Shown in pieces: positions 1 through 64,000 of a stretch of DNA of 64,000 nucleotides. This stretch comes from Raineya orbicola (lineage in GTDB: Bacteria > Bacteroidota > Bacteroidia > Cytophagales > Thermonemataceae), in the NCBI RefSeq assembly GCF_002843425.1, contig NZ_NKXO01000002.1:1-64000 (forward strand), read 5' to 3'. A model generated the notes under the pieces. That model was not told the origin of the DNA. It worked only from the letters and a program-made list of their open reading frames with translations, and did not search any database. Every line of letters starts with the position of its first letter. Within the stretch, counting starts at the first letter, position 1. The translations under genes and the position numbers were made by a program.

Positions 1-1
1 C

Positions 2-133
2 GTTTTGACCATTTATCCTCCCCCACAAGATATTTTTGTAGAGCAGGCGAAAAATTTTTCAAAAAATCATCTACACTTACGAAAATTTCAACTAATTTTA
101 GCGGACTTAGAGGTAATTGACTCATATGATTAA
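2..133 (+). CDS. C-terminal end of an unidentified protein (partial at left edge)
   Basis: A reading frame enters from the left edge and stays open for 43 codons to a TAA at 131-133. The visible tail contains a PPPQD turn followed by a mixed charged/hydrophobic stretch ending in DSYD. Too little is present to name a family, and I do not recognise it. It is kept as a probable coding end because the frame is open from the first complete codon and the AT-rich intergenic sequence starts right after the stop. The next gene on the same strand begins about 150 bases later, so it need not be in the same transcript. Confidence 0.4.
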   Translation, partial: VLTIYPPPQDIFVEQAKNFSKNHLHLRKFQLILADLEVIDSYD

Positions 134-283
134 ATATTTAAAAAGTACAACTCAAAGTTAATCATTTTTTCAATTACCCTAAGTTTTTTTATTTAAATCC
201 CTTGAAAACAATAAGTTAGACTTATAATTCACGTTTGTTAAATTGCGAAAACCAAAAAAACGTTTTTTTCAACTAAACGATAA

Positions 284-1396
284 ATGCTTATGCGAAAAGT
301 TTTATTGCTTTTACTTGCTGTGTTTTACGCAGGTTTCCTTTCGGCTCAGGATACTACCAAAACTGATGAGCCACCTCCTATTGACGAAGATTTTAGCAAT
401 TATGGTGATGTTAGTTCGGGTGTGAAGCGTTATTGTACGCAAAAAGTGCAAAATCTTACCCCTACGAAATTATACGGCGGCGGCTATGAGGTGCAAGGAC
501 CTTTTAGTATTACATCTAAAAAAGGTGAGCCTTATCAAAATAATCCCAATTACAACAATGTTGGTGATAGCCCCGATGATGTAAAAGTTCAGGCAGTTCA
601 CGGCTTGCATCTAAATGTAAATTATCCAATTATTTCCAAGTCCAGCCTGATAGTGAGCCTTACAGCCCAATATCAGGAGAGTCGTTTTATTTTTGAAGAC
701 CCCAAAGGTTATAGTTTGTATCGCAGTCTGAATGATAGAGGCTTACGCACAGGAGGAATAGGCACAACTATATTCAAACCTTTGAATGAGCAACGCTTCA
801 TAATTATTCAAGCACAAGGCGATGTCAATGGTGATTTCAAATCAAGTGAATTGGGTACAGCTTTTAGCAGTGGGCTTACGCTCAGTGGGGCTTTTGTGTA
901 TGGTTGGAAAAAAAGCGACCGCTTTATGTGGGGGATTGGGGTTACACGTACTTATCGCGGGGGCGAAACTTTGCACATTCCTATTTTGCTCTACAATCGT
1001 ACTTTCAACGACCGTTGGGGGGTAGAAATACTTTTCCCTGCAAGGGCACATTTCCGCAGAAATTTCTCGCCTAAATCGCTTTTGCAATTGGGTTATGAGA
1101 TTGTTGGAAATTCTTACCATATCAGCAATATAGGCGACCAAGTAGGTACAGATTTACGCCCTTATGATGATTTGCAACTTCGTCGCTCAGAAGTAAAAAT
1201 CAGAGCTATTTACGAGCAGGCTCTGAAAAATTTCATTTGGATTTCTGTGCAAGCAGGATTTCGTTACAACTATAAATTTAACCTTTCCGAAGCTCGTGAT
1301 ATTAGAGAGGGGATTATTAACAAAAAATTCTTGCTCAATAACGATATTGGTCATACGCCTTATGTGAGCGTGGGGATTTATTTGGTAAGTCCTTGA
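284..1396 (+). CDS. Outer-membrane beta-barrel protein, DUF6268-like
   Basis: A 370-residue secreted protein. Residues 1-21 form a signal peptide (short basic start, Leu-rich core, cleavage after a SAQ motif). The rest is rich in alternating aromatic/polar strands with short turns, as in an outer-membrane beta-barrel, and ends in strands with a Tyr-Val-Ser-Val-Gly pattern. The overall layout (GGYEVQGP segment after the signal, then repeated barrel strands) resembles the DUF6268 group of Bacteroidota outer-membrane proteins; this is recognition from memory, not a search. Function is unknown. Translation could start at either of two close ATGs (284 or 290). A hairpin terminator separates it from the convergent restriction genes. 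It is probably a single-gene transcript. Confidence 0.7.
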   Translation: MLMRKVLLLLLAVFYAGFLSAQDTTKTDEPPPIDEDFSNYGDVSSGVKRYCTQKVQNLTPTKLYGGGYEVQGPFSITSKKGEPYQNNPNYNNVGDSPDDVKVQAVHGLHLNVNYPIISKSSLIVSLTAQYQESRFIFEDPKGYSLYRSLNDRGLRTGGIGTTIFKPLNEQRFIIIQAQGDVNGDFKSSELGTAFSSGLTLSGAFVYGWKKSDRFMWGIGVTRTYRGGETLHIPILLYNRTFNDRWGVEILFPARAHFRRNFSPKSLLQLGYEIVGNSYHISNIGDQVGTDLRPYDDLQLRRSEVKIRAIYEQALKNFIWISVQAGFRYNYKFNLSEARDIREGIINKKFLLNNDIGHTPYVSVGIYLVSP

Positions 1397-1418
1397 TATT
1401 TGCAAATAATGTCTTTCA

Positions 1419-1446
1419 AGCAGCCATAATAGTCTTTATGGCTGCT
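1419..1446. terminator. Bidirectional hairpin terminator
   Basis: An 11-bp perfect stem (AGCAGCCATAA / TTATGGCTGCT) with a 6-base loop lies between the convergent ends of the barrel-protein gene and the restriction endonuclease gene, followed by T-rich sequence on the + strand. Confidence 0.75.
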
Positions 1447-1449
1447 ATT

Positions 1450-2160
1450 TTATTGCTTTATCAATCTTTTCAAGTCTAAAATAAATTTGTCAAACATTTT
1501 CACTTTGTCGCTTTCCTCTATGTTGATTTCGCTTAAAACATAGCAGCCGTCTGTATCAACTTCAACGATTGCCCTGCCTTTTTTGGTAGGGTATTTGCTT
1601 GTCAAAGTTCCGTCTTCATCGGGCGTGATAAAGTAAACTCTGATGTGTTTGGTCATACTATCCATTGCCAATTTCAATTTCCAGTAACCTGTTTGAGCTA
1701 TTCTTTCTCGCAAAGTTACTTTGCTTGACAAAACTGCAATAATTTTAGAGTTTTTAGGTTCATAAATTATCAAATCCACATCTGGTAAATGACAACCATA
1801 TTCGCCATAGTCTACTAATAAATTACGCTTTACTTTGCTCAATTCTTCGGGCAGGTTCTTACCTTCTGTTCTTTCCAAAGAACTACCATTGATGACTTTT
1901 AGTCCTAAATTTTGAACTTCGTCAGTGATGATGTACTCAATTAGTTTTTCTAAATTCTTACCTTTGAAAGCACGCCAAGATTGTTCGTGGTCTGGTTCTC
2001 TACCCTCTTTGCGGGCTTTTTGGGCAACCTTGCTTACTAAAAAGTCTGCTTTGTGTTGTTCTTTTGCCTCTGTAAGTAGGTTAGAAATATATTTGTAAGC
2101 ATTTTCTCCGTATTGGGCTTTTTTGTTTTTGTAAATCGCTATCAGGTCTTTAATTGTCAT
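1450..2160 (-). CDS. Type II restriction endonuclease, BsaWI-like
   Basis: A 236-residue protein that fits the BsaWI family of type II restriction enzymes, which cut CCGG-centred sites. Visible features are a helical, charged N-terminal half; the block RAFKGKNLEKLIEYI; then LPDVDLIIYE (metal-binding PD and D), followed about 12 residues later by SSKVTLRER, the S-x-K / T-L-R-E-R core that makes the catalytic and base-contact region. It lies downstream of, and is translationally coupled to, a DNA methyltransferase by a 4-base ATGA overlap, the expected partner in a restriction-modification system. Placing the methylase first would let protection appear before cutting. Specificity cannot be read with certainty; the family name is from memory of the motif. 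Confidence 0.75.
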   Translation of the reverse strand: MTIKDLIAIYKNKKAQYGENAYKYISNLLTEAKEQHKADFLVSKVAQKARKEGREPDHEQSWRAFKGKNLEKLIEYIITDEVQNLGLKVINGSSLERTEGKNLPEELSKVKRNLLVDYGEYGCHLPDVDLIIYEPKNSKIIAVLSSKVTLRERIAQTGYWKLKLAMDSMTKHIRVYFITPDEDGTLTSKYPTKKGRAIVEVDTDGCYVLSEINIEESDKVKMFDKFILDLKRLIKQ

Positions 2161-3434
2161 TGTTTTTGCATAATTAAAATATATTCTGTAGGATACGCTA
2201 AAGTTAAGTTGGCATCGGTTACTTTTGCAAATTGCCCTGTATTGCTATCTCTTGTGGAAGGTAGCATTTTAGAAGGAATTTCTCTTTTAATAATATCAAA
2301 AACTCTAAAACCAATCGTTTGCATTTGTTCTACAAAAACCTCTGCGTTTAGAATTTCCACACCCTTAAAATTAGTGTTGCCAATTACAATACAAGCCTTT
2401 CCTTTCGGCTTCAAAACTCTGTGCATTTCTACAAAAGTTTCGTACATATCCGCAAAATAATTTCGTACTTCACGTCCTTTTTTATTATTGCCCAATTTTG
2501 ATACAATTTCATTTGCCAAATCACTATGCAATTCAATTTCTTCTCTTTGTGTAGCCGAAGAGCCAATAAATTTTTTGCGAAATTGAGCTAATTCGTCTAA
2601 ATGTCCTAACCAATACAAGGGAAGTTGGTGTAAATCGGCATATTCATAACTTGTTACATAGGGCGGACTTGTTACAATCAGGCTTGCTTTTTCATTTTCA
2701 CAAGGCACGTTTCGGGCATCTTGGCAAGCAATTTTTCTGAAATTTTCAATATTACCTAAAACATTTTGAGGCAAAATTTTACAAAAAGCATCATTTTTTT
2801 TGAGCATTTTTTTTGTTTGTTGCAAAAAAGTAACCAAAACATCATATTCTTTTTTCTTGAAATCTCGTGTAGGTTTAATACTTTTTTGTAACCAAATAGA
2901 GCAAGTTTTTAGGATTTGGGCAAAAGCAACAAGAAAAAAGTTTTTTATGCTTTCGTTTTCAATTTCTAAAATCCTATAAAGCAAAATCGCTAAATTTTCC
3001 TTTTGAGTAGGTTTATACCAGTAATCTATTCTTTCGTGAAAATTCAGTTTTTCGTAAGCCTTTTCCAAATAAAAATCTTTTTTTCCATTAAAACGACTTA
3101 TTAAGTCTATCTCTAATTGAACAAACTCTTTGGCTAATTCAGTAGATTTGATAGGGGTTGTTTTTGCCTTTGCCACCAAATAGGCTATTTCGTTAATATC
3201 TGTACCTATTCCAACTCTTTGATTTACAATACTTTCTACAATTGTTGTACCACTTCCCATAAAAGGGTCTATAATGAGTTCTCCTTTTTGGCTATGTTCT
3301 GCAATAAGCCTACTTGCTAATTGTGGAATAAATTTGGCGGGATAAGTATAGTAAGAATGTGTAATGTAAGAAGTATCCTTTGCGGAACAATTTGTAAAAC
3401 TCCAAGATTTGTCTAAGGCAATATTATCAAACAT
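2157..3434 (-). CDS. Type II DNA modification methyltransferase (TSPPY type)
   Basis: A 425-residue SAM-dependent DNA methyltransferase that should protect host sites from the adjacent endonuclease. From the N terminus it shows a HSYYTYPAKF segment (motif X-like), DPFMGSGTT at about residue 58 (SAM-binding motif I), a long central region of about 190 residues that is the best place for target recognition, and TSPPY at about residue 256 (motif IV). TSPPY is the catalytic form usual for N4-cytosine enzymes, although N6-adenine enzymes can carry it. It is the first gene of the pair; its stop overlaps the endonuclease start (ATGA). Its start is the ATG at 3434, just downstream of a TACTTTTG promoter element. 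No controller (C) gene is seen nearby. Confidence 0.88.
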   Translation of the reverse strand: MFDNIALDKSWSFTNCSAKDTSYITHSYYTYPAKFIPQLASRLIAEHSQKGELIIDPFMGSGTTIVESIVNQRVGIGTDINEIAYLVAKAKTTPIKSTELAKEFVQLEIDLISRFNGKKDFYLEKAYEKLNFHERIDYWYKPTQKENLAILLYRILEIENESIKNFFLVAFAQILKTCSIWLQKSIKPTRDFKKKEYDVLVTFLQQTKKMLKKNDAFCKILPQNVLGNIENFRKIACQDARNVPCENEKASLIVTSPPYVTSYEYADLHQLPLYWLGHLDELAQFRKKFIGSSATQREEIELHSDLANEIVSKLGNNKKGREVRNYFADMYETFVEMHRVLKPKGKACIVIGNTNFKGVEILNAEVFVEQMQTIGFRVFDIIKREIPSKMLPSTRDSNTGQFAKVTDANLTLAYPTEYILIMQKQ

Positions 3435-3451
3435 TTGATTAAAATTTTCTA

Positions 3452-3459
3452 CAAAAGTA
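3452..3459 (-). promoter_or_regulatory. Candidate -7 element for the restriction-modification operon
   Basis: On the minus strand this reads TACTTTTG, an exact match to the Bacteroidota -7 consensus TAnnTTTG, 18 bases upstream of the methyltransferase ATG. I see no convincing TTTG at the expected -33 distance, so this is a partial match only. Confidence 0.4.
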
Positions 3460-3569
3460 CGTATTTTTTATTGAATTGTGTTTAGCACCTTAAAAATTCA
3501 TAAATAAGCAAGTTTTAAGCATTATTTAAGAACTTGTAAAAATATTTTTTCAGCAAACAAACCTTTTTG

Positions 3570-3577
3570 TATTTTTG
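3570..3577 (+). promoter_or_regulatory. Candidate -7 element for the acyl-CoA carboxylase gene
   Basis: Reads TATTTTTG (TAnnTTTG) 20 bases before the ATG at 3598. The matching -33 TTTG is absent at 19-21 bases upstream, so confidence is low. Confidence 0.35.
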
Positions 3578-3597
3578 GCAAAAAACCTTTTGCAAAA

Positions 3598-5163
3598 ATG
3601 ATGGAATCAGGAAAAACCAAAGCCGAAAAATATCAGATTTTAGCAGAAAAAAATGCAGAAGCCTTACTGGGAGGCGGAAAAGACAAAATTGAAGCTCAAC
3701 ACAAAAAAGGCAAACTGACAGCTCGGGAGCGTATAGAATTGCTATTAGACAAAGGTTCTTTTGAAGAGATAGGTAAGTTTGTAATGCACCGAGCCCGAGA
3801 TTTTGGTATGGATAAACAGCACTATTTGGGCGATGGCGTAGTTACAGGCTATGGAACAATCAATGGGCGTTTGGTGTATGTTTTTTCGCAAGATTTTACG
3901 GTATTTGGTGGCTCACTTTCAGAAGCCTATGCCGAAAAAATCTGCAAAATAATGGACTTGGCAATGAAAAATGGTGCTCCTGTCATCGGTTTGAACGACT
4001 CAGGAGGAGCAAGAATACAAGAAGGTGTGGTCTCGCTGGCGGGCTATGCCGATATTTTCTACCGAAATACACTGGCTTCGGGAGTAATTCCACAAATTTC
4101 GGCTATTATGGGACCCTGTGCAGGAGGGGCTGTCTATTCACCTGCCATTACTGATTTTATTCTAATGACCGAAGGCACTTCGTATATGTTCGTAACGGGT
4201 CCTAACGTAGTGAAAACCGTTACCCACGAAGAAGTAACTTCCGAAGAACTGGGCGGAGCTTCCACACACAGCACTAAATCGGGGGTTACGCATTTTGCCT
4301 GTGCCAACGAAATAGAAACCTTAGAAACTATCAAAAAACTGCTTTCTTACATACCTCAAAATTGCGAAGAAGAATCGCCCGTTTATGCTTACGAAGCCAA
4401 AAGTGATGAGCTACGCCCTCATTTAGACGATATTATTCCCGATAATCCCAATCAACCTTATGATATGCGAGAAATCATTGAAAGTGTGGTTGATGAAGGA
4501 TCTTTTTTAGAAGTCCATAAGAATTTTGCAGAAAATATCGTGGTAGGTTTTGCTCGTTTGGCGGGGAAAAGCATCGGGATTGTGGGTAATCAGCCTGCGG
4601 TGCTAGCGGGAGTTCTGGATATAAATGCCAGTATCAAGGCGGCTCGTTTCGTTCGTTTTTGCGATTGTTTCAATATTCCTTTGCTTGTTTTTGAAGATGT
4701 ACCCGGCTTTTTGCCCGGTACCGACCAAGAATGGCACGGCATCATCAATCACGGAGCAAAACTTTTGTATGCCTTTTGCGAAGCTACTGTACCACGTGTA
4801 ACCGTTATTACACGCAAAGCCTATGGAGGTGCTTATGATGTGATGAACTCTAAACACATAGGGGCAGATATGAATTATGCTTGGCCCACCGCCGAAATTG
4901 CTGTAATGGGAGCAAAAGGTGCTGCCGAAATTATTTTCCGTAAAGAGATTATGGAAGCTGAAAACCCCGAAGCCAAACTGCAAGAAAAAATTGAAGAGTA
5001 CGAAAGAAAGTTCGCTAACCCTTACAGAGCGGCTTTCAGAGGCTATATTGATGAGGTGATTATGCCTTCGCAAACCCGTCAGAAACTCATAAAGGCTTTC
5101 AAAATGCTTGAAAATAAAGTTGCTTCGCTCCCTAAAAAGAAACACGGCAATATTCCTTTGTAA
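3598..5163 (+). CDS. Acyl-CoA carboxylase beta subunit (propionyl-CoA carboxylase type)
   Basis: A 521-residue carboxyltransferase, full length for the propionyl/methylcrotonyl-type beta subunit. It would transfer CO2 from carboxybiotin to an acyl-CoA in the cytoplasm. Typical blocks are visible: [18 protein letters not shown] near the N terminus, [26 protein letters not shown] (the acyl-CoA-binding N-lobe loop), [12 protein letters not shown], and in the C lobe [28 protein letters not shown] and [11 protein letters not shown]. No biotin carboxylase or biotin carrier gene is next to it, so its alpha partner must lie elsewhere. Translation starts at one of two adjacent ATGs (3598 or 3601). Whether the substrate is propionyl-, acetyl- or methylcrotonyl-CoA cannot be decided here. 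Confidence 0.92.
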
Positions 5164-5226
5164 AAAAGATTTTTTTTGATAAATTGCCTTTCAAGTGTAA
5201 TTTTGCCAATTCAAACATTGTATGGT

Positions 5227-7644
5227 ATGAGCTTTTACATTCAGAATACGGCTACGGGGATTAGCCTGACCAAGGAAGACATTTTAGCCGATTACCGCCT
5301 TGCTTGCGAAAGTCGTGAGGCGAGCCTTATGGGGCGGAAAGAGGTTTTTGCTGGGAAAGCTAAATTTGGTATTTTTGGTGATGGTAAAGAATTACCTCAA
5401 ATTGCAATGGCAAAAGCCTTCAAGGCAGGTGATTGGCGTTCGGGCTATTACCGCGACCAAACTTTTATGATGGCTATTGGCGAACTGACTTTGGAAGCCT
5501 TTTTTGCCCAACTATATGCTGATACACAAATAGAAAATGAGCCTGCTTCCGCAGGTAGGTGTATGAATTCGCACTTTGCTACTCGCTTGCTCAATGAAGA
5601 TGGTTCTTGGAAAAACTTGACTGAACTTAAAATCTCCTCTGCTGACATATCTCCTACCGCAGGACAAATGCCTCGTCTGTTAGGTTTAGCTTGGGCTTCT
5701 AAATTGTATCGCCAAAACCCCGAACTACGTGGATTTTCGCACTTTTCAAACAATGGAAATGAAATTGCTTTTGGAACTATTGGCAATGCTTCTACTTCCG
5801 AAGGAATGTTTTTTGAGGCTCTCAATGCGGCAGGTGTGTTGCAAGTGCCCCTGCTAATGTCGGTTTGGGACGATGAATATGGCATTTCTGTTTCCAAAGA
5901 ATACCATACCATTAAACATAGTATTTCTGACGCCTTGGCGGGCTTTCAACGAGAAAATCCTCAACAAAAAGGCTTTGAAATCTTTAAAGTGAAGGCTTGG
6001 GATTATCTCAAACTCATTGATGTTTATCAGAAAGCGGCTAAAATTTGTCGCGAAACACATACACCAGTGCTTATACACGTGATAGAAGTTACGCAACAGC
6101 AAGGACACTCTACTTCGGGCTCTCACGAACGCTATAAATCCAAAGAACGTTTGGAGTGGGAGCAGAATTTTGACTGCAACCGAATGTTCAAAGAATGGAT
6201 TTTAGAACACGGTATAGCTACCATTACCGAACTCAATCGTATAGAGGAAGAAGCAAAAGAACGCGTAAAACAGGCTAAAACTACGGCTTGGAATAATTTC
6301 CTAAAATCTATCAGGCGTTACCAAGAGGATACTGAAAAAGCATTAGACTGGGCAATTTCACAAAATCCTGCTTACCAAGAGGCTTTGCAAAAAGTGAGGC
6401 AAGAATTAAAAAGCACCGTCAATCCTATCAAAAAAGATTCTATTATTGCTCTCAAAAAAGCCATTCGTATCTTGCGAAATGAGCCTGAAAGTGCTAAAAA
6501 AGAATTGTTGCGAGTTCTAAAAAATAAACAGGAACTTGCTCGTGATGAATATAACTCATTCCTTTATAGTCAATCACCGAAAAATGCTTTACACGTAAAA
6601 GAAATAAAACCTATCTACGCTCCCGATGCCAAAGTGGTAGATGGCAGAGAAGTTTTGCAGGCAAACTTTGAAGCCATTTTCCAAAATAATCCTTTGGTAG
6701 TAGCTTTTGGTGAAGATGTTGGCAAAATTGGCGATGTAAATCAGGGTTTTGCAGGTTTGCAAGAAAAATTCGGTGAAATTCGCATTACTGATACGAGCAT
6801 TCGTGAATGTACTATTTTGGGGCAAGGCATTGGAGCGGCAATGCGTGGTTTGCGTCCTATTGCTGAAATTCAGTATTTGGATTACTTGCTGTATGCCATT
6901 CAAATTATGTCTGATGATTTGGCTTGCTTGCAATATCGCACCAAAGGCGGACAAAAAGCTCCTGTGATTATACGCACACGAGGGCATCGTTTGGAGGGGA
7001 TTTGGCATTCAGGCTCGCCTATTGGAATGATTTTACACGCTATTCGGGGTATTCGGGTGCTTGTACCTCGCAATATGACTATTGCGGCGGGCTTCTACAA
7101 TACAATGCTTCAAACCGATGAACCTGCTCTCATTATTGAGTGCTTAAATGGTTATCGTTTGAAAGAAAAAATGCCACTCAATTTAGGTGAATTTACCGTG
7201 CCTCTGGGAGTGCCTGAAATTTTACGCGAAGGCACTGATGTTACATTGGTTACGTATGGCTCAATGTGCCGAATAGCAATGGACGCCGCCTCTCAACTTG
7301 CCGAAGTGGGCATAAGTGTAGAAGTGATTGATGTGCAAACCCTTTTGCCTTTTGATGTTCATCACAGCATTTTGCACTCTATCAAGAAAACCAACCGAGT
7401 AGTTTTTGCAGACGAAGATGTAGAAGGAGGTGCTTCGGCATTTATGATGCAACAAGTTTTAGAGGTGCAAGGAGCATACCGCTACTTAGATTCAGCCCCT
7501 GTTACCATTCACGCACAAGATCATCGCCCTGCCTATGCCTCTGACGGCGACTATTTCTCTAAACCCAATGCCGAAGATATTTTTGATAAAATCTACGCAA
7601 TGATGAGCGAGGCAAATCCGCAAAAGTTTCCTCCGTTGTATTAA
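5227..7644 (+). CDS. Fused 2-oxoacid dehydrogenase E1 (alpha + beta subunits in one chain)
   Basis: An 805-residue thiamine-diphosphate enzyme in which the E1 alpha and E1 beta subunits are one polypeptide; it decarboxylates 2-oxo acids, probably branched-chain ones, and passes the acyl group to a lipoyl E2. The alpha part (about residues 1-340) has the GRKEVFAGKAKFGIFGDGKE entry block and a ThDP region GNASTSEGMFFEALN near residue 186. A charged helical linker follows (about 340-465). The beta part (about 468-805) carries AFGEDVGKIGDVNQGFAG, QYLDYLLYAIQIM and the RTRGHR and EDVEGGASAFM blocks. The in-frame ATG at 5227 is chosen because the longer upstream extension (from 5176) lacks family similarity. 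E2 and E3 genes are not in the window. Confidence 0.9.
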   Translation: MSFYIQNTATGISLTKEDILADYRLACESREASLMGRKEVFAGKAKFGIFGDGKELPQIAMAKAFKAGDWRSGYYRDQTFMMAIGELTLEAFFAQLYADTQIENEPASAGRCMNSHFATRLLNEDGSWKNLTELKISSADISPTAGQMPRLLGLAWASKLYRQNPELRGFSHFSNNGNEIAFGTIGNASTSEGMFFEALNAAGVLQVPLLMSVWDDEYGISVSKEYHTIKHSISDALAGFQRENPQQKGFEIFKVKAWDYLKLIDVYQKAAKICRETHTPVLIHVIEVTQQQGHSTSGSHERYKSKERLEWEQNFDCNRMFKEWILEHGIATITELNRIEEEAKERVKQAKTTAWNNFLKSIRRYQEDTEKALDWAISQNPAYQEALQKVRQELKSTVNPIKKDSIIALKKAIRILRNEPESAKKELLRVLKNKQELARDEYNSFLYSQSPKNALHVKEIKPIYAPDAKVVDGREVLQANFEAIFQNNPLVVAFGEDVGKIGDVNQGFAGLQEKFGEIRITDTSIRECTILGQGIGAAMRGLRPIAEIQYLDYLLYAIQIMSDDLACLQYRTKGGQKAPVIIRTRGHRLEGIWHSGSPIGMILHAIRGIRVLVPRNMTIAAGFYNTMLQTDEPALIIECLNGYRLKEKMPLNLGEFTVPLGVPEILREGTDVTLVTYGSMCRIAMDAASQLAEVGISVEVIDVQTLLPFDVHHSILHSIKKTNRVVFADEDVEGGASAFMMQQVLEVQGAYRYLDSAPVTIHAQDHRPAYASDGDYFSKPNAEDIFDKIYAMMSEANPQKFPPLY

Positions 7645-7650
7645 CTAAAA

Positions 7651-7680
7651 AGCAAGGTTTCTGTTGAATGAAGCCTTGCT
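7651..7680 (+). terminator. Hairpin downstream of the E1 gene
   Basis: An 11-bp stem AGCAAGGTTTC / GAAGCCTTGCT (one G-T wobble) with an 8-base loop, 6 bases after the E1 stop codon. The following T tract is weak, so it may act only as an attenuator before the lipoprotein gene. Confidence 0.5.
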
Positions 7681-7698
7681 CCTCTTATGGTTGTGTAA

Positions 7699-8784
7699 AT
7701 GCAAAAGTTTATTTTCAAAATAGCCTTTATTTTAATATTGGTAGCCTGCCAAGAGCAAAAGGCTCGCTTTGCTGTTCAGGAAAATGCTCAAATAGATGCG
7801 TTTTATTCACTGGCTTCTTTACAAACGCTTCAAAAAGCTTGGGAAAATGACCCCGAAAATGATATAACGGCTTATCAACTTGCTTTGTGGTATTTTCATC
7901 AGAAAGAATATAACAAAGCCAAAGATTTTGTCCAAAAAGCTCTTAAAATTTCTGAAAGAGCAGAATATTATTTGCTCAAAGCTCAATGTGAAAATGCTTT
8001 GAAAAACTTCACCGAAGCTCGTAGTAGCCTACAAAAAACCTTGAACCTTGAAAAAAACAATTTTCAAGTTTTACTTTTTGCATTTCAGTTTGCAATGGAA
8101 CAAAGCGAGTGGCAAGAGGCAGAGAGATATTTGCAAAAACTTGAAAAAAATTATCCCGAAGCTCCTCAACTTACTTTTGCCAAAGGAAAACTTGCTTTTC
8201 TGAAAAATGATACCCTGCAAGCCTATCATTTTTTACAGAAAGCAGTTGAGCAAAATCCTGCCTATACCGAAAGCTACAAGCTATTGAGCCATTTGTATAA
8301 TCAACAAAATCAGCCTACAAAGGCTATAGAATGGGCAAATAAAGGACTGAAAGTCAAAAATTTATATGATAGTCTGTTTTTAGAAAAAGCTCTTGCTTGG
8401 CAAAAACTCAAAGAAAAAGATAGTGCCGCCAAATACTTCCTGCGAGCCTATCAGCAAAACAATCGTTTGTATCAGGCGTCCTTTTTTTTAGGCGAGCAGG
8501 CTCTTAAAGCAGAAAAGTATCAAGAGGCGTTAAATTTCTTGGAAAATGCCTATCGTTATGCACCTGCTTTGCCCAAAATCAATTATTTTTTAGGTATTTG
8601 TTATGAAAAATTAGGTAAAGATGAACTTGCATTAGATTTTTATCAAAAAGCTATCAAACAAGATGCCGAAGATTTAATGGCTCGTCAAGCATTGTATTTC
8701 TTGAAAGAAAAATTAGAACGAGAACGAATGAAACGTCTGCAAGATTCTTTATGGAAAGCACAAAGCCTAAAAAACGAACCATAA
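7699..8784 (+). CDS. Tetratricopeptide-repeat lipoprotein
   Basis: A 361-residue lipoprotein. The signal peptide ends in the lipobox LVAC, giving Cys17 as the lipidated residue. The rest is almost entirely helical tetratricopeptide repeats, visible as recurring A-x-x-Y/F-L-x-K-A blocks (for example AKDFVQKALKISERAEYYLL, ALNFLENAYRYAPALPKINY, ALDFYQKAIKQDAEDLMARQ). Such proteins act as protein-protein scaffolds in the periplasm or outer membrane. No partner can be named from the context; it stands between the E1 gene and a PLP enzyme, all on the + strand. The C terminus is highly charged (KEKLERERMKRLQDSLWKAQ). Start is the ATG at 7699, directly before the signal peptide. Confidence 0.85.
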   Translation: MQKFIFKIAFILILVACQEQKARFAVQENAQIDAFYSLASLQTLQKAWENDPENDITAYQLALWYFHQKEYNKAKDFVQKALKISERAEYYLLKAQCENALKNFTEARSSLQKTLNLEKNNFQVLLFAFQFAMEQSEWQEAERYLQKLEKNYPEAPQLTFAKGKLAFLKNDTLQAYHFLQKAVEQNPAYTESYKLLSHLYNQQNQPTKAIEWANKGLKVKNLYDSLFLEKALAWQKLKEKDSAAKYFLRAYQQNNRLYQASFFLGEQALKAEKYQEALNFLENAYRYAPALPKINYFLGICYEKLGKDELALDFYQKAIKQDAEDLMARQALYFLKEKLERERMKRLQDSLWKAQSLKNEP

Positions 8785-8855
8785 AACTCATTGCTTGGGT
8801 TCAAAAATAATTGGAATTCTTGTGTGGCTTTTTTTCAATTTTTAGGCACAATGTT

Positions 8856-9725
8856 ATGATATTTGTAAATACTTTGGACTTTTTGGAAAAAGTTGATTTT
8901 TCTAAAAAAATAGAAGTTTTTATACTGCGTTTGGATAAAATTGATAGCTACATTTCAGGGAACAAATGGTTCAAACTGAAATACAATTTGCAAGAGGCAC
9001 GAAAATTGGGTTTGAATAAACTGCTTACTTTTGGCGGGGCATATTCTAACCACATTGTAGCAGTAGCCGCGGCGGGGAAGCGTTGGGGTTTTGAAACTAT
9101 TGGTGTTATCAGAGGAGAAAAACCTCCAATACTCAATGAAAGGCTCTTGCAGGTAGAAAAATGGGGAATGGAATTATACTTTGTGAGCCGTCAGGACTAT
9201 CAGCAGAAAAAAAATCCTGATTTTATCCAAAAGTTAGAGCAAAAATTCGGAAATTTTTACCTTATTCCCGAAGGAGGTTCTAATGCTTTGGCGGTTCAGG
9301 GTACTAGTGAGATTTTAGATTTTTTACCGCAACTTTCTTTTAGTTTTGACTATATTCTGTGCTGTGTAGGAACAGGCGGCACACTTGCAGGACTTGCCCG
9401 AAGTCTTTACGCCACAAATACAAAACTTGTAGGTATTCCTGTACTCAAAAATGCATCTTTTTTGTATCAAGAAATTTACAAACTCTTGCAAGATACGCCT
9501 TTTCAATCTTTTGAATTGCTTTTAGACTACCATTTTGGCGGGTATGCCAAAAAAACAGAAAAACTTTCGGCGTTTATTCAGCATTTTGAAGAAAAATTTC
9601 AAGTTCCTACGGAGTTTGTCTATACAGGAAAGATGTTTTTTGCTTTTTTTGATTTATTAGAAAAAAACTTTTTCCTTCAAAATAGTAAAGTGCTTCTTGT
9701 ACATACGGGAGGAGTTTTTAGATAA
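8856..9725 (+). CDS. PLP-dependent D-cysteine desulfhydrase / ACC deaminase-like enzyme
   Basis: A 289-residue fold-type II PLP enzyme of the 1-aminocyclopropane-1-carboxylate deaminase / D-cysteine desulfhydrase family. SGNKWFKLKYNL near residue 34 contains the expected Schiff-base lysine (Lys37), TFGGAYSNHIVAVAA is the substrate-carboxylate/PLP ring loop, and CVGTGGTLAGLAR is the phosphate-binding Gly loop. The C terminus is HTGGVFR in place of the usual HTGG(L/I)xG ending. Substrate cannot be assigned; in Bacteroidota such proteins are often annotated as D-cysteine desulfhydrase. The ATG at 8856 is preferred over an upstream TTG (8811) whose extra 15 residues do not fit the family. A strong terminator follows the stop. 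Confidence 0.8.
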   Translation: MIFVNTLDFLEKVDFSKKIEVFILRLDKIDSYISGNKWFKLKYNLQEARKLGLNKLLTFGGAYSNHIVAVAAAGKRWGFETIGVIRGEKPPILNERLLQVEKWGMELYFVSRQDYQQKKNPDFIQKLEQKFGNFYLIPEGGSNALAVQGTSEILDFLPQLSFSFDYILCCVGTGGTLAGLARSLYATNTKLVGIPVLKNASFLYQEIYKLLQDTPFQSFELLLDYHFGGYAKKTEKLSAFIQHFEEKFQVPTEFVYTGKMFFAFFDLLEKNFFLQNSKVLLVHTGGVFR

Positions 9726-9727
9726 AA

Positions 9728-9758
9728 AAATCCTCACAGATAGCATCTGTGAGGATTT
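9728..9758. terminator. Perfect 14-bp bidirectional terminator
   Basis: A perfect 14-bp stem (AAATCCTCACAGAT / ATCTGTGAGGATTT) with a 3-base loop between the convergent ends at 9725 and 9774; A-rich on one side and T-rich on the other, so it can stop transcription from both sides. Confidence 0.85.
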
Positions 9759-9773
9759 CAAGAAAAAAACTGC

Positions 9774-11366
9774 TTAATCTAATTTTACTCTACCAAAGTA
9801 AATGTATTTACCATTTGAAGTTGAACCAAAAAAGGTAATTTTATTAGGTGCAGGCTTGAAAAATGGGAAATTTTTATCCAAGTAAAATTTCTTTTTATTC
9901 ACTACGCCCAAAGTTGTAAAATTGCTAATGGAAGCATCGCCTTTGTTAATTTTAGCAATACGAGGATAAATTTCCAATCTATCATCTCCAACATCAAATC
10001 CATCAATTTCGGTGAGAATTAAGTACATATTTTGATTAGATTCGCTCACATCTAAAATATACTGCGGAGCTCCCATAGCCTTGCTCCATTTATTGTTTTC
10101 AACAGGGTCTATGCCATACATTGCTTTCAGAACCCCCTTGTTATCAAAATACAAGGTAATTACATCTTGATAGACTTTCTTATTCTTGGAAACTTTATAG
10201 TTTTGCCCCGATAAAATAAACTCCTCTCTATCATTTACCATAGCGATTTTTCTATCAAATTGTCCGCCTTTGAACACAGGTTTGCGTTTTTGAGCAGGGG
10301 GCGTTTTGATTTTAGCTTTCATTTCATCAAGATTGGTATTCGTGATGAACTCTACTTGATTGGTTGCCTCGTTGTACTTCATCACCTGCACAGACTTAAA
10401 CTTATTCGGATTGATGATTTGGTCATAGTATTTGCCTTTGGTATCGGCAGATAAGCCATAAAAATAGTGGCTGGTGTTATGTGTAAAATCTTCATCTATA
10501 CGCCATAAAGAGGTAGCCGCTTTGTAGGGTACTCGTACCACATTTTTGAAATCGTTATCAAAGCGTAAAATTTCAAATTCATTGGTTTTATCTTTGGGGG
10601 CTTTGTTTTTTCCCCAACGGCTGGGAGCAAGCATAAAGAAAGCACCTTCGGCTATGGGAATATCCTCGTCTTCGGGGTTTTGCCTATTGATGACAGACTT
10701 GTAGAAAGCTCCCATTGCATAAGGGAAGTCAATATCTTTTTTAGCTACCATATCTAAATCTTTGTTGAATTTCATTAAAGTGATTCTTTGGTAGCCCATC
10801 TCACTTTTGGGGGTTGCTATTACGACTGCATCGCCTGTGTAGTCATCTTCATAGTAATTCAGAAGCAAATATTTATCCCCTTCATCGGTTTTAGGCTTTA
10901 CTTTTTCAAGTGTTTTTACACTTTTGGTATATTCTTGAAAAAAGGTACTCCACGTGTAAGTTACACGCTTACGTTTAAGCACCAGCGTACCCGTGAAGTT
11001 TCTCTCAACACTGATACCTTCTCTCACGATAGGCTCTTTATATTTTACTTTTATTTCTACATCAGATTTACCCAAACGCAATTTGATGCGGTTGTTTTCA
11101 ATTTCCTGCTCTTCTTGGCGTTGGTCAAGCAGATTGTATTCCTTATCAAAGGAATAAATTTCCATTTTGATACGCCTGCTATTCTGTGATGTGATAAAAA
11201 CAAGGTCAATATTGCCTGTTTCTGCATCTTGATTAACGTGATACAGGTAGCCCCTTTTGGCACGCTTGGAAAGTTCGTGCATTTTTTCTAACTCTACCGT
11301 TTGGGCATATACATTTGCACCAAACAGCAGACATACAAACGAGAGAACTGCAAAAATACGTTTCAT
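9774..11366 (-). CDS. Secreted protein of unknown function
   Basis: A 530-residue protein with a clear signal peptide (residues 1-21, ending VYAQ). I do not recognise the family. The mature part is beta-rich and repetitive in character, with many short strands separated by charged turns, for example FDNDFKNVV, FNKDLDMV and FDKEYNLL, which recall the blades of periplasmic propeller-like proteins in Bacteroidota; that structural guess is an inference. It contains no transmembrane segment beyond the signal. It is monocistronic: a terminator lies at its 3-prime end and the divergent OmpA gene lies about 225 bases from its start. Function is unknown. Confidence 0.75.
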   Translation of the reverse strand: MKRIFAVLSFVCLLFGANVYAQTVELEKMHELSKRAKRGYLYHVNQDAETGNIDLVFITSQNSRRIKMEIYSFDKEYNLLDQRQEEQEIENNRIKLRLGKSDVEIKVKYKEPIVREGISVERNFTGTLVLKRKRVTYTWSTFFQEYTKSVKTLEKVKPKTDEGDKYLLLNYYEDDYTGDAVVIATPKSEMGYQRITLMKFNKDLDMVAKKDIDFPYAMGAFYKSVINRQNPEDEDIPIAEGAFFMLAPSRWGKNKAPKDKTNEFEILRFDNDFKNVVRVPYKAATSLWRIDEDFTHNTSHYFYGLSADTKGKYYDQIINPNKFKSVQVMKYNEATNQVEFITNTNLDEMKAKIKTPPAQKRKPVFKGGQFDRKIAMVNDREEFILSGQNYKVSKNKKVYQDVITLYFDNKGVLKAMYGIDPVENNKWSKAMGAPQYILDVSESNQNMYLILTEIDGFDVGDDRLEIYPRIAKINKGDASISNFTTLGVVNKKKFYLDKNFPFFKPAPNKITFFGSTSNGKYIYFGRVKLD

Positions 11367-11592
11367 ATATTTTTAGGAATTTAGTTTAAGCAAAAAGACA
11401 AAATTTTCAAAGCTTTTACCATACCTCATTTGACGTATTTTTGCAGGAAACTTTCTGTATCTTACTACTCACACAAACAAGAAATTTGTACTTTTATCTA
11501 AAATTTAGTATAAAAATCATTTTTTTGTAGGTAGTACAAAATTTTTTTTTAATATTGCGAAAATATTTTGCAAACGTAAAAATCATATTCTT

Positions 11593-12999
11593 ATGAAGAA
11601 AATAACTTTACTGCTCTTTGTAGTGTTTTGCTCTTGGTATAATGCCCAAGCCCAAGGCTCTGACTGGACTTTGGGAGCAGGCGTAACTGCTTTTGATTTC
11701 GGTGTACCTGCCAAAAAGGGCTTGAGTATGAGCGACTGGAATTGGGGACCCTACATCACGGCTTCCAAGAAAATTGGTTCTATGATTCAAATTGCTCCCT
11801 CGGTTTCGGTAGTTGAAATTCGTAATTTTAGCGACTTATTCCCCGACGAACTTTTTACCACAGGACAAACCGCCGCCAGCGTGCAAGGTAGCTTGGCAGG
11901 GCAATTACATTTTTTGCCTGAAAAGAAATTTGACCCTTATCTTACTTTGGGCGGTGGTGCTAATTACCTTCGCAGACAAACCTATGGAGTTCTGGAAGGT
12001 GGATTAGGAGTAAATTATTGGGTTGATGACCTAATTGCCCTTAATTTACAAGCAGGCTATAACTATATGTTTGATTTTGCCGATTATCTGCATTACAGAG
12101 GAGGTTTCCGTTTTGGCTTGGCTAAACCCAAAGATTCTGACGGAGACGGAATTCCTGATAAGAAAGATAAATGTCCTAATGATAAAGGTTTGAAGCAATT
12201 TGCAGGTTGCCCTGATACTGATAACGATGGCATTGTAGATGGTGAAGATGCCTGTCCTGCTGAAGCGGGTTTGAAAGAATTTAATGGTTGCCCTGATAAA
12301 GATGGCGATAAAATTATTGACAAAGATGATAAATGCCCTGATACACCCGGTTTAGCTCAATTCAAGGGTTGTCCTGATACAGACGGCGACGGCTTACCTG
12401 ACCCCGACGATGCTTGCCCTACCGAAGCAGGAAAAATGGAATTACAAGGTTGTCCCGATAAAGATGGAGACGGCATTGCCGATAAAGATGACCGTTGCCC
12501 TGAACAACCCGGTTTAGTTTCTTTCAAAGGCTGTCCCGATAAAGATGGTGATAAAATCCCCGATGTAGATGATGCCTGCCCTGATGTACCCGGTATCCCT
12601 GAAGAAAAAGGCTGTCCTGCTAAAAAACCTAAAGAAGAAGACTTGTTAAAAATTGCCAAAAGTATCAATTTCGCCACAGGCAAAGCTACTATATTGAAAC
12701 TTTCACTGGCATCGCTTGATAACTTAGCTAATCTATTGAAGCAATATCCTGATGCTAAAATTGTTGTAGAAGGGCATACCGATAATGTAGGTAATAGAGC
12801 CGCTAATAAAAAACTTTCTCAACAGCGTGCCGATGCCATCAAAAACTACTTGGTGAAAAAAGGCATAGAGGCAAACCGTATTCAGGCAATTGGCTATGGC
12901 GATGAAAGACCTGCCGATGGCAGCACTGATATTAAAGCAGGTAATAAAACACCTCAACAGCGTTCTGCAAACCGCCGTGTGGAAATCAAGAATATTTGA
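11593..12999 (+). CDS. OmpA-family protein with thrombospondin type 3 repeats
   Basis: A 468-residue outer-membrane protein. Order of parts: signal peptide (1-21, ending QAQ); an N-terminal beta-barrel of about 160 residues; six calcium-binding thrombospondin type 3 repeats (about 181-340) of the form D-x-D-x-D-G-I-x-D-x-x-D-x-C-P; and a C-terminal OmpA domain (from about 350) with EGHTDNVGNRAANKKLSQQR and RSANRRVEI, which binds peptidoglycan. The gene should tether the outer membrane to the cell wall, with the repeats as a rigid linker. It is long-spaced from the divergent neighbour. Antisense frames through the repeats are only shadows. A palindrome follows the stop. Confidence 0.93.
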   Translation: MKKITLLLFVVFCSWYNAQAQGSDWTLGAGVTAFDFGVPAKKGLSMSDWNWGPYITASKKIGSMIQIAPSVSVVEIRNFSDLFPDELFTTGQTAASVQGSLAGQLHFLPEKKFDPYLTLGGGANYLRRQTYGVLEGGLGVNYWVDDLIALNLQAGYNYMFDFADYLHYRGGFRFGLAKPKDSDGDGIPDKKDKCPNDKGLKQFAGCPDTDNDGIVDGEDACPAEAGLKEFNGCPDKDGDKIIDKDDKCPDTPGLAQFKGCPDTDGDGLPDPDDACPTEAGKMELQGCPDKDGDGIADKDDRCPEQPGLVSFKGCPDKDGDKIPDVDDACPDVPGIPEEKGCPAKKPKEEDLLKIAKSINFATGKATILKLSLASLDNLANLLKQYPDAKIVVEGHTDNVGNRAANKKLSQQRADAIKNYLVKKGIEANRIQAIGYGDERPADGSTDIKAGNKTPQQRSANRRVEIKNI

Positions 13000-13020
13000 T
13001 AAAATTCTGCCTTGCATTTC

Positions 13021-13051
13021 AAAACCTACAAGGTTTAACCTTGTAGGTTTT
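13021..13051. terminator. Palindromic terminator overlapping the end of mutY
   Basis: A perfect inverted repeat AAAACCTACAAGGTT / AACCTTGTAGGTTTT (15 bp arms, one central base) between the convergent ends of the OmpA and mutY genes. The mutY stop codon lies inside it, so the last codons of mutY are written in the right arm. Confidence 0.75.
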
Positions 13052-14078
13052 GTGTTTGTAAGGTTTGCAAGTAATTAGCTATGATAATAGGTTTAGGTAA
13101 GTTTTGAACAGCTTGCCAAGAATACCATTCTAAATTTTTATCTACAAGATTTGGGGTAGGACTTTCAAAATGAAAAAAACGAATAAATATTTTTTGATGA
13201 GTAAGTTGGTGTTTGAGTATTTCAGAAGCCATTAAAAAAGTTCCCTGTACCTGTATCTGATGAAGTTCGTCTAAACTGATTTTTTCTTGCAAATCAAAAT
13301 CGTAAAGATTTTGCCAAATATCCTTGTGTAAGCGTTTTTTGAGGGCGATTTTATCTTCATTGTGCCAAATAATATAAGCAAAAAAACGCTCACGCATTTG
13401 TGTTTTACTGATTTTTACAGGCAAACTCTCCTGCTCTTGATAAGCAAAAGCAAAACAATGCTCACGCAAAGGACAAAACATACAATTGGGTTTTTGCGGG
13501 GTACATTGCAAAGCCCCAAATTCCATAATTGCCTGATTGTACTCACTACTATTTTCAGGAACGATACTTTCAGCCAAAGCCCTAAACTCTTTTTCGCCTT
13601 GTGGGCTGGCAATATCTGTATAAATGCCAAAATAACGAGCCAACACCCTGAATACGTTACCATCAAGCACAGCTACTTTTTCGTTGAAGGCAAAAGAAGC
13701 AATCGCTGCTGCGGTGTATTTGCCTATGCCTTTGAGTTTGAGTAGTTCTTGATAGTTTTTTGGAAACTCGCCTTGATTGTTTTCGCAAAGATGGCGAGCC
13801 GCAGTAAGCATATTTTTAGCTCGGTTGTAGTAGCCTAAACCTTGCCAAAGTCGGAACACTTCATTATCACTTGCCGAAGCCAAATCTTGTAAGGTAGGAT
13901 ACCTTTCTACAAATTTCAGATAATAAGGCAAACCTTGTTTTACACGAGTTTGTTGTAAAATAATCTCTGAAAGCCAAATGTGATAGGGATTTTGGGTGTT
14001 TCGCCAAGGAAGTTTGCGATGATGTTTTTTATACCAAGCGATGATGTTTTCTACAAAAAATTTACTTTTCTCGTTCAT
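13035..14078 (-). CDS. mutY: A/G-specific adenine glycosylase
   Basis: A 347-residue base-excision repair enzyme that removes adenine mispaired with 8-oxoguanine or guanine. The helix-hairpin-helix LKGIGKYTAAA (about 115-125), the catalytic Glu in LSEIILQQTRV (Glu38) and Asp139 in VLDGNVFRVLAR are present. Four cysteines at 192, 199, 202 and 208 with C-x6-C-x2-C-x5-C spacing form the 4Fe-4S cluster. The C-terminal part is the NUDIX-like 8-oxoG recognition domain. I start at 14078 because an upstream ATG at 14120 adds residues without similarity. Its start overlaps the end of the upstream PagL-like gene by 17 bases, so the two are probably co-transcribed. Confidence 0.95.
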   Translation of the reverse strand: MNEKSKFFVENIIAWYKKHHRKLPWRNTQNPYHIWLSEIILQQTRVKQGLPYYLKFVERYPTLQDLASASDNEVFRLWQGLGYYNRAKNMLTAARHLCENNQGEFPKNYQELLKLKGIGKYTAAAIASFAFNEKVAVLDGNVFRVLARYFGIYTDIASPQGEKEFRALAESIVPENSSEYNQAIMEFGALQCTPQKPNCMFCPLREHCFAFAYQEQESLPVKISKTQMRERFFAYIIWHNEDKIALKKRLHKDIWQNLYDFDLQEKISLDELHQIQVQGTFLMASEILKHQLTHQKIFIRFFHFESPTPNLVDKNLEWYSWQAVQNLPKPIIIANYLQTLQTQNLQG

Positions 14079-15168
14079 TTCTTTTGATGTTCCAATGCGT
14101 TCCAAGTGTAAATTCTGCACATTCAGCTACGGAAGCGTGGGTTTTGAGAAGCAATCCTGTGAAAATGTTTTTATGAAAATACCATTTCAAACCATAACGC
14201 TGATAAAAAGGCATATCGGTTTTTGCCTCAAACTGCCTACGAATATAGTAACCAAGTTGGATATTGAGGCTCATATCGCCGAAGGTAATTTCATCACCTA
14301 TTACCAAGCTAATACGCCTGTAATCAGGTTTAGAGGTTTGATTGGGAAATTTTTGCTCAATTTGATACTTGATGCCTTCGTTCCAAGAAAAATCCAAACC
14401 TGCATTTAATCGGTGTTTTCGGTTTATATCACGCATAGCGTATAAACCTACATTGAAAACAAAATGTTTGTAAGGCTGATTGATTTCCGTTTCTATAAAA
14501 CTACCTGCTAATGCCGTCTGAAAGTGCCATTTTTTTTCAAAAAAGGTGTGGGTATTTTTTTGGAAAATAATGTTTTCAGGATTAAACACATAGCTTGCTC
14601 CCACAAAGGTAGTGATTACATTTACACCCGCATTGGGCAGTTTGAAAGCACCATTAGAATAATGCGTAATCTGCAAGCCTGTTTTAAGTCTGAAATGAGA
14701 GTTGAGGTGATAGTTCCACCAAAATCCCCCTTGCATTACATAGCTCCAAATATTACTCAAAACATTGTTTTGAAAATTGGTTTCAATATCAAAAGGATTA
14801 GAGGCAAAGGCAAGCCCTGTACCGATTTTGAATTGTAAGGTACTTTTTTCCGCTCGGTAGATAGGCAAAAGCATATTTGCCGATAGTGCCACGGAATGCC
14901 CAAGAATAGAATTTTGGTAATTGAAATAAGTGAGTGCAAAAGAAGTTTGGGGGTAGCCAAAGTCTTGTTCCCAAGCAAGCCTACCCAAATGATAGCGATT
15001 AAAGTAGGCTGTAATTGCCCAAGGATGCGACTGCACGTGCCCAATTTTAGGTGCGTGGCGAAAAATAAAACCATAATCACTCATTAAACCCGCCTCAAAG
15101 GGGGGTTGGGCGAGGGTAGTCGAGGCTATCAGCAATCTTAAAAGAAATATGAGGAATATCTTCTGCAT
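14062..15168 (-). CDS. Acyloxyacyl hydrolase, PagL-like lipid A deacylase
   Basis: A 368-residue secreted outer-membrane protein. After a signal peptide (about 1-20, ending TLAQ) it is a beta-barrel with the PagL-type catalytic block THYSNGAFKLPNAGVN (about residues 166-181), in which His and Ser are the catalytic pair of lipid A 3-O-deacylases. This family trims acyl chains from lipid A in the outer membrane and so alters membrane permeability. It is longer than classic PagL (about 170 residues), having further barrel strands after the motif. It lies upstream of mutY with a 17-base overlap. A terminator precedes it, so it has its own promoter. A second, shorter relative is at 62683-63249. 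Confidence 0.75.
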   Translation of the reverse strand: MQKIFLIFLLRLLIASTTLAQPPFEAGLMSDYGFIFRHAPKIGHVQSHPWAITAYFNRYHLGRLAWEQDFGYPQTSFALTYFNYQNSILGHSVALSANMLLPIYRAEKSTLQFKIGTGLAFASNPFDIETNFQNNVLSNIWSYVMQGGFWWNYHLNSHFRLKTGLQITHYSNGAFKLPNAGVNVITTFVGASYVFNPENIIFQKNTHTFFEKKWHFQTALAGSFIETEINQPYKHFVFNVGLYAMRDINRKHRLNAGLDFSWNEGIKYQIEQKFPNQTSKPDYRRISLVIGDEITFGDMSLNIQLGYYIRRQFEAKTDMPFYQRYGLKWYFHKNIFTGLLLKTHASVAECAEFTLGTHWNIKRNEREK

Positions 15169-15190
15169 AGTTGGTGGCGTAAAAATAATA

Positions 15191-15224
15191 AAAAACCTCC
15201 AAATTTTAATTTTTGGAGGTTTTT
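15191..15224 (-). terminator. Rho-independent terminator of the SGNH lipoprotein gene
   Basis: A 13-bp stem (AAAAACCTCCAAA / TTTGGAGGTTTTT) with an 8-base loop, about 25 bases downstream of the stop codon at 15249 and followed on the minus strand by a T run. Confidence 0.8.
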
Positions 15225-15248
15225 TTGAAAATGCAAAAGCGAAAACAA

Positions 15249-16865
15249 TTAAGGGAACAATACCCCTCTGATGTTTCTAGCATTTATATCAATAAGGGGT
15301 ATGCTTGTGCCATATTTAGCATTTATAGATTTAATAATTTGATTAGCAACAATAGCATAACCTTTTGGGGTAAGATGAACACCATCAAGCGAGAACAATC
15401 CACCGCTGATAAAGTCTGTTGAAACTTGTACGCCATCAATGCTTCTGTTTCTGATAATTTGATTAAACAAAGCATCGGCATCTACAAGTGCTAAACCTTT
15501 AGCTTCAGCCACGGCACGGATTTTTGCATTATAGGCGTTTGTAGCATTGCGAACAAAATTTACTTCTTGCTCATCTAACACCGACCAATCAGGAAAGGGT
15601 TGAGGTTGGAACGTAGTAGGATTTACAAAACCTAATCCGTTAGCAAAATTAGTAGGAGTGAGCAGCCCTTGCTGTGCAGGCAAAAGAATAAAATCAGAAG
15701 CCGCATCCATTTGTTCTACTATAACTCTTAAATCACCGGGAAGATCTGTAGAACAAAGAGGACAAATAGAAGTGGGTATAGTGCTAGAAAGTGCAACACC
15801 TTTTACAATAATAAATCTATTGTTGCCAGCAATAAGTCCTGGGTTTGTACCACCTACGATAGGACCGGCACCATCAGGATCCCAACCGGGAATAGGAGGC
15901 AATGGTCCAGGTCCGTCAGGATCTACGGTAAGACCTTGATAAATAAAGTTCAGAAGAGTTGCTTCTGATGCGGTAAACTCTCTTCTTACAGTAATTTCAG
16001 TTGCACTTTTAGGAATAAAAGGGAAGGTAGGCAATGTCCCTCTAATTTGCTGATTAATGAGCGTTACATAAGGAATAGAGGCTACGTCAGGAATAGTTGC
16101 AACCACACCCTTGGCACCATTGGCAGTGAGTTTGTTTATCAAAGCGTCGTAACTTGCATTAAAAACATTGATATTAGTAATTGCCCCCAAAGAACCATCA
16201 GTGCTGTAAGGAAATTGAGTAGGAGCGATAGTATTTGAGCGGATAGGGTTAGCATTGGGGTCTCCGCCACTTGTTGCAAAACCTAATACATCATTGTTTC
16301 CAATCCAACAGGTAAAGAAAGTAGCATTAGCTTCACCCACAAAATCTACATAAGATTTAGTAGTAAGGGGAGGAAGCAAACGTTCAAAAAAAGGATTGAG
16401 TTGGCTGTAAGCAGGAACGGTTACATCTACTACTCTAATACCTGAAATACCGTAGTTATTGAGAGGACCGTCGTAGCGAGCAAACCTTAAAGGACTTGGA
16501 CTTACAACAGCCAAGTTATTTGTTTCTTGTGAAATAACAGGCGTACCTGTCGGACTCCAACCTGTAATTTTCAAGAACCCCGAACCATTTTGCTGCCCAT
16601 CATTGAATAAAGCCTGATGAAACTCTCCACCGCCAACTAATTTGAATTGCTCGGCAATAAATTTGGGGTAAGAGTACCTCATAGACTCGTTATACAAGCC
16701 ATTATCAGCAACGCCAGCCGTAAGGGAGTTACCAACAGCAATATATTTGCTTAAATCTAAGCTACCTTTGTTAGCTGGGATAGGGTCTATTTTAGGAGCA
16801 CAAGCACCTATAATAAAAGCACTTGCGGAAATAGCTAATGTTCCTTTCAGTATGTTGAGTTTCAT
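15249..16865 (-). CDS. SGNH/GDSL-family lipoprotein hydrolase
   Basis: A 538-residue lipoprotein. The signal peptide ends in the lipobox IGAC with Cys22 as the lipidated residue. SGNH hydrolase blocks are visible: AVGNSLTAG (about 43-51, with the nucleophile Ser), IGNNDVLG (block III, GxND) and DGVHLTPKGY (from about 494, block V Asp/His pair). It should act as an esterase or lipase on the cell surface or in the periplasm; the substrate is unknown. It lies 30 bases downstream of a FadL-type porin gene with no terminator between, so both form one operon, which suggests that it releases fatty acids or other esters for uptake through the porin (inference). A terminator follows. Confidence 0.9.
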   Translation of the reverse strand: MKLNILKGTLAISASAFIIGACAPKIDPIPANKGSLDLSKYIAVGNSLTAGVADNGLYNESMRYSYPKFIAEQFKLVGGGEFHQALFNDGQQNGSGFLKITGWSPTGTPVISQETNNLAVVSPSPLRFARYDGPLNNYGISGIRVVDVTVPAYSQLNPFFERLLPPLTTKSYVDFVGEANATFFTCWIGNNDVLGFATSGGDPNANPIRSNTIAPTQFPYSTDGSLGAITNINVFNASYDALINKLTANGAKGVVATIPDVASIPYVTLINQQIRGTLPTFPFIPKSATEITVRREFTASEATLLNFIYQGLTVDPDGPGPLPPIPGWDPDGAGPIVGGTNPGLIAGNNRFIIVKGVALSSTIPTSICPLCSTDLPGDLRVIVEQMDAASDFILLPAQQGLLTPTNFANGLGFVNPTTFQPQPFPDWSVLDEQEVNFVRNATNAYNAKIRAVAEAKGLALVDADALFNQIIRNRSIDGVQVSTDFISGGLFSLDGVHLTPKGYAIVANQIIKSINAKYGTSIPLIDINARNIRGVLFP

Positions 16866-16895
16866 ATCTATTTTGAATTTTTTGTTCGACCATTA

Positions 16896-18173
16896 TTAGA
16901 AATTAAACGTTACACCAAAAGTACCTACTACGGCTTTGGTTTTGAAATCGCCGCGAGGACCTACAAAATTACCATTAGCATCAGTAGCAGGATTTCTATT
17001 ATCGCGAGTAGGTCTGGTAAGATAGATGCCTCCTAAATCAATGCTTACTTTTCCAAAAGAATATCCCAGTCCTAATGTACCCGCAAAAGTATTGGCATCA
17101 GGAGTTTCGGCAGTCATAAAGCCATCTTTTACAGGTGATGGATCGAAGTAAGTGCCTCCTCTAATAGCTAATCCTCCTTTTTTATATTCAGCACCAGCAC
17201 CAATAGTAATACGATCTTGATATTGACGAGGAGAAATAGAAGTATTAGAGCCTGCTACAGGGTCTGTGAAGTTAAAAGCAAGTTCTTTGTAAGCACTCCA
17301 AAAAGTATAGCGGGCATCAAAGTTGAATAATAAGTTATCACTATATTTCCAAGTAACACCGGCAGTAAGCACAGCAGGCAAAGGTAATTCTGATGAAAAC
17401 TTAGTAGAAGCAGTACTACCACTCAGATTAGGGAAATTACCCGCAATAGCGGCACCTACGGGACCACCCAAAGATGGTATGTTAGTAAAAGTAGCAGTGC
17501 CGTCTTCTACTTTGGCGATAATTTTAGAACGATAAGCTAATCCGAGGGTTACTTCATCAAAAAGTTTGTAGGCTACCCCCAAGTTCCAGCCCATACCTGT
17601 TGCTTTTCCGTCAAGTTCAGCATCTACAAAAAGACCATTGACAGGAAGAGCATTTTGTCTTTGCAGATTAACACTTCCAGTCATATACTGGAATCCTGCT
17701 CCAACGGAAAACTTTTCATTTACTCGGTAAGCAACAGTAGGTTGAATGTAAATGGCTCGCAGAGCAATTTGCTCTAAATAGGTTTTGCCAATCCAGCCAT
17801 CTTCCCATTTTACAGTAGAGCCATAAGGCGTAACTACACTCAACCCTGCTTTGATAGCTTTATTTTTTCCAAAACCAAAAGCGGCGTGTAAGTAAAAAGG
17901 AGTACTTACAGGGTTTTCAGTTTTATAAATGCTGCCGTCTAAAGAGGCAAATTCTGTTTTACCAAATATGGCATTTACCCCCGCCGCTACTCCACCACCT
18001 TCAATGAAGCCAATAGCACCAGGGTTGTAGAACATATTGCTTACATCAGCCAAGGCAGAACCAGTATTTCCCATACCTGTTTGCCTTACACCTTGCAAGA
18101 CTACTTGAAAGCCGCCTGCTTCCGCCCATAAATAGGCACACAGACCTAAAATAGTAAAACTTAGTCGCTTCAT
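16896..18173 (-). CDS. OmpP1/FadL/TodX family outer-membrane transporter
   Basis: A 425-residue outer-membrane porin of the FadL family, which admits long-chain fatty acids and other hydrophobic compounds. A signal peptide (about 1-20) is followed by the family signature GFQVVLQGVRQTGMGNTGSA and FYNPGAIGF, which make the N-terminal plug, and then barrel strands to a terminal Phe. It is the first gene of a two-gene operon with the SGNH lipoprotein 30 bases downstream. The leader contains two TAnnTTTG-like elements on the minus strand (18214-18221 TAAATTTG, 18233-18240 TATTTTTG), neither with a well-spaced -33 TTTG. FadL family membership is certain from the signature, while the actual ligand is not known. 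Confidence 0.92.
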   Translation of the reverse strand: MKRLSFTILGLCAYLWAEAGGFQVVLQGVRQTGMGNTGSALADVSNMFYNPGAIGFIEGGGVAAGVNAIFGKTEFASLDGSIYKTENPVSTPFYLHAAFGFGKNKAIKAGLSVVTPYGSTVKWEDGWIGKTYLEQIALRAIYIQPTVAYRVNEKFSVGAGFQYMTGSVNLQRQNALPVNGLFVDAELDGKATGMGWNLGVAYKLFDEVTLGLAYRSKIIAKVEDGTATFTNIPSLGGPVGAAIAGNFPNLSGSTASTKFSSELPLPAVLTAGVTWKYSDNLLFNFDARYTFWSAYKELAFNFTDPVAGSNTSISPRQYQDRITIGAGAEYKKGGLAIRGGTYFDPSPVKDGFMTAETPDANTFAGTLGLGYSFGKVSIDLGGIYLTRPTRDNRNPATDANGNFVGPRGDFKTKAVVGTFGVTFNF

Positions 18174-18310
18174 AAAAAAGTTGTTAAGTTTAGGTTAATT
18201 GAAGTTAATATGGCAAATTTATCGCTATTATACAAAAATATCTACGATTTGTTACAAATTTTTCTTATTTTTTTTCAAAAAATATTCTGCAAGCATAATA
18301 AAAGCACTTT

Positions 18311-19204
18311 TTAATACAACTCATCTAGGTTCATTGCAAGATATTTATTGACAGCCCTGTAAGAGCTAAAAATACTTAAAAATACCCCTAAAACAATTAA
18401 AATTCCTCCGATAATTAAAATTTGCAAAGGACTAAACATTTCAGAAAGCCTAATAAAACCTACATTTAAGTAGGGTAAACTTACATAGATAAGTGTAAAA
18501 GCGATAGCTCCACTCAAAAGCCCTTGCCAAAAAGCGGTTGCTAAAAAAGGACGGCGGATAAAGGAGGCTGTAGCCCCTACCAATTGCATCGTACGGATAA
18601 TAAATCTCTGAGAAAATAAAGCCAATCGTATAGTATTGTGTATCAGTATTACCACAATAATCATCATAAAAAGAGCAAAAGCTGAAAGTACAAAACTGAC
18701 CATTGCTACATTCTGATTGACCTCCTCTGAAAACTCTTGTGCATATGACACCTCAAAAACACCTTTCATTTGCTCAAGTTCTTTCTTGATTTGCTCCAAC
18801 CCCTCTTGGCTACAGAATTCAGATTTGATATGCAATAAAAATGAATGGCGTAAAGGATTTTCACCAAGCAGAGTGATAAAATCCTCCTTCAAGTCTTTGA
18901 TAAGTTCTTTGGCGGCTTCGTCTTTATGTTTGAAAGTTATATCGGCTTGTCCTGCAAATCTTCTGATATATTTTTTATCAGAAAGCAATTGCCGTATTTG
19001 TGCTATTTGCTCGTTTTCTAATCCATTATCGAGCATTACTTGTACTTCCACATTTTCTTTTACTCTTTCAGCAAAATTGATAATACCTATGATAAGCATA
19101 AGTAACACCCCCAATGCAATGAGAGCAATTGTGATACTTGTCATCACACTGGTGTAAGGGTAGCTTCCTAAACTTTTACTTTTGGTTTGAGTAATAGTTG
19201 CCAT
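18311..19204 (-). CDS. ftsX: Cell division protein, permease-like
   Basis: A 297-residue inner-membrane protein of the FtsX family. There are four membrane segments: one near residues 21-43, then a periplasmic domain of about 120 residues, then three at about 165-190, 222-245 and 262-285. The end is the cytoplasmic motif that contacts FtsE. With FtsE it controls peptidoglycan hydrolases at the septum. ftsE itself is not adjacent, unlike in many bacteria, though this separation is common in Bacteroidota. It lies downstream of the SiaC-like gene, with a hairpin terminator between. Start at 19204 is the ATG giving a short, basic cytoplasmic tail before the first membrane segment. Confidence 0.9.
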   Translation of the reverse strand: MATITQTKSKSLGSYPYTSVMTSITIALIALGVLLMLIIGIINFAERVKENVEVQVMLDNGLENEQIAQIRQLLSDKKYIRRFAGQADITFKHKDEAAKELIKDLKEDFITLLGENPLRHSFLLHIKSEFCSQEGLEQIKKELEQMKGVFEVSYAQEFSEEVNQNVAMVSFVLSAFALFMMIIVVILIHNTIRLALFSQRFIIRTMQLVGATASFIRRPFLATAFWQGLLSGAIAFTLIYVSLPYLNVGFIRLSEMFSPLQILIIGGILIVLGVFLSIFSSYRAVNKYLAMNLDELY

Positions 19205-19219
19205 AGTTTTTTACAAAAA

Positions 19220-19249
19220 AAGCAAAGAAAAAAAATATTTTCTTTGCTT
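19220..19249 (-). terminator. Terminator of the siaB-siaC-like operon
   Basis: A 12-bp perfect stem AAGCAAAGAAAA / TTTTCTTTGCTT with a 6-base loop, followed on the minus strand by a T run; it sits 22 bases after the stop at 19272 and ends 15 bases before the ftsX start. Confidence 0.8.
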
Positions 19250-19271
19250 ACAACAATGGATTTAGTGTAAA

Positions 19272-19652
19272 TTAGCTTTCTAATTCAGTCATTTCAATCG
19301 GAATTTTGACAATTTGTCTTAAATCTTCCCCTGTTTGGAGCATATCTTCGTCTTCAGAATCATAGTACCAAGAAACTCTTATTTTTTTGCCTTCTGCGTG
19401 CATTTTTTCTAATTTTTTCAGAATCCCTAAAATATACATAGAAGAACTTGTATTGAAATAATCCAGCTTAAATGTAAAATGAGTTAGTTCTTGTGGATTC
19501 TTGGCATATTCATCAAGCCACTGCAACAATGGCTCATAGAACTGGAAGGAGTTTTCAGGGATAGACCTGCCTGCCAATTCCATTTTACCACTTAAAGCAT
19601 TAAAAAAGACTCTAGGCGTTTTATTAGTATTTTCTATTATCAAACTTTCCAT
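19272..19652 (-). CDS. SiaC-family regulatory phosphoprotein (DUF1987)
   Basis: A 126-residue single-domain protein of the DUF1987/SiaC family. The block FKLDYFNTSSSMYIL (about 60-74) holds the Thr/Ser cluster which, in Pseudomonas SiaC, is phosphorylated by SiaB (Thr68) and dephosphorylated by SiaA; in that system unphosphorylated SiaC activates the diguanylate cyclase SiaD. Here SiaC follows a SiaB-like kinase by 15 bases, so one operon encodes the kinase and its substrate. Neither a SiaA-type phosphatase nor a diguanylate cyclase lies nearby, so the output is unknown; Bacteroidota often keep only this pair. Length is normal for the family. Confidence 0.85.
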   Translation of the reverse strand: MESLIIENTNKTPRVFFNALSGKMELAGRSIPENSFQFYEPLLQWLDEYAKNPQELTHFTFKLDYFNTSSSMYILGILKKLEKMHAEGKKIRVSWYYDSEDEDMLQTGEDLRQIVKIPIEMTELES

Positions 19653-19667
19653 ATATTTTATGAAGTT

Positions 19668-20228
19668 TTAGCTTAATACAACATCTTTTACACGAGCTAC
19701 GGTCATACTCATCATAAAAAGTACGTGGTCTTGGTCGTATTCAACAAAAGAATAGTTAATTTTGCTTTGAGTACGTCTTGCCATATCTATCAAGCCAAGC
19801 CCTGCTCCACGTGTAATAGATACTTTGGGATTTTCTAAAATATCCAAATAAACCTTTTGCAAATCTTCTGCCGACATCATATTCACGTTATCTATGCGTT
19901 TTTTTAAGGCTCGCATTCTATGCCCTGAAATATAATTACCTACTAAAACTTCATATTGGTTTTGTTGAGCGGCAACAATCACAAAGGATTCATTCTCAAA
20001 AGACTTATCCAAAGATTCTTCGGCAAAATAATTGACAATGTTTTGAATTGCTTCTACCAAAATGCTAATAACTTTCTTACGGATAGCTAATTTTTCATTG
20101 ATAGAAGCCACATTTTTTTCAGCTAACTTAACAAGATAAGTAACTGTATCACCATCAATACAGCCCTTGTAGGCGAGCAAGACTTTTTCTTTTTGAATAA
20201 TTTGGTGATACCTATCTACAATAGACAT
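19668..20228 (-). CDS. SiaB-family protein kinase (DUF6272)
   Basis: A 186-residue protein similar to SiaB, a GHKL-type kinase that phosphorylates SiaC. Visible are an N-box-like helix VEAIQNIVNYFAEES (about 62-76), with the conserved Glu and Asn of histidine-kinase-like ATP folds, and GAGLGLIDMARR (about 141-152), the G2-box of the ATP lid. Both are expected in SiaB/anti-sigma-type kinases. The final strand block is YDQDHVLFMMSMTV. It is the first gene of the two-gene operon ending at 19272. About 60 bases separate it from the upstream LutA-like gene, so it may also be read from that promoter. It is likely cytoplasmic. Confidence 0.8.
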   Translation of the reverse strand: MSIVDRYHQIIQKEKVLLAYKGCIDGDTVTYLVKLAEKNVASINEKLAIRKKVISILVEAIQNIVNYFAEESLDKSFENESFVIVAAQQNQYEVLVGNYISGHRMRALKKRIDNVNMMSAEDLQKVYLDILENPKVSITRGAGLGLIDMARRTQSKINYSFVEYDQDHVLFMMSMTVARVKDVVLS

Positions 20229-20287
20229 AAGCTATGAAGATTTAATTTGCGGAAATTTTTGAAAATTTACGATAAAAAGCAAATTTT

Positions 20288-21028
20288 TTAGCAATCATTT
20301 GCTAAAATTTCTGCTATATGTAAGAAATTCAATGAAATATTGTTTTTTTTGGCATAACTTTCCAAATGCATCAGGCAAGAGAAATCAGTAGAAACTACAT
20401 ATTCGGTGGTGGTTTGAGAGGCATTTTGCAATTTTTGTTCTGCCATAGCCGCTGAAATGGCAGGAAATTTTACAGCAAATGTTCCTCCAAAACCGCAACA
20501 AGTTTCAATCCCACTCATTTCAACAATTTCCAACCCTTTTATGCTTTGAAGCAACTTACGAGGTGCATCACTAATATAGCACTCACGAAGAGCTGAACAA
20601 GAATCGTGATAAGTGATACGATGTGGGAAACAAACATTTTCTAACTGCTCAATACCCAGCACATCTACCAAAAATTCGCTGAGTTCAAAAGCCCTTTTTT
20701 GCAAACTATAATATTTTTCTAATTTTTCTTCGCTTTTCAAAATATCGGTATAAGCGTTTCTAATCATTCCAATACACGAAGCCGAAGGGGCTACTACGTA
20801 GGCATTTTCATCATCAAATTCATCAATGAGTTTTTCCGCAACACTGCAAGCCTCTTTCCAAAAACCTGCATTATAGGCGGGTTGCCCACAACAAGTTTGT
20901 TTTGCCTTGTAACGTACCCTACACCCCACACTTTTGAGTACCTTGATTGTGTCCCAAGCAATTTTAGGGCGAATTTGGTCTATAAAACAAGGTATAAATA
21001 AATCTACAACGGGGGAACTCTTGGACAT
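20288..21028 (-). CDS. LutA/YkgE-family iron-sulfur oxidoreductase subunit
   Basis: A 246-residue cytoplasmic protein of two CCG domains (Cys-rich, pfam02754-like). Copy 1 ends in QTCCGQPAYN (about 44-53); copy 2 holds YHDSCSALREC and ends ETCCGFGGTFAVKF (about 176-189). This is the LutA/YkgE form, which in Bacillus works with LutB and LutC in L-lactate oxidation and in other organisms joins heterodisulfide-reductase-like complexes. No LutB or LutC gene is present here. The CCG motifs bind an Fe-S cluster. Start at 21028 gives an N terminus directly before the first strand (VDLFIPCF). Physiological role is uncertain because partner genes are missing. Confidence 0.88.
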   Translation of the reverse strand: MSKSSPVVDLFIPCFIDQIRPKIAWDTIKVLKSVGCRVRYKAKQTCCGQPAYNAGFWKEACSVAEKLIDEFDDENAYVVAPSASCIGMIRNAYTDILKSEEKLEKYYSLQKRAFELSEFLVDVLGIEQLENVCFPHRITYHDSCSALRECYISDAPRKLLQSIKGLEIVEMSGIETCCGFGGTFAVKFPAISAAMAEQKLQNASQTTTEYVVSTDFSCLMHLESYAKKNNISLNFLHIAEILANDC

Positions 21029-21140
21029 TCAAGCGTTTTTTGTGGTTACAAAGATAAGTTAAAATGTATATCAGTCAAGAGAACATCAAAAAAAATTTAT
21101 TTTTGCAAAAAATTTGCTTTACAAATTTAAATTGCCTCTA

Positions 21141-21380
21141 ATGAAACAATTAAATCAATTCAGCGAGGGCTCGCTTACTGTTACGCTTTTTTGGTGGAAT
21201 CAGAAATTTATCTTGAAATTTGAACAAAATCAGCTTGAGCAGACTTACAAAATTAGTGAATTGGATTACTCCGAAACAGAAGTTTTAGAACTTGCTCAAA
21301 ATCAAGAATTTTTAGAGAGTGTAAAAAAACGATTTGAGCAAATGTTTAGCGACCTGCAAATATATTTGCAAACCTACTGA
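21141..21380 (+). CDS. Small protein of unknown function
   Basis: A 79-residue protein with no recognised domain. It has an N-terminal beta-rich part (a LTVTLFWWNQKFILKF stretch of alternating residues) and a helical, acidic C-terminal part. The upstream TTG at 21114 could extend it by 9 residues, but the ATG at 21141 is the better start. It converges with the SGNH hydrolase gene and their ends overlap by 7 bases. Base composition is like its neighbours, and a real small gene is plausible since it fills an otherwise empty gap in the + strand. No function can be proposed. Confidence 0.55.
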   Translation: MKQLNQFSEGSLTVTLFWWNQKFILKFEQNQLEQTYKISELDYSETEVLELAQNQEFLESVKKRFEQMFSDLQIYLQTY

Positions 21381-22810
21381 ATGTTTTTATAACTTTGAAA
21401 ATCACTCCAAAGAGCCTCAAAAAACATATTCCCGATAATTTCTGCCCCTTTGAGCGTAAAATGGGTGTAATCTTTGCTTGCTAGACCCTTTTCTACCCAA
21501 AGAGGCATTGTATTTTTACCTCCCATTGCCTCATACAAGTCCCAAAAAGCACAATCCGCTTGCAGGGCGATTCTTTTCTGCACTCTGCGTAAAATTTCTA
21601 CCGCAGGGTAGGTCTCAAAAGCATTTCCAGACTTGTAGCTTCTATCCGAAATCCCCACAAGCACAAAAGAGGCTTTGGGGAAGGCTTTTTTCAGGAAATT
21701 GATTTGCTCCATCATTTTTCTTTCATAGAAGCCAAAGTCGGTGGTGTTCATTGTTACATTTACCCCAAAATGCAAAATAACTAAACAAGGGTTGAGGTAT
21801 TCGGCTTGTGCTTGTAGGGTGGAGAGGTTCATTTTGGTAAATTCCAATCCCGCACTACCTCGTATGGGAATGTTATCAACCGTAATACCTTTATTACAAT
21901 CCAATGCCACAGCGTACATTTCAGGGCTATTGGCTGACTGCCAAGTAACTTTGATTTCAGAAAAGTTTGTTTGCAAAGGAACTGCCCAAAAATGCACTTG
22001 TGAAGCAGGTTCAAATTTTTTGTGAGAAAGTTTATTTTCGCTCTCCCAAATTTCTATTAGCGTTGGGGTTTGTGTATTACGAAAAAGAATTTTGATATTT
22101 TCTACTTTTTGAGCTTTCTCGCTTGCTTTCTCGGATTTACGAAAAATAGTATAGCTTGCTGTGTCTTTTTCAGAGTAAAGATAAGTTTGTCCTAAAATGC
22201 CATAAGTCTGTTTTTTTTCGGGCAGAGCTTTACCGAGCAAAAAATAGTTTTTTAGTTTTTCATCATTTTCTTGCTGTATGCTGAATTTGATATTGTTGGC
22301 ATTCGTGAAACCTTGCAAACCTACCCCGCAACCTCCTACTTTTTCTTGCAGGGCTGTTCGTAAAGTGGCAGTAATTCTATCACCTTCAATTTGCGAATCG
22401 GCAAAGTAGAGGATACGGTAATGCTCGTTTGCACCATTCTCTAAATTTTGCAAGGCTGAAAAAAAATATTGAAGCGTTTTTAAGTTATTTTTGGGATAAG
22501 CCAAAAAAGTGTTTCGAGTAAATTTAGTTTCAGAAGTATCAGATAGAGTGCTTTTGGCAGAATTAGGGTTTTCTTGATGATGCTTACGCATTTCTTTGCG
22601 TTCTACGTTAGGAGAGTAGCTGTAAGCATTTTGCAGACTATCAATCCATTGATTTTTTGCTTTTATATCAACTTTATCTGATGAAAAAGTTTCTTTTTTT
22701 TCCGAGTAGTTATTGCCCCAAAATTTTCTACTAAATTCAAAACCTTTCCACAAACTTACTAAAATAGCTACATACAAGAAAATACGTAATGTTTGATGAA
22801 CTGACTGCAT
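21374..22810 (-). CDS. Membrane-anchored SGNH-fold hydrolase
   Basis: A 478-residue protein with an N-terminal membrane anchor (about 8-24) followed by a charged linker and a C-terminal SGNH hydrolase fold. Degenerate blocks are visible: ILYFADSQIEGDR (about 130-142, block I, with Ser in A-D-S-Q), ILHFGVNVTMN (block III, G-x-N) and DYTHFTLKGAEIIGN (block V, D-x-x-H). Such proteins act on O-acyl groups of polysaccharides or peptidoglycan in the periplasm; the target here is unknown. It follows the DnaJ-domain gene by 2 bases, so the two are translated from one message, an unusual pair. The end overlaps the convergent small gene by 7 bases. Confidence 0.8.
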   Translation of the reverse strand: MQSVHQTLRIFLYVAILVSLWKGFEFSRKFWGNNYSEKKETFSSDKVDIKAKNQWIDSLQNAYSYSPNVERKEMRKHHQENPNSAKSTLSDTSETKFTRNTFLAYPKNNLKTLQYFFSALQNLENGANEHYRILYFADSQIEGDRITATLRTALQEKVGGCGVGLQGFTNANNIKFSIQQENDEKLKNYFLLGKALPEKKQTYGILGQTYLYSEKDTASYTIFRKSEKASEKAQKVENIKILFRNTQTPTLIEIWESENKLSHKKFEPASQVHFWAVPLQTNFSEIKVTWQSANSPEMYAVALDCNKGITVDNIPIRGSAGLEFTKMNLSTLQAQAEYLNPCLVILHFGVNVTMNTTDFGFYERKMMEQINFLKKAFPKASFVLVGISDRSYKSGNAFETYPAVEILRRVQKRIALQADCAFWDLYEAMGGKNTMPLWVEKGLASKDYTHFTLKGAEIIGNMFFEALWSDFQSYKNIQ

Positions 22811-22812
22811 TG

Positions 22813-23295
22813 CTATTTTTTTCCAAATTTTTTCTCAAAATATTGGTAGGCTTCATTAAGTTTCTGACAAAGTTCTTCGGCGGTTTTGCGTTTGCTTTCA
22901 TTATGATGAAAGTTGTCGGGGTGATATTTTTTCATCAAGTTTTTGTATGATTTCTTGATTTCTTCAAAATTGCTCCCTGCGGGAACTTCCAGCCAAGCGT
23001 AATACTTCAACTCTTGTGTATTGGAATTTTGATAACTAGACTTTTTTTGGTAATCCTGCTGTTTCTGATGAGACTGATACTCCTGCTGATATTTTTGGTA
23101 TTTGCGATAGTTCTCTTCAAATTCCTCAAAAGCAGTTTTTTGCTTATTGGTTTTCTCTTGCGAATGCTGTTCTTTTTTGCCAATGCCCCTTTCTTCCAAG
23201 GCTTGGTCAATGGCATCATTGATGTAGGCTCTCAATATATCCCAAATTCTCTCGCTGAACATCTGATTATGTAAGTTTTTTACGTGAATATACAT
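22813..23295 (-). CDS. DnaJ-domain protein
   Basis: A 160-residue protein with a J domain at the C terminus (about 95-160), holding the essential HPD tripeptide in KKYHPDNFHH. It should stimulate an Hsp70 (DnaK). It lacks the Gly/Phe, zinc-finger and C-terminal domains of DnaJ, so it is a type III J protein. Before the J domain is a Gln/Lys-rich, coiled segment (about 50-90, rich in YQKYQQEYQ and HQKQQ) that may act as a flexible linker. It is co-transcribed with the SGNH hydrolase (gap of 2 bases). It has no membrane segment, so a folding role for that hydrolase would have to be cytoplasmic. Confidence 0.85.
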   Translation of the reverse strand: MYIHVKNLHNQMFSERIWDILRAYINDAIDQALEERGIGKKEQHSQEKTNKQKTAFEEFEENYRKYQKYQQEYQSHQKQQDYQKKSSYQNSNTQELKYYAWLEVPAGSNFEEIKKSYKNLMKKYHPDNFHHNESKRKTAEELCQKLNEAYQYFEKKFGKK

Positions 23296-23300
23296 AAAAG

Positions 23301-23327
23301 GAAACCTTCAAAAGAAGTGAAGGTTTC
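23301..23327 (-). terminator. Hairpin after elbB
   Basis: A 10-bp stem GAAACCTTCA / TGAAGGTTTC with a 7-base loop, 24 bases after the elbB stop; the T tract on the minus strand is short, so strength is moderate. Confidence 0.55.
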
Positions 23328-23350
23328 AATAATAAAATAAGTGTCAAATT

Positions 23351-24040
23351 TTATACCAGCTCTTTCATTTTCGCAATAGTATTTTCAGCACCCGCATAAA
23401 TTTGAGAAATAGAGGCTTCCATCATATAACAAGGACTTGTAACGATTTTATTCGCTTTATCCACAAAAACTTCATTGACACTCACCATTACGGCGGTACT
23501 TCCTGTCTGATTGATACCTTCGCTAATGGCTCTAATATCATAAGGAGATTTTTCAATAGTATTGCCTACGGTAAGTTGCACATTGGCAATGCCTTCCAGA
23601 GCTTTTGCTACCGTAGTAGGCGACATACAAACTGCCCCAATAGGCTTACCAGCTTTGTAAAAATCTTGTATTACTTTCTTGATAGGCTCAAGAATAGCCC
23701 CCGCAGGACCTTCAAAAGCCCATTTGGTAAAATTTTTAGCCACACCAAAGCCCCCGGGCATTACCAAGCCGTCAAGTTCAGTAACGTTCAAATGGGCTAC
23801 ATCAACAATATTGCCACGTGCTATGCGTGCCGCCTCTATGAGAACATTACGTTTTTCGGGCATTTCCTCGCCTGTGAGATGATTGATAACGTGGTGTTGT
23901 TCGGTATTAGGTGCTGTACAAACCGCTTCTACGCCCATTTTATCCATAGCAAGCAATACGCTAACTGATTCGTGTATTTCAGCACCATCATACACGCCAC
24001 AACCTGAAAGCAAAACTGCAAATTTGAGTTTCTTTTCCAT
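23351..24040 (-). CDS. elbB: Isoprenoid biosynthesis glyoxalase ElbB
   Basis: A 229-residue DJ-1/PfpI-superfamily protein of the ElbB type. Landmarks are LLSGCGVYDGAEIHE at the N terminus, VMPGGFGVAKNFTKWAFEG (about 93-111) and the nucleophile elbow GAVCMSPTTVAKAL with its Cys (about 144). E. coli ElbB is reported as a glyoxalase III-like enzyme linked to isoprenoid biosynthesis, converting glyoxal to glycolate. Length is normal for the family. It is divergent from the RND pump, with 130 bases between the starts. It is probably a single-gene transcript that ends at the hairpin before the DnaJ-domain gene. Confidence 0.92.
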   Translation of the reverse strand: MEKKLKFAVLLSGCGVYDGAEIHESVSVLLAMDKMGVEAVCTAPNTEQHHVINHLTGEEMPEKRNVLIEAARIARGNIVDVAHLNVTELDGLVMPGGFGVAKNFTKWAFEGPAGAILEPIKKVIQDFYKAGKPIGAVCMSPTTVAKALEGIANVQLTVGNTIEKSPYDIRAISEGINQTGSTAVMVSVNEVFVDKANKIVTSPCYMMEASISQIYAGAENTIAKMKELV

Positions 24041-24169
24041 AAAAACCAGATTTTTACTTGCGTAAGCAAATTACAAATTTTTAGTAAGAAAATAAATTTT
24101 CATCAAAAAAAAACTTATTCGGAATGCAAAATTTTCTATGTTTTTTGCGTTTTATTGAAAAAAATATCT

Positions 24170-27100
24170 ATGGGAATTGCTGATTTAAGTCTTCGCCGTC
24201 CTGTTTTGGCAATTGTGATGTCCTTGATACTAATGCTTTTCGGAGGGATTGGATATAAGTTTTTGAGCGTAAGAGATTATCCTGCCATAGACCCGCCTGT
24301 CATTACGGTGCGTACTGCCTACACTGGTGCCAATTCGGATATTATTGAAAGTCAAATCACTGAACCTTTGGAAAAGGCTATCAATGGTATTCAGGGAGTT
24401 CGGACAATTTCTTCTACCAGCTCGCAAGGGGTGAGTAGTATTACAGTTGAGTTTGAATTAGGCATAGATTTGGAAGCCGCCGCCAATGATGTTCGCGATA
24501 AAGTAAGCCAAACTTTGCGACAATTGCCCCAAGATTTAGATGCTCCGCCTGTGGTTTCAAAAGCCGATGTTTCCGCAGACCCTATCATTATTTTAGCGGT
24601 GCAAAGTACCAAATTTAACCTTTTTGAAATAAATGATTTTGCCGTGAATGTTTTGCAAGAACGGTTGCAAACCATTCCTGATGTGAGCCGTATCAATATT
24701 TTTGGCGAAAAACGATATGCAATGCGTTTGTGGTTCAAACCAGACCGCTTGCAAGCCTATAATATTACCGTGAATGATATTCAGCAGGCTCTTTTGCGTG
24801 AAAATGTAGAACTCCCCGCAGGCAAAGTTTTTGGCAACCAAACTGAACTTACTATTCGTACATTAGGCAAACTTTCTACGGAAAAAGAGTTTGAAGAAGT
24901 AATTATACGTTCTAATAACGAAGGAATTGTAAGGCTGAAAGATGTTGCCGAAGTAGAATTGGGCGTAGAAATAGAAGAAACCAACTGGAAACTCAATGGT
25001 AGTGGTGGTTTAGCAATGGCAATTGTACCACAACCGGGTTCTAATTACGTCAAGATTTCAAATGATTTTTACAAGCGTTTAGAAGAGTTAAAAAAAGAAA
25101 TACCCGAACATATCCGTTTTGAAGTGCTGTATGATGTAACCAAATACATCAAAAAATCAATTGAGGAAGTAGCTGAAACTTTACTCATTGCTTTTGGTTT
25201 GGTAGTGCTGATTATTTACCTCTTTTTTAGAAATTGGCTCATTGCTATTCGCCCATTGATAGATATTCCTGTTTCGCTGGTGGCAACTTTTTTCATAATG
25301 TATCTGGCGGGCTTTTCTATCAATATTCTTACGATGCTTGGCATTGTGCTTGCTACGGGTTTGGTAGTTGATGACGGCATCGTAGTAACTGAAAACATTT
25401 TCCGTAAATTAGAGCAAGGTTATCCTATTCGCCGAGCCGCCGCCGAAGGCACCAAAGAAATTGTATTCGCTGTAATTTCTACCTCTATTACGCTGGCAGT
25501 GGTCTTTTTGCCTATAATGTTTTTACAAGGTTTTGTAGGAAGTCTATTTCGTGAATTTGGTGTAGTAGTTGCAGGAGCAGTGCTGATTTCTGCCTTTGTT
25601 TCACTGACACTCACTCCCATTTTAAGCGTTTGGCTCAACCGACCCAAAGATAAACCTTCTTGGTTTTATCGCATTACAGAGCCATTCTTTACAGAAATGG
25701 AAAACCTATATGCCAAAACCTTACAGGCTTTTTTGCGAGTACGTTGGGTAGGCATTGCATTGGTAGGAGTTTGCTTCGGAATAATTTATTTCCTCTTTCA
25801 AAAAATTCCTTCTGAACTTGCTCCTATGGAAGACAAAAGCAATTTTCGTATGAGCATCACTGCTCCCGAAGGTGTATCGTTTGATTATATGACCGAGTAC
25901 GTAGATAGATTCGCTACTTTTGTACGCGATTCTGTGCCCGAAGCGAGAGGTGTGTTCAGTTCTACGGCACCTACTTTCATTGGTGGAGGCTCTAATACGG
26001 CTTTTGTAAGGGCTATTTTAGTAGAACCCCAAGAGCGAAAACGTTCTCAACAGCAAATTGTAGATTATGTAAATAAAAAACTTTCTCAATTCAACGATGG
26101 GCGTATTTTTATAGTCCAAGAGCAAACTATTTCAGTGGGTTTAGGGTCGCGAGGAGCTTTGCCTGTGCAGTTTGTAATTCAAAACTTTGATTTTGAAAAA
26201 ATAAAAAAGGTGCTACCTACCTTTTTGGAAGAAGCTCGCAAAAGTGGAACATTCCTTGCCGTAGATGCCAATCTAAAATTCAATAAGCCTGAAATTGAAA
26301 TTTCTATTGATAGACTTAAAGCCAAAGATGCAGGAGTAAGCACTGCCGATATTGCCGAAGCCTTACAAGCGGCTTATAGTGGCAGAAGAATGGGCTATTT
26401 TATTATGAATGGTAAGCAGTATCAGGTAATAGGGCAAGTCAAGCGTGAGTTTCGTGATGAGCCAACAGATTTGAGCCAAATTTATTTGCGAAACAACAGA
26501 GGAGAACTTGTGCAGTTAAGCAACTTGGTAACTATTCGTGAAACCAGCAATCCGCCACAGCTTTTTCACTATAACCGCTATAAATCAGCTACAATCTCGG
26601 CTTCTTTGGCACCGGGTAAAACTATTGGCGATGGCATTGCTACTATGCAAGCCATTGGCAAGAAACTTTTAGATGATAGCTTTGCTACTTCGCTATCGGG
26701 ACCTTCGCGAGATTACGTTGAGAGTTCTTCAAATACAGCTTTTGCTTTCTTTTTAGCTCTTTTGCTGGTGTATTTGGTGCTTTCAGCTCAATTTGAAAGT
26801 TTCATAGACCCTTTTGTGATAATGTTCACCGTACCTTTGGCACTGGCAGGAGCGTTGCTTAGCTTATGGCTTTTGGGGCAAACTATCAATATTTTTTCAC
26901 AAATTGGTATGATTATGCTCATCGGATTGGTTACTAAAAATGGTATTCTGATAGTAGAATTTGCCAATCAAAAGCAGGAGCAAGGTATGGAAAAAGTCAA
27001 AGCCCTGCTGGAAGCCTCTAAACAGCGTTTAAGACCTATTTTAATGACTTCACTGGCTACAATGCTTGGAGCATTACCGATTGCTTTATCACTCGGAGCG

Positions 27101-27265
27101 GCGGCACAGAGCCGTATGCCTTTGGGAACCGTGATTGTAGGAGGGGTGCTGTTTAGCCTTATACTCACTTTGTATGTTGTACCCACAATGTACAGCTACC
27201 TTTCACGTCCTAAAAAAGCCCATTTACAGACTAATGAGCAAGTAACCGAAGAGCTTGTTTTGTAA
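24170..27265 (+). CDS. RND-family efflux transporter permease (HAE1 type)
   Basis: An inner-membrane proton-driven efflux pump of about 1030 residues, of the hydrophobe/amphiphile (AcrB/MexB) type. Signs are the DLSLRRPVLAIVMSL first membrane segment, SGADPxQ-like pores of the porter domain (ADPIIILAVQS), the proton-relay pair in GLVVDDGIVVTENIF (membrane segment 4, two Asp), and a duplicated C-terminal half with LIGLVTKNGILIVEFANQ. I prefer the ATG at 24170; a TTG at 24155 would add five residues. The usual periplasmic adaptor and TolC-like partners are not adjacent: leuS follows convergently and elbB is divergent, so the pump works with distant partners. Confidence 0.93.
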   Translation: MGIADLSLRRPVLAIVMSLILMLFGGIGYKFLSVRDYPAIDPPVITVRTAYTGANSDIIESQITEPLEKAINGIQGVRTISSTSSQGVSSITVEFELGIDLEAAANDVRDKVSQTLRQLPQDLDAPPVVSKADVSADPIIILAVQSTKFNLFEINDFAVNVLQERLQTIPDVSRINIFGEKRYAMRLWFKPDRLQAYNITVNDIQQALLRENVELPAGKVFGNQTELTIRTLGKLSTEKEFEEVIIRSNNEGIVRLKDVAEVELGVEIEETNWKLNGSGGLAMAIVPQPGSNYVKISNDFYKRLEELKKEIPEHIRFEVLYDVTKYIKKSIEEVAETLLIAFGLVVLIIYLFFRNWLIAIRPLIDIPVSLVATFFIMYLAGFSINILTMLGIVLATGLVVDDGIVVTENIFRKLEQGYPIRRAAAEGTKEIVFAVISTSITLAVVFLPIMFLQGFVGSLFREFGVVVAGAVLISAFVSLTLTPILSVWLNRPKDKPSWFYRITEPFFTEMENLYAKTLQAFLRVRWVGIALVGVCFGIIYFLFQKIPSELAPMEDKSNFRMSITAPEGVSFDYMTEYVDRFATFVRDSVPEARGVFSSTAPTFIGGGSNTAFVRAILVEPQERKRSQQQIVDYVNKKLSQFNDGRIFIVQEQTISVGLGSRGALPVQFVIQNFDFEKIKKVLPTFLEEARKSGTFLAVDANLKFNKPEIEISIDRLKAKDAGVSTADIAEALQAAYSGRRMGYFIMNGKQYQVIGQVKREFRDEPTDLSQIYLRNNRGELVQLSNLVTIRETSNPPQLFHYNRYKSATISASLAPGKTIGDGIATMQAIGKKLLDDSFATSLSGPSRDYVESSSNTAFAFFLALLLVYLVLSAQFESFIDPFVIMFTVPLALAGALLSLWLLGQTINIFSQIGMIMLIGLVTKNGILIVEFANQKQEQGMEKVKALLEASKQRLRPILMTSLATMLGALPIALSLGAAAQSRMPLGTVIVGGVLFSLILTLYVVPTMYSYLSRPKKAHLQTNEQVTEELVL

Positions 27266-27298
27266 AAATTGCCTCCCAAAACTTGGGAGGCAATTTTT
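27264..27298. terminator. Perfect 16-bp bidirectional terminator
   Basis: A perfect 16-bp stem AAAAATTGCCTCCCAA / TTGGGAGGCAATTTTT with a 3-base loop between the convergent ends of the RND pump and leuS; both stop codons touch the stem. Confidence 0.9.
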
Positions 27299-30200
27299 TA
27301 TACTACTACATTCACTATTTTTTTAGGAACAATAATTACCTTTTTGGCGGATTTGCCTTCAAGCCATTTTTGTACGATTTCGTTAGATAAAACAATTTTT
27401 TCAATATCAGCTTGGGGCAAATCTAATGCAATTTCAATATTAGTACGTAGCTTTCCATTTACCGAAATAGGATAGTTAAAAGTACTTTCCTGTAAATGTT
27501 TTTCATCATAATCGGGGTAAGTGGCAAAGTTGATACTTTCAGTATGCCCAAGCAAATGCCAAAGCTCTTCGGTAATATGTGGAGCATAAGGAGCTAAAAG
27601 CACCAAAAGAGGTTCTAAAATAGATTTTTTATTGCATTTTAGGTCTGTAAGTTCATTTACGCAAATCATAAAAGTACTTACAGGCGTATTGAATGAAAAT
27701 CGTTCAATATCTTCGGTTACACGCTTAATGGTGTGATGTAAAATTTTAAGTTCGGCTTGCGTAGGTTCTTGTTCGCTAACATTAAAGTTCCCCTTTTCAT
27801 CGTGAAATAATCTCCACAATTTTCGTAAAAACTTATGCGTACCTTCAATGCCGTTGGTATTCCAAGGTTTGAACTGCTCCAAAGGACCAAGGAACATTTC
27901 ATAAAGTCGCAAGGTATCGGCTCCGTATCGTTCAACCACATTATCTGGATTGACTACATTGTATTTGGATTTAGACATTTTTTCTACTTCCGCTCCGCAA
28001 ATATATTTGCCTTCCTCTAAAATAAACTCCGCATTTGCTAAATCAGGACGCCACTTGCGAAAAGCATCAATATCCAAAACATCGTTTTCTACTAAATTTA
28101 CATCAACGTGTAAAGCTACTGTCTCGTAGCTATCTCGCAAATTATACGATACAAAAAGATTAGGTAATTCATAATCATTTTCAGGGAATTGAACGAATTC
28201 TTCTCCTGACAAAGCCTTTCTCACCCTTAAAACAGCCTCTTCTACGTTGGTAAAAATCTCCTCTACCGAAACAAACATCACTTGGCAATCAGGCATAAAT
28301 TCAGCATATTTGCTCAAATAATTTTGCCAATTTTCTTTAATGATAGATTGAGAGCGAATTTCAACAGCGACTTTCTTTTCTTTGTGAACAAAATCTAATT
28401 GCATATCACCGGGCAATACGTTTGCCTCAAAGCCCAAAGGCAAAAGATATTCAGCAAGACGCTTGTGGGCTTGAGCCTCTTTGTAAAGAACTTTATACAC
28501 AAAGTTGCTTCGCCCTTGTATCATTCCCTGATTTATCATTTTTTGGAAAGGTTCAGGCGAGGAAATGTAGCCTAAATCATACAGCACCTTGTTCCAAAAA
28601 CGAGAATAAAGCAAATGCCCTGTGCCGTGTTCTGCACCGCCAATGTACAAATCTACATTTTTCCAATATTGCTCTTTTTCTTTGCTGACAAACTCTTTGC
28701 CATTATGCGGGTCCATATAGCGAAGCCAATACCAACTGCTTCCTGCCCAACCGGGCATCGTATTGAGTTCATAATCGTAAATGCCCTTGTATTTCCAATT
28801 TTCAGCTCTGCCAAGGGGTGGTTCGCCTGTTTCAGTAGGCAGATACTTATCAATTTTGGGCAATACCAAAGGCAAATCATTTTCATCAATTAAGTACGGC
28901 ACTCCCTCTTTGAAATAAACAGGTACAGGCTCTCCCCAATATCGCTGACGGCTAAATACGGCATCACGTAGCTTATAGTTGATTTTACGCTTACCAAAAC
29001 CATTTTCTTCGGCATACTGAATAGCTTTTTCAATGGCTTCTTGGGTATCCAATCCATTCAAAAAGCCTGAATTTATCATTTTGCCATATTTTTTTTCGGT
29101 AGGGTTTTCCAAATGCTCTGTGCCTTCAATAACAGGCACAATAGGCAAGCCAAAAAATTTGGCAAAACGAAAATCTCTATCATCAGAACTCGGAACACCC
29201 ATTACGGCTCCAGTTCCATATCCTGCAAGCACATAATCCGAAATCCAGATAGGAATAGGTTCTTTTGTAAAAGGATTGATAGCATAAGCCCCTGTAAAAA
29301 CGCCTGAAACGCTTTTTACTTCGCTCATTCGCTCTCGCTCGCTACGATTGATAGCCTTTTCTACGTATGCTTCTACTTCGGGTTTTCGGTCAGGAGTGGT
29401 TATTTCACTTACAAGCTCGTGTTCAGGGGCAAGAACTAAAAAAGTTACTCCAAAAATCGTATCAATACGAGTAGTGAAAACGGTAATGGTTTTATTTACC
29501 TCACCCCCCAGCCCCCTCTCCAAAAGAGAGGGGGTGTTTTGGATAACTCTTTTTATTTTTTCTAGAACCTTTTCTAAATCGTTTTCTACTTCTGAGTTAG
29601 TAAAACGAATTACTTGATAACCTAAGTAATTCAAGTATTCTGTCCTGATTTTATCAAACTCTTGCTGTTCTTTTTCAAAATGCACTGCACCATCAACTTC
29701 TATGATGAGTTTTTTTTCAAGGCAAACGAAATCTACGATAAAGTTCTCAATAGCGTGTTGTCTTCGGAACTTTACATCTAAATTTCTGTTTCTTATTGCT
29801 TGCCATAAGATATTTTCAGCGTTTGTAGGATTTTTACGATTATTGCGGGCAAATTCTTTTAATTTTTCCCATTTTTCAGGGGAAGTTGTTTGCCAATGAA
29901 ATGAGTGTTTCGTATTTTTATTTTCAATATTTTCTTTTTCAATGCTTTGAGAGGCAGTAATAGCCCCCTCTCCTTTGGAGAGGGGGTTGGGGGTGAGGTA
30001 AAAACAAACCTCCGCCCCCATACTTTTACCTATCCAATTTCTTTGCACTTCTTTGATGCTTTCCGACCAGTCCAACGTTTCCAAATCTTGCAAGAGGCGT
30101 TCGGCGTATGCAGTAATTCTCATCATCCATTGCCGCATTAGTTTGCGTTCTACGGGATAGCCCCCTCTTTCCGAAACGCCGTCTTTTACTTCGTCGTTAG

Positions 30201-30873
30201 CAAGTACCGTTCCCAGTGCAGGACACCAATTTACGTATGCATTAGCAAGATACGTAAGGCGATATTTCAAGAGAATATCAGAACGCTGTTTTTCTGAAAA
30301 ATTTTTCCATTCTTCGGCAGTAAAAGTAGGCGTATCTTCGTCGCAGGCGGCTTCTACTTGCAGATTACCATTTTTTTCAAATTCTGCAATAAGTGTATGG
30401 ATATGCTCGGCTTTATTAGCTTTCTGATTATACCAAGCCTCAAACAGACGCATAAAGATCCATTGTGTCCATTTGTAATATGCGGGGTCTGATGTTTGTA
30501 CTTCTCTGCTCCAATCGTAAGAAAAACCAATATTTTTAAGTTGTTCTTTGTAACGTTTGATATTTTCGGCAGTAGTAATAGCAGGGTGTTGCCCTGTTTG
30601 GATAGCATATTGCTCGGCGGGCAAACCGAAGCTATCAAAACCCATAGGGTGCAGTACATTAAAACCTTTGGCTCTTTTATAGCGAGCTATTACATCAGAA
30701 GCAATATAGCCGAGTGGGTGTCCTACGTGCAAACCCGCTCCCGATGGATACGGAAACATATCCAAAACATAGTATTTGGGTTTTGAAGTATTTTCTTTGG
30801 TTTGGTAAATATTGTTTTCTGCCCAATATTTTTGCCATTTAGCCTCAATTTCTCGGAAATGATATTCTGCCAT
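27298..30873 (-). CDS. leuS: Leucyl-tRNA synthetase with two inserted domains
   Basis: A 1191-residue synthetase, whereas Bacteroidota LeuRS proteins are normally about 920-950 residues. It charges tRNA-Leu in the cytoplasm. The HIGH motif is in GLHVGHPLG (about 48-51) and the KMSKS motif at about residues 965-969 (EKMSKSKYN). The editing CP1 domain carries [19 protein letters not shown]. Two stretches are extra. The first (about residues 291-459) is a DUF559 nuclease domain between inverted repeats. The second (about 797-903) is in the leucine-specific region between FVYKVLY and [10 protein letters not shown]. Everything else aligns with ordinary LeuRS by eye, with no frameshift, so the enzyme is probably active. 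The promoter (30900-30932) matches the Bacteroidota consensus. Confidence 0.96.
28162..28485 (-). other. Second inserted domain in leuS, nuclease-like
   Basis: About 107 residues (797-903 of LeuRS) that ordinary Bacteroidota LeuRS sequences, as I recall them, lack at this place. The segment begins [20 protein letters not shown] and contains [19 protein letters not shown], a D-x(9..10)-E-x-R pattern in a strand-turn-strand layout typical of PD-(D/E)XK folds, followed by a [12 protein letters not shown] strand-helix. No inverted repeats are visible at its DNA edges. Identity as a nuclease relative is an inference. Confidence 0.55.
29495..30002 (-). mobile_element. DUF559 nuclease-domain element with hairpin inverted repeats, in frame inside leuS
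   Basis: Two imperfect inverted repeats of 41 bp (29495-29535 and 29962-30002) face each other about 430 bp apart. Both start TTTACCTCACCCCC at the outside and both contain an inner hairpin (CCCCCTCTC / GAGAGGGGG). Between them the LeuRS frame encodes a DUF559-type domain: [36 protein letters not shown] and [15 protein letters not shown], the Asp and Glu-x-Asp of a Vsr-like PD-(D/E)XK fold. The frame stays open through both repeats. I infer a mobile or selfish unit; no recombinase is encoded. Exact ends are uncertain because the net insert must be a multiple of three. Confidence 0.7.
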
Positions 30874-30899
30874 AGGGGTTGAAATTTTGTAATAATCGG

Positions 30900-30932
30900 C
30901 AAAGTTAGCACTTTACCCCCAATTCACCAAAA
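30900..30932 (-). promoter_or_regulatory. leuS promoter
   Basis: On the minus strand: TTTTG (30932-30928), a 20-base spacer, TAACTTTG (30907-30900). This matches the Bacteroidota TTTG-N19..21-TAnnTTTG promoter, about 27 bases upstream of the ATG at 30873. Confidence 0.65.
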
Positions 30933-31018
30933 TTGAAAAAAGTCAGCAACAAAAAATGTTATATCGCTACGAAAATATACCAAAAGATTTATCTTTGTAA
31001 CATAAATCAGGTTATTAT

Positions 31019-31450
31019 ATGCAATATTGGCTCTTAAAATCTGAACCTTTCAAATATAGCTGGGAACAAATGCTCAAAGACGGCTCTACCTTCTGGGACG
31101 GGGTGCGAAACTTTCAGGCTCGCAATAATTTGAAAGCTATGAAAAAAGGAGATTTGGCTTGTTTTTATCATAGCAATCAAGGCAAAGAAATTGTGGGTAT
31201 TGTGAAAATCATCAAAGAAGCCTACCCCGACCATACTACTGATGAACCCGATTGGGTAATGGTTGATGTTGCTCCTGTGTGTAGTTTGAATAAGCCACTC
31301 AATTTAGCTACGATTAAAGCTCACCCCGTTTTGCAAAATATGGCTTTGGTGAGGCAAAGTCGTCTTTCCGTTGTACCTCTTACCAAAGACGAATTTGAGA
31401 TGATTTGCGAAATTGGTAAAGTTGATGTAAATTTGCTAAAAAACACCTGA
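31019..31450 (+). CDS. EVE domain-containing protein
   Basis: A 143-residue single-domain protein of the EVE/PUA-like fold. The start MQYWLLKSEPFKYSWEQM and the block FWDGVRNFQARNNLKAMKKG (about 26-45) are typical of this family, whose members bind modified cytosines in DNA and sometimes act in restriction systems or as stand-alone sensors of modified bases. Here it stands alone, upstream of a DUF5686 gene (gap of 4 bases); I see no restriction partner next to it, though a restriction-modification pair is 28 kb away in this window. A TATCTTTG element (30990-30997) lies upstream with a poor -33. Start is the ATG at 31019. Confidence 0.88.
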   Translation: MQYWLLKSEPFKYSWEQMLKDGSTFWDGVRNFQARNNLKAMKKGDLACFYHSNQGKEIVGIVKIIKEAYPDHTTDEPDWVMVDVAPVCSLNKPLNLATIKAHPVLQNMALVRQSRLSVVPLTKDEFEMICEIGKVDVNLLKNT

Positions 31451-31454
31451 TATT

Positions 31455-33968
31455 TTGAAAAAACTTCTACTGACTTTCATATTATTGAGTTTATCAAGTT
31501 TCCTTTTAGCTCAAAAAATCACTATCACAGGTAAATTGGCTGATGCCAAGACCCAAGAACCGCTGATAGGGGCTATTGTTCGCCTTTCCCAAAATAAGCA
31601 AATCGGTACCGTAACAGATGAAAACGGGAATTTCAAACTTGTTTTCAATTATCTTAAAGACTCCCTTGTATTTGAATACACAGGCTATAAAACAAAAAAA
31701 GTCCCCTTCACTGCCCAAGCTCAGCAAGTTTTTAGCTTACTATTAGAAGAAGATACCCAAGCAATAGAAGAAATCACGGTCGTCCCCGGTGAAAACCCTG
31801 CTTATGCTATCTTACGAAAAGTTGTGAAAAATAAAAGCAAAAATGATAAACGCCGAGCTAAATTTTATGAGTGTGATATTTACAACCGCATTGAAGGCTA
31901 CGTGAATGACAACGAAAAGGGTATCAGCAATTTACGTGTAATGAAAGATATGAGCCGTGCCGCTGCCACTATTCCTAATTTGCGAGATAGCAAAGGTAAA
32001 GTGCTGATACCGATACTGGCAAGTGAGAGTTTTTCACGCTACTATTATATGGGAAAGCCCGAAAAAGAGCGTGAAGATGTAAAGGTAACAAACCTTTCGG
32101 GAATTGGTCTGGAAAGTGCCGAAGGCATTGGGCAAATCTTTACAGGTGGCAAACTCAATGATTACAATTTCTATCGCAATCAAATGAATATTTTAGACAA
32201 ATATTTCACCTCACCCATTGCTGATGGCTGGCGATTGAAATATGATTATGACCTTTTGGATAGTGTTTTAGTGGATAAAGATACTTGCTATGTGCTAAAT
32301 ATTGTACCTCGCAACCGACAAGACTTGGTTTTTGAAGGTAAAATGTGGATAAGCAAAAACGATTATGCCCTCAAAAAAATTGATGTACAAATGACCAAAG
32401 AAGCAAACATCAATTTTATCAAAGGCTTGAAAATCAGGCAAAATTCTTTTCGCAGCAGCGAAGGCTACTGGCTTCCTGAAAAAGTAGATTTTGAAGTAGA
32501 AGTTTCGGAATTTTCGGAAATTATTCCTAATATTTATGTGCGTACTCATACACAATATCATAATTATCTGCTCAATGAAGCCCGTGATAAGAGTTTTTAC
32601 GATGAACTCCCGTTACCACCCAACAATGAAAACAAAGATACCAGCTATTGGAATATTTACAGAAAAAACGACAGCACTTTGGTAAGCAAAGTAAATGTTT
32701 ATCAAATCATAGACTCACTAAAAACTATTCCTTCTGTACAACGTTACACTACTATTCTCACTATTCTTACTACGGGGTATTATGAAATGAAAGGCATTGA
32801 TTTAGGGCATTATGCACGCTACTATGCTTGGAATGATATAGAGGGACATCGTTTCAATATAGGTTTCCGTACCAATCGCTTTTTGAGTAAAAATTTCACT
32901 TTTAAGACGCGTGTAGGTTATGGCTTACGAGACCAGAAAGGCAAATATTTTGTGGAGCTAAGTCAGATTCTTTCCCGAAAATTATTCACCAAAGCTACTT
33001 TCAGCAGAACCGAAGATATTGAGCCATTGATTTTTCTAAATCAATTTGATAACCTCCCTGATATTTTCATTGCTTCCAATCGCTTTTTTACGCTTTCGGG
33101 ACGAAAGCCTTTTTTCAAAAAGGAAAATCTTTTTTCCATAGAAAGTTCTATTCAGCCTTCATTTACAGAAAAGCTCACTTTCCGAACTCGTCAGTTAAGC
33201 CCTTTGCACGGATTTGCCTATAAAATTCCTGAAAATACAGGCTTGCGTACAGAAATCAATACTACTGAAGTGATATTGCAAACCACTTTTCGGAAAGGGG
33301 GAAATCGTATTCGCTTGCTAGATAATAGTGAAATTACCATTGGAGGAGGAACTTCGCCTAAATTTACACTTACCACTGCTTTGGGGTTAAAAGGTTTTGC
33401 AGGCGGAGATTTTAATTATCAGCAAATTCAGTTAGATATTTCCAAATACAATGCTCGTATTTTTGGTATCGGACACGCCAATTACTTCATCAGTGCGGGC
33501 TATTATTTTGGTCAAGTGCCATTTCCTTTGCTTCGGGCTCATTTGGGCAATAATACACCTTTTCTGATAGAAAAAGCCTTCAACCAAATGAGTGGTTTTG
33601 AGTTTGTCAGCGATCATTACATAGCCCTGAACTATGCTCATTACTTTGAAAACCTGATTTTCAGTCGTTTGCCACTTTTCAAAAAAGCCAATAAGTTTTT
33701 AGATTGGCGTTTGGTAGTTAGTTTGAATGCTGTTTATGGAGGTTTGAGGCAAGAAAACAAAGATTTAATAGCAGATTTTGACCTATTCGGTAATCCTTTG
33801 CCACCTATTCAGAGCCTTAACTATCAGATGCCTTATGTTGAAGTGGGGTATGGGATAGATAACATTCTTAAATTTTTCCGTGTAGATTTTTTTCATAGGC
33901 TTACTTATCTGAATTTAGATACTGCCAAGCCCTTTGGTATAAAATTTTCCGCTCAAATTAAGTTGTAA
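31455..33968 (+). CDS. Outer-membrane protein with carboxypeptidase-regulatory domain (DUF5686)
   Basis: An 837-residue outer-membrane protein. A signal peptide (1-18) follows a TTG start, so TTG initiation is used in this genome. Next is a carboxypeptidase-D regulatory-like domain (about 20-110) with the block ITGKLADAKTQEPLIGAIV, and then a long beta-barrel region of the DUF5686 type, from PAYAILRKVVKNKSKNDKRR to the end. This architecture is common in Bacteroidota, where it may handle surface polymers; the function is not known. The 4-base gap to the EVE gene points to co-transcription. The C terminus ends in KFSAQIKL, in keeping with a final barrel strand. Confidence 0.85.
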   Translation: MKKLLLTFILLSLSSFLLAQKITITGKLADAKTQEPLIGAIVRLSQNKQIGTVTDENGNFKLVFNYLKDSLVFEYTGYKTKKVPFTAQAQQVFSLLLEEDTQAIEEITVVPGENPAYAILRKVVKNKSKNDKRRAKFYECDIYNRIEGYVNDNEKGISNLRVMKDMSRAAATIPNLRDSKGKVLIPILASESFSRYYYMGKPEKEREDVKVTNLSGIGLESAEGIGQIFTGGKLNDYNFYRNQMNILDKYFTSPIADGWRLKYDYDLLDSVLVDKDTCYVLNIVPRNRQDLVFEGKMWISKNDYALKKIDVQMTKEANINFIKGLKIRQNSFRSSEGYWLPEKVDFEVEVSEFSEIIPNIYVRTHTQYHNYLLNEARDKSFYDELPLPPNNENKDTSYWNIYRKNDSTLVSKVNVYQIIDSLKTIPSVQRYTTILTILTTGYYEMKGIDLGHYARYYAWNDIEGHRFNIGFRTNRFLSKNFTFKTRVGYGLRDQKGKYFVELSQILSRKLFTKATFSRTEDIEPLIFLNQFDNLPDIFIASNRFFTLSGRKPFFKKENLFSIESSIQPSFTEKLTFRTRQLSPLHGFAYKIPENTGLRTEINTTEVILQTTFRKGGNRIRLLDNSEITIGGGTSPKFTLTTALGLKGFAGGDFNYQQIQLDISKYNARIFGIGHANYFISAGYYFGQVPFPLLRAHLGNNTPFLIEKAFNQMSGFEFVSDHYIALNYAHYFENLIFSRLPLFKKANKFLDWRLVVSLNAVYGGLRQENKDLIADFDLFGNPLPPIQSLNYQMPYVEVGYGIDNILKFFRVDFFHRLTYLNLDTAKPFGIKFSAQIKL

Positions 33969-34010
33969 TTTTTTGAAAAAAATTGCATATTTCGCCCAAA
34001 CCTTGTAACC

Positions 34011-35138
34011 TTGAAGCCCAACGCTCTTATATGTACGCAAACAGGAGAGGAGTACCCGCTTGATGAGCCTATTTGGCAAAGTCCCAAAGGGTATCTTTTG
34101 GATATTCGTTTTCGTCCTTTTTTAGATAAAACTTCTACTCGTACTCGCCCTGCTAATTTATGGCGTTACAGGGAGGCTATTCCTGTAGAAAAAGATGAAA
34201 ATATCGTCAGCTTTGGGGAAGGAGCAACCCCTATGCAAAAAATCAATATTGCAGGGGTAGATGTGCATTTCAAGTTAGATTTCTTGTTTCCAACAGGGTC
34301 TTACAAAGATAGAGGCAGTGCAGTGCTTATCAGTAAAATCAAAGAGCTTGGCATCAGGCACGTAGTACAGGATTCTTCGGGAAATGCAGCAAGTTCCATA
34401 GCCGCTTATTGTGCCAAAGCAGATATTGCTTGCGATATTTATGTGCCAAAGGGTATTTCAGAAGCGAAACTTACCCAAATTCGGGCTTTTGGAGCTAATG
34501 TAAAAATCATAGATGGCTCTCGCGAAGATACGGCTCAGGCGGCTTTGGAAGCGGCAAAAAACAGCTATTATGCCAGTCATTGTTGGAATCCGTTTTTCTT
34601 TCAGGGAACTAAAACCTTTGCTTTTGAAGTTGCCGAGCAACTTGGCTGGAAAGCTCCTGATGTTGTAATTTTACCCGCAGGAAACGGTACTTTGCTTATT
34701 GGGGCATATATTGGTTTTAGAGAGTTGATGAAAGCAGGCATTACAGATAAAATTCCTAAAATAATAGGCGTACAAGCGGCAAATTGTTCACCTTTGTATC
34801 AAGCCTACAACGAGGGTTTGCCTTACATTCCAAAAATTGAAACTTTGCCTACACTTGCCGAAGGCTTAGCAATTGCCCAACCTATACGAGGCAAGCAGAT
34901 GTTGCAATACGTAGAACTAACCGAAGGTGTTTTTTTATCTGTAAGTGAAGAAGAAATCAAAGATGCTTTATTATTGATGTGTAGCAGGGGTTACTTCATT
35001 GAGCCTACTTCGGCGGCGGTAGTGGCAGGAGTGCAAAAATATGTGGAGCAGTTCTGGGAAAATGAAAAAATTGTTTCTGTGCTTACTGGTTCAGGTTTGA
35101 AAGCGGTGGATAAAATTGCCAAAATCGTAAATAAATAG
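34011..35138 (+). CDS. thrC: Threonine synthase
   Basis: A 375-residue PLP enzyme that turns O-phosphohomoserine into threonine. The Schiff-base lysine is Lys99 in FPTGSYKDRGSA. The VQDSSGNAASSIAAYCAKA block and ILPAGNGTLL phosphate loop are present. The start is a TTG; the first internal ATG lies about 75 residues in and would remove needed sequence. The C terminus (VLTGSGLKAVD) is the standard end. A 42-base gap follows the DUF5686 gene, and a 4-base gap separates thrC from the DUF2891 gene downstream. Length and order fit the shorter threonine synthases. The other threonine-pathway genes are not in the window. Confidence 0.92.
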   Translation: MKPNALICTQTGEEYPLDEPIWQSPKGYLLDIRFRPFLDKTSTRTRPANLWRYREAIPVEKDENIVSFGEGATPMQKINIAGVDVHFKLDFLFPTGSYKDRGSAVLISKIKELGIRHVVQDSSGNAASSIAAYCAKADIACDIYVPKGISEAKLTQIRAFGANVKIIDGSREDTAQAALEAAKNSYYASHCWNPFFFQGTKTFAFEVAEQLGWKAPDVVILPAGNGTLLIGAYIGFRELMKAGITDKIPKIIGVQAANCSPLYQAYNEGLPYIPKIETLPTLAEGLAIAQPIRGKQMLQYVELTEGVFLSVSEEEIKDALLLMCSRGYFIEPTSAAVVAGVQKYVEQFWENEKIVSVLTGSGLKAVDKIAKIVNK

Positions 35139-35142
35139 CCTT

Positions 35143-36207
35143 ATGCGTTTTGTTCTTTTGCTTTTTTTGTCTTTGCCTTTTTGGGCATTCTCTCAAACTC
35201 TCAGCCAAGAGCAAGCTCAAAGACTTGCCCAATTGCCTTTGAAGTGTTTGGAGCAAGAATATCCCAACAAGCTCAATCAGGTGCTTGCTGATGAAAAAGA
35301 CTTAGAAAGTCCTAAAAATTTACACCCTGCTTTTTATGGTTGTTTTGATTGGCACTCGGCAGTACACGGGCATTGGAGCTTGGCTTATTTGCTTCGTAAA
35401 TTTCCTAACTTGCCCCAAAGAGAGGAGATTATCCAAAAACTTTCTGCCCATCTTTCAGTGAGTAATATTCAAAAGGAGATTGCTTATTTTGCAAAAAAAC
35501 ACGAATACGCCTTTGAGCGTACCTACGGCTGGGCTTGGCTTTTGGCTTTACAACAAGAACTAAATACACACCCCGAGCCACGCTTGCGAAGTTTGGCAAG
35601 TCATCTGCAACCGCTTTCTGATTTGCTTATCGCTCGTTATCAGGAGTTTTTACCCAAATTGCTCTACCCTATACGTGTAGGTACGCATACAAATACCGCT
35701 TTTGGAATGAATTTGGCTTGGGATTATGCCATAACCACCCAAAATTCAGTTTTTCAGGAAATCTTACGAAAAGAAGCCAAACGACTTTTCAGTAAAGATG
35801 TAGCTTGCCCTTTTGCTTGGGAGCCAAGTGGCACAGATTTTCTTTCACCTTGTATGGAAGAAATCGCCTTGATGATGAGAGTTTTGCCTAAACAAGAGTT
35901 CTTAATGTGGGCGAAAAAATTTGCCCCTACTTTGTTTCAAAAAAACTTTCGTTGGGAAATTGCCAAAGTTTCTGACCGCAAAGATGGGCATTTGGTTCAT
36001 CTTGACGGCTTGAATTTCAGCAGGGCTTGGAACTTGTATGATTTGGCTAATTCTTATCCCGAATTGGCTCATTTGCAAAAAGTAGCCGAAGAACACTTGC
36101 GTTTTTCTTTACCTGTTATCACAGACGGCAATTATGAAGGAGAGCATTGGCTTGCTTCTTTTGCGTTGCGGGCTTTTTATTTTTTGGAAAAAGGAAGTAA
36201 AAAATAG
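35143..36207 (+). CDS. DUF2891 family secreted protein
   Basis: A 354-residue protein with a signal peptide (1-18, ending AFSQ) and a DUF2891 domain. The family marker is FYGCFDWHSAVHGHWSLAY (about 65-83), with the Cys-Phe-Asp-Trp-His-Ser cluster, followed by LRKFPNL and a helical repeat layout resembling alpha/alpha toroids. The role of DUF2891 is unknown; a hydrolase function acting on sugars has been suggested only from fold resemblance. It is 4 bases after thrC and so very probably co-transcribed with it. The C terminus is followed by the convergent lpxH, with a 35-base gap and no clear hairpin. Confidence 0.85.
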   Translation: MRFVLLLFLSLPFWAFSQTLSQEQAQRLAQLPLKCLEQEYPNKLNQVLADEKDLESPKNLHPAFYGCFDWHSAVHGHWSLAYLLRKFPNLPQREEIIQKLSAHLSVSNIQKEIAYFAKKHEYAFERTYGWAWLLALQQELNTHPEPRLRSLASHLQPLSDLLIARYQEFLPKLLYPIRVGTHTNTAFGMNLAWDYAITTQNSVFQEILRKEAKRLFSKDVACPFAWEPSGTDFLSPCMEEIALMMRVLPKQEFLMWAKKFAPTLFQKNFRWEIAKVSDRKDGHLVHLDGLNFSRAWNLYDLANSYPELAHLQKVAEEHLRFSLPVITDGNYEGEHWLASFALRAFYFLEKGSKK

Positions 36208-36242
36208 GAATTTGAGATTGAGCAAAGTTAGAATAAGTTTTT

Positions 36243-37040
36243 TCAAATCATTACATTTTGCCATTTTTCAGCTTTTTGCCAAGCCAGCAATTCTACATTT
36301 TCGCCGTCGAAGGTAGCGTAAGTATGGTGATAAATCCATTCGCCAGTATTGACATAGCGAGCGTTTTCGCCCACAGGCAAAAATAGGGGCAAATGTCTAT
36401 GTCCGAAAATGTAAAAATCGCGGTGTTTGAGTGTCTCTTGTTCTTTGCAGTATATCCAAAGCCATTCATCATCTCCTAAAAATTTTTCAGCACCTTTTTT
36501 TTCACTTTGTAATCGGCTATGCTTTGACCAAAACTGAGCCAATGCAATGCCCCAATCAGGATGAATTTGCCTAAAAAGCCACTGACAAAGTCTGTTGGCA
36601 AAAATTTTTTTTAAGATTTTATACTTTGTATCGCCCGGTCCCAAGCCATCGCCGTGTCCTATTAAAAAAGTTTTTTCGTTGATACTGATTTCAATAGGCT
36701 TGCGAAAAATAGGAATGCCAAGTTCTTTTGTAAAATAATCAAATAGCCACATATCGTGGTTGCCTGTGAAAAAAACAACAGGTATGTTGCGGTCTAAAAT
36801 CTCAACCAATTTTGCCTGAAAGCGAATAAAGCCTTTGGGGATAGCGTGTTTGTATTCAAACCAAAAATCAAAAATATCACCGAGCAGGAAAATTATTTGA
36901 GCATCTTGGCTTATTTGCTCTAAAAAATCACAGATTTTTTGCTCTCTTTTTTGGCTATTGCGTACTCCCAAATGAAAATCGGAAGCGAAATAAATTTTTT
37001 TCCCTGCTTGTAACGTAATATTCGTTGAAAAATTGGACAT
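36243..37040 (-). CDS. lpxH: UDP-2,3-diacylglucosamine diphosphatase
   Basis: A 265-residue metallophosphatase of lipid A synthesis, hydrolysing UDP-2,3-diacylglucosamine to lipid X and UMP at the inner face of the inner membrane. Metal ligands are visible in DFHLG (Asp21, His23), GDIFDFWFE (Asp55), GNHD (about 93-96), GHGDG (about 128-132) and GHRHLP. The start is set at the ATG at 37040; the longer frame from 37064 adds 8 residues without similarity. It lies 33 bases downstream of two secreted coiled-coil protein genes, so the three are probably one operon. It adds to the lipid A theme of the PagL-like genes in this window. Confidence 0.93.
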   Translation of the reverse strand: MSNFSTNITLQAGKKIYFASDFHLGVRNSQKREQKICDFLEQISQDAQIIFLLGDIFDFWFEYKHAIPKGFIRFQAKLVEILDRNIPVVFFTGNHDMWLFDYFTKELGIPIFRKPIEISINEKTFLIGHGDGLGPGDTKYKILKKIFANRLCQWLFRQIHPDWGIALAQFWSKHSRLQSEKKGAEKFLGDDEWLWIYCKEQETLKHRDFYIFGHRHLPLFLPVGENARYVNTGEWIYHHTYATFDGENVELLAWQKAEKWQNVMI

Positions 37041-37073
37041 AAAAGGCTTTGTACAAAACTGCAAAAGAGGGTT

Positions 37074-37589
37074 TTAATTTTTAACAATTTGGCTATTAGT
37101 GATTTGAATTTTCCTTAATGTATTCTGAAATTTCTGTGCTTCTGCCATTGAGCTAAAAACGCCCAAAACTAATATTGTACCATTACATTCGGTTTGCACT
37201 TGAAAAGTACCCGACTGATTTTCAACTTTTTTCTGATTTTTTTTGGGGCTTTCTTTTGGAGATGTAGAAGGCGTTTCATCGGTTTCTTGGCTCTTCAGTT
37301 CGGCTTTTTTCTGCTCCAAATCTCTGATTTTAGCACGTAATTGGGCTATTTCAGTATTTTTCTGTGAAATTTGTCGTTCATTATTTTCAATACCTGTTTC
37401 CAAAGTTTGCAATTCCTTTTCTTTGGCTTCTTTGCTTTCTACAAGAGCCTTGAATTGCTCGGCGGAACTTTCTTTTTTACGCTTTTCCCACTGACGCAAA
37501 AGGGCTTTTTCTTCTTTGCTCAATTCTTGGGCAAAAGCATCTAACGTTACTCCCAAGCATAATATCACAATCAATAGATTTGCTTTCAT
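37074..37589 (-). CDS. Secreted coiled-coil protein with SPOR-like tail
   Basis: A 171-residue protein with a signal peptide (1-20, ending DAFAQ), a long charged coiled coil (about 25-105, Glu/Lys/Leu rich, with an EIAQLRAKIRDLEQKKAELK repeat), a Ser/Pro/Lys-rich linker and a C-terminal beta/alpha segment TILVLGVFSSMAEAQKFQNT that looks like a shortened SPOR-type peptidoglycan-binding fold. Related proteins in Cytophagales are often called ezrin/radixin/moesin-like. It is a paralogue of the next gene upstream, sharing layout but with low sequence identity. I start at 37589 because the extra residues upstream are not signal-like. Function is unknown; location is probably periplasmic. Confidence 0.65.
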   Translation of the reverse strand: MKANLLIVILCLGVTLDAFAQELSKEEKALLRQWEKRKKESSAEQFKALVESKEAKEKELQTLETGIENNERQISQKNTEIAQLRAKIRDLEQKKAELKSQETDETPSTSPKESPKKNQKKVENQSGTFQVQTECNGTILVLGVFSSMAEAQKFQNTLRKIQITNSQIVKN

Positions 37590-37612
37590 ATTTGATAAAT
37601 TTTGTATCACAA

Positions 37613-38224
37613 CTATTTAACTTCTTTGAGAGGCACTCTTACGCCGTCTTTATACGCAACAATCCAGCCTCCTTTTACACCAATTTCAGGCAAACAATTT
37701 TTGAAGCTATCGGCTTTCTCAAAATTTCTAAAATTACCCAAAGTATATTTTTTTATTTTGCCGTCTTGCTCTACTCTCAAATCGTACTCATTACTTACGG
37801 AAAGGTCTAATTTATCGGAAGCGGCAATTTGCAAGCGAAATACAACGCCTTTGTCAAAATTTTCTTTGCTTGCGGTGGAAGTAGTGCTGTTGTTGATGGG
37901 TTCAGTTTTATTGTTGCTTGTAGAATTAGCTGAAGCAGTAGGTTTGCCCCCTAACTCTTTTTCTAACTCTTGCAATCTTTTCTGTAAAAGATTGATTTCC
38001 TCATCTTTAGCACTAACGAGGGCTTGAGTTTCGGCAAGTTCTTTTTTCGCCTTGCTTATGCGTGCAGGCAAAAGGCTATTTGCCTCTGAAATAGCTTTGA
38101 ACTCTTCTACTGAAGTTTTTTCTAATTTTTCACGCCAAATTTTTTCTTGTTCTTTGTCTAATTGTTGCCCCCAAAGCAATAGAGAGTAACACCAAACCCA
38201 AAGTAATACAGCAACTTTTTTCAT
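37613..38224 (-). CDS. Secreted coiled-coil protein with SPOR-like tail (paralogue)
   Basis: A 203-residue protein with the same plan as its downstream neighbour: a signal peptide (1-20), an acidic/basic coiled coil (about 25-95), a low-complexity Ser/Thr/Asn linker, then a C-terminal domain with VVFRLQIAA and IKKYTLGNFRNFEKADSFKN, of the SPOR-like kind in which a strand is followed by a helix and the end is KGGWIVAYKDGVRVPL. It should be periplasmic and may bind the cell wall. It is the first gene of the operon with the paralogue and lpxH. A promoter TTTTTTG-N20-TAGCTTTTG lies 20 bases upstream (38245-38280). Confidence 0.65.
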   Translation of the reverse strand: MKKVAVLLWVWCYSLLLWGQQLDKEQEKIWREKLEKTSVEEFKAISEANSLLPARISKAKKELAETQALVSAKDEEINLLQKRLQELEKELGGKPTASANSTSNNKTEPINNSTTSTASKENFDKGVVFRLQIAASDKLDLSVSNEYDLRVEQDGKIKKYTLGNFRNFEKADSFKNCLPEIGVKGGWIVAYKDGVRVPLKEVK

Positions 38225-38244
38225 AAATCTTGTTCAATTTTTAG

Positions 38245-38280
38245 CAAAAGCTACAATTTTTTGCTCAAAAATACAAAAAA
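38245..38280 (-). promoter_or_regulatory. Promoter of the coiled-coil / lpxH operon
   Basis: On the minus strand: TTTTTTG (38280-38274), a 20-base spacer, TAGCTTTTG (38253-38245). The -7 element has one extra T relative to TAnnTTTG. Confidence 0.5.
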
Positions 38281-38464
38281 TCAAAGAAAATTTTTCAAAA
38301 ATTCCTACCTTTGAATTGGCAGTTATTGGTGATTTTAAGAAAAAATTTTGAATAAAATGCTCAAATAGGCTTATTTTTTGCTTCAAATTTTGAGCCTGTG
38401 TCGTAAAAAGTGTATAAACTATTTTCAGGAAAAATTATCATTATTTCATAAAACCTTAAAACTT

Positions 38465-40192
38465 ATGCCCGAAATTCGTTGGTTGTTTCGTCCTACACCT
38501 GATCCTATAATGGTAAAAAATTTTATGAAAGAAACGGGGGCAGATGAAATTGCCGCTTATTTACTTGTTCAGAGAGGGGTTACTAATTATGAGGAAGCTC
38601 GTCTTTTTTTTAATCCCAGAATAGAACACCTGCACGACCCTTTTCTGATGAAAGATATGGATAAAGCCGTTTTGCGTTTGGAGCAGGCTTTTGAAAATAA
38701 TGAAAAAATTATGATTTATGGCGACTATGACGTAGATGGCACTACTTCGGTGGCTTTGGTGTATCAATTTTTCAAGAGGGTTTTCCCCGATAAAAATAAC
38801 TTTGATTTTTACATTCCCGACCGCTACAAAGAAGGTTATGGCATTTCCAAACAAGGAATAGATTATGCCAAAGAAAATGGTTTTACGCTTATGATAGCTC
38901 TGGATTGTGGTATTAAATCCATTGAGCTTGTAGAGTATGCCAAATCAAAAGGTATTGATTTTATTATTTGCGACCACCATTTGCCCGGTGCCAAAATTCC
39001 TAATGCCGTAGCTGTTTTAGACCCCAAACGCCACGATTGTCAGTATCCTTACAAAGAACTATCGGGTTGTGGGGTAGGGTTTAAGCTCTTGCAAGGGTTT
39101 TCTTTGCATAAAAAAATAGAGCAAGAGCATTTGCACCAATTTTTAGATTTGGTAGTGGTAAGTATTGCTTGCGATATTGTACCTATTACAGGAGAAAATA
39201 GAGTGCTTGCCTACTGCGGACTTGATAAACTTAACAGCAAACCTTTGCGAGGTTTGCGAAAACTTCGGGAAGTGGCGGGTTTTGGCGAGGATAAAGCTAT
39301 GAGCATCACAAATGTAGTTTTTGGTATAGGACCCCGCATCAATGCCGCAGGCAGAATAGAACACGCTCGTAATGCTGTAAAGGTGCTTTTAGCGGAAAAC
39401 GAGGAAGAAGCCAAACGTTTTGCCGAAATTATCCACGAACACAACCAAGACCGCAAAGACCTTGACAAATCTATTACCCAAGAGGCTTTACAGATGATTG
39501 AGGCTCAAAACCTGCAAAATGCAAAAACTACTGTACTTTTCAAACCTGATTGGCACAAAGGGGTGATTGGCATTGTGGCTTCGCGTTGTATAGAACATTA
39601 TCACCGACCTACAATTATTCTTACTCAATCCAATGGCAAAATAGCAGGTTCTGCTCGTTCTGTTCACGATTTTGATGTTTATGAAGCTATTGAGGCTTGT
39701 GCCGATTTACTAGAACAATTTGGGGGACACAAACACGCCGCAGGACTTACGCTCAAACCTGAAAATTTGCGTGCTTTTCAAGAAAAATTTGAACAAGTAG
39801 TAGCGTCTCGTATCAAACCCGAACAACTCTCGCCACATTTGGAAGTGGATATGAAGCTACTTCTCAAAGATGCTACGGATAAATTTATGCGTATTTTGAA
39901 CCAACTTGCTCCTTTTGGACCAGGTAATATGCAACCGCTTTTTATGTCGGAATCAGTAAAGGCTATTCCCGAGAGCGTAACTTTTGTAGGCAAAGATGAA
40001 CCCAAAATTCATCTAAAATTCAAGGTAAGACAGGAAAATTCGGCAGTATTTGATTGTATTGCATTTGGAATGGGACATTTAGCCGAAAAAATACAAACAG
40101 GCGAGCCTTTTCATATTTGCTACCATTTGGAGGAAAATCATTTCCGAGACAACACAACGCTTCAACTGCGGATAAAGGATATTAAATGGTGA
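38465..40192 (+). CDS. recJ: Single-stranded-DNA-specific exonuclease RecJ
   Basis: A 575-residue DHH-family 5-prime to 3-prime exonuclease acting in recombination and mismatch repair. The conserved motifs are YGDYDVDGTTSVAL, MIALDCGIKS, CDHHLPG (the DHH motif), INAAGRIEHA and, in the DHHA1 part, GGHKHAAGLT. I start at the ATG at 38465 (MPEIRWLFRPTPDP), where the family begins; the frame is open further upstream. A TACCTTTG element lies at 38306-38313 with no good -33 box. The gene is the last core gene before the accessory island that begins with the repeat at 40335. Confidence 0.94.
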   Translation: MPEIRWLFRPTPDPIMVKNFMKETGADEIAAYLLVQRGVTNYEEARLFFNPRIEHLHDPFLMKDMDKAVLRLEQAFENNEKIMIYGDYDVDGTTSVALVYQFFKRVFPDKNNFDFYIPDRYKEGYGISKQGIDYAKENGFTLMIALDCGIKSIELVEYAKSKGIDFIICDHHLPGAKIPNAVAVLDPKRHDCQYPYKELSGCGVGFKLLQGFSLHKKIEQEHLHQFLDLVVVSIACDIVPITGENRVLAYCGLDKLNSKPLRGLRKLREVAGFGEDKAMSITNVVFGIGPRINAAGRIEHARNAVKVLLAENEEEAKRFAEIIHEHNQDRKDLDKSITQEALQMIEAQNLQNAKTTVLFKPDWHKGVIGIVASRCIEHYHRPTIILTQSNGKIAGSARSVHDFDVYEAIEACADLLEQFGGHKHAAGLTLKPENLRAFQEKFEQVVASRIKPEQLSPHLEVDMKLLLKDATDKFMRILNQLAPFGPGNMQPLFMSESVKAIPESVTFVGKDEPKIHLKFKVRQENSAVFDCIAFGMGHLAEKIQTGEPFHICYHLEENHFRDNTTLQLRIKDIKW

Positions 40193-40334
40193 GGCTGTCT
40201 TATCCTTGCTATCGTTACGGAAAATGCCTGTTGGATTGTGTTTTTACTTTTTAACGTGGGCTATACTGCAATTTGTAAAGTACTATTTATTCATTGTTGT
40301 TCTAACATTTAGGAGATTATTTTTGAACCCATTA

Positions 40335-40389
40335 CCAAACTGTCATACGAAGCACTGAACCCGCCATTACGCCAAATCGCTGTTAGCAA
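40335..40389. repeat. Half of an attC-like palindrome (copy A)
   Basis: About 50 bases nearly identical to the right half of the palindrome at 41264-41392, including ACTGTCATACGAAGCACTG and CCGCCATTACGCCAAA, and ending CGCTGTTAGC. The left half is degenerate here. It sits 17 bases from the SRPBCC stop and marks the left border of the accessory island. Confidence 0.7.
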
Positions 40390-40405
40390 TAGCTTTTTTC
40401 GTTCT

Positions 40406-40819
40406 TCAGTTTGTCTCCGTATATTTTTTAAAGTTGTCCAAGATTGCTTGCCAACCTTGTCTTTGTAAATCAATTGGGTTTTCTGTTTCAGGGTCAAATG
40501 TTACGGTTACTTCTGTTTGTCCGTTTACTTCATTAAACTCAACCGTTGCAAGTCGTCCGCCAAACTCATAAGTAAAACTTTCTCCTTGGTTGATTTCTTT
40601 GTAAACAGCATCAAAGTCAAATCCAAAGCTTCCGTCTTTGGCTTCCATTCTTGCAACATATCGCCCGCCAACTTTCATTTCGTTTGACGTTCTCGGACAA
40701 TGCCATGTATCAATCGCGAAATTCCATTTAGTAATGTGTTCGGGTTTTGTGTAATAGTCCCAAACTTTTTGTTTGGCTGCCGAAACAATTGCCTTAATAG
40801 TTATTTTTTCTGTTGCCAA
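40406..40819 (-). CDS. SRPBCC (AHSA1-like) family protein
   Basis: A 137-residue protein of the START/SRPBCC ligand-binding superfamily, AHSA1 (activator of Hsp90 homologue) type. The start KITIKAIVSAAKQKVWDYYT and PEHITKWNFAIDTWHCP are characteristic of the group, and the C terminus shows GWQAILDNFKKYTE. These are small hydrophobic-cavity proteins of uncertain role in bacteria. It is 4 bases after the VOC gene, so both form one unit transcribed leftwards. It lies between palindromes A and B, bounded by GTTAGC and GCTAAC; such small SRPBCC genes are common cargo in mobile cassettes (inference). Length is normal. Confidence 0.85.
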   Translation of the reverse strand: MATEKITIKAIVSAAKQKVWDYYTKPEHITKWNFAIDTWHCPRTSNEMKVGGRYVARMEAKDGSFGFDFDAVYKEINQGESFTYEFGGRLATVEFNEVNGQTEVTVTFDPETENPIDLQRQGWQAILDNFKKYTETN

Positions 40820-40823
40820 AATT

Positions 40824-41231
40824 TTATAGTTGCATTTGAGTTGGGTCGGTGAACATCACTTCCCATTGGTGACCGTTCGGGTCGGCAAAGCAGTCGTAAT
40901 ACATCCAGCCGTGGTCGACACTTTCTCTGTATCGTGTTGCACCGTTTTCAATGGCAAGTTTTACAATTCTGTCAACTTCTTCCCTGCTTTCTACCTGGAT
41001 AGCTGTCAAAACCTGAGTGGTTGTTCCGTCTGCAATGGGTCTGTTTGTAAATGTGCTGAACATTTCGTGAGTGACAAGCATTACATATATCAGTCCGTCA
41101 TTCAGAACTAAGCACAATGCCCTGTCATCCGAAAATTGTTCGTTAAAAGTAAATCCGAGATTTGTCCAAAAGGCCCTTGTCTTTTTAAGGTCTTTGATTG
41201 GAAGATTTACGAAAATTGATTTTACTTTCAT
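40824..41231 (-). CDS. VOC-family (glyoxalase-like) protein
   Basis: A 135-residue vicinal-oxygen-chelate protein. Two beta-alpha-beta-beta-beta units are visible: IFVNLPIKDLKKTRAFWTNL at the N terminus and HGWMYYDCFADPNGHQWEVM at the C terminus, the latter containing the typical DPDGN/H-W-E ending. Members include glyoxalases and bleomycin/fosfomycin resistance proteins; the metal ligand pattern is not complete enough to choose. It is the first gene of the SRPBCC+VOC module, and its start lies just past the GCTAAC edge (41264-41269) of palindrome B, on the side where a cassette start would be. No promoter of the usual type is seen before it. Confidence 0.85.
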   Translation of the reverse strand: MKVKSIFVNLPIKDLKKTRAFWTNLGFTFNEQFSDDRALCLVLNDGLIYVMLVTHEMFSTFTNRPIADGTTTQVLTAIQVESREEVDRIVKLAIENGATRYRESVDHGWMYYDCFADPNGHQWEVMFTDPTQMQL

Positions 41232-41263
41232 TTTGTGTTGTTGTATGTGGTTTTAGAATTGGT

Positions 41264-41392
41264 GCTAACGTTTTGGCGCTTGGCGTAGTGGCGGATATTT
41301 AGCACAAAAGTTCAATCGAAGCACTGCACTTAAACCTACCACAAAACTGTCATACGAAGCACTGAACCCGCCATTACGCCAAACCGCTGTTG
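41264..41392. repeat. attC-like long palindrome (copy B)
   Basis: About 130 bases that fold on themselves. The arms TTGGCGTAGTGGCGG (41280-41294) and CCGCCATTACGCCAA (41368-41382) pair at 14 of 15 positions. The outside edges are GCTAAC (41264-41269) and GTTG. The middle repeats CGAAGCACTG twice. The right half is almost the same as copy A. It looks like an integron attC fold but with GTTAGC-type rather than GTTAGGC cores. Confidence 0.7.
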
Positions 41393-41450
41393 TGCCTTCG
41401 TTGTTCTTTTTCGTCCGTTATATTGTCGTCCAAATCCGTCTGATTAGGGA

Positions 41451-41517
41451 AAGCCATACTCTTTGCCAAGTTTTGGTTTGCGGGTCAGCTGGTGCGACTT
41501 GGCAATGTGTATGGCTT
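41451..41517. repeat. 20-bp imperfect inverted repeat before the copper oxidase stop
   Basis: The arms at 41451-41470 (starting AAGCCATAC and ending TTGCCAAG) and 41498-41517 pair at about 18 of 20 positions across a 27-base loop. It is downstream of the multicopper oxidase gene, so it can act as its terminator, or it may be a second structured site next to palindrome B. Confidence 0.55.
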
Positions 41518-41528
41518 GTGGGTTGGCT

Positions 41529-43757
41529 TTAATAATTAAATGTCAGTCCTATTCCAAAACCCATATCGCTGTCGTAATGTGTTCTGAACCCTAAGTTTTT
41601 ACTTGCGATATAATTTAGTCCAAACATATATTCTTTGTCTGTATTTACCATAAATGAGGCTCTAAACCTTTTTGAAAGCGGAATGTCTTCACGTCTTAAT
41701 TGTACTCTTACATTTCCATCTTGATAGACTTCTGTTTGTAAAATTATAAGCATTGGCAGAGTATATGCAACCCCTAAACTAAACTGTGTCCGATTGTCTT
41801 TGGTATTAGTCTGCCCAAAAAGATTTTTTTCTGGTGTTTCGTGTTTTCTGTATCGCCAATCAAAACCTATAAATGGCATTAGCCATTGATTTCTGCCTAT
41901 GTATCGTCCTATGTGGGTTTCTGTTTCGTAACCGTGTCTGTCGTTATATCCCAAACGCCATTCTGTGCCAAAACTCCAACGGGTATTTTGCAACATAGTC
42001 ATTCCGTCATTACCATTGGTCGCAAAGTCGTTTTGGAACATAAAGTGCAGTTCGTTGCTTTCTCTTTGCAGCTTTCTATAAGCCCATTTTTTATTGGGTA
42101 AATAAGGATTAGGTGCTTGGTTTTCTGTGCTAAACACACGGTTCATTCCTGCCATCATATGGTAGAGAATATGACAGTGAAAAAACCAATCGCCTTCTAA
42201 ATTGGCTTCAAACTCTATGACATTGGTTTCCATTGGCATGATGTCCAATACATTTTTGAGTGGTGCATAATCGCCTTGCCCGTTGATAACCCTAAAATCG
42301 TGTCCGTGCAAGTGCATCGGGTGTCGCATCATTGAGTTGTTGTAAAGCGTAATCCTTACAATTTCTCCTTTTTTGATTAGAATTTTATCGGTTTCTGCAA
42401 GTACTCGGTTGTCCATACTCCACACATAGCGGTTCATATTTCCTGTCAATTCAAACCTTAATTCTCTGACAGGGGCATTTTCTGACAAAGTGGTTTTGGT
42501 AGGTGATTTGAGCATTGCGTAGTTTAATGTAACAATGTCATTGCTTGGCATTGTATGATTGCTATGGTCTGAATGTTGAGATGATTTTGGTTTATTTTCT
42601 CCCGTAATTTCAGGATACATTACTGTGTTCATATCCATTTGTTGCAGGCTCATATTCATACCCATATCTTTCATATCACCATTCATTTTCATCATATCGT
42701 TCATCATCTTCATTCCTTCAAAATATTTCAGTTTTGGTAATGGACTTGCCAACTGTTTGATGCCTGAACCTATATAAATTGATGCTGATTTGGTGCGGTC
42801 TTCGGGGGTTACCAAAAGTTCGTAAGAAGTATTTTCTGCGGGAATGGTAACTATTACGTCATAGGTTTCTGAAACCCCGATAATCAGTCTATCTACCACA
42901 ACAGGCTCCACATCATTACCATCATTGGCAACAACGGTCATTTTTCCTCCTGCGTACGTGAGCCAAAAATAAGACGAAGCACCACCGTTGGAAATTCGCA
43001 GCCGTACTTTATCACCTGCTTTGAATTGAGAGAGTTGGCTTTCAGATGTTCCATTAATCAGAAATTTATCGTAATACACATCGCTCACATCCATTGCTAG
43101 CATTCGTTTCCATTCGTTTGTGAGTTTGGTTTTGAAATGACCTGCTTTTATGGCTTCTCCGTAACTCTGAACAGTATTTTTCTTTATAGCAAACCAATCA
43201 TTAGCATTGTGCAACATACGGTGAATGTTGTCAGGGTTATAGTCTGTCCATTCACTTAAAATAATGGGAACGGTTGGCAAATCATCAATCCCTTTTCTGA
43301 AAGTGGGGTCGTCTGCCCTTTTGAGCAAAATCATTGAGCCATACATTCCTATTTGTTCTTGCAATCCGCTATGGCTGTGATACCAGTGTGTTCCGTTTTG
43401 AATTATCGGAAAACGGTAAATGTGCGTGGTATTGGGTTTAATCGGCATTTGTGTTAAATACGGCACGCCATCTTCTTTATTGGGTAGATACAAACCGTGC
43501 CAATGCAAAGATGTACTTTCTTTGAGCCTATTGTGTACGTGAATTTCAGCCGTGTCACCTTCTGTAAATGTAAGTGTTGGCATAGGAATTTGTCCGTTTA
43601 CGGCAATGGCTCGCTTGTTTTTTCCTGTAAAATTAACGATGGTGTCTTTTATGTAAAGGTCGTATCGCACCACTTTTTGGGCGAATACGACTTGTGTTGC
43701 CAATAGTAGGAACACTATCGGCAACAATTTTTTATAAATATTTTTTTGATTAACCAT
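41529..43757 (-). CDS. Multicopper oxidase fused to a CopB-like outer-membrane barrel
   Basis: A 742-residue protein with signal peptide (1-26), a three-cupredoxin multicopper oxidase and a C-terminal beta-barrel. Copper ligands are visible in LHWHGLYLPNKEDG, THWYHSHSGLQEQ, HPMHLHGHDFRV and HCHILYHMMAGM (about residue 527). A Met-rich segment (about 345-380, with MKMMNDMMKMNGDMKDMGMN) is placed as in CopA-type oxidases, which oxidise Cu(I) to Cu(II). The last 190 residues (from about 550) contain strands resembling copper-resistance protein B. The gene is the last of the copper operon, 24 bases after the HMA/MauE protein. It probably detoxifies copper at the outer membrane. Confidence 0.9.
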   Translation of the reverse strand: MVNQKNIYKKLLPIVFLLLATQVVFAQKVVRYDLYIKDTIVNFTGKNKRAIAVNGQIPMPTLTFTEGDTAEIHVHNRLKESTSLHWHGLYLPNKEDGVPYLTQMPIKPNTTHIYRFPIIQNGTHWYHSHSGLQEQIGMYGSMILLKRADDPTFRKGIDDLPTVPIILSEWTDYNPDNIHRMLHNANDWFAIKKNTVQSYGEAIKAGHFKTKLTNEWKRMLAMDVSDVYYDKFLINGTSESQLSQFKAGDKVRLRISNGGASSYFWLTYAGGKMTVVANDGNDVEPVVVDRLIIGVSETYDVIVTIPAENTSYELLVTPEDRTKSASIYIGSGIKQLASPLPKLKYFEGMKMMNDMMKMNGDMKDMGMNMSLQQMDMNTVMYPEITGENKPKSSQHSDHSNHTMPSNDIVTLNYAMLKSPTKTTLSENAPVRELRFELTGNMNRYVWSMDNRVLAETDKILIKKGEIVRITLYNNSMMRHPMHLHGHDFRVINGQGDYAPLKNVLDIMPMETNVIEFEANLEGDWFFHCHILYHMMAGMNRVFSTENQAPNPYLPNKKWAYRKLQRESNELHFMFQNDFATNGNDGMTMLQNTRWSFGTEWRLGYNDRHGYETETHIGRYIGRNQWLMPFIGFDWRYRKHETPEKNLFGQTNTKDNRTQFSLGVAYTLPMLIILQTEVYQDGNVRVQLRREDIPLSKRFRASFMVNTDKEYMFGLNYIASKNLGFRTHYDSDMGFGIGLTFNY

Positions 43758-43781
43758 TTTATAAATTTTATAAATTTCATT

Positions 43782-44495
43782 CTAAATCAGGTTTAAAAGC
43801 ATCCAAGCACTCATTGCTATCATTAGGGCATCTTCAATAATGGTAACGGTACTCATTGGCAAGTTGAACACGGCACCCAAACAGGCACATTGTATTTTCT
43901 TTTTGTTCAATACCGATTGTAATACCCCGATGATGCTGATGCTCATTACAATAAATGTTACACTATTAGTAACAAGTGGATTAAAATTTACTAAAAAAGC
44001 AATGCCCAAAGCCAATTCTGTGAAAGCATAGATATAAGCCCAAGCGGGTAACCGCTTTGCTACAACATCATACATTACATAGCTTTCGGCAAAGCCTTTC
44101 AGATTGAGCATTTTGAAAAACGAAAATACCAAAAAGAAACCCGCCATAAAGTGTCGCATCCACTGCATTGTATCAAACCTTTCGTTGGTAAACTGTACTA
44201 ATGTCGTTACCAATGAGATATAAAAAAATATCAACAAGATTGGCTTGTAGGTGGCTAGCCAACCTTTGGTTTGTTCTGCCAGTTCGCTGTGATGTTGTGC
44301 AGAAATCTGATACTTTTCAGGCAAGGCTTTTTGCAACCTATCCAATGGAATGTGTTTATCCATTGTGATTGTGGCTGAATTTTCGTCTTTTGAAACTTCA
44401 ACGCTTACCACATTTTCCACCATCAACAACGATGATTTAACTTTTGCTTCACAGCTTGAACAGGTCATTCCTGTTATTTGATATGTATGTACCAT
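43782..44495 (-). CDS. Heavy-metal-associated domain + MauE/DoxX-like membrane protein
   Basis: A 237-residue protein. The N terminus is an HMA domain with Cys12 and Cys15 in GMTCSSCEAK, a copper-binding CxxC. It is followed by four membrane segments of the MauE/DoxX redox type (from about residue 88), containing the end CACLGAVFNLPMSTVTIIED, where the vicinal cysteines resemble a redox pair. It should carry copper or reducing equivalents across the inner membrane for the oxidase downstream (24-base gap). This fusion of metal-binding head and MauE-like core is common in Bacteroidota copper clusters. The 93-base gap to the AraC gene leaves room for regulation. Confidence 0.8.
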   Translation of the reverse strand: MVHTYQITGMTCSSCEAKVKSSLLMVENVVSVEVSKDENSATITMDKHIPLDRLQKALPEKYQISAQHHSELAEQTKGWLATYKPILLIFFYISLVTTLVQFTNERFDTMQWMRHFMAGFFLVFSFFKMLNLKGFAESYVMYDVVAKRLPAWAYIYAFTELALGIAFLVNFNPLVTNSVTFIVMSISIIGVLQSVLNKKKIQCACLGAVFNLPMSTVTIIEDALMIAMSAWMLLNLI

Positions 44496-44588
44496 AATCT
44501 TATATTTTAAAGGTTAAAAACTATGGCACAAAGTTCCGAAGCTATTTGCTTATCGTTGTTGTGTTATTTTGGGTTTGAGTTGTAACAT

Positions 44589-45149
44589 TTATAAGTCTTC
44601 AATTTGCCTTCGTTTTTTGTCTTTCAATTGCTTGTAATGCGAAGGAGAAAAACCTGTTACCTTTTTAAACTGATTGCTCAAATACGCCACACTGCTGTAA
44701 TTCATCTGAAAAGCAATTTCACTCAGAGTTAATTCATCATACAGAAGCAACTCTTTTACCTTTTCTATTTTCTGGTTGATAAAATATTTCTCAATGGTTG
44801 TATCTTCTACTTCCGAAAACAAATTGCTAAGAGATGAATAATCCTGTGCCAGATGTTTTGACAAATAATCGGACAGATTGGAATTGAGCTGAGCGTTTTG
44901 TTGATGCACCAATTCAATTATCAAAGTTTTGATTTTATCAATCAATCGGCTTTTCTTGTCATCAATCAGTTCAAAACCAAAGCTTTTCAGGTGTTCTGCA
45001 ATCTCGCTTTTTTGGTGAGCCGAAATTGGTTCAATAGTTTCTACTTCGCCCAAATCAACTGCAAGTAGTTGAAGTCCGAGTTTTTCCAACTCAGACTTCA
45101 CTACCATTTTGCAGCGACTACACACCATATTTTTGATGTATAGTTTCAC
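44589..45149 (-). CDS. AraC-family regulator with N-terminal metal-binding-like domain
   Basis: A 186-residue regulator. The N-terminal 75 residues look like a metallochaperone-type ferredoxin fold, beginning MKLYIKNMVCSRCKMVV with Cys10 and Cys13; the C-terminal part is a pair of AraC helix-turn-helix motifs (about 100-180), seen in KVKELLLYDELTLSEIAFQM and SVAYLSNQFKKVTGFSPSHY. I infer that metal binding by the CxxC head controls the operon. It starts with GTG immediately after the TAA of the DUF3347 gene (TAAGTG), so the two are translationally linked. It is shorter than usual AraC proteins because the sugar-binding cupin is replaced by this head. Confidence 0.85.
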   Translation of the reverse strand: MKLYIKNMVCSRCKMVVKSELEKLGLQLLAVDLGEVETIEPISAHQKSEIAEHLKSFGFELIDDKKSRLIDKIKTLIIELVHQQNAQLNSNLSDYLSKHLAQDYSSLSNLFSEVEDTTIEKYFINQKIEKVKELLLYDELTLSEIAFQMNYSSVAYLSNQFKKVTGFSPSHYKQLKDKKRRQIEDL

Positions 45150-46013
45150 TTATTCTATTTTTTCAACCGTTATACCACAAGAAAGCATTTGAGAACCGTA
45201 GTAAGGGTTTTTAATGGCATTTTCTTTGCTCAACCAATTAGCACCTTTACCATTGTTTGCCATTGGGCAATGTTGGTAATAGGTAGGCGTTTCTTGTTTA
45301 GAAGCTTTCAAGAGTTGATACATATTATCTGATAAAGTATTGAAATGGTCACGCTGATGTCCCACATCTTTGGTTTCTTCAATGTGTTCGGTATCAAATA
45401 CTAAATCTTTCATTACCTTCATCCAAACGATATGCTCTTCATTAGAAAGTTTGTTCATCTGCACGGCATTAAGAGCATTGAGTAGTTCTTTTGCTTTGGC
45501 AGAAGCCAAATTGCCATCAGATTTTACCAAAGCGTCTTTTAATGCGAAGTAGTTTTCAAAAACTGATTTGAGTTGATTTACTACTTGCTTTGTTTCATTT
45601 GACTTGTTTGTTGCTCCTTCGTGATTGTACTTAGAATGGTCGTCAATCGTTTCTACTTTTACCATTTCTGATTTTTTCACACGGTCGTATTGACAACATT
45701 CTGGAAGTTTAGCATACACATCATCAGGAGCAAGAAATTGGTCGCTATCGTACCCTGCCAAAGCAATACGCTTTAAGATTTCGACTTGACTGGTCTTGCT
45801 TGGGTCGTAGGTTAAAGTAGCCATTTTGGTATCTTTGTTCCAATCTACCTGTGCTACTTTCTTAATGTTTCCTGCTTTTTCAATGGTCGTTTCACACATA
45901 CCACAGTTACCGTAAATTTTTACGCTTTCGGTTTTAGCGTTTTTGATTTGAGCGTTACACGCTGTGAACGATAGCAATAGCGTAATTGCCATCAATATTT
46001 TTATTGATTTCAT
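45150..46013 (-). CDS. DUF3347 lipoprotein with heavy-metal-associated domain
   Basis: A 287-residue lipoprotein. The lipobox SFTAC gives Cys19. Next is an HMA domain (about 28-98) with Cys37 and Cys40 in NCGMCETTIEKAG, and then a DUF3347 helical domain (about 145-225), a helical bundle found beside copper efflux and CusB-like proteins, with a C-terminal HCPMANNGKGANWLS segment holding further His/Cys/Met. It should bind copper in the periplasm on the inner or outer membrane. It lies between the Cys-rich small gene (94-base gap) and the AraC-type regulator (no gap). Lipoprotein status is strongly supported by the short hydrophobic core and the Cys. Confidence 0.87.
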   Translation of the reverse strand: MKSIKILMAITLLLSFTACNAQIKNAKTESVKIYGNCGMCETTIEKAGNIKKVAQVDWNKDTKMATLTYDPSKTSQVEILKRIALAGYDSDQFLAPDDVYAKLPECCQYDRVKKSEMVKVETIDDHSKYNHEGATNKSNETKQVVNQLKSVFENYFALKDALVKSDGNLASAKAKELLNALNAVQMNKLSNEEHIVWMKVMKDLVFDTEHIEETKDVGHQRDHFNTLSDNMYQLLKASKQETPTYYQHCPMANNGKGANWLSKENAIKNPYYGSQMLSCGITVEKIE

Positions 46014-46107
46014 ATTTTTAAAAATTAAATGTTTAACGAATAATAGAATTTGTAAGCAAGAAAAATGCTTTCAATTAGTCAGACCTATTGCTGTCAAGGT
46101 AATAAAA

Positions 46108-46479
46108 TTAGCCTATTTTGGGCGGTTGCCAAATTGAAAGAAAGCCTGATGAATAATAGGTGTCTTGATAATAAAAGTTAGGCTTATTAACGATTATTGT
46201 AATTCCTGAAAAACCATCAAAAAAAGGAATTGTAAAGTTTGTACAATTAGTCGGACAATGACAAGCTGGGTTTCCGCATTTCCCATCACAATCTTTACTG
46301 TGTTTACCACATTGTCCTTTTTCTGTGTCGCAACAATCTTTCTTTTCCGTTTCCGTATTAGATTTTTTGGTGCAAGTATTTTCTAAGTTTTCAGATTTTG
46401 ACCCACAAGCATAAGTATCTGTTGGAGTCAAAGAGAAACCAATCAGGGTTAATAATGCTATGTAAAAAAATCTTGTCAT
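46108..46479 (-). CDS. Small secreted cysteine-rich protein, first gene of the copper operon
   Basis: A 123-residue protein with a signal peptide (1-24, ending YACG) and a mature part unusually rich in Cys and His: a C-C-D-x(6)-C-G-K-H-x(4)-C-x(3)-C-G-x(3)-C-H-C-P pattern between about 49 and 77. I do not recognise a named family. Its place as first gene of a copper operon makes a copper-binding or copper-buffering role likely (inference). The C-terminal part has aromatic strands and ends WQPPKIG. The gene is preceded by a TACCTTTG element 15 bases upstream of its ATG. Similar proteins appear in Bacteroidota next to copper genes, as far as I recall. Confidence 0.7.
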   Translation of the reverse strand: MTRFFYIALLTLIGFSLTPTDTYACGSKSENLENTCTKKSNTETEKKDCCDTEKGQCGKHSKDCDGKCGNPACHCPTNCTNFTIPFFDGFSGITIIVNKPNFYYQDTYYSSGFLSIWQPPKIG

Positions 46480-46493
46480 AATTTTTATAAACG

Positions 46494-46501
46494 CAAAGGT
46501 A
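46494..46501 (-). promoter_or_regulatory. -7 element for the copper operon
   Basis: On the minus strand: TACCTTTG, an exact TAnnTTTG match, with a TTG 15 bases upstream (short spacing). Only 14 bases separate it from the ATG at 46479, so the leader would be very short. Regulation by the AraC-type protein is possible. Confidence 0.45.
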
Positions 46502-46622
46502 CAAATTTTATTCTGTCAAGCGTTGGCAAAAAACAGCTCTTTTGGTTTTTTGAACTTTGGCTTGCGTGTTGGCAAAAACCAAATGTGCTGTTTGTGCTGT
46601 CGGCTTTTTTACAATGAGGCAC

Positions 46623-46749
46623 AACGGTTCGGGGCTTTGCGATGGTGGGGCAATCGAAGCACAAATCTTCAATTTTGCACTAAAGTTCAACCGAAGAACA
46701 ACCGTTGAACTTTGCAGTTTCGCCCCACTATTGCAAAACCCTTGTTAGC
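46623..46749. repeat. attC-like long palindrome (copy C)
   Basis: A 127-base imperfect palindrome. Outer arms TTTGCGATGGTGGGGC (46636-46651) and GCCCCACTATTGCAAA (46722-46737) pair at 14 of 16 positions; an inner perfect hairpin AAAGTTCAAC / GTTGAACTTT lies at 46682-46713. Its right edge is GTTAGC (46744-46749). It shares CAATCGAAGCAC with copy B. It lies between the copper operon and the SMR gene. Confidence 0.7.
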
Positions 46750-46759
46750 GGCTGGCATT

Positions 46760-47089
46760 TTAGTGTGCTGCTGATTTTGAGAAAAAATTTATTACGATAA
46801 CTCCTGTCACAATTAAAATAATTCCAATAATTGCTGGAATGTCTAACGATTGCTTAAATACCACAACCGAAATTATAGCTGTCAAGACAATTCCTAAACC
46901 ACCCCAAATTGCATAAGCTATTCCCAAAGGAATGGATTTTAAAGCTTGCGATAAAAAGAAAAAGGAAGCAATATATGCCACAATTGTTATCGCTGTTGGC
47001 AATAATTTTGAAAAACCGTCTGATGCTTTCATAAAGCTCGAACCTACAACTTCAAGTACGATTGCTAATGATAAAAATAAATATTTCAT
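46760..47089 (-). CDS. Small multidrug resistance (SMR) efflux transporter
   Basis: A 109-residue inner-membrane protein with four transmembrane helices (about 2-22, 28-50, 56-78, 84-104), of the SMR (EmrE/QacE/SugE) family. The family marks are the start MKYLFLSLAIVLEVVGSSFM with the membrane-embedded Glu13 that couples proton and substrate movement, and SIPLGIAYAIWGGLGIVLTA with its G-I-A-Y-A-x-W-x-G pattern. It should export quaternary ammonium or similar cations. It lies 11 bases from palindrome C and 71 bases downstream of the Crp/Fnr gene. A perfect palindrome and a TATCTTTG element lie just upstream, so it likely has its own activator-controlled promoter. Confidence 0.92.
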   Translation of the reverse strand: MKYLFLSLAIVLEVVGSSFMKASDGFSKLLPTAITIVAYIASFFFLSQALKSIPLGIAYAIWGGLGIVLTAIISVVVFKQSLDIPAIIGIILIVTGVIVINFFSKSAAH

Positions 47090-47111
47090 TGTTCTTTTGT
47101 TTTAACTGATG

Positions 47112-47119
47112 CAAAGATA
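47112..47119 (-). promoter_or_regulatory. SMR gene -7 promoter element
   Basis: On the minus strand: TATCTTTG, an exact match to TAnnTTTG, 22 bases before the ATG at 47089. There is no TTTG at the -33 distance, as expected for a promoter that depends on an activator bound at the palindrome at 47140-47157. Confidence 0.6.
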
Positions 47120-47139
47120 CAAAAATTAAAAAGTGCTTT

Positions 47140-47157
47140 TTTTGACAAATGTCAAAA
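47140..47157. promoter_or_regulatory. Crp/Fnr-type operator (perfect 18-bp palindrome)
   Basis: TTTTGACA-AA-TGTCAAAA is a perfect palindrome of the TTGAC-N4-GTCAA form, close to the Fnr consensus. Its centre is about 41.5 bases upstream of the transcription start predicted from the TATCTTTG element, the classic class II activator position. It lies 3 bases past the stop of the Crp/Fnr gene. Confidence 0.65.
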
Positions 47158-47160
47158 TCG

Positions 47161-47721
47161 TTATTTCTTTCTAATACGGCTCAATGTTTCTTGCGAAATA
47201 CCCAAATAAGAAGCAATATGTCCTAAAGAAATTCTTTGCAAAGCTTCGGGTTGGTTTTTCAAAAGCCAATGATAACGCTGTTCTGCGGTATGTGTTTGTA
47301 ATAAAAAAGAACGTTCCTCTAAAATTTTGCAATATTCTTCTGCCATTTTTCTACCAATCGTATTCATTTCCTGCGATGATTTGTAGAAACTTTCAAGGTC
47401 ATTGCTTGAGATATAATATAAAGTGGTGTCTTCTAAAAACTGAATGTTTTCAATTGAAGGTTGGCTAAAAAATAATGGCATTACTGAACCTAAAATTCCG
47501 CTCTCAAAACCAAACCAAACATTAATTTCTCTTTCATTGATATTATAAAACGAACGAACAAGCCCTTTTTCAATTACGAATAAACTTGAAACAATTTGTC
47601 CTTCTTTGAGCAAAAAATCGCCTTTTTGTTTTATCAGACTTTTAATTTTTTCGTTAAGTTCTGTTTCGATTTCAGAGGTCAGATTTCCGTATTTTTTAAG
47701 TTGTTTTATGAGAGGGTTCAT
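47161..47721 (-). CDS. Crp/Fnr-family transcriptional regulator
   Basis: A 186-residue regulator with a cyclic-nucleotide-binding-like fold (about 20-120; KGDFLLKEGQIVSSLFVIEKG is the start) and a helix-turn-helix at the C terminus, RISLGHIASYLGISQETLSR. The recognition helix E-T-L-S-R matches the E-x-x-S-R contacts that E. coli Fnr makes with TTGA. No Fe-S-binding cysteines are seen, so it is not an oxygen sensor of the Fnr kind. It lies upstream of the SMR gene in the same direction and next to a matching palindrome, so it likely regulates that gene (inference). A canonical promoter (47770-47805) precedes it. Confidence 0.88.
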   Translation of the reverse strand: MNPLIKQLKKYGNLTSEIETELNEKIKSLIKQKGDFLLKEGQIVSSLFVIEKGLVRSFYNINEREINVWFGFESGILGSVMPLFFSQPSIENIQFLEDTTLYYISSNDLESFYKSSQEMNTIGRKMAEEYCKILEERSFLLQTHTAEQRYHWLLKNQPEALQRISLGHIASYLGISQETLSRIRKK

Positions 47722-47769
47722 TCTTTGTACGGTGTTGGTTTATGCTTGCCGCTAACTTATAAATATACG

Positions 47770-47805
47770 CAAATATACAAGTATATTTTTGAAATTCCAA
47801 AAAAA
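47770..47805 (-). promoter_or_regulatory. Promoter of the Crp/Fnr gene
   Basis: On the minus strand: TTTTTTTG (47805-47798), a 20-base spacer, TATATTTG (47777-47770), a canonical Bacteroidota promoter. Between it and the ATG lies GCTAAC (47751-47756), the right-hand edge of the module, so the promoter is outside the module edge. Confidence 0.65.
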
Positions 47806-48231
47806 CGAAAAAATTTTCTTTATTCAAAATCAAAATAGTTATACAAAAAAGAAACACATAGATGAAACTTTTTCAAACAGGCAGGGCAATATTTAGACAA
47901 TTCAATTACGCAGTGCTATTTTTGTGTAGCGGACTGTCGTTTTGAAGTCTTATTATCCTAAAAGTTCTTGGATAAATCGAATATCTGCTCTTATTTTGGC
48001 AAAAACTTTCTGTATCTAATTTAATTAAAAATATCTTTTTAAATAAGCCAGATAAGAAAATGAACCCTTAACGTATTAAGATAAATAGCTGCTTGCTAAT
48101 TACTTTGGGGTTAACATACCGAGAAAATTGCTTGAAAAGTGAGATACATTCCAAAAATACTTAGAAATTTGGGTCAACGAAAACTTTTGCAATAATACTT
48201 TCGTTAATTAGAAGCTGAAAAAACAATTTTT
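47806..48231. other. Gene-free stretch at the right edge of the accessory island
   Basis: About 425 bases with no convincing gene, no tRNA-like fold and no strong hairpin. The only short frame, 47862-47945 (27 codons), has no similarity I can recognise. AT-rich and irregular; it may be a remnant left by the island's arrival. Confidence 0.5.
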
Positions 48232-48870
48232 ATGAAACTTACAAAAACTTTCTGGATAATTTTCTTGTTGGGATTTACTTTGCAAATACAAGCCCAACAG
48301 ATTATTCTAACAGGTATGCTCATTGATAAAGAAAGCAAAGCACCTGTATCGGGGGTACGAGTAATAAATTACACTGCTAGTCGTGGTACAATTTCTAATG
48401 ATAAAGGAATATTTAGTTTACGTGTAAATGCAGGCGATAGCCTTGTCATTCGTTCTGTTAATTACCGAACTGCCTTTTACAAAGTACCTACTAATCAGGA
48501 AGAGGCTTATTCGGTTGTTTTACCTTTGGAGGAAGCCGTAGAAACCATTGCTCCTATTCAGGTTTTTCCTTATTCCGATGAGCATACTTTCCGAGAGGCA
48601 TTTTTGAACATGGAAACCGAAACTGAAGAGACAAAGGCTATGCGAGAAAATTTAGACAAAGGCAAAATGTTAGATGCTTCTCGTCAGATGGCTCAAGATG
48701 GTCAAAATGCCTCCCAACAACAACTACAAATGCAATCAATGAAGCCTGTAACTAATAGTTCCTTACCTACACTTAATATTTTCAGTCCTTCGGCTTGGCG
48801 AGAGTTCAAAAGACAACTGAAAGAAAGTAAAAATAAAAAAGAAAGGCAAGAAAAAAACTATAAGAACTAA
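48232..48870 (+). CDS. Carboxypeptidase-regulatory-like domain protein
   Basis: A 212-residue secreted protein with a signal peptide (1-22, ending IQAQ) and a carboxypeptidase-D regulatory-like domain (about 23-105), seen in ILTGMLIDKESKAPVSGVRV and SNDKGIFSLRVNAGDSLVIR, the fold that also begins TonB-dependent receptors. The C-terminal half is acidic then Gln-rich and basic (about 130-212, ending RQLKESKNKKERQEKNYKN), without a barrel. The role is unknown; it may be a plug-type or scaffolding protein in the periplasm. It is convergent with purQ, with a terminator between. It is the first gene after the accessory island. Confidence 0.8.
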   Translation: MKLTKTFWIIFLLGFTLQIQAQQIILTGMLIDKESKAPVSGVRVINYTASRGTISNDKGIFSLRVNAGDSLVIRSVNYRTAFYKVPTNQEEAYSVVLPLEEAVETIAPIQVFPYSDEHTFREAFLNMETETEETKAMRENLDKGKMLDASRQMAQDGQNASQQQLQMQSMKPVTNSSLPTLNIFSPSAWREFKRQLKESKNKKERQEKNYKN

Positions 48871-48907
48871 GAAAACCTTAATTTTTTGAACGTAAGTAGT
48901 TAAAAAA

Positions 48908-48930
48908 AACTATCTCACAGCGAGATAGTT
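48908..48930. terminator. Terminator at the end of purQ
   Basis: A 9-bp stem AACTATCTC / GAGATAGTT with a 5-base loop that overlaps the purQ stop codon; A-run on one side and T-rich on the other, so it can serve both convergent genes. Confidence 0.7.
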
Positions 48931-49604
48931 TCAATAATGCTTTTGAGTAAAAATTCGCCGTCAGTATTTCCAAGCAGAGCATTGGAGGCTCTTTCAGGGT
49001 GAGGCATCATTCCCATAACATTGCCCTTTTTGTTGCAAATACCTGCGATGTTTTCCAAAGAGCCATTAGGGTTAGCGTCTTTGGTGATATTTCCGTTTTC
49101 ATCACAATACCTGAAAATTACTTGTCCATTGGCTAAAATTTCTTGTAGCTCTTTTTCGGGGGCATAGAAGCGTCCTTCGCCGTGGGCAATAGGAATTTTG
49201 TAGGCTTTTTTGCGAGGTAATTTATAAGTAATGAGTGTATCATCGTTTTGTGGGCGAATAAATACGTTTTTGCAAATGTATTTTTGTGAAGTGTTTTTAA
49301 GCAAAACACCGGGCAAAAGTCCCGCTTCGGTAAGTATCTGAAAGCCGTTGCAAATGCCTAAAACAAAGCCCCCTTTTTCAGCAAAATCAACAATTTCACT
49401 CATAATAGGCGAAAAGCGAGCAATTGCCCCTGTACGCAGATAATCTCCATACGAAAAACCGCCAGGTAAGACAATAAAATCACAGCCCTGTAAGTTTTTT
49501 TCTTTGTGCCAAAGTTTCACGACTTTTTGCCCTAAATTTTCAAGGGCATCAACCATATCGTCATCGCAATTAGAGCCGGGAAAAACAACTACACCAAATT
49601 TCAT
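48915..49604 (-). CDS. purQ: Phosphoribosylformylglycinamidine synthase subunit PurQ
   Basis: A 229-residue class I glutamine amidotransferase that gives ammonia to PurL in purine synthesis. The start block is [16 protein letters not shown]; the catalytic Cys is in GICNGFQIL, and the His/Glu pair is in [12 protein letters not shown]. The frame extends upstream to 49772, but the family starts at the ATG at 49604. It is a separate small subunit, as in Bacteroidota and Gram-positives with PurS-PurL-PurQ. purL and purS are not in the window. The terminator overlaps its stop. The + strand neighbour aroQ is divergent, with a 102-base gap. Confidence 0.95.
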
Positions 49605-49706
49605 TGCCGAAAAAATTTTTTCGCAATATACAGAAATCCGAATTTTATGCGGAAATTTAAGGCAAATTTTCAAGCAATTTTTTTCTTGTTTTTGTGTTAA
49701 TAGCTT

Positions 49707-50132
49707 ATGTCTATGCAAATAGAAATTGTCAATGGGGCAAACCTGAACCTTTTGGGCAAAAGAGAACCGCATATCTACGGCTCGGAAACTTTTGAGGCAT
49801 ATTTGGAAAAGTTACGGGAAAAATACCCACAAGTAGAAATTGGTTACTTTCAATCAAATATTGAAGGTGAGCTTATCAATCGTTTGCACGAAGTAGGTTT
49901 TTCGGCAAAAGGTATTATCTTGAATGCAGGAGCATATACGCACACTTCCATTGCCCTTGCTGATGCTATTCGGTCTATAAAAACGCCTGTGATAGAAGTA
50001 CATATTTCTAATATTTTTGCTCGCGAGCCTTTTCGCCACAAGAGTTATATTTCTATGGTTTCGGTAGGAATTATTTCGGGCTTGGGCTTGCAGGGCTATG
50101 ATTTGGCAATTGAATATTTTTTGAATTCTTGA
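49707..50132 (+). CDS. aroQ: Type II 3-dehydroquinate dehydratase
   Basis: A 141-residue enzyme of the shikimate pathway. The marks are [17 protein letters not shown] (with the catalytic Tyr in IYG), the block [16 protein letters not shown] and [19 protein letters not shown], where the His is the catalytic acid and the Arg and Ser bind substrate. Length fits the dodecameric type II enzymes. Start could be at 49707 or at the second ATG, 49713. It is followed at 13 bases by rdgB, and the chain rdgB, lgt, amn, DUF433 continues on the same strand, so it is likely the first gene of a long transcript. Confidence 0.95.
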
Positions 50133-50145
50133 ATTTTTCATAAAA

Positions 50146-50733
50146 ATGAAAATTTGTTTTGCAACTAATAATCAGCATAAAATTGCAGAAGTACAAGCGA
50201 TTGTCGGTAATCAATTTGAGTTAGTTTCGCTTGCAGAAATTGGCTGTTTGGAAGAACTCCCTGAAACGGGGAACACATTAGAAGAAAATTCAGCCCAAAA
50301 AGCTGAATATGTTTGGCACAAATATCAAATTCCTTGTTTTGCCGATGATAGCGGTTTGGAAGTAGAAGCTCTTGCGAATGCACCTGGCGTGTATTCGGCA
50401 CGCTATGCGGGTTTGCCTAAAAATGATGAAAAAAATATTGCTTTGCTTTTACAAAACTTGCAAAACCAGCCCAATCGTAAAGCCCAATTTCGGACTTGCA
50501 TTACGCTTATTACTGCAAAAGGAAAGTGGCAATTTGAAGGCATTGTAAAAGGGGAGATTTTGCAAGAAAAACGAGGTTCAGGAGGTTTCGGCTATGACCC
50601 TGTGTTTTTGCCTGAGGGCTATAAGCAAACTTTCGCTGAAATGTCTGTACAAGATAAAAATGCAATTAGTCATAGGGCTATAGCTGTCAGAAAATTAGCA
50701 GATTTCTTGCAGGCTAATCCGTATATTTTCTGA
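50146..50733 (+). CDS. rdgB: XTP/dITP pyrophosphatase (RdgB/HAM1)
   Basis: A 195-residue nucleotide-pool cleaning enzyme that hydrolyses ITP, XTP and their deoxy forms so that damaged purines are not built into DNA or RNA. It begins with the family signature ICFATNNQHKIAEVQAIVG, and includes FADDSGLEVEALANAPGVYS, SGGFGYDPVFLPEGYKQTFA and SHRAIAVRKL near the C terminus. The ATG at 50146 is placed 13 bases after the aroQ stop, in the same direction. Nothing is odd in length or motifs. It is 59 bases before the lgt start, within the likely operon. Confidence 0.94.
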   Translation: MKICFATNNQHKIAEVQAIVGNQFELVSLAEIGCLEELPETGNTLEENSAQKAEYVWHKYQIPCFADDSGLEVEALANAPGVYSARYAGLPKNDEKNIALLLQNLQNQPNRKAQFRTCITLITAKGKWQFEGIVKGEILQEKRGSGGFGYDPVFLPEGYKQTFAEMSVQDKNAISHRAIAVRKLADFLQANPYIF

Positions 50734-50792
50734 AAGATTTGCCTTTTGACTATTTTTTTTCAAACTTTGAGGCAAAATCAAAAAAAAGATCA

Positions 50793-51899
50793 ATGCTTTC
50801 CTATATTATTTGGAACATTCACCCCGAATTTATCCGAATTGGTGATATCCGAGCCGCTTGGTACGGCTTGCTTTTTGCTTTGGCTTTCCTGGCGGGTCAG
50901 TATGTTTTAGGGAAAATTTTCAAAATTGAAGGCAAAACTGAAGACGATTTAGCGACTTTTTCGTTCTATGTTATCATTGCTACCGTAGTAGGAGCAAGGC
51001 TCGGACACGTGCTTTTCTATCAACCTGACTATTATTTTGCCCACCCACTTGATATTCTCAAGGTTTGGGAAGGCGGGCTTGCCAGCCACGGTGCCGCTAT
51101 CGGTATTTTACTTGCTGTGTATTTTTTCAGTCGTAAATATAAAGTTTCGTATTTGTGGATTTTAGATAGACTTGTAATAGTAGTAGCTCTGGGAGGTTGT
51201 TTCATACGCTTGGGTAACTTGATGAACTCTGAAATTATCGGAAAGCCTTCTAATGTGCCTTTTGCTTTTGTTTTCGCTAATCGTTGGATTGATAATGCTT
51301 TAGAAAGCTACGAAGAAAGCTATCAGATAGGCTACAAACGAAATTTCACAGAAAAAGCAGATTTCAAAGATACAACTCTCAATGGTATTAAACTTGTACC
51401 TTTGCAGGTGCATACCTATTTTGACGCTGAAAAGACCTCTGAAAGCGAAGCTAAGCAGTTTTTACAGATGAATATCCCTGTCATAGCAACTAAAAACAAA
51501 GATGTAGCCGAACATATTGTATTGAGTTCCAATCCTAAATTTCAAACTATTGAAAAAGATAAAGAAATTCAGATAAGTTGGCAGGCTTATGGTGTGCCTC
51601 GCCACCCTTCGCAACTTTATGAAAGTATTTCCAGTTTGCTTTTATTCATTTTTTTACTTGCCTTGTACTACCGTTACAAACAAAAAACCCCTGAAGGCTT
51701 GATTTTTGGACTTTTTTTGATTATCTTGTTTTCGCTAAGATTTTTGTACGAATTTCTGAAAGAAAACCAAGTAGAAGGTGAAAATGCTATACAACAAGCT
51801 ATACAACTAAATTTAGGGCAATTGCTGAGTATTCCTTTTGTACTTGTAGGTATTTGGCTTCTGGTGCGTCTGAAAACAACTAAAAAAATAGCTGTATGA
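50793..51899 (+). CDS. lgt: Prolipoprotein diacylglyceryl transferase
   Basis: A 368-residue inner-membrane enzyme that adds diacylglycerol to the lipobox Cys of prolipoproteins; the window encodes several lipoproteins that need it. Conserved parts are the RIGDIRAAWYGLLF first segment, GARLGHVLFYQPDYY, the catalytic region with HGAAIG and CFIRLGNLMNSEIIGKPS, and the HPSQLYE motif with its invariant His near residue 270. It is longer than the E. coli protein (291) because of an insert of about 85 residues (ESYEESYQIGYK to IQISWQAYG) before HPSQLYE. The ATG at 50793 is chosen, since the upstream extension to 50739 is not membrane-like. Its stop overlaps the amn start by 4 bases (ATGA). Confidence 0.93.
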   Translation: MLSYIIWNIHPEFIRIGDIRAAWYGLLFALAFLAGQYVLGKIFKIEGKTEDDLATFSFYVIIATVVGARLGHVLFYQPDYYFAHPLDILKVWEGGLASHGAAIGILLAVYFFSRKYKVSYLWILDRLVIVVALGGCFIRLGNLMNSEIIGKPSNVPFAFVFANRWIDNALESYEESYQIGYKRNFTEKADFKDTTLNGIKLVPLQVHTYFDAEKTSESEAKQFLQMNIPVIATKNKDVAEHIVLSSNPKFQTIEKDKEIQISWQAYGVPRHPSQLYESISSLLLFIFLLALYYRYKQKTPEGLIFGLFLIILFSLRFLYEFLKENQVEGENAIQQAIQLNLGQLLSIPFVLVGIWLLVRLKTTKKIAV

Positions 51900-52669
51900 A
51901 AACCAAAGAAGAAATTGTACGCGATTGGCTACCACGTTATACGGGAATGCCATTAGAACTTTTCCGTCCTTATATTTTGCTCACCAACTTTCGCAATTAC
52001 GTAGATATGTTTGCCGAAAAATTTAATGCACCTATCTATGGCGAAGAGAAACCTATGCAAGCCGTAAGTAGCGATGAACTTACGCTTATCAATTTTGGTA
52101 TGGGCAGTGCAATGGCGGCAACGGTGATGGACTTGCTTTTGGCAGTTGCCCCCAAGGCGGTTTTATTTTTGGGTAAATGTGGTGGGCTGAAACGCAAAAC
52201 CCAAGTAGGCGATATGATTTTACCTATTGCCGCTATACGTGGCGAGGGCACGAGTGCCGAATATATGCCCCCCGAAGTGCCGTCTTTGCCTTCATTCCGT
52301 TTGCTTCGTTCGGTTTCCTCAATGATAAAAAAACACGAGTTGGACTACTGGACTGGCACCGTTTATACTACCAATCGTCGTGTGTGGGAACACGATGAGG
52401 AGTTCAAAGAATATTTGCGTAAAATTCGTGCCGCCGCTATTGATATGGAAACTGCTACGATTTTCACCGTTGGTTTTATCAATGAAATTCCACGTGGGGC
52501 TTTGCTACTTGTTTCCGATAACCCGATGATTCCCGAAGGGGTAAAAACCAGTGAAAGTGATAAAAAAGTTACTGCTCAATTTGTAGAAAAGCATTTACAA
52601 ATTGGTATAGATGCTCTTTTAGAACTGGCTCATTCAGGAGAATCGGTAAAACATTTGAGGTGGGATTAA
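51896..52669 (+). CDS. amn: AMP nucleosidase (short form)
   Basis: A 257-residue member of the purine nucleoside phosphorylase superfamily, of the short AMP nucleosidase type found in Bacteroidota; it splits AMP into adenine and ribose 5-phosphate. It has the LINFGMGSAMAATVMDLLL phosphate-binding region, VLFLGKCGGLKRKTQVGD and IDMETATIF (base and ribose binding), and a final LLVSDNP block with Asp. It lacks the N-terminal AMN domain of the E. coli enzyme. The start overlaps the lgt stop (ATGA), so translation is coupled. The 14-base gap to the DUF433 gene suggests the transcript continues. Confidence 0.9.
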   Translation: MKTKEEIVRDWLPRYTGMPLELFRPYILLTNFRNYVDMFAEKFNAPIYGEEKPMQAVSSDELTLINFGMGSAMAATVMDLLLAVAPKAVLFLGKCGGLKRKTQVGDMILPIAAIRGEGTSAEYMPPEVPSLPSFRLLRSVSSMIKKHELDYWTGTVYTTNRRVWEHDEEFKEYLRKIRAAAIDMETATIFTVGFINEIPRGALLLVSDNPMIPEGVKTSESDKKVTAQFVEKHLQIGIDALLELAHSGESVKHLRWD

Positions 52670-52682
52670 ATTAAGTTGGCTT

Positions 52683-52916
52683 ATGGAAGTGAAAGTTTTG
52701 CACATAGACCCTGAAATTTTAGGTGGTACTCCTGTTTTTTATGGCACAAGAGTACCTATAAAAAACCTCTTTGATTATTTGGAAACAGGGGAAACCATTG
52801 AAACTTTTTTAGAAGATTTTGAGGGAGTAAAAAGAGAACAGGTCATAAAATTATTGGAAACTTCACAAAAACTCATAGAGTCATCAACAGCTATTCTTTA
52901 TGAGAATCTTACTTGA
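52683..52916 (+). CDS. DUF433-family antitoxin-like protein
   Basis: A 77-residue protein of the DUF433 family, whose members form a winged helix-turn-helix and are often paired with a PIN-like toxin as antitoxin. The visible signature is IDPEILGGTPVFYGTRVPIK (about 8-27) followed by FDYLETGETIETFLEDFEGV. The next gene starts 17 bases before this stop, so the two reading frames overlap and are translated together, as expected of a toxin-antitoxin pair. It is downstream of amn in the same direction. It is the natural first partner of the pair, probably also a repressor of the operon (inference). Confidence 0.88.
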   Translation: MEVKVLHIDPEILGGTPVFYGTRVPIKNLFDYLETGETIETFLEDFEGVKREQVIKLLETSQKLIESSTAILYENLT

Positions 52917-53244
52917 TGAGTGTGTAACTAAGCGTTTGAAATCGGCTTTAGAAGGTTTAGAGGTACTTACAGTTGCAGAAATGAAATGGAATGGCGTTAA
53001 AAACGGTAAACTTCTTGCTTTGTGCGAAGAAAATAGCTTTGATATACTCCTGACTATTGATAAGAATATTGTTAATCAGCAAAATATTGAAAAATTTAAT
53101 ATTTCAATTGTCGTTTTTAATAGTAGTTCAAGCAAGTTAGAAGAGTTAGAAGTATTTATTCCTGCATTTAAGGCAAATCTTAATCATTTTGAAAAAAGAA
53201 TTGCATATGTAATTGATAAACAGGATATTCAAAAGAAAATCTAA
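52900..53244 (+). CDS. DUF5615-family PIN-like toxin
   Basis: A 114-residue protein with a PIN-like fold of the DUF5615 type, with acidic residues in MRILLDECV at the N terminus and a second cluster at FDILLTIDKN (about 46-55). These Asp/Glu/Asp residues fit a metal-dependent ribonuclease site. It lies in the same operon as the DUF433 protein with a 17-base overlap; the combination is a known toxin-antitoxin arrangement in Bacteroidota, cyanobacteria and others. Toxic activity is not shown by the sequence. It is followed by a gap of about 80 bases before asnB. Confidence 0.87.
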   Translation: MRILLDECVTKRLKSALEGLEVLTVAEMKWNGVKNGKLLALCEENSFDILLTIDKNIVNQQNIEKFNISIVVFNSSSSKLEELEVFIPAFKANLNHFEKRIAYVIDKQDIQKKI

Positions 53245-53325
53245 AAAGCTACTTTATCTCTCAAACTTTCTTATCTTTTATGTATTTTTGCCTTCTAAAA
53301 TTACTTAGTCAAGAAAACCTTTTCT

Positions 53326-55167
53326 ATGTGTGGTATAGCGGGTTTTCTCTGTTTTGAGAAAACATTAGACCGAAGCCTTCTGCAAGCAATGACAGCCCAG
53401 CTCGCTCATCGCGGTCCTGATGCAGAAGGTTTTTTTCAAGATGAATTTTGTGGCTTGGGGCATCGCCGATTAAGCATTCTTGACCTTTCGGAGCAAGCCA
53501 ATCAGCCGTTTTTTTCACAAGACGGCAGATATGTGGTAGTATTTAACGGCGAAATCTATAATTTCCGTGAAGTTGCCGAAAAATTACAAATCAAGCCTCG
53601 TACTACTTCCGATACCGAAATTTTAGTGGAAGCCTTTGCCCAAAAAGGTACGGCTTGCGTGCAGATGTTCAATGGAATGTTTGCCTTTGCTATCTACGAT
53701 ACACACAAAAAAGAATTACACTTGTGCCGTGATAGAATTGGCAAAAAGCCGCTTTATTACTTTTGGAATGGGCATTATTTCGCCTTTGCCTCCGAACTAA
53801 AATCTTTGATGGTTTTGCCTTTCATTAAAAAGGACTTGAATTACCTTGCCATTGAGGATTTTCTGCATTTGGGCTATATTCCTCGCCCACATACTATTTA
53901 TGAAGATGTTTTCAAGATGTTTTCGGGCTATTGGCTGAAAGTTTCTCGTAAGGGTGTGGAGGAAAATATGTATTGGGATATTCAAGCCTGCCTGAAACAA
54001 CATAAAATAACTGACGAAAATGAAGCCGAAAAACAATTAGAAGCACTATTGCAAAGCTCGGTTCGCTATCGCCTGATAAGTGATGTGCCTTTGGGAGTTT
54101 TTTTAAGCGGGGGAATAGATTCCAGTCTTGTGGCGTCAATGGCACAGAAAGTAAGTAATGAAAAAATTAAAACTTTTTCTATCGGTTTTGAAAACGAAAA
54201 ATACAATGAAGCTCCTTTTTCCCGAAAAGTTGCCGAGCATCTCCAAACCGAACATCACGAACTAATACTCTCTATCCAAGAAGCCAAAAAACTCGTCCCT
54301 GAAATTATTGACGTGTATGATGAACCCTTTGCCGATAGCTCTGCTGTACCTACGATGCTGATTTCGGCTTTTGCAAAAAAATACGTGAGTGTGGCTTTGG
54401 CAGGTGATGGGGGTGATGAGCTTTTCCAAGGCTATGGAATGTATGATTGGGCTGAGCGTCTTAAAAATCCATTTCTAAAACCTTGGCGTTTTATGATTGC
54501 CGAGATTTTAAGCCTGAAAAAAAGTGTTTCTTTTCAGAAAGGGGTGCAAATGTTTCGCTATCCCAAAGGAAAGCACTTGGCAAGCCATATTTTTTCGCAA
54601 GAGCAGTTTTTGTTTTCACAAAAAGAAGTTGAAAGTCTCATTACTTTTCCTGTTACCAGTTCCGAGCCTTTGCTTTCTACGCAGTTTGGCGTGATGAAAT
54701 GCCCTCCTCGTGAGCAACAAGCCCTTTTTGATTTGCAATACTATCTGCAAGATGATTTGCTCGTGAAAGTTGATAGAGCCTCTATGCGTTACGCTTTGGA
54801 AGTTCGCTCTCCGCTTTTAGATTATAGAGTTGTGGAATTTGCTCTTAATTTAGATACTTCACTCAAATATCAGAACAAAACCACCAAGTATTTACTTAAA
54901 AAAATTCTTTATCGCTACGTTCCTGCGGAGTATTTCAGGCGTCCTAAATGGGGCTTTGCTATTCCGCTAATGCAATGGCTTAAAACAGATTTACGTTATC
55001 TGATTGATGAGTTTTTGAACCATAAAATCGTTACCCATTACGACCTCGTAAAATACGAAAAAGTAAAAGAGTTGAAAGAAAAATTTCTGAAAGGAAATGA
55101 TTTTTTCTACAATCGCTTGTGGGTGCTGATTGTTTTACATCAATTTCTGAAAAAAAATTTTGATTAG
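53326..55167 (+). CDS. asnB: Asparagine synthase (glutamine-hydrolysing)
   Basis: A 613-residue two-domain enzyme. The N-terminal glutaminase has Cys2 as nucleophile (MCGIAGFLCF) after Met removal, with the block HRGPDAEGF. The C-terminal synthetase domain has the ATP-pyrophosphatase motif LSGGIDSSLVASMA (about 262-275) and the KYVSVALAGDGGDELFQGYG region. It makes asparagine from aspartate with glutamine as nitrogen source; some relatives act instead in exopolysaccharide or surface-glycan gene clusters. A TATTTTTG element is seen at 53283-53290 but without a good -33 box. hemB follows after a 2-base gap, so they form one transcript. Confidence 0.93.
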   Translation: MCGIAGFLCFEKTLDRSLLQAMTAQLAHRGPDAEGFFQDEFCGLGHRRLSILDLSEQANQPFFSQDGRYVVVFNGEIYNFREVAEKLQIKPRTTSDTEILVEAFAQKGTACVQMFNGMFAFAIYDTHKKELHLCRDRIGKKPLYYFWNGHYFAFASELKSLMVLPFIKKDLNYLAIEDFLHLGYIPRPHTIYEDVFKMFSGYWLKVSRKGVEENMYWDIQACLKQHKITDENEAEKQLEALLQSSVRYRLISDVPLGVFLSGGIDSSLVASMAQKVSNEKIKTFSIGFENEKYNEAPFSRKVAEHLQTEHHELILSIQEAKKLVPEIIDVYDEPFADSSAVPTMLISAFAKKYVSVALAGDGGDELFQGYGMYDWAERLKNPFLKPWRFMIAEILSLKKSVSFQKGVQMFRYPKGKHLASHIFSQEQFLFSQKEVESLITFPVTSSEPLLSTQFGVMKCPPREQQALFDLQYYLQDDLLVKVDRASMRYALEVRSPLLDYRVVEFALNLDTSLKYQNKTTKYLLKKILYRYVPAEYFRRPKWGFAIPLMQWLKTDLRYLIDEFLNHKIVTHYDLVKYEKVKELKEKFLKGNDFFYNRLWVLIVLHQFLKKNFD

Positions 55168-55169
55168 CT

Positions 55170-56147
55170 ATGCAAGAATTTCTACAACGCCGTCCTCGTC
55201 GTAATCGTAAAAATGAAGTTATCAGAAACCTCACACAAGAAACTTGGCTTTCTAAAAATGATTTGATTTTTCCACTTTTTGTGTGCGAAGGAGAAAATCA
55301 AAAAATATCCATACCTTCAATGCCCGGTATTTTTCGTTATTCTTTGGATTTGCTTTTGGCAGAAATAGAAACTTGTGTAAAATTAGGCATTAAGGCTTTT
55401 GCTCCTTTTCCGCAAATTCCTGAAAATAAAAAAGATACAACAGGTTCGCAAAGTTACAATCCCGAGGGTTTGTATCCGAAAGTAATCAGAACTATTAAGC
55501 AAAACTTTCCCGATGTAATGCTTTTTACAGACGTTGCCTTAGACCCTTATAGCTCTGACGGACACGACGGCATTGTGCGAAACGGCGAAATTTTGAATGA
55601 TGAAACCTTGGAAGTTTTAGTCAAAATGGCACTTGTGCAAGCCCAAGCAGGTAGCGACTGCATCGCCCCTTCGGATATGATGGACGGCAGAGTGGGCTAT
55701 TTGCGAAAAGTTTTAGACCAAAACGGCTTTACCAATGTATCTATTCTTGCCTATACGGCTAAATATGCAAGTGCTTTTTACGGACCTTTTCGCGATGCCT
55801 TGGAATCTGCTCCTAAATTTGGCGATAAAAAAACCTATCAAATGAACCCCGCCAATGTACGTGAAGCCTTATTAGAAGCAGAATTAGATGTAGCCGAAGG
55901 GGCGGATATCATTATGGTAAAACCCGCTTTGGCTTATTTAGATGTAATTCGTTTGCTCAAAGATAATTTTCCTGTTCCTATTGCCGCCTACAACGTAAGT
56001 GGCGAGTATGCTATGCTCAAAGCCTCTATTGAAAAAGGTTGGCTCAATGAAAAAGTAATTTTGGAAAGTCTTTTGAGTATCAAAAGAGCGGGTGCAGATA
56101 TAATTCTTACTTACTTTGCCAAAGAAGTAGCGGAAAAGATTTCTTGA
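55170..56147 (+). CDS. hemB: Porphobilinogen synthase (Mg-type, Cys-poor metal site)
   Basis: A 325-residue haem-pathway enzyme that joins two 5-aminolevulinates. The Schiff-base lysines are in YTAKYASAFYGPFRDA and MVKPALAYLD. The usual zinc-site cysteines are replaced: the segment at about residues 123-134 reads ALDPYSSDGHDG where the zinc type has three Cys, so this is the magnesium-dependent class. It is 2 bases downstream of asnB in the same direction. At its 3-prime end it overlaps the convergent glycosyltransferase gene by 37 bases. Length and N terminus match the family. Other haem genes are not in the window. Confidence 0.95.
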   Translation: MQEFLQRRPRRNRKNEVIRNLTQETWLSKNDLIFPLFVCEGENQKISIPSMPGIFRYSLDLLLAEIETCVKLGIKAFAPFPQIPENKKDTTGSQSYNPEGLYPKVIRTIKQNFPDVMLFTDVALDPYSSDGHDGIVRNGEILNDETLEVLVKMALVQAQAGSDCIAPSDMMDGRVGYLRKVLDQNGFTNVSILAYTAKYASAFYGPFRDALESAPKFGDKKTYQMNPANVREALLEAELDVAEGADIIMVKPALAYLDVIRLLKDNFPVPIAAYNVSGEYAMLKASIEKGWLNEKVILESLLSIKRAGADIILTYFAKEVAEKIS

Positions 56148-57136
56148 AAAGTCTTTCTGCCTTTCACAAAATAAGCCCAAACGATTGAAATTTTAGGTAA
56201 AGTAACTTTTTGAGGCAACTTTTGCTTTTGTTTTTTTGCAAAAAGCAGATAAGCATAAAAAGCCCAATGAGCCTTGATAATTGCCCATATATGTTTCCAT
56301 TCGCCTTTTTTGAGAAAAAGCATTGCGGATAACCCGTCTAAAAAAAGGCGAATAAATACTTTGTAAAAACATTGAGGAAAAGGCAAATTTTTGGCTAAAA
56401 CAATCAGATTATTACGATAATTGAGAAAAGTTTTGCGGGGGTTACTTGCATTGAGCGTGCCTCCACCTACGTGAAAAACTTCACTTTCGGCAACGCAAAA
56501 AACTTTACCGCCTGTTCTTTGAACTCGCCAACAAAAGTCAATTTCCTCAAAGTGAGCAAATAAATTTTCATCAAAGCCCCCCAATTTGTGCCACCATTCA
56601 GCACGAACTACCATACAAGCTCCTGTTGCCCAAAAAATTTCACAAGGCTCATTATATTGCCCTTCATCTTTTTCGCAAGTATCAAAAATTCTGCCCCGAC
56701 AAAAAGCATAACCCCATTTATCCAAAAAGCCCCCTGACGCACCTGCGTACTCAAAATAGGTTTTTTGGTAAAAAGACTTAATTTTCGGCTGAACGACAAT
56801 AACCTCACTATTTTTTTCTAAAAAGTCTATCAAAGGCAAAAGCCAATTTGAACTGACCTCAATATCTGAATTGAGTAGAACAAAGTATTTTGCTTCAATT
56901 TGTTTCAAAGCCTCGTTGTAACCTTTGCAAAAGCCCAAATTTTGCTCAAAACAAATTAGTTTGACCTGTGGAAAAGATAAGCGTAAAAAATCCACTGAAT
57001 TATCAGTGGAAGCATTATCGGCAACAATTATTTGAGCCTCTGCGGAATGAGCAATGACCGAAGGTAAAAATTTTTCAAGCCAATGCTTGCCGTTGTAATT
57101 GAGAATTACGACAGCCGTTTGAGCCAAGCTATTCAT
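56111..57136 (-). CDS. Family 2 glycosyltransferase
   Basis: A 341-residue GT2 enzyme, probably transferring rhamnose or a similar sugar to a surface glycan. The start AVVILNYNGKHWLEKFLPSV is the standard opening; DNASTDNSVDF and LLNSDIEVSSNWLLPLIDF contain the DxD-like nucleotide-sugar/metal site, and FAHFEEIDFCWRVQRTGGKV the ED-like catalytic acidic pair. The C terminus (about 245-341) is hydrophobic/basic, suggesting membrane contact. It starts at the ATG overlapping the scoB stop by one base (TGATG), so it is translationally coupled to it. It ends inside hemB by 37 bases, which is unusual for a convergent pair. Acceptor unknown. Confidence 0.9.
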   Translation of the reverse strand: MNSLAQTAVVILNYNGKHWLEKFLPSVIAHSAEAQIIVADNASTDNSVDFLRLSFPQVKLICFEQNLGFCKGYNEALKQIEAKYFVLLNSDIEVSSNWLLPLIDFLEKNSEVIVVQPKIKSFYQKTYFEYAGASGGFLDKWGYAFCRGRIFDTCEKDEGQYNEPCEIFWATGACMVVRAEWWHKLGGFDENLFAHFEEIDFCWRVQRTGGKVFCVAESEVFHVGGGTLNASNPRKTFLNYRNNLIVLAKNLPFPQCFYKVFIRLFLDGLSAMLFLKKGEWKHIWAIIKAHWAFYAYLLFAKKQKQKLPQKVTLPKISIVWAYFVKGRKTFQEIFSATSLAK

Positions 57137-57795
57137 CAAACTGCAATATCCTTCACTTCATCAGCAATTACAAGTTTGCCCAAAGTTGCTTTTTTGATAT
57201 CCTCTATACTTACATCTGCGGCTTTTTCAATGAGTTTGAAACCTCCTTCGGGTAAAATTTCATAAACCCCAAGTTCGGTAACCACCTTTTTCACACAACG
57301 CACCCCTGTAAGCGGAAGCGTACATTTAGGCAAGAGTTTGGATTCGCCTGCTTTATTGACTTGTTGCATCGCTACAATGATATTTTTAGCCGCCGCCACC
57401 AAATCCATCGCTCCTCCCATACCTTTGACCATCTTACCGGGTATTTTCCAGTTGGCAATATCGCCATTTTCGCTTACTTCCATAGCTCCCAGGATAGTCA
57501 AATCAATGTGTTCGCCGCGTATCATAGCAAAACTATCGGCAGAGCTAAATAGCGAGGAGCCGGGTATCATTGTGATAGTTTGCTTACCTGCATTGATAAG
57601 GTCAGGGTCTACTTCGGCTTCCGTAGGAAAAGGACCTATTCCCAACAAACCATTTTCTGACTGCAAAACTACATTCATACCTTCGGGAATGTAGTTGGCA
57701 ACTAATGTGGGTATGCCGATACCCAAATTTACGTAATATCCGTCTTTCAATTCTTTGGCAATGCGTTTAGCAATTCCATTTCTATCCAAAGGCAT
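57136..57795 (-). CDS. scoB: 3-oxoacid CoA-transferase subunit B
   Basis: A 219-residue beta subunit of succinyl-CoA:3-ketoacid CoA-transferase, used in ketone-body or acetoacetate metabolism. The catalytic Glu47 is in LQSENGLLGIGPFP; other marks are LGIGIPTLVANYIPEGMNVV and GKMVKGMGGAMDLVAAAKNI. Subunit A, normally the neighbour upstream in one operon, is not present; the gene upstream is an FHA protein (28-base gap). So scoA must be elsewhere. Its stop overlaps the glycosyltransferase start by one base. The gene is in a leftward operon with Uma2-Uma2-FHA-scoB-GT, a mixture with no obvious metabolic theme. Confidence 0.92.
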   Translation of the reverse strand: MPLDRNGIAKRIAKELKDGYYVNLGIGIPTLVANYIPEGMNVVLQSENGLLGIGPFPTEAEVDPDLINAGKQTITMIPGSSLFSSADSFAMIRGEHIDLTILGAMEVSENGDIANWKIPGKMVKGMGGAMDLVAAAKNIIVAMQQVNKAGESKLLPKCTLPLTGVRCVKKVVTELGVYEILPEGGFKLIEKAADVSIEDIKKATLGKLVIADEVKDIAV

Positions 57796-57823
57796 ATGTA
57801 TATGGGTTTTGAGTGGTCAGAAC

Positions 57824-58387
57824 TTACAGAGCTGTTCTAAATTTTAGGAGCGTTTGCCCGATACGAATAACATCGCCATCTTTCAAGTTTCCTTCTTCTA
57901 CAAATTCCTCATTGATAAAAGTTCCATTCGTAGAAAGTTCATCTTTGAATTTGAAATCTCCCATTCGGTATAAAATGGTGAGATGTTTGCCCGACACTTG
58001 GCTATCAGGAATGACAATATCGCAAGCACTATCCGAACCTATGATGTTTCGCCCTTCACGAAGTTTGAAATCTTGTCCCAGGGGGTCTAATGTATAAGAA
58101 ACAAGCCAACCTACAAGTTTCCTGCCCGTACTTTGCGGCTGAACATTTTGCGATTGTGGTGTAATTTCTTGCGAAGGTGTGCCTGTAAAAATGGCAGTTT
58201 TATTGAAATTAGCAATTTTTTCGTTTTGTACCAGCGTTTTATCTTCGTTGCCTTGCATTACTTTGGTCTTGTCGTTATTCATAATTTGTGTTTTATTGAA
58301 ATCGGAGGCTTGCTGTGTGGGACAATACGGACAAGCAGAGTGAGTGTCTTCGTAATAATGCCCATTAGCACAAAGTACGTATCCCAT
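57824..58387 (-). CDS. FHA-domain protein with N-terminal zinc ribbon
   Basis: A 187-residue protein. The N terminus is a zinc-ribbon-like segment, with C-x(3)-H around residue 6 and CPYC at residues 19-22. A Thr/Asn/Lys-rich linker follows, with repeated FNKT, MNNDKTKVMQ and EDKTLVQ segments, a feature that looks like phosphorylation targets for Thr kinases. The C-terminal 80 residues form an FHA domain: GRNIIGSDSACDIVIPD, SQVSGKHLTILY and STNGTFINEEFV, the phospho-threonine-binding loops. It should read Ser/Thr phosphorylation signals. It lies directly after the Uma2 pair (6-base gap) and before scoB. The combination of ribbon, linker and FHA is typical of Bacteroidota proteins. Confidence 0.85.
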   Translation of the reverse strand: MGYVLCANGHYYEDTHSACPYCPTQQASDFNKTQIMNNDKTKVMQGNEDKTLVQNEKIANFNKTAIFTGTPSQEITPQSQNVQPQSTGRKLVGWLVSYTLDPLGQDFKLREGRNIIGSDSACDIVIPDSQVSGKHLTILYRMGDFKFKDELSTNGTFINEEFVEEGNLKDGDVIRIGQTLLKFRTAL

Positions 58388-58393
58388 AATCTT

Positions 58394-58951
58394 TTACATT
58401 TTGAAAATATCTTCTACATTCAATTGCAAATTTTGTAAAATTTTTGATTTTACCAAACCTTTTTCCATTGCATATTCTACAAGGTCGTAATCGTCGTTCT
58501 GATACACATATATTTCAAGCACTTGCATTTTGGGCTCTATAATCCAATACTCAGAAATTTGATGTTTTCTGTAAAGTTTCATTTTTTCGCCTCTATCATA
58601 ACGAGCCGTTGAAGGTGATAAAATTTCTACAACTAAATCGGGAGTTCCTTCAATTCCTTTTTCGGTAATAATGTGCTTTCGGCTTTCTCTGACGAAAACC
58701 AAATCTGGAATCACTAAATTTTCATCATCTAAAATCACATCAACAGGGGCATAAATGACCATTCCTAATTTTTCTTTTTTGATGTACTGGCTCAAAAGCT
58801 CAAACAATTTCCCTGAAATAATCTGATGCAAAGGATTAGGAGCAGAACGTTTCACAATCGTACCATTCAGAAGTTCATAGATAAAGCCTTCCTCAAAATC
58901 ATTTTTTTGAAGGAAATCAGCTACTTGGTATTTTTCTAAAACTAGCTGCAT
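58394..58951 (-). CDS. Uma2-family putative endonuclease (copy 1)
   Basis: A 185-residue protein of the Uma2 (DUF820) family, a PD-(D/E)XK-fold group of uncertain function found in multiple copies in many genomes. The catalytic-type residues are visible in LVIPDLVFVRE (about 75-85) and TPDLVVEILSPST (about 99-111), followed by DRGEKMKLYRKHQISEYWII. It is a tandem paralogue of the next upstream gene (copy 2), 2 bases away. The DNA of the two genes is almost the same at the N and C ends but diverged in the middle. Uma2 proteins are not part of a known restriction system here. Confidence 0.9.
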   Translation of the reverse strand: MQLVLEKYQVADFLQKNDFEEGFIYELLNGTIVKRSAPNPLHQIISGKLFELLSQYIKKEKLGMVIYAPVDVILDDENLVIPDLVFVRESRKHIITEKGIEGTPDLVVEILSPSTARYDRGEKMKLYRKHQISEYWIIEPKMQVLEIYVYQNDDYDLVEYAMEKGLVKSKILQNLQLNVEDIFKM

Positions 58952-58953
58952 AG

Positions 58954-59505
58954 TTATTTAAAGATTTGCTCTACATCAAATTCTAAATCCTGCAAAACCT
59001 TTGATTTTACCAAACCTTTTTCAATTGCATATTCTGAAAGGTCGTAATCGCCATTTTGATACACATATATTTCAAGCACTTGCGTTTTAGGTTCTATAAT
59101 CCAATACTCAGAAATTTGATGTTTTTTGTAAAGTTTCATTTTTTCGCCTCTATCATAACGAGCCGTTGAAGGTGATAAAATTTCTACGACTAAATCGGGA
59201 GTTCCTTCAATATGATTTTCTTTAAGGATATTTTTTCTGCTTTCACGCACAAAAACCAAGTCTGGAACTACTAAATTTTCTTCATCTAAAAGTACATCAA
59301 TAGGTGCGAAAAAGAACACCCCTAATTTCTTTTCGGTAAGATAATTTTCAAGAAGAAAAACTAACTTACGTAGAATGTTTTGATGTTGCAAACTTGGAGC
59401 AGAACGTTTCACAATCGTACCATTCAGAAGTTCATAGATAAAGCCTTCCTCAAAATCATTTTTTTGAAGAAAATCGACTACTTGGTATTTTTCTAAAACC
59501 ACCAT
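58954..59505 (-). CDS. Uma2-family putative endonuclease (copy 2)
   Basis: A 183-residue Uma2-family protein and first gene of the leftward Uma2-Uma2-FHA-scoB-GT unit. It has the same layout as copy 1: N-terminal EKYQVVDFLQKNDFEEGFIY (with the shared YELLNGTIVKRSAP block), NLVVPDLVFVRE and TPDLVVEILSPSTARYDRGE. The central region (about 43-73) differs from copy 1, while the rest is close to identical, including DNA, suggesting recent duplication with later divergence or gene conversion. A consensus promoter (59528-59558) is present just upstream, facing the divergent promoter of the small gene at 59594. Catalytic function is unproven. Confidence 0.9.
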   Translation of the reverse strand: MVVLEKYQVVDFLQKNDFEEGFIYELLNGTIVKRSAPSLQHQNILRKLVFLLENYLTEKKLGVFFFAPIDVLLDEENLVVPDLVFVRESRKNILKENHIEGTPDLVVEILSPSTARYDRGEKMKLYKKHQISEYWIIEPKTQVLEIYVYQNGDYDLSEYAIEKGLVKSKVLQDLEFDVEQIFK

Positions 59506-59527
59506 TGTTTTTTTTAGTGCATTTTAG

Positions 59528-59558
59528 CAAAAATACAGAATTTTTGTTTATTGCCAAA
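59528..59558 (-). promoter_or_regulatory. Promoter of the Uma2-FHA-scoB unit
   Basis: On the minus strand: TTTG (59558-59555), a 19-base spacer, TATTTTTG (59535-59528), a canonical Bacteroidota promoter 23 bases before the ATG at 59505. It interleaves with the divergent promoter at 59541-59574. Confidence 0.65.
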
Positions 59559-59574
59559 GAAAATTTTAACTTTG
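59541..59574 (+). promoter_or_regulatory. Divergent promoter of the 118-residue protein gene
   Basis: TTTTTG (59541-59546), a 20-base spacer, TAACTTTG (59567-59574), 19 bases before the ATG at 59594. Overlaps the minus-strand promoter, so the two cannot be occupied at once. Confidence 0.65.
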
Positions 59575-59593
59575 CTTAAATTGCAACTATACT

Positions 59594-59950
59594 ATGAGTA
59601 GCGAAGATTTACAATTTGAATTTCGTTGGGGACAACTGCTGAACAAAATTGAAAAACTCTTGGGCAAACGTCCCAAAGACCTCAATGGTGTGCTTTTTCT
59701 GATTGGAGTTCAAGAGCTTGGCAAGGGCTTTCAAAATTTTACCAAAGAAGAAAAACAAGACCTAATACACATAGCTATCTGCCGACTGCTTTCAAAATTA
59801 GGTTTTTACGAATTGGAAGGTGTTGATGCCGAGGGCTGGCCTCACTGGAAATTGCTTCAACCTCTACCACAATTTGACTTGCTGGAACAAGAAAAACTCT
59901 TGAAAATGCAAGCGTTGGAGTATTTTGAGGAAGAAAAAATTTTTACATAA
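59594..59950 (+). CDS. Conserved-looking cytoplasmic protein of unknown function
   Basis: A 118-residue acidic, mostly helical protein with no signal peptide. I do not recognise a named domain. A hydrophobic core segment NGVLFLIGVQELGKGFQNFT (about 32-51) is followed by EEKQDLIHIAICRLLSKLGF, a regular amphipathic pattern; the C-terminal part ends in EYFEEEKIF. It is read from its own promoter, divergent from the Uma2 unit, and is followed after 57 bases by the sensor gene, which has its own weak promoter. The length, composition and clean promoter support a real gene. Function cannot be proposed. Confidence 0.75.
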   Translation: MSSEDLQFEFRWGQLLNKIEKLLGKRPKDLNGVLFLIGVQELGKGFQNFTKEEKQDLIHIAICRLLSKLGFYELEGVDAEGWPHWKLLQPLPQFDLLEQEKLLKMQALEYFEEEKIFT

Positions 59951-59951
59951 A

Positions 59952-59984
59952 TTTGAAAAACTTACGGCTTTTTATGTATTTTTA
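59952..59984 (+). promoter_or_regulatory. Candidate promoter of the HAMP-GAF-PAS sensor gene
   Basis: TTTG (59952-59955), a 21-base spacer, TATTTTTA (59977-59984), which has one mismatch from TAnnTTTG; 23 bases before the ATG at 60008. Confidence 0.4.
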
Positions 59985-60007
59985 AGGCACGCTAAACCCA
60001 AACACTT

Positions 60008-61927
60008 ATGAAACGCGGTTTTACCATTCGTCAGAAAATATTACTTGGTTTCTTTGCACTAATTTTTATATTTGGTGGCTACGGTCTTTACAATATATTT
60101 ATTTTGAACCAAAATAGTGCAATTATTCAGAATATTCAGAAAGTAGTAGACCCCTCTTTTGATGCAATTAAAGACTTCAAATTGCTTGTAGAACGCTCTC
60201 AAAGGCTAACGATTGGCTGGATTTACACACCCCAAACCAAAGAGGAAAAAGACCAACTCAAAGCCATTCAGGATATTGAGTACCCCAAGCTCAAAGAAAA
60301 TCTCCAAAATCTGATGAAAAACTGGTCTGATACTTCGCAAATCGCCAAAATTGATAGTGTTTTCAAAGATTTTGAGGGTTTTATCCAATTGCAAAAGAAA
60401 GATGTAATGGAAAAAATTCTTTCTGTGCAAGACCAAGAGGGAGAAATGATTTTGAATATGACTATTTTGGTAGAAGACCGTATTAACCCTCAAGCAAAAA
60501 ATATTATCGGCAAACTTGATAAAATTGAACAATACAAAAGACAAGAAAAAGAAAAAGCTCAAAATAACCTGCTGAATTCTTCAAGAAATCTGACCATTCA
60601 AATCATTGTACTCATTGTGATTGTAATTGTAATTGGTGTAGCGGTAGCCTTTACGCTCACGGCGAATATTGTTCAACCAATTACTTATATCAACAAAGTA
60701 ATTTCCCAACTCAGTAAGGGAGAACTCCCCGAAGACAAACGAACTCGTTTCCGTAGAGACGAAATCGGGGAAATTGCCTCTTCTGTGGATAACCTCATAC
60801 GAGGTTTGCGTTCTACTTCCGAGTTTGCTGATGCGATTGGTCAGGGGTTATTTAGAAAAGAGTTTCAACCGCTTTCTGATAAAGATGTGCTTGGAAACGC
60901 TCTCATACGAATGCGTGATAACCTTGAAAAAGTTGCCGAGCAAGATAGTATCCGAAATTGGAAAGCGGAGGGCGTGAGCAAATTCGCCGACTTGTTGCGT
61001 CAGTATAGTGAAAATCTTGATGAACTTGCCGACCAGATTATTTCCAATCTTGTTAAAAAACTGGGGGCTAATCAAGGGGGCTTGTTCATTGTTACCAAAG
61101 AGGGAGAGGAAGAGTATCTTCGTCTTGCCGCTTGTTATGCTTGGGATAAGAAAAAGTATTTGGAGCAGAAAGTTTATAGAGGCGATGGACTTACTGGGCA
61201 GGCTTGGCAAGAGCAGGCTTCTATTTATCTCACAGAAGTTCCTAATAATTATGTAACTATCACATCAGGATTAGGGCATACCAACCCTCGTTCCATACTT
61301 ATTGTACCGCTCAAAGCCAATGAACAAGTATTTGGAGTTGTTGAAATAGCTTCCATTACAGAGATTGAGCCTTACAAACGCGAGTTCGTGGAGCAAATCG
61401 CCGAATCTATTGCTTCTACTATCTTTACGGTACAAAATAGACAAGAAACTGAAAGGCTACTGAATGAATCTAGAAATTTCGCCGAGCAAATGAAAGCTCA
61501 AGAAGAGTTGCTTCGCCAAAACGTGGAAGCACTGCAATTAGCACAAGAAGAAATGGAGCGAAACAACTTGCTTACTATGGAAAGGGAAACTATTCTGCAA
61601 AGTACGCATATGGTATTTCGTTTGAGTAGAAAATTTACCGTGAATGAGGTCAATGAACTTGCTTCCAATTTGCTTTACTATGCCCCTGAGGAACTTATTG
61701 GAATGAATATCGCTGAAATTTTTAGCAAAGAGAGCGTTTTTGAGGAAATGAAAATTACTATTTCTCGAAACGAGTTTTGGTCAGGAATTACCACTGTTAA
61801 AGCCAAAGGGGGCGATGAAGTGCTTGTAAAAATTACCGCAGGCTCGTTAGGTACAGGTATGGGGAATATCAATAAGTACATTATTTTTATGGATAATATC
61901 AACGAAATTCGTCTTTTGCAAAATTGA
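60008..61927 (+). CDS. Membrane sensor with HAMP, GAF and PAS domains, no kinase domain
   Basis: A 639-residue inner-membrane sensor. Order: transmembrane helix 1 (about 12-32), a periplasmic helical domain (about 33-195), transmembrane helix 2 (about 198-220), HAMP (about 221-275), GAF (about 330-480, with GLTGQAWQEQASIYLTEVP), a long coiled coil with ERLLNESRNFAEQMKAQEEL, and a PAS domain at the end (about 525-635). I find no histidine-kinase, diguanylate cyclase or methyl-accepting segment, so output must go through a partner protein; in Cytophagales similar HAMP-GAF-PAS proteins are common. cysQ follows after 22 bases on the same strand. Start is the ATG at 60008. Confidence 0.85.
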   Translation: MKRGFTIRQKILLGFFALIFIFGGYGLYNIFILNQNSAIIQNIQKVVDPSFDAIKDFKLLVERSQRLTIGWIYTPQTKEEKDQLKAIQDIEYPKLKENLQNLMKNWSDTSQIAKIDSVFKDFEGFIQLQKKDVMEKILSVQDQEGEMILNMTILVEDRINPQAKNIIGKLDKIEQYKRQEKEKAQNNLLNSSRNLTIQIIVLIVIVIVIGVAVAFTLTANIVQPITYINKVISQLSKGELPEDKRTRFRRDEIGEIASSVDNLIRGLRSTSEFADAIGQGLFRKEFQPLSDKDVLGNALIRMRDNLEKVAEQDSIRNWKAEGVSKFADLLRQYSENLDELADQIISNLVKKLGANQGGLFIVTKEGEEEYLRLAACYAWDKKKYLEQKVYRGDGLTGQAWQEQASIYLTEVPNNYVTITSGLGHTNPRSILIVPLKANEQVFGVVEIASITEIEPYKREFVEQIAESIASTIFTVQNRQETERLLNESRNFAEQMKAQEELLRQNVEALQLAQEEMERNNLLTMERETILQSTHMVFRLSRKFTVNEVNELASNLLYYAPEELIGMNIAEIFSKESVFEEMKITISRNEFWSGITTVKAKGGDEVLVKITAGSLGTGMGNINKYIIFMDNINEIRLLQN

Positions 61928-61949
61928 ACACCCTAAAACCTTGAACTGA

Positions 61950-62711
61950 ATGTTTCAGATTCCTATTGAAGAAATTTTAAAAACGCTCAATGAAGCCAGT
62001 AATGCCATTTTAGAAATTTATAACCAAGATTTTCAAGTTTTAACCAAAAAAGATTATTCGCCGCTAACGCAGGCAGATAAGGCTTCGCAAGAAATTATTG
62101 CTGATTTTTTAGCAGAGCATACCCCTGATATTCCATTGATTTCAGAAGAAGACGATTTGCCCGAATGGAATGAACGACAGCATTGGGAGTATTTTTGGCT
62201 TTTAGACCCTCTGGACGGCACCAAAGAATTTATTGATAAAAATGGTGAATTTACCATCAATCTTGCTCTCATTCAGAAAGATAATCCTGTTTTAGGTTTT
62301 ATTCAGGTGCCTGCTTTGCAGTGCGTATATTGGGCAGAAAAAGGAAAAGGTGCTTTCAAGCGAGAAAAAGGGGGAATAACACAAAAAATTCAGGGAAGAA
62401 AAAATATTGCACCTCACGAAAGAATTGCGGCGGTAAGTCGCTCTCACGCTTCAATGGAAGATAAAAAGGCTTTGGATAAGTACCAAATCAAGCATATTAT
62501 TTTGGCTGGTAGTTCACTCAAATTTTGTTTTTTAGCAGAAGGCAAAGCTGATTTCTACTACCGCCACAACCCCACTATGGAATGGGATACCGCCGCGGGG
62601 CAAATTCTTGTAGAAGAGGCGGGGGGAAAAGTGCTTGATGAAAAAAATCAGCCGCTTATCTATAATAAGCCCAATTTGCTCAATGGGAGTTTTTATTGTA
62701 AAATGTTTTAG
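61950..62711 (+). CDS. cysQ: 3-prime(2-prime),5-prime-bisphosphate nucleotidase
   Basis: A 253-residue inositol-monophosphatase-type phosphatase that removes the 3-prime phosphate from PAP and recycles sulfate-assimilation products. The metal site includes PLISEEDD, LLDPLDGTKEFIDKNGEFTI (DPxDGT) and WDTAAGQILVEEAGG (the C-terminal Asp of the site). It is near the usual length for the family (about 246-270). It is 22 bases after the sensor gene and overlaps the start of the PagL-like gene by 29 bases. Some members also act on inositol phosphates, so the substrate is assigned from family similarity. Confidence 0.9.
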   Translation: MFQIPIEEILKTLNEASNAILEIYNQDFQVLTKKDYSPLTQADKASQEIIADFLAEHTPDIPLISEEDDLPEWNERQHWEYFWLLDPLDGTKEFIDKNGEFTINLALIQKDNPVLGFIQVPALQCVYWAEKGKGAFKREKGGITQKIQGRKNIAPHERIAAVSRSHASMEDKKALDKYQIKHIILAGSSLKFCFLAEGKADFYYRHNPTMEWDTAAGQILVEEAGGKVLDEKNQPLIYNKPNLLNGSFYCKMF

Positions 62712-63249
62712 TATTTGTTGTCTTTTTTTATTTTCTAATGTTTTTGCCCAAAAAATAGAAAAAGGCTTTGGTGTAGGTTGGGGCTACGCCCTAAATGAAA
62801 GAACCATTCCCGAAGGAGTTTATCGGCTTTTGTATGTGCAAGGGCGTGTAGCTTACAATCTAACTTACGGCAAACTGCCTCACAAAAGCATTTTTGAAAA
62901 ATTACTCGTAGGAGCAGAACCTCAATACAATCGTGTTTGGATTGACACTGCCCCCAAAGAATGGGAGACGGGACTAAATTTCTTTCTGCAACCCACTTTT
63001 TTTCTGAATAAAACTTTTCAGCCTTATTGTGTTTTTTCCTTAGGACCGCATTATTTTTCCACGCCTACCATTCACCAGAGGCAAGGATTTATTTTTTCGG
63101 ATAGTATGGGTATAGGCTCGTATGTAAGTTTGCATAAAAAAGTTTATTTTCATTTTAATTTTCGCATACGTCATCTTTCAAATGCTAACACACGCTTGCC
63201 TAATTTTGGTATCAATACCTATAATTTCCATTGTGGCTGGGTGTGGTGA
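62683..63249 (+). CDS. PagL-like acyloxyacyl hydrolase (second copy)
   Basis: A 188-residue outer-membrane protein, close to the size of true PagL. Signal peptide about 1-22 (ending NVFAQ). The PagL-type catalytic block is near the C terminus: FNFRIRHLSNANTRLPNFG, with the His and Ser pair, followed by the terminal barrel strand ending in Trp-Val-Trp. The start at the ATG at 62683 puts a signal peptide at the N terminus; it overlaps cysQ by 29 bases. A longer frame from 62635 exists. It differs from the PagL-like gene at 14062-15168 in length. It likely removes an acyl chain of lipid A in the outer membrane. Confidence 0.75.
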   Translation: MGVFIVKCFSICCLFLFSNVFAQKIEKGFGVGWGYALNERTIPEGVYRLLYVQGRVAYNLTYGKLPHKSIFEKLLVGAEPQYNRVWIDTAPKEWETGLNFFLQPTFFLNKTFQPYCVFSLGPHYFSTPTIHQRQGFIFSDSMGIGSYVSLHKKVYFHFNFRIRHLSNANTRLPNFGINTYNFHCGWVW

Positions 63250-63271
63250 GTAAAGGAAAAAATTGTTGAAA

Positions 63272-63303
63272 TTTGTATTTTTTTCAAAAACTTTTTAGCT
63301 TTG
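63272..63303 (+). promoter_or_regulatory. Promoter of the acyl-CoA dehydrogenase gene
   Basis: TTTG (63272-63275), a 20-base spacer, TAGCTTTG (63296-63303), matching the Bacteroidota consensus; about 40 bases before the ATG at 63343. Confidence 0.65.
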
Positions 63304-63342
63304 ATAACGATTTTTCAACGTAAAACTAAAATTTGATTATTT

Positions 63343-64000
63343 ATGGTTGTTCAATCACAAGGTTTAGGAATTAACTTTCAACTAACCGAAGAGCATCTTG
63401 AAGTACAAAAAGCCGCCCGTGAGTTTGCTCAAAGAGAACTTTTGCCCGGAGTTATTGAACGAGACGACAAGCAGGAATTTCCTTATGAGCAAATCAAGAA
63501 AATGGGAGAATTGGGTTTTATGGGAATGATGGTTTCGCCCGAATACAATGGGGGGGGTATGGATACAATTTCCTATGTACTGGCTATGGAGGAAATTTCC
63601 AAAATTGATGCTTCGGCTTCGGTGTGTATGTCGGTGAATAATTCGTTGGTTTGCTGGGGTTTGGAAAAATATGGTAGCGAAGAGCAAAAGCAAAAATATC
63701 TCAAAAGACTTGCCACAGGTGAAATTATTGGGGCTTTTTGTCTTTCCGAGCCCGAAGCAGGTTCTGATGCTACCTCTCAGCGTACTACTGCCGAAGACAA
63801 AGGCGATTATTACTTGCTCAATGGCGTAAAAAACTGGATTACCAATGGTAGCACAGCTTCGGTGTATTTGGTGATGGCTCAAACGCACCCCGAAAAGGGA
63901 CATAAGGGCATCAATTGCCTTATTGTAGAGAAAGGAATGGAAGGATTTGTGGTTGGTAAAAAGGAGGACAAAATGGGTATTCGTGGCTCTGACACACATA
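63343..64000 (+). CDS. Acyl-CoA dehydrogenase (N-terminal part, runs off the right edge)
   Basis: The first 219 codons of an FAD-dependent acyl-CoA dehydrogenase, a beta-oxidation enzyme. The frame is open to the window end. Present are the N-terminal helical domain with REFAQRELLPGVIERDDKQE, the block PEYNGGGMDTISYVLAMEEI, the flavin/substrate region AFCLSEPEAGSDATSQRTTA (about 130-149), and NGVKNWITNGSTASVYLVMA. The usual catalytic Glu and C-terminal helices lie beyond the window, so the substrate class is undecided. The gene has its own promoter and is unrelated to the neighbouring PagL-like gene. Start at the ATG at 63343 fits the family beginning. Confidence 0.92.
   Translation, partial: MVVQSQGLGINFQLTEEHLEVQKAAREFAQRELLPGVIERDDKQEFPYEQIKKMGELGFMGMMVSPEYNGGGMDTISYVLAMEEISKIDASASVCMSVNNSLVCWGLEKYGSEEQKQKYLKRLATGEIIGAFCLSEPEAGSDATSQRTTAEDKGDYYLLNGVKNWITNGSTASVYLVMAQTHPEKGHKGINCLIVEKGMEGFVVGKKEDKMGIRGSDTH

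Follow-up and report, generated by a model that had tools for sequence, protein, structure and literature searches.

The locus lies in a window of 64,000 nt, the whole stretch of Raineya orbicola DNA that was analysed. Read along the minus strand, the regulator gene (47721–47161) comes first, followed by the palindrome and then the SMR efflux gene (47089–46760), with an intergenic gap of 71 nt between the two genes. The SMR gene (46760–47089, minus strand) encodes an EmrE/Qac-like protein of 109 aa, which is a full-length member of PF00893 (1.4e-32, domain over residues 1–93). NCBIfam models for the named Qac/EmrE equivalogs match this protein below the curated cut-off, the best one giving 123.8 bits versus 162. 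A block next to the cassette described below (41529–46479) encodes a multicopper-oxidase-like protein, HMA and MauE/HMA proteins, a DUF3347 protein and an AraC-type regulator; the content of this block is suggestive of metal resistance.

The regulator gene (47161–47721, minus strand) encodes a Crp/Fnr-type protein of 186 aa with an N-terminal cyclic-nucleotide-binding-type domain (PF00027, 4.1e-10, 39.9 bits with a cut-off of 27.5). The putative winged-helix DNA-binding domain in the C-terminal part has no Pfam HTH match, and the Q-E-T-L-S-R motif of the recognition helix S-Q-E-T-L-S-R was read directly from the sequence. The nearest solved structure is 3dn7, a protein with no assigned function, and it aligns with the regulator over its full length, the recognition helix included. 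The NCBIfam Fnr model scores 19.7 bits on the regulator versus a cut-off of 228, and an Fnr oxygen sensor proper is ruled out, since a protein with a single cysteine cannot form the [4Fe-4S] cluster of Fnr, for which four are needed. The sequence-only reading had described the system as Fnr-like, which holds for the DNA site with its FNR-type half-sites and fails for the protein with its one cysteine and no cluster. The regulator appears to share the fold and helix register of E. coli CRP; unlike CRP, it is not global, and the regions aligned by eye to the cAMP contacts Glu72 and Arg82 are not kept, so that the cAMP-binding residues of CRP are, as judged by eye, presumably absent.

The operator palindrome begins 3 nt past the stop codon of the regulator gene and occupies positions 47140–47157, exactly where it had been placed earlier. 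It reads TTTTGACA-TT-TGTCAAAA on the minus strand, with the core TTGAC-N4-GTCAA, and TTTTGACA-AA-TGTCAAAA on the forward strand. Both 8-nt arms are perfect and surround an AA/TT centre, hence 16 of the 18 positions are symmetric. The 3.07-Mb assembly contains this exact copy only. The −7 box of the SMR promoter, TATCTTTG, is located at 47112–47119 (minus strand); between the operator centre at 47148.5 and the beginning of the TTTG in this box there are 33 nt. According to a flavobacterial start-site map, TAnnTTTG spans −12 to −5 (PMC9723704), which puts the predicted +1 at 47107 and the operator centre at −41.5. Neither TTTG nor TTG is present at the −33 position. The promoter thus displays class II architecture, with an operator at −41.5 and no −33 element, +1 being predicted from the −7 box. 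The chance of a perfect 8-2-8 repeat within a 71-nt intergenic stretch of the same composition is P ~0.018. Such repeats are not rare in the AT-rich 64-kb window (three found, 2.1 expected); therefore, the palindrome alone is weak evidence, and the comparative data decide.

Eight loci with the regulator were found. The whole unit recurs at 99% identity in four genomes (Chryseobacterium, Kaistella, Amniculibacterium and Flavobacterium) and at about 79% nucleotide identity in two others (UBA1952 and Leaf201). The operator arms are invariant in 7/7 copies, and in the two copies of about 79% identity the centre and flanks differ. Three copies have TATCTTTG as their −7 box, and TTTCTTTG takes its place in four, namely two near-identical and both diverged ones. 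This distribution points to TATCTTTG as the derived form: the box described earlier as ideal is indeed present at 47119–47112, but it is not ancestral. Under a strict cut-off, 396 genomes from the whole phylum gave only one further close regulator, and for this reason the general test was carried out on a looser, class-wide sample.

The general test set consisted of 106 regulator genes (28–100% identity) from a class-wide Bacteroidia sample and earlier searches; being relatives of one protein, they represent a part of the Crp/Fnr family. A broader form of the motif from the sequence-only reading, TTGAYNNNNRTCAA with one mismatch allowed, was located within −6 to +60 of the gene's own stop codon in 42 of the 106, while about 1 was expected in shuffles, 1 was obtained with a control pattern and 0–2 at three offsets. 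Palindromes counted without any prescribed sequence are also enriched near the regulator stop, with even spacing. Further specificity classes were spotted by eye, and the class patterns other than TTGAY were written after seeing the data. With these patterns, an operator is present at −4 to +28 of the own stop codon in 61/106 genes, versus 0–2 of about 105 at five offset windows. The 61 operators cluster at about −4 and at +4/+5 relative to the stop. In the former cluster (22/61), the stop codon lies inside the operator half-site, as TGA in TTGA, TAA in TTAAC or TAG in TAGAC.

In 50 of these 61 loci, a −7 box has its TTTG beginning exactly 33 nt (40 loci) or 34 nt (10 loci) away from the operator centre, and at other distances TTTG occurs 0–3 times per position. 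The distance from operator to TTTG played no part in choosing the operator patterns. Taken together with the mapped position of the −7 box, 33 nt places the operator centre at −41.5. The class II position claimed for the SMR promoter holds relative to its predicted +1 and is shared by about 50 other Bacteroidia regulators; the missing −33 box is a common feature as well, no TTTG being found at that site across the operator-bearing homologues. The next gene is co-oriented in all 59 callable operator-bearing cases, versus 36/44 without an operator. With the patterns frozen, operators were found in 6 of 20 genes of a fresh set, a smaller share than among the 106, with five of the six at exactly 33 nt. 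A genome-wide count of TTGAYNNNNRTCAA-N26/27-TTTG gave 203 occurrences in 119 genomes versus 50 for the reversed control.

The class patterns detected no operator in 45 of the 106 homologues, some of which show palindromes of other sequence. The rule was not seen in GC-rich genomes or in genomes without the −7 box, and operators upstream of the regulator gene, as in autoregulation, were not enriched. Two tandem operators follow the stop codon of some regulators (L021, L022, L086, L023 and L092 are listed, the last three as examples); to judge from this arrangement, the binding may be cooperative.

The recognition helices and operators fall into classes that correspond almost one-to-one. Helices of the x-E-T(-L-S-R) class are found with TTGAY operators (27 cases), R-E-T(-L-S-R) with GTGAC (6), x-V with TTWAC (7) and x-R-H with AGGAC (5), and the x-E-S class has mainly TTAMC operators (7); no off-diagonal case occurs among these classes. 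Arg180 of CRP predicts GTGA for an R-E helix, and FNR predicts TTGA for an x-E helix. The homologues with R-E-T-L-S-R and GTGA half-sites agree with the former, and the pairing of E-T-L-S-R with TTGA proposed for the present locus agrees with the latter, its FNR-type half-sites matching the recognition helix. A Mantel test of helix versus operator gave r 0.60, with 0/5000 permutations as high; limited to pairs of <40% identity, which only partly removes shared ancestry, it gave r 0.59. This correlation is the main evidence suggesting that the adjacent regulators bind these sites. Two other SMR genes (L051 and L066) follow Crp/Fnr genes of the x-V helix class with TTWAC-type operators. Hence, the SMR–Crp/Fnr pairing arose more than once or switched specificity.

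Similar to FNR/FixK-type class II promoters, the SMR promoter has a TTGAY-N4-RTCAA operator with a predicted centre at −41.5, and the regulator has a predicted E-x-x-S-R recognition helix. It differs from them in the lack of the four-cysteine cluster (one cysteine here), in the Bacteroidota −7 box standing in place of the −10 element, and in having a single adjacent proposed target with the operator at the regulator's own stop codon.

The regulator, operator and SMR gene are contained in a 1.13-kb unit (46623–47756, minus strand) with G^TT at both ends, and this block is the one common to the four other genomes at 99% identity. In every near-identical copy, both G^TT junctions are the same to the base, and the flanks differ in every genome. 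The end of the unit is formed by an attC-like site (46623–46757, minus strand). In a circular form, with this end connected to the start, the strand would fold into one long imperfect hairpin. The start GTTAGCGGCAAGC (47744–47756, minus strand) is complementary to GCCAGCCGCTAAC at the other end, an inverted pair that can also be written as GTTAGCGGC at the start and GCCGCTAAC in front of the terminal site. Related sites with identities of up to 94% are located after other genes in Empedobacter p1681-tetX, on a Chryseobacterium plasmid, in Empedobacter brevis (lnu(H), with a site 73% similar to the present one) and at two places in the own genome. Of the features of an integron cassette, a discrete unit, a G^TT crossover at both ends and an attC-type hairpin after the genes are present, and the unit appears to be mobile as an integron-type cassette. 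The proposal of a self-contained mobile module is borne out in that the three elements move as one unit with exact ends; movement as an integron-type cassette was beyond the reach of the sequence-only reading. An empty insertion site was sought in relatives, where the flanks are too diverged or repeated to reveal one.

Class 1 integron cassettes with Qac/EmrE SMR genes (e.g., qacE) also combine an SMR gene with an attC-type site in a mobile cassette. Unlike them, the present cassette adds a regulator and its own promoter and operator, and its site and candidate integrase are of the Bacteroidota type. It resembles cassettes described in Riemerella anatipestifer for aph(3')-IVb, lnu(H) and blaRATA, which have a short 5′ leader and an attC-like 3′ end of about 140 bp and insert without homology; they carry single resistance genes, and no regulator is described for them (PMC13148043).

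The cassette is preceded by an attI-like segment (47756–47801, minus strand), which includes the promoter-like sequence TTTG-N20-TATATTTG (47798–47801 and 47770–47777) reading into the regulator gene and presumably acting as its promoter. A second perfect 8-2-8 inverted repeat of the window, AAATATACAAGTATATTT at 47771–47788, overlaps this promoter-like sequence. Contig C6 of the same genome has a tyrosine integrase gene (L196 2246–3322), and the sequence following that gene shows 77% identity to the left flank of the cassette. Farther upstream, positions 47914–47985 (minus strand) contain the decayed 3′ end of a tyrosine integrase gene, reading DIRFIQELLG, two stops and DFKTTVRYTKIA; it was matched by tblastn with the intact relative P0001 as the query (E 4e-07). 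Contig C6 carries an intact integrase, whose own first cassette encodes an AIPR-domain protein (274–2031). The C6 integrase scores 195.6 bits on TIGR02249 (cut-off 265), is without the IntI-specific insertion and has the C-terminal SP-D tail in common with IntI. A canonical IntI was not found in the own genome, and with it no associated integrase with the IntI-specific additional domain that would be expected for an integron gene cassette. Relatives of the C6 integrase (E ≤ 1e-45) are encoded in 64/119 Bacteroidia genomes, and a G^TT-type junction comes after several of them, though not after every one. An integrase family of the C6 type may move the cassette.

The two genes of the integron-type cassette are probably a local class II activator that responds to a ligand and the SMR gene as the only target of this activator. 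This reading is based on the palindrome, its geometry, the co-orientation of the genes, the helix–operator correlation, the cassette ends and the transfer between genomes, from which we infer binding, activation rather than repression, and the existence of an inducer. The regulator would bind, with its ligand and as a dimer, the TTGAC-N4-GTCAA operator right after its own gene. At −41.5 the dimer would fill the place of the missing −33 element, touch RNA polymerase at the −7 box and so turn on SMR efflux. Transcription of the regulator gene itself would be separate, probably starting at the attI-like promoter sequence in this genome and in neighbouring cassettes elsewhere. The inducer is probably an SMR substrate or a related stress signal.

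The same site might instead be occupied by a local repressor that keeps RNA polymerase blocked and comes off in response to a drug, as with QacR/TetR. We consider this unlikely. The overlap of the site with the promoter region would suit a repressor, and many efflux genes are locally repressed, e.g., by TetR genes adjoining qacH; a repressor site, however, need not sit at a fixed −41.5 in front of a promoter without a −33 box, and both features hold across the specificity classes. The position −41.5 is the established one for class II activators. The qacH genes on Gram-positive plasmids, which likewise lie beside a local regulator on mobile DNA, have a repressor of the TetR family there, as opposed to the Crp/Fnr-type protein that is proposed to act as an activator here.

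Like activation, spread as an integron-type cassette has a competitor: the unit could have been distributed by homologous recombination of its flanks or by an ordinary transposon, which would fit a resident genome with no canonical IntI found and with a nearest integrase lacking the IntI-specific insertion. This route is quite unlikely given flanks that differ in every genome, ends identical to the base at G^TT and the presence of the same attC-like site after other genes; cassettes of this type in Riemerella also insert without homology (PMC13148043).

Two readings of the inverted repeat that dispense with a regulator were rejected. That the repeat serves the regulator gene as a transcription terminator, or its mRNA as a 3′ hairpin, is highly improbable: the repeat directly follows the stop codon and can fold (−5.6 kcal/mol), but a fold of this stability is nothing out of the ordinary (z −1.55), no U-run comes after it, a terminator scan found none, the hairpin is broken in L024 with TTGA/TCAA kept, and the repeat sequence tracks the regulator helix at a fixed distance to the −7 box of the next gene. 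Chance formation in AT-rich DNA, for which the number of repeats in the window leaves room, is hardly credible once the copies are compared, the arms being conserved in diverged copies and the same architecture recurring in dozens of homologues.

Beyond the cassette-borne activator, we favour, with somewhat more confidence than doubt, a general rule according to which local Crp/Fnr regulators of Bacteroidia have their operator at or in their own stop codon, exactly at −41.5 of the next gene, with a readable helix–operator code, the unit described here being a cassette of the Bacteroidota integron type whose integrase is without the IntI-specific domain. In a limited search of the open-licence literature, neither the stop-codon operator rule nor Crp/Fnr–SMR modules in Bacteroidota were found to have been described before. 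The rule makes specificity predictable, since a Bacteroidia Crp/Fnr protein would lead to its operator, target gene and transcription start. Hundreds of "Crp/Fnr family regulator" annotations would become testable pairs, and the matched recognition helices and operators make up a dataset for the Crp/Fnr recognition code. If the rule is true, the stop-codon operator at −41.5 ties a regulator and its target together with the operator, so that all three can be transferred as a unit. A resistance-type gene that travels with its own proposed activator and promoter can do without a promoter where it inserts. In addition, a candidate integrase family is indicated for the homology-independent cassette insertion reported in Riemerella.

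In Kaistella (L006 1964–2314), the cassette follows a Cro/C1-type HTH gene (PF13443). The aph(3')-IVb cassette of R. anatipestifer inserts beside an HTH gene called hthR (PMC13148043), and the two may share an insertion site type. Upstream of tet(X3) in L227 (NZ_CP104735.1, 53–2151) and similar Acinetobacter plasmids, a truncated tyrosine recombinase is encoded, which is 47% identical to the C6 integrase over the C-terminal part and has the SP-D tail. A junction reading CTTG^TTATGTGCC also precedes tet(X3), and downstream of the gene there is half of an attC-like site, the left one. By these marks, tet(X3) resembles a Bacteroidota cassette of the present type that was brought into Acinetobacter, where it lies beside ISVsa3.
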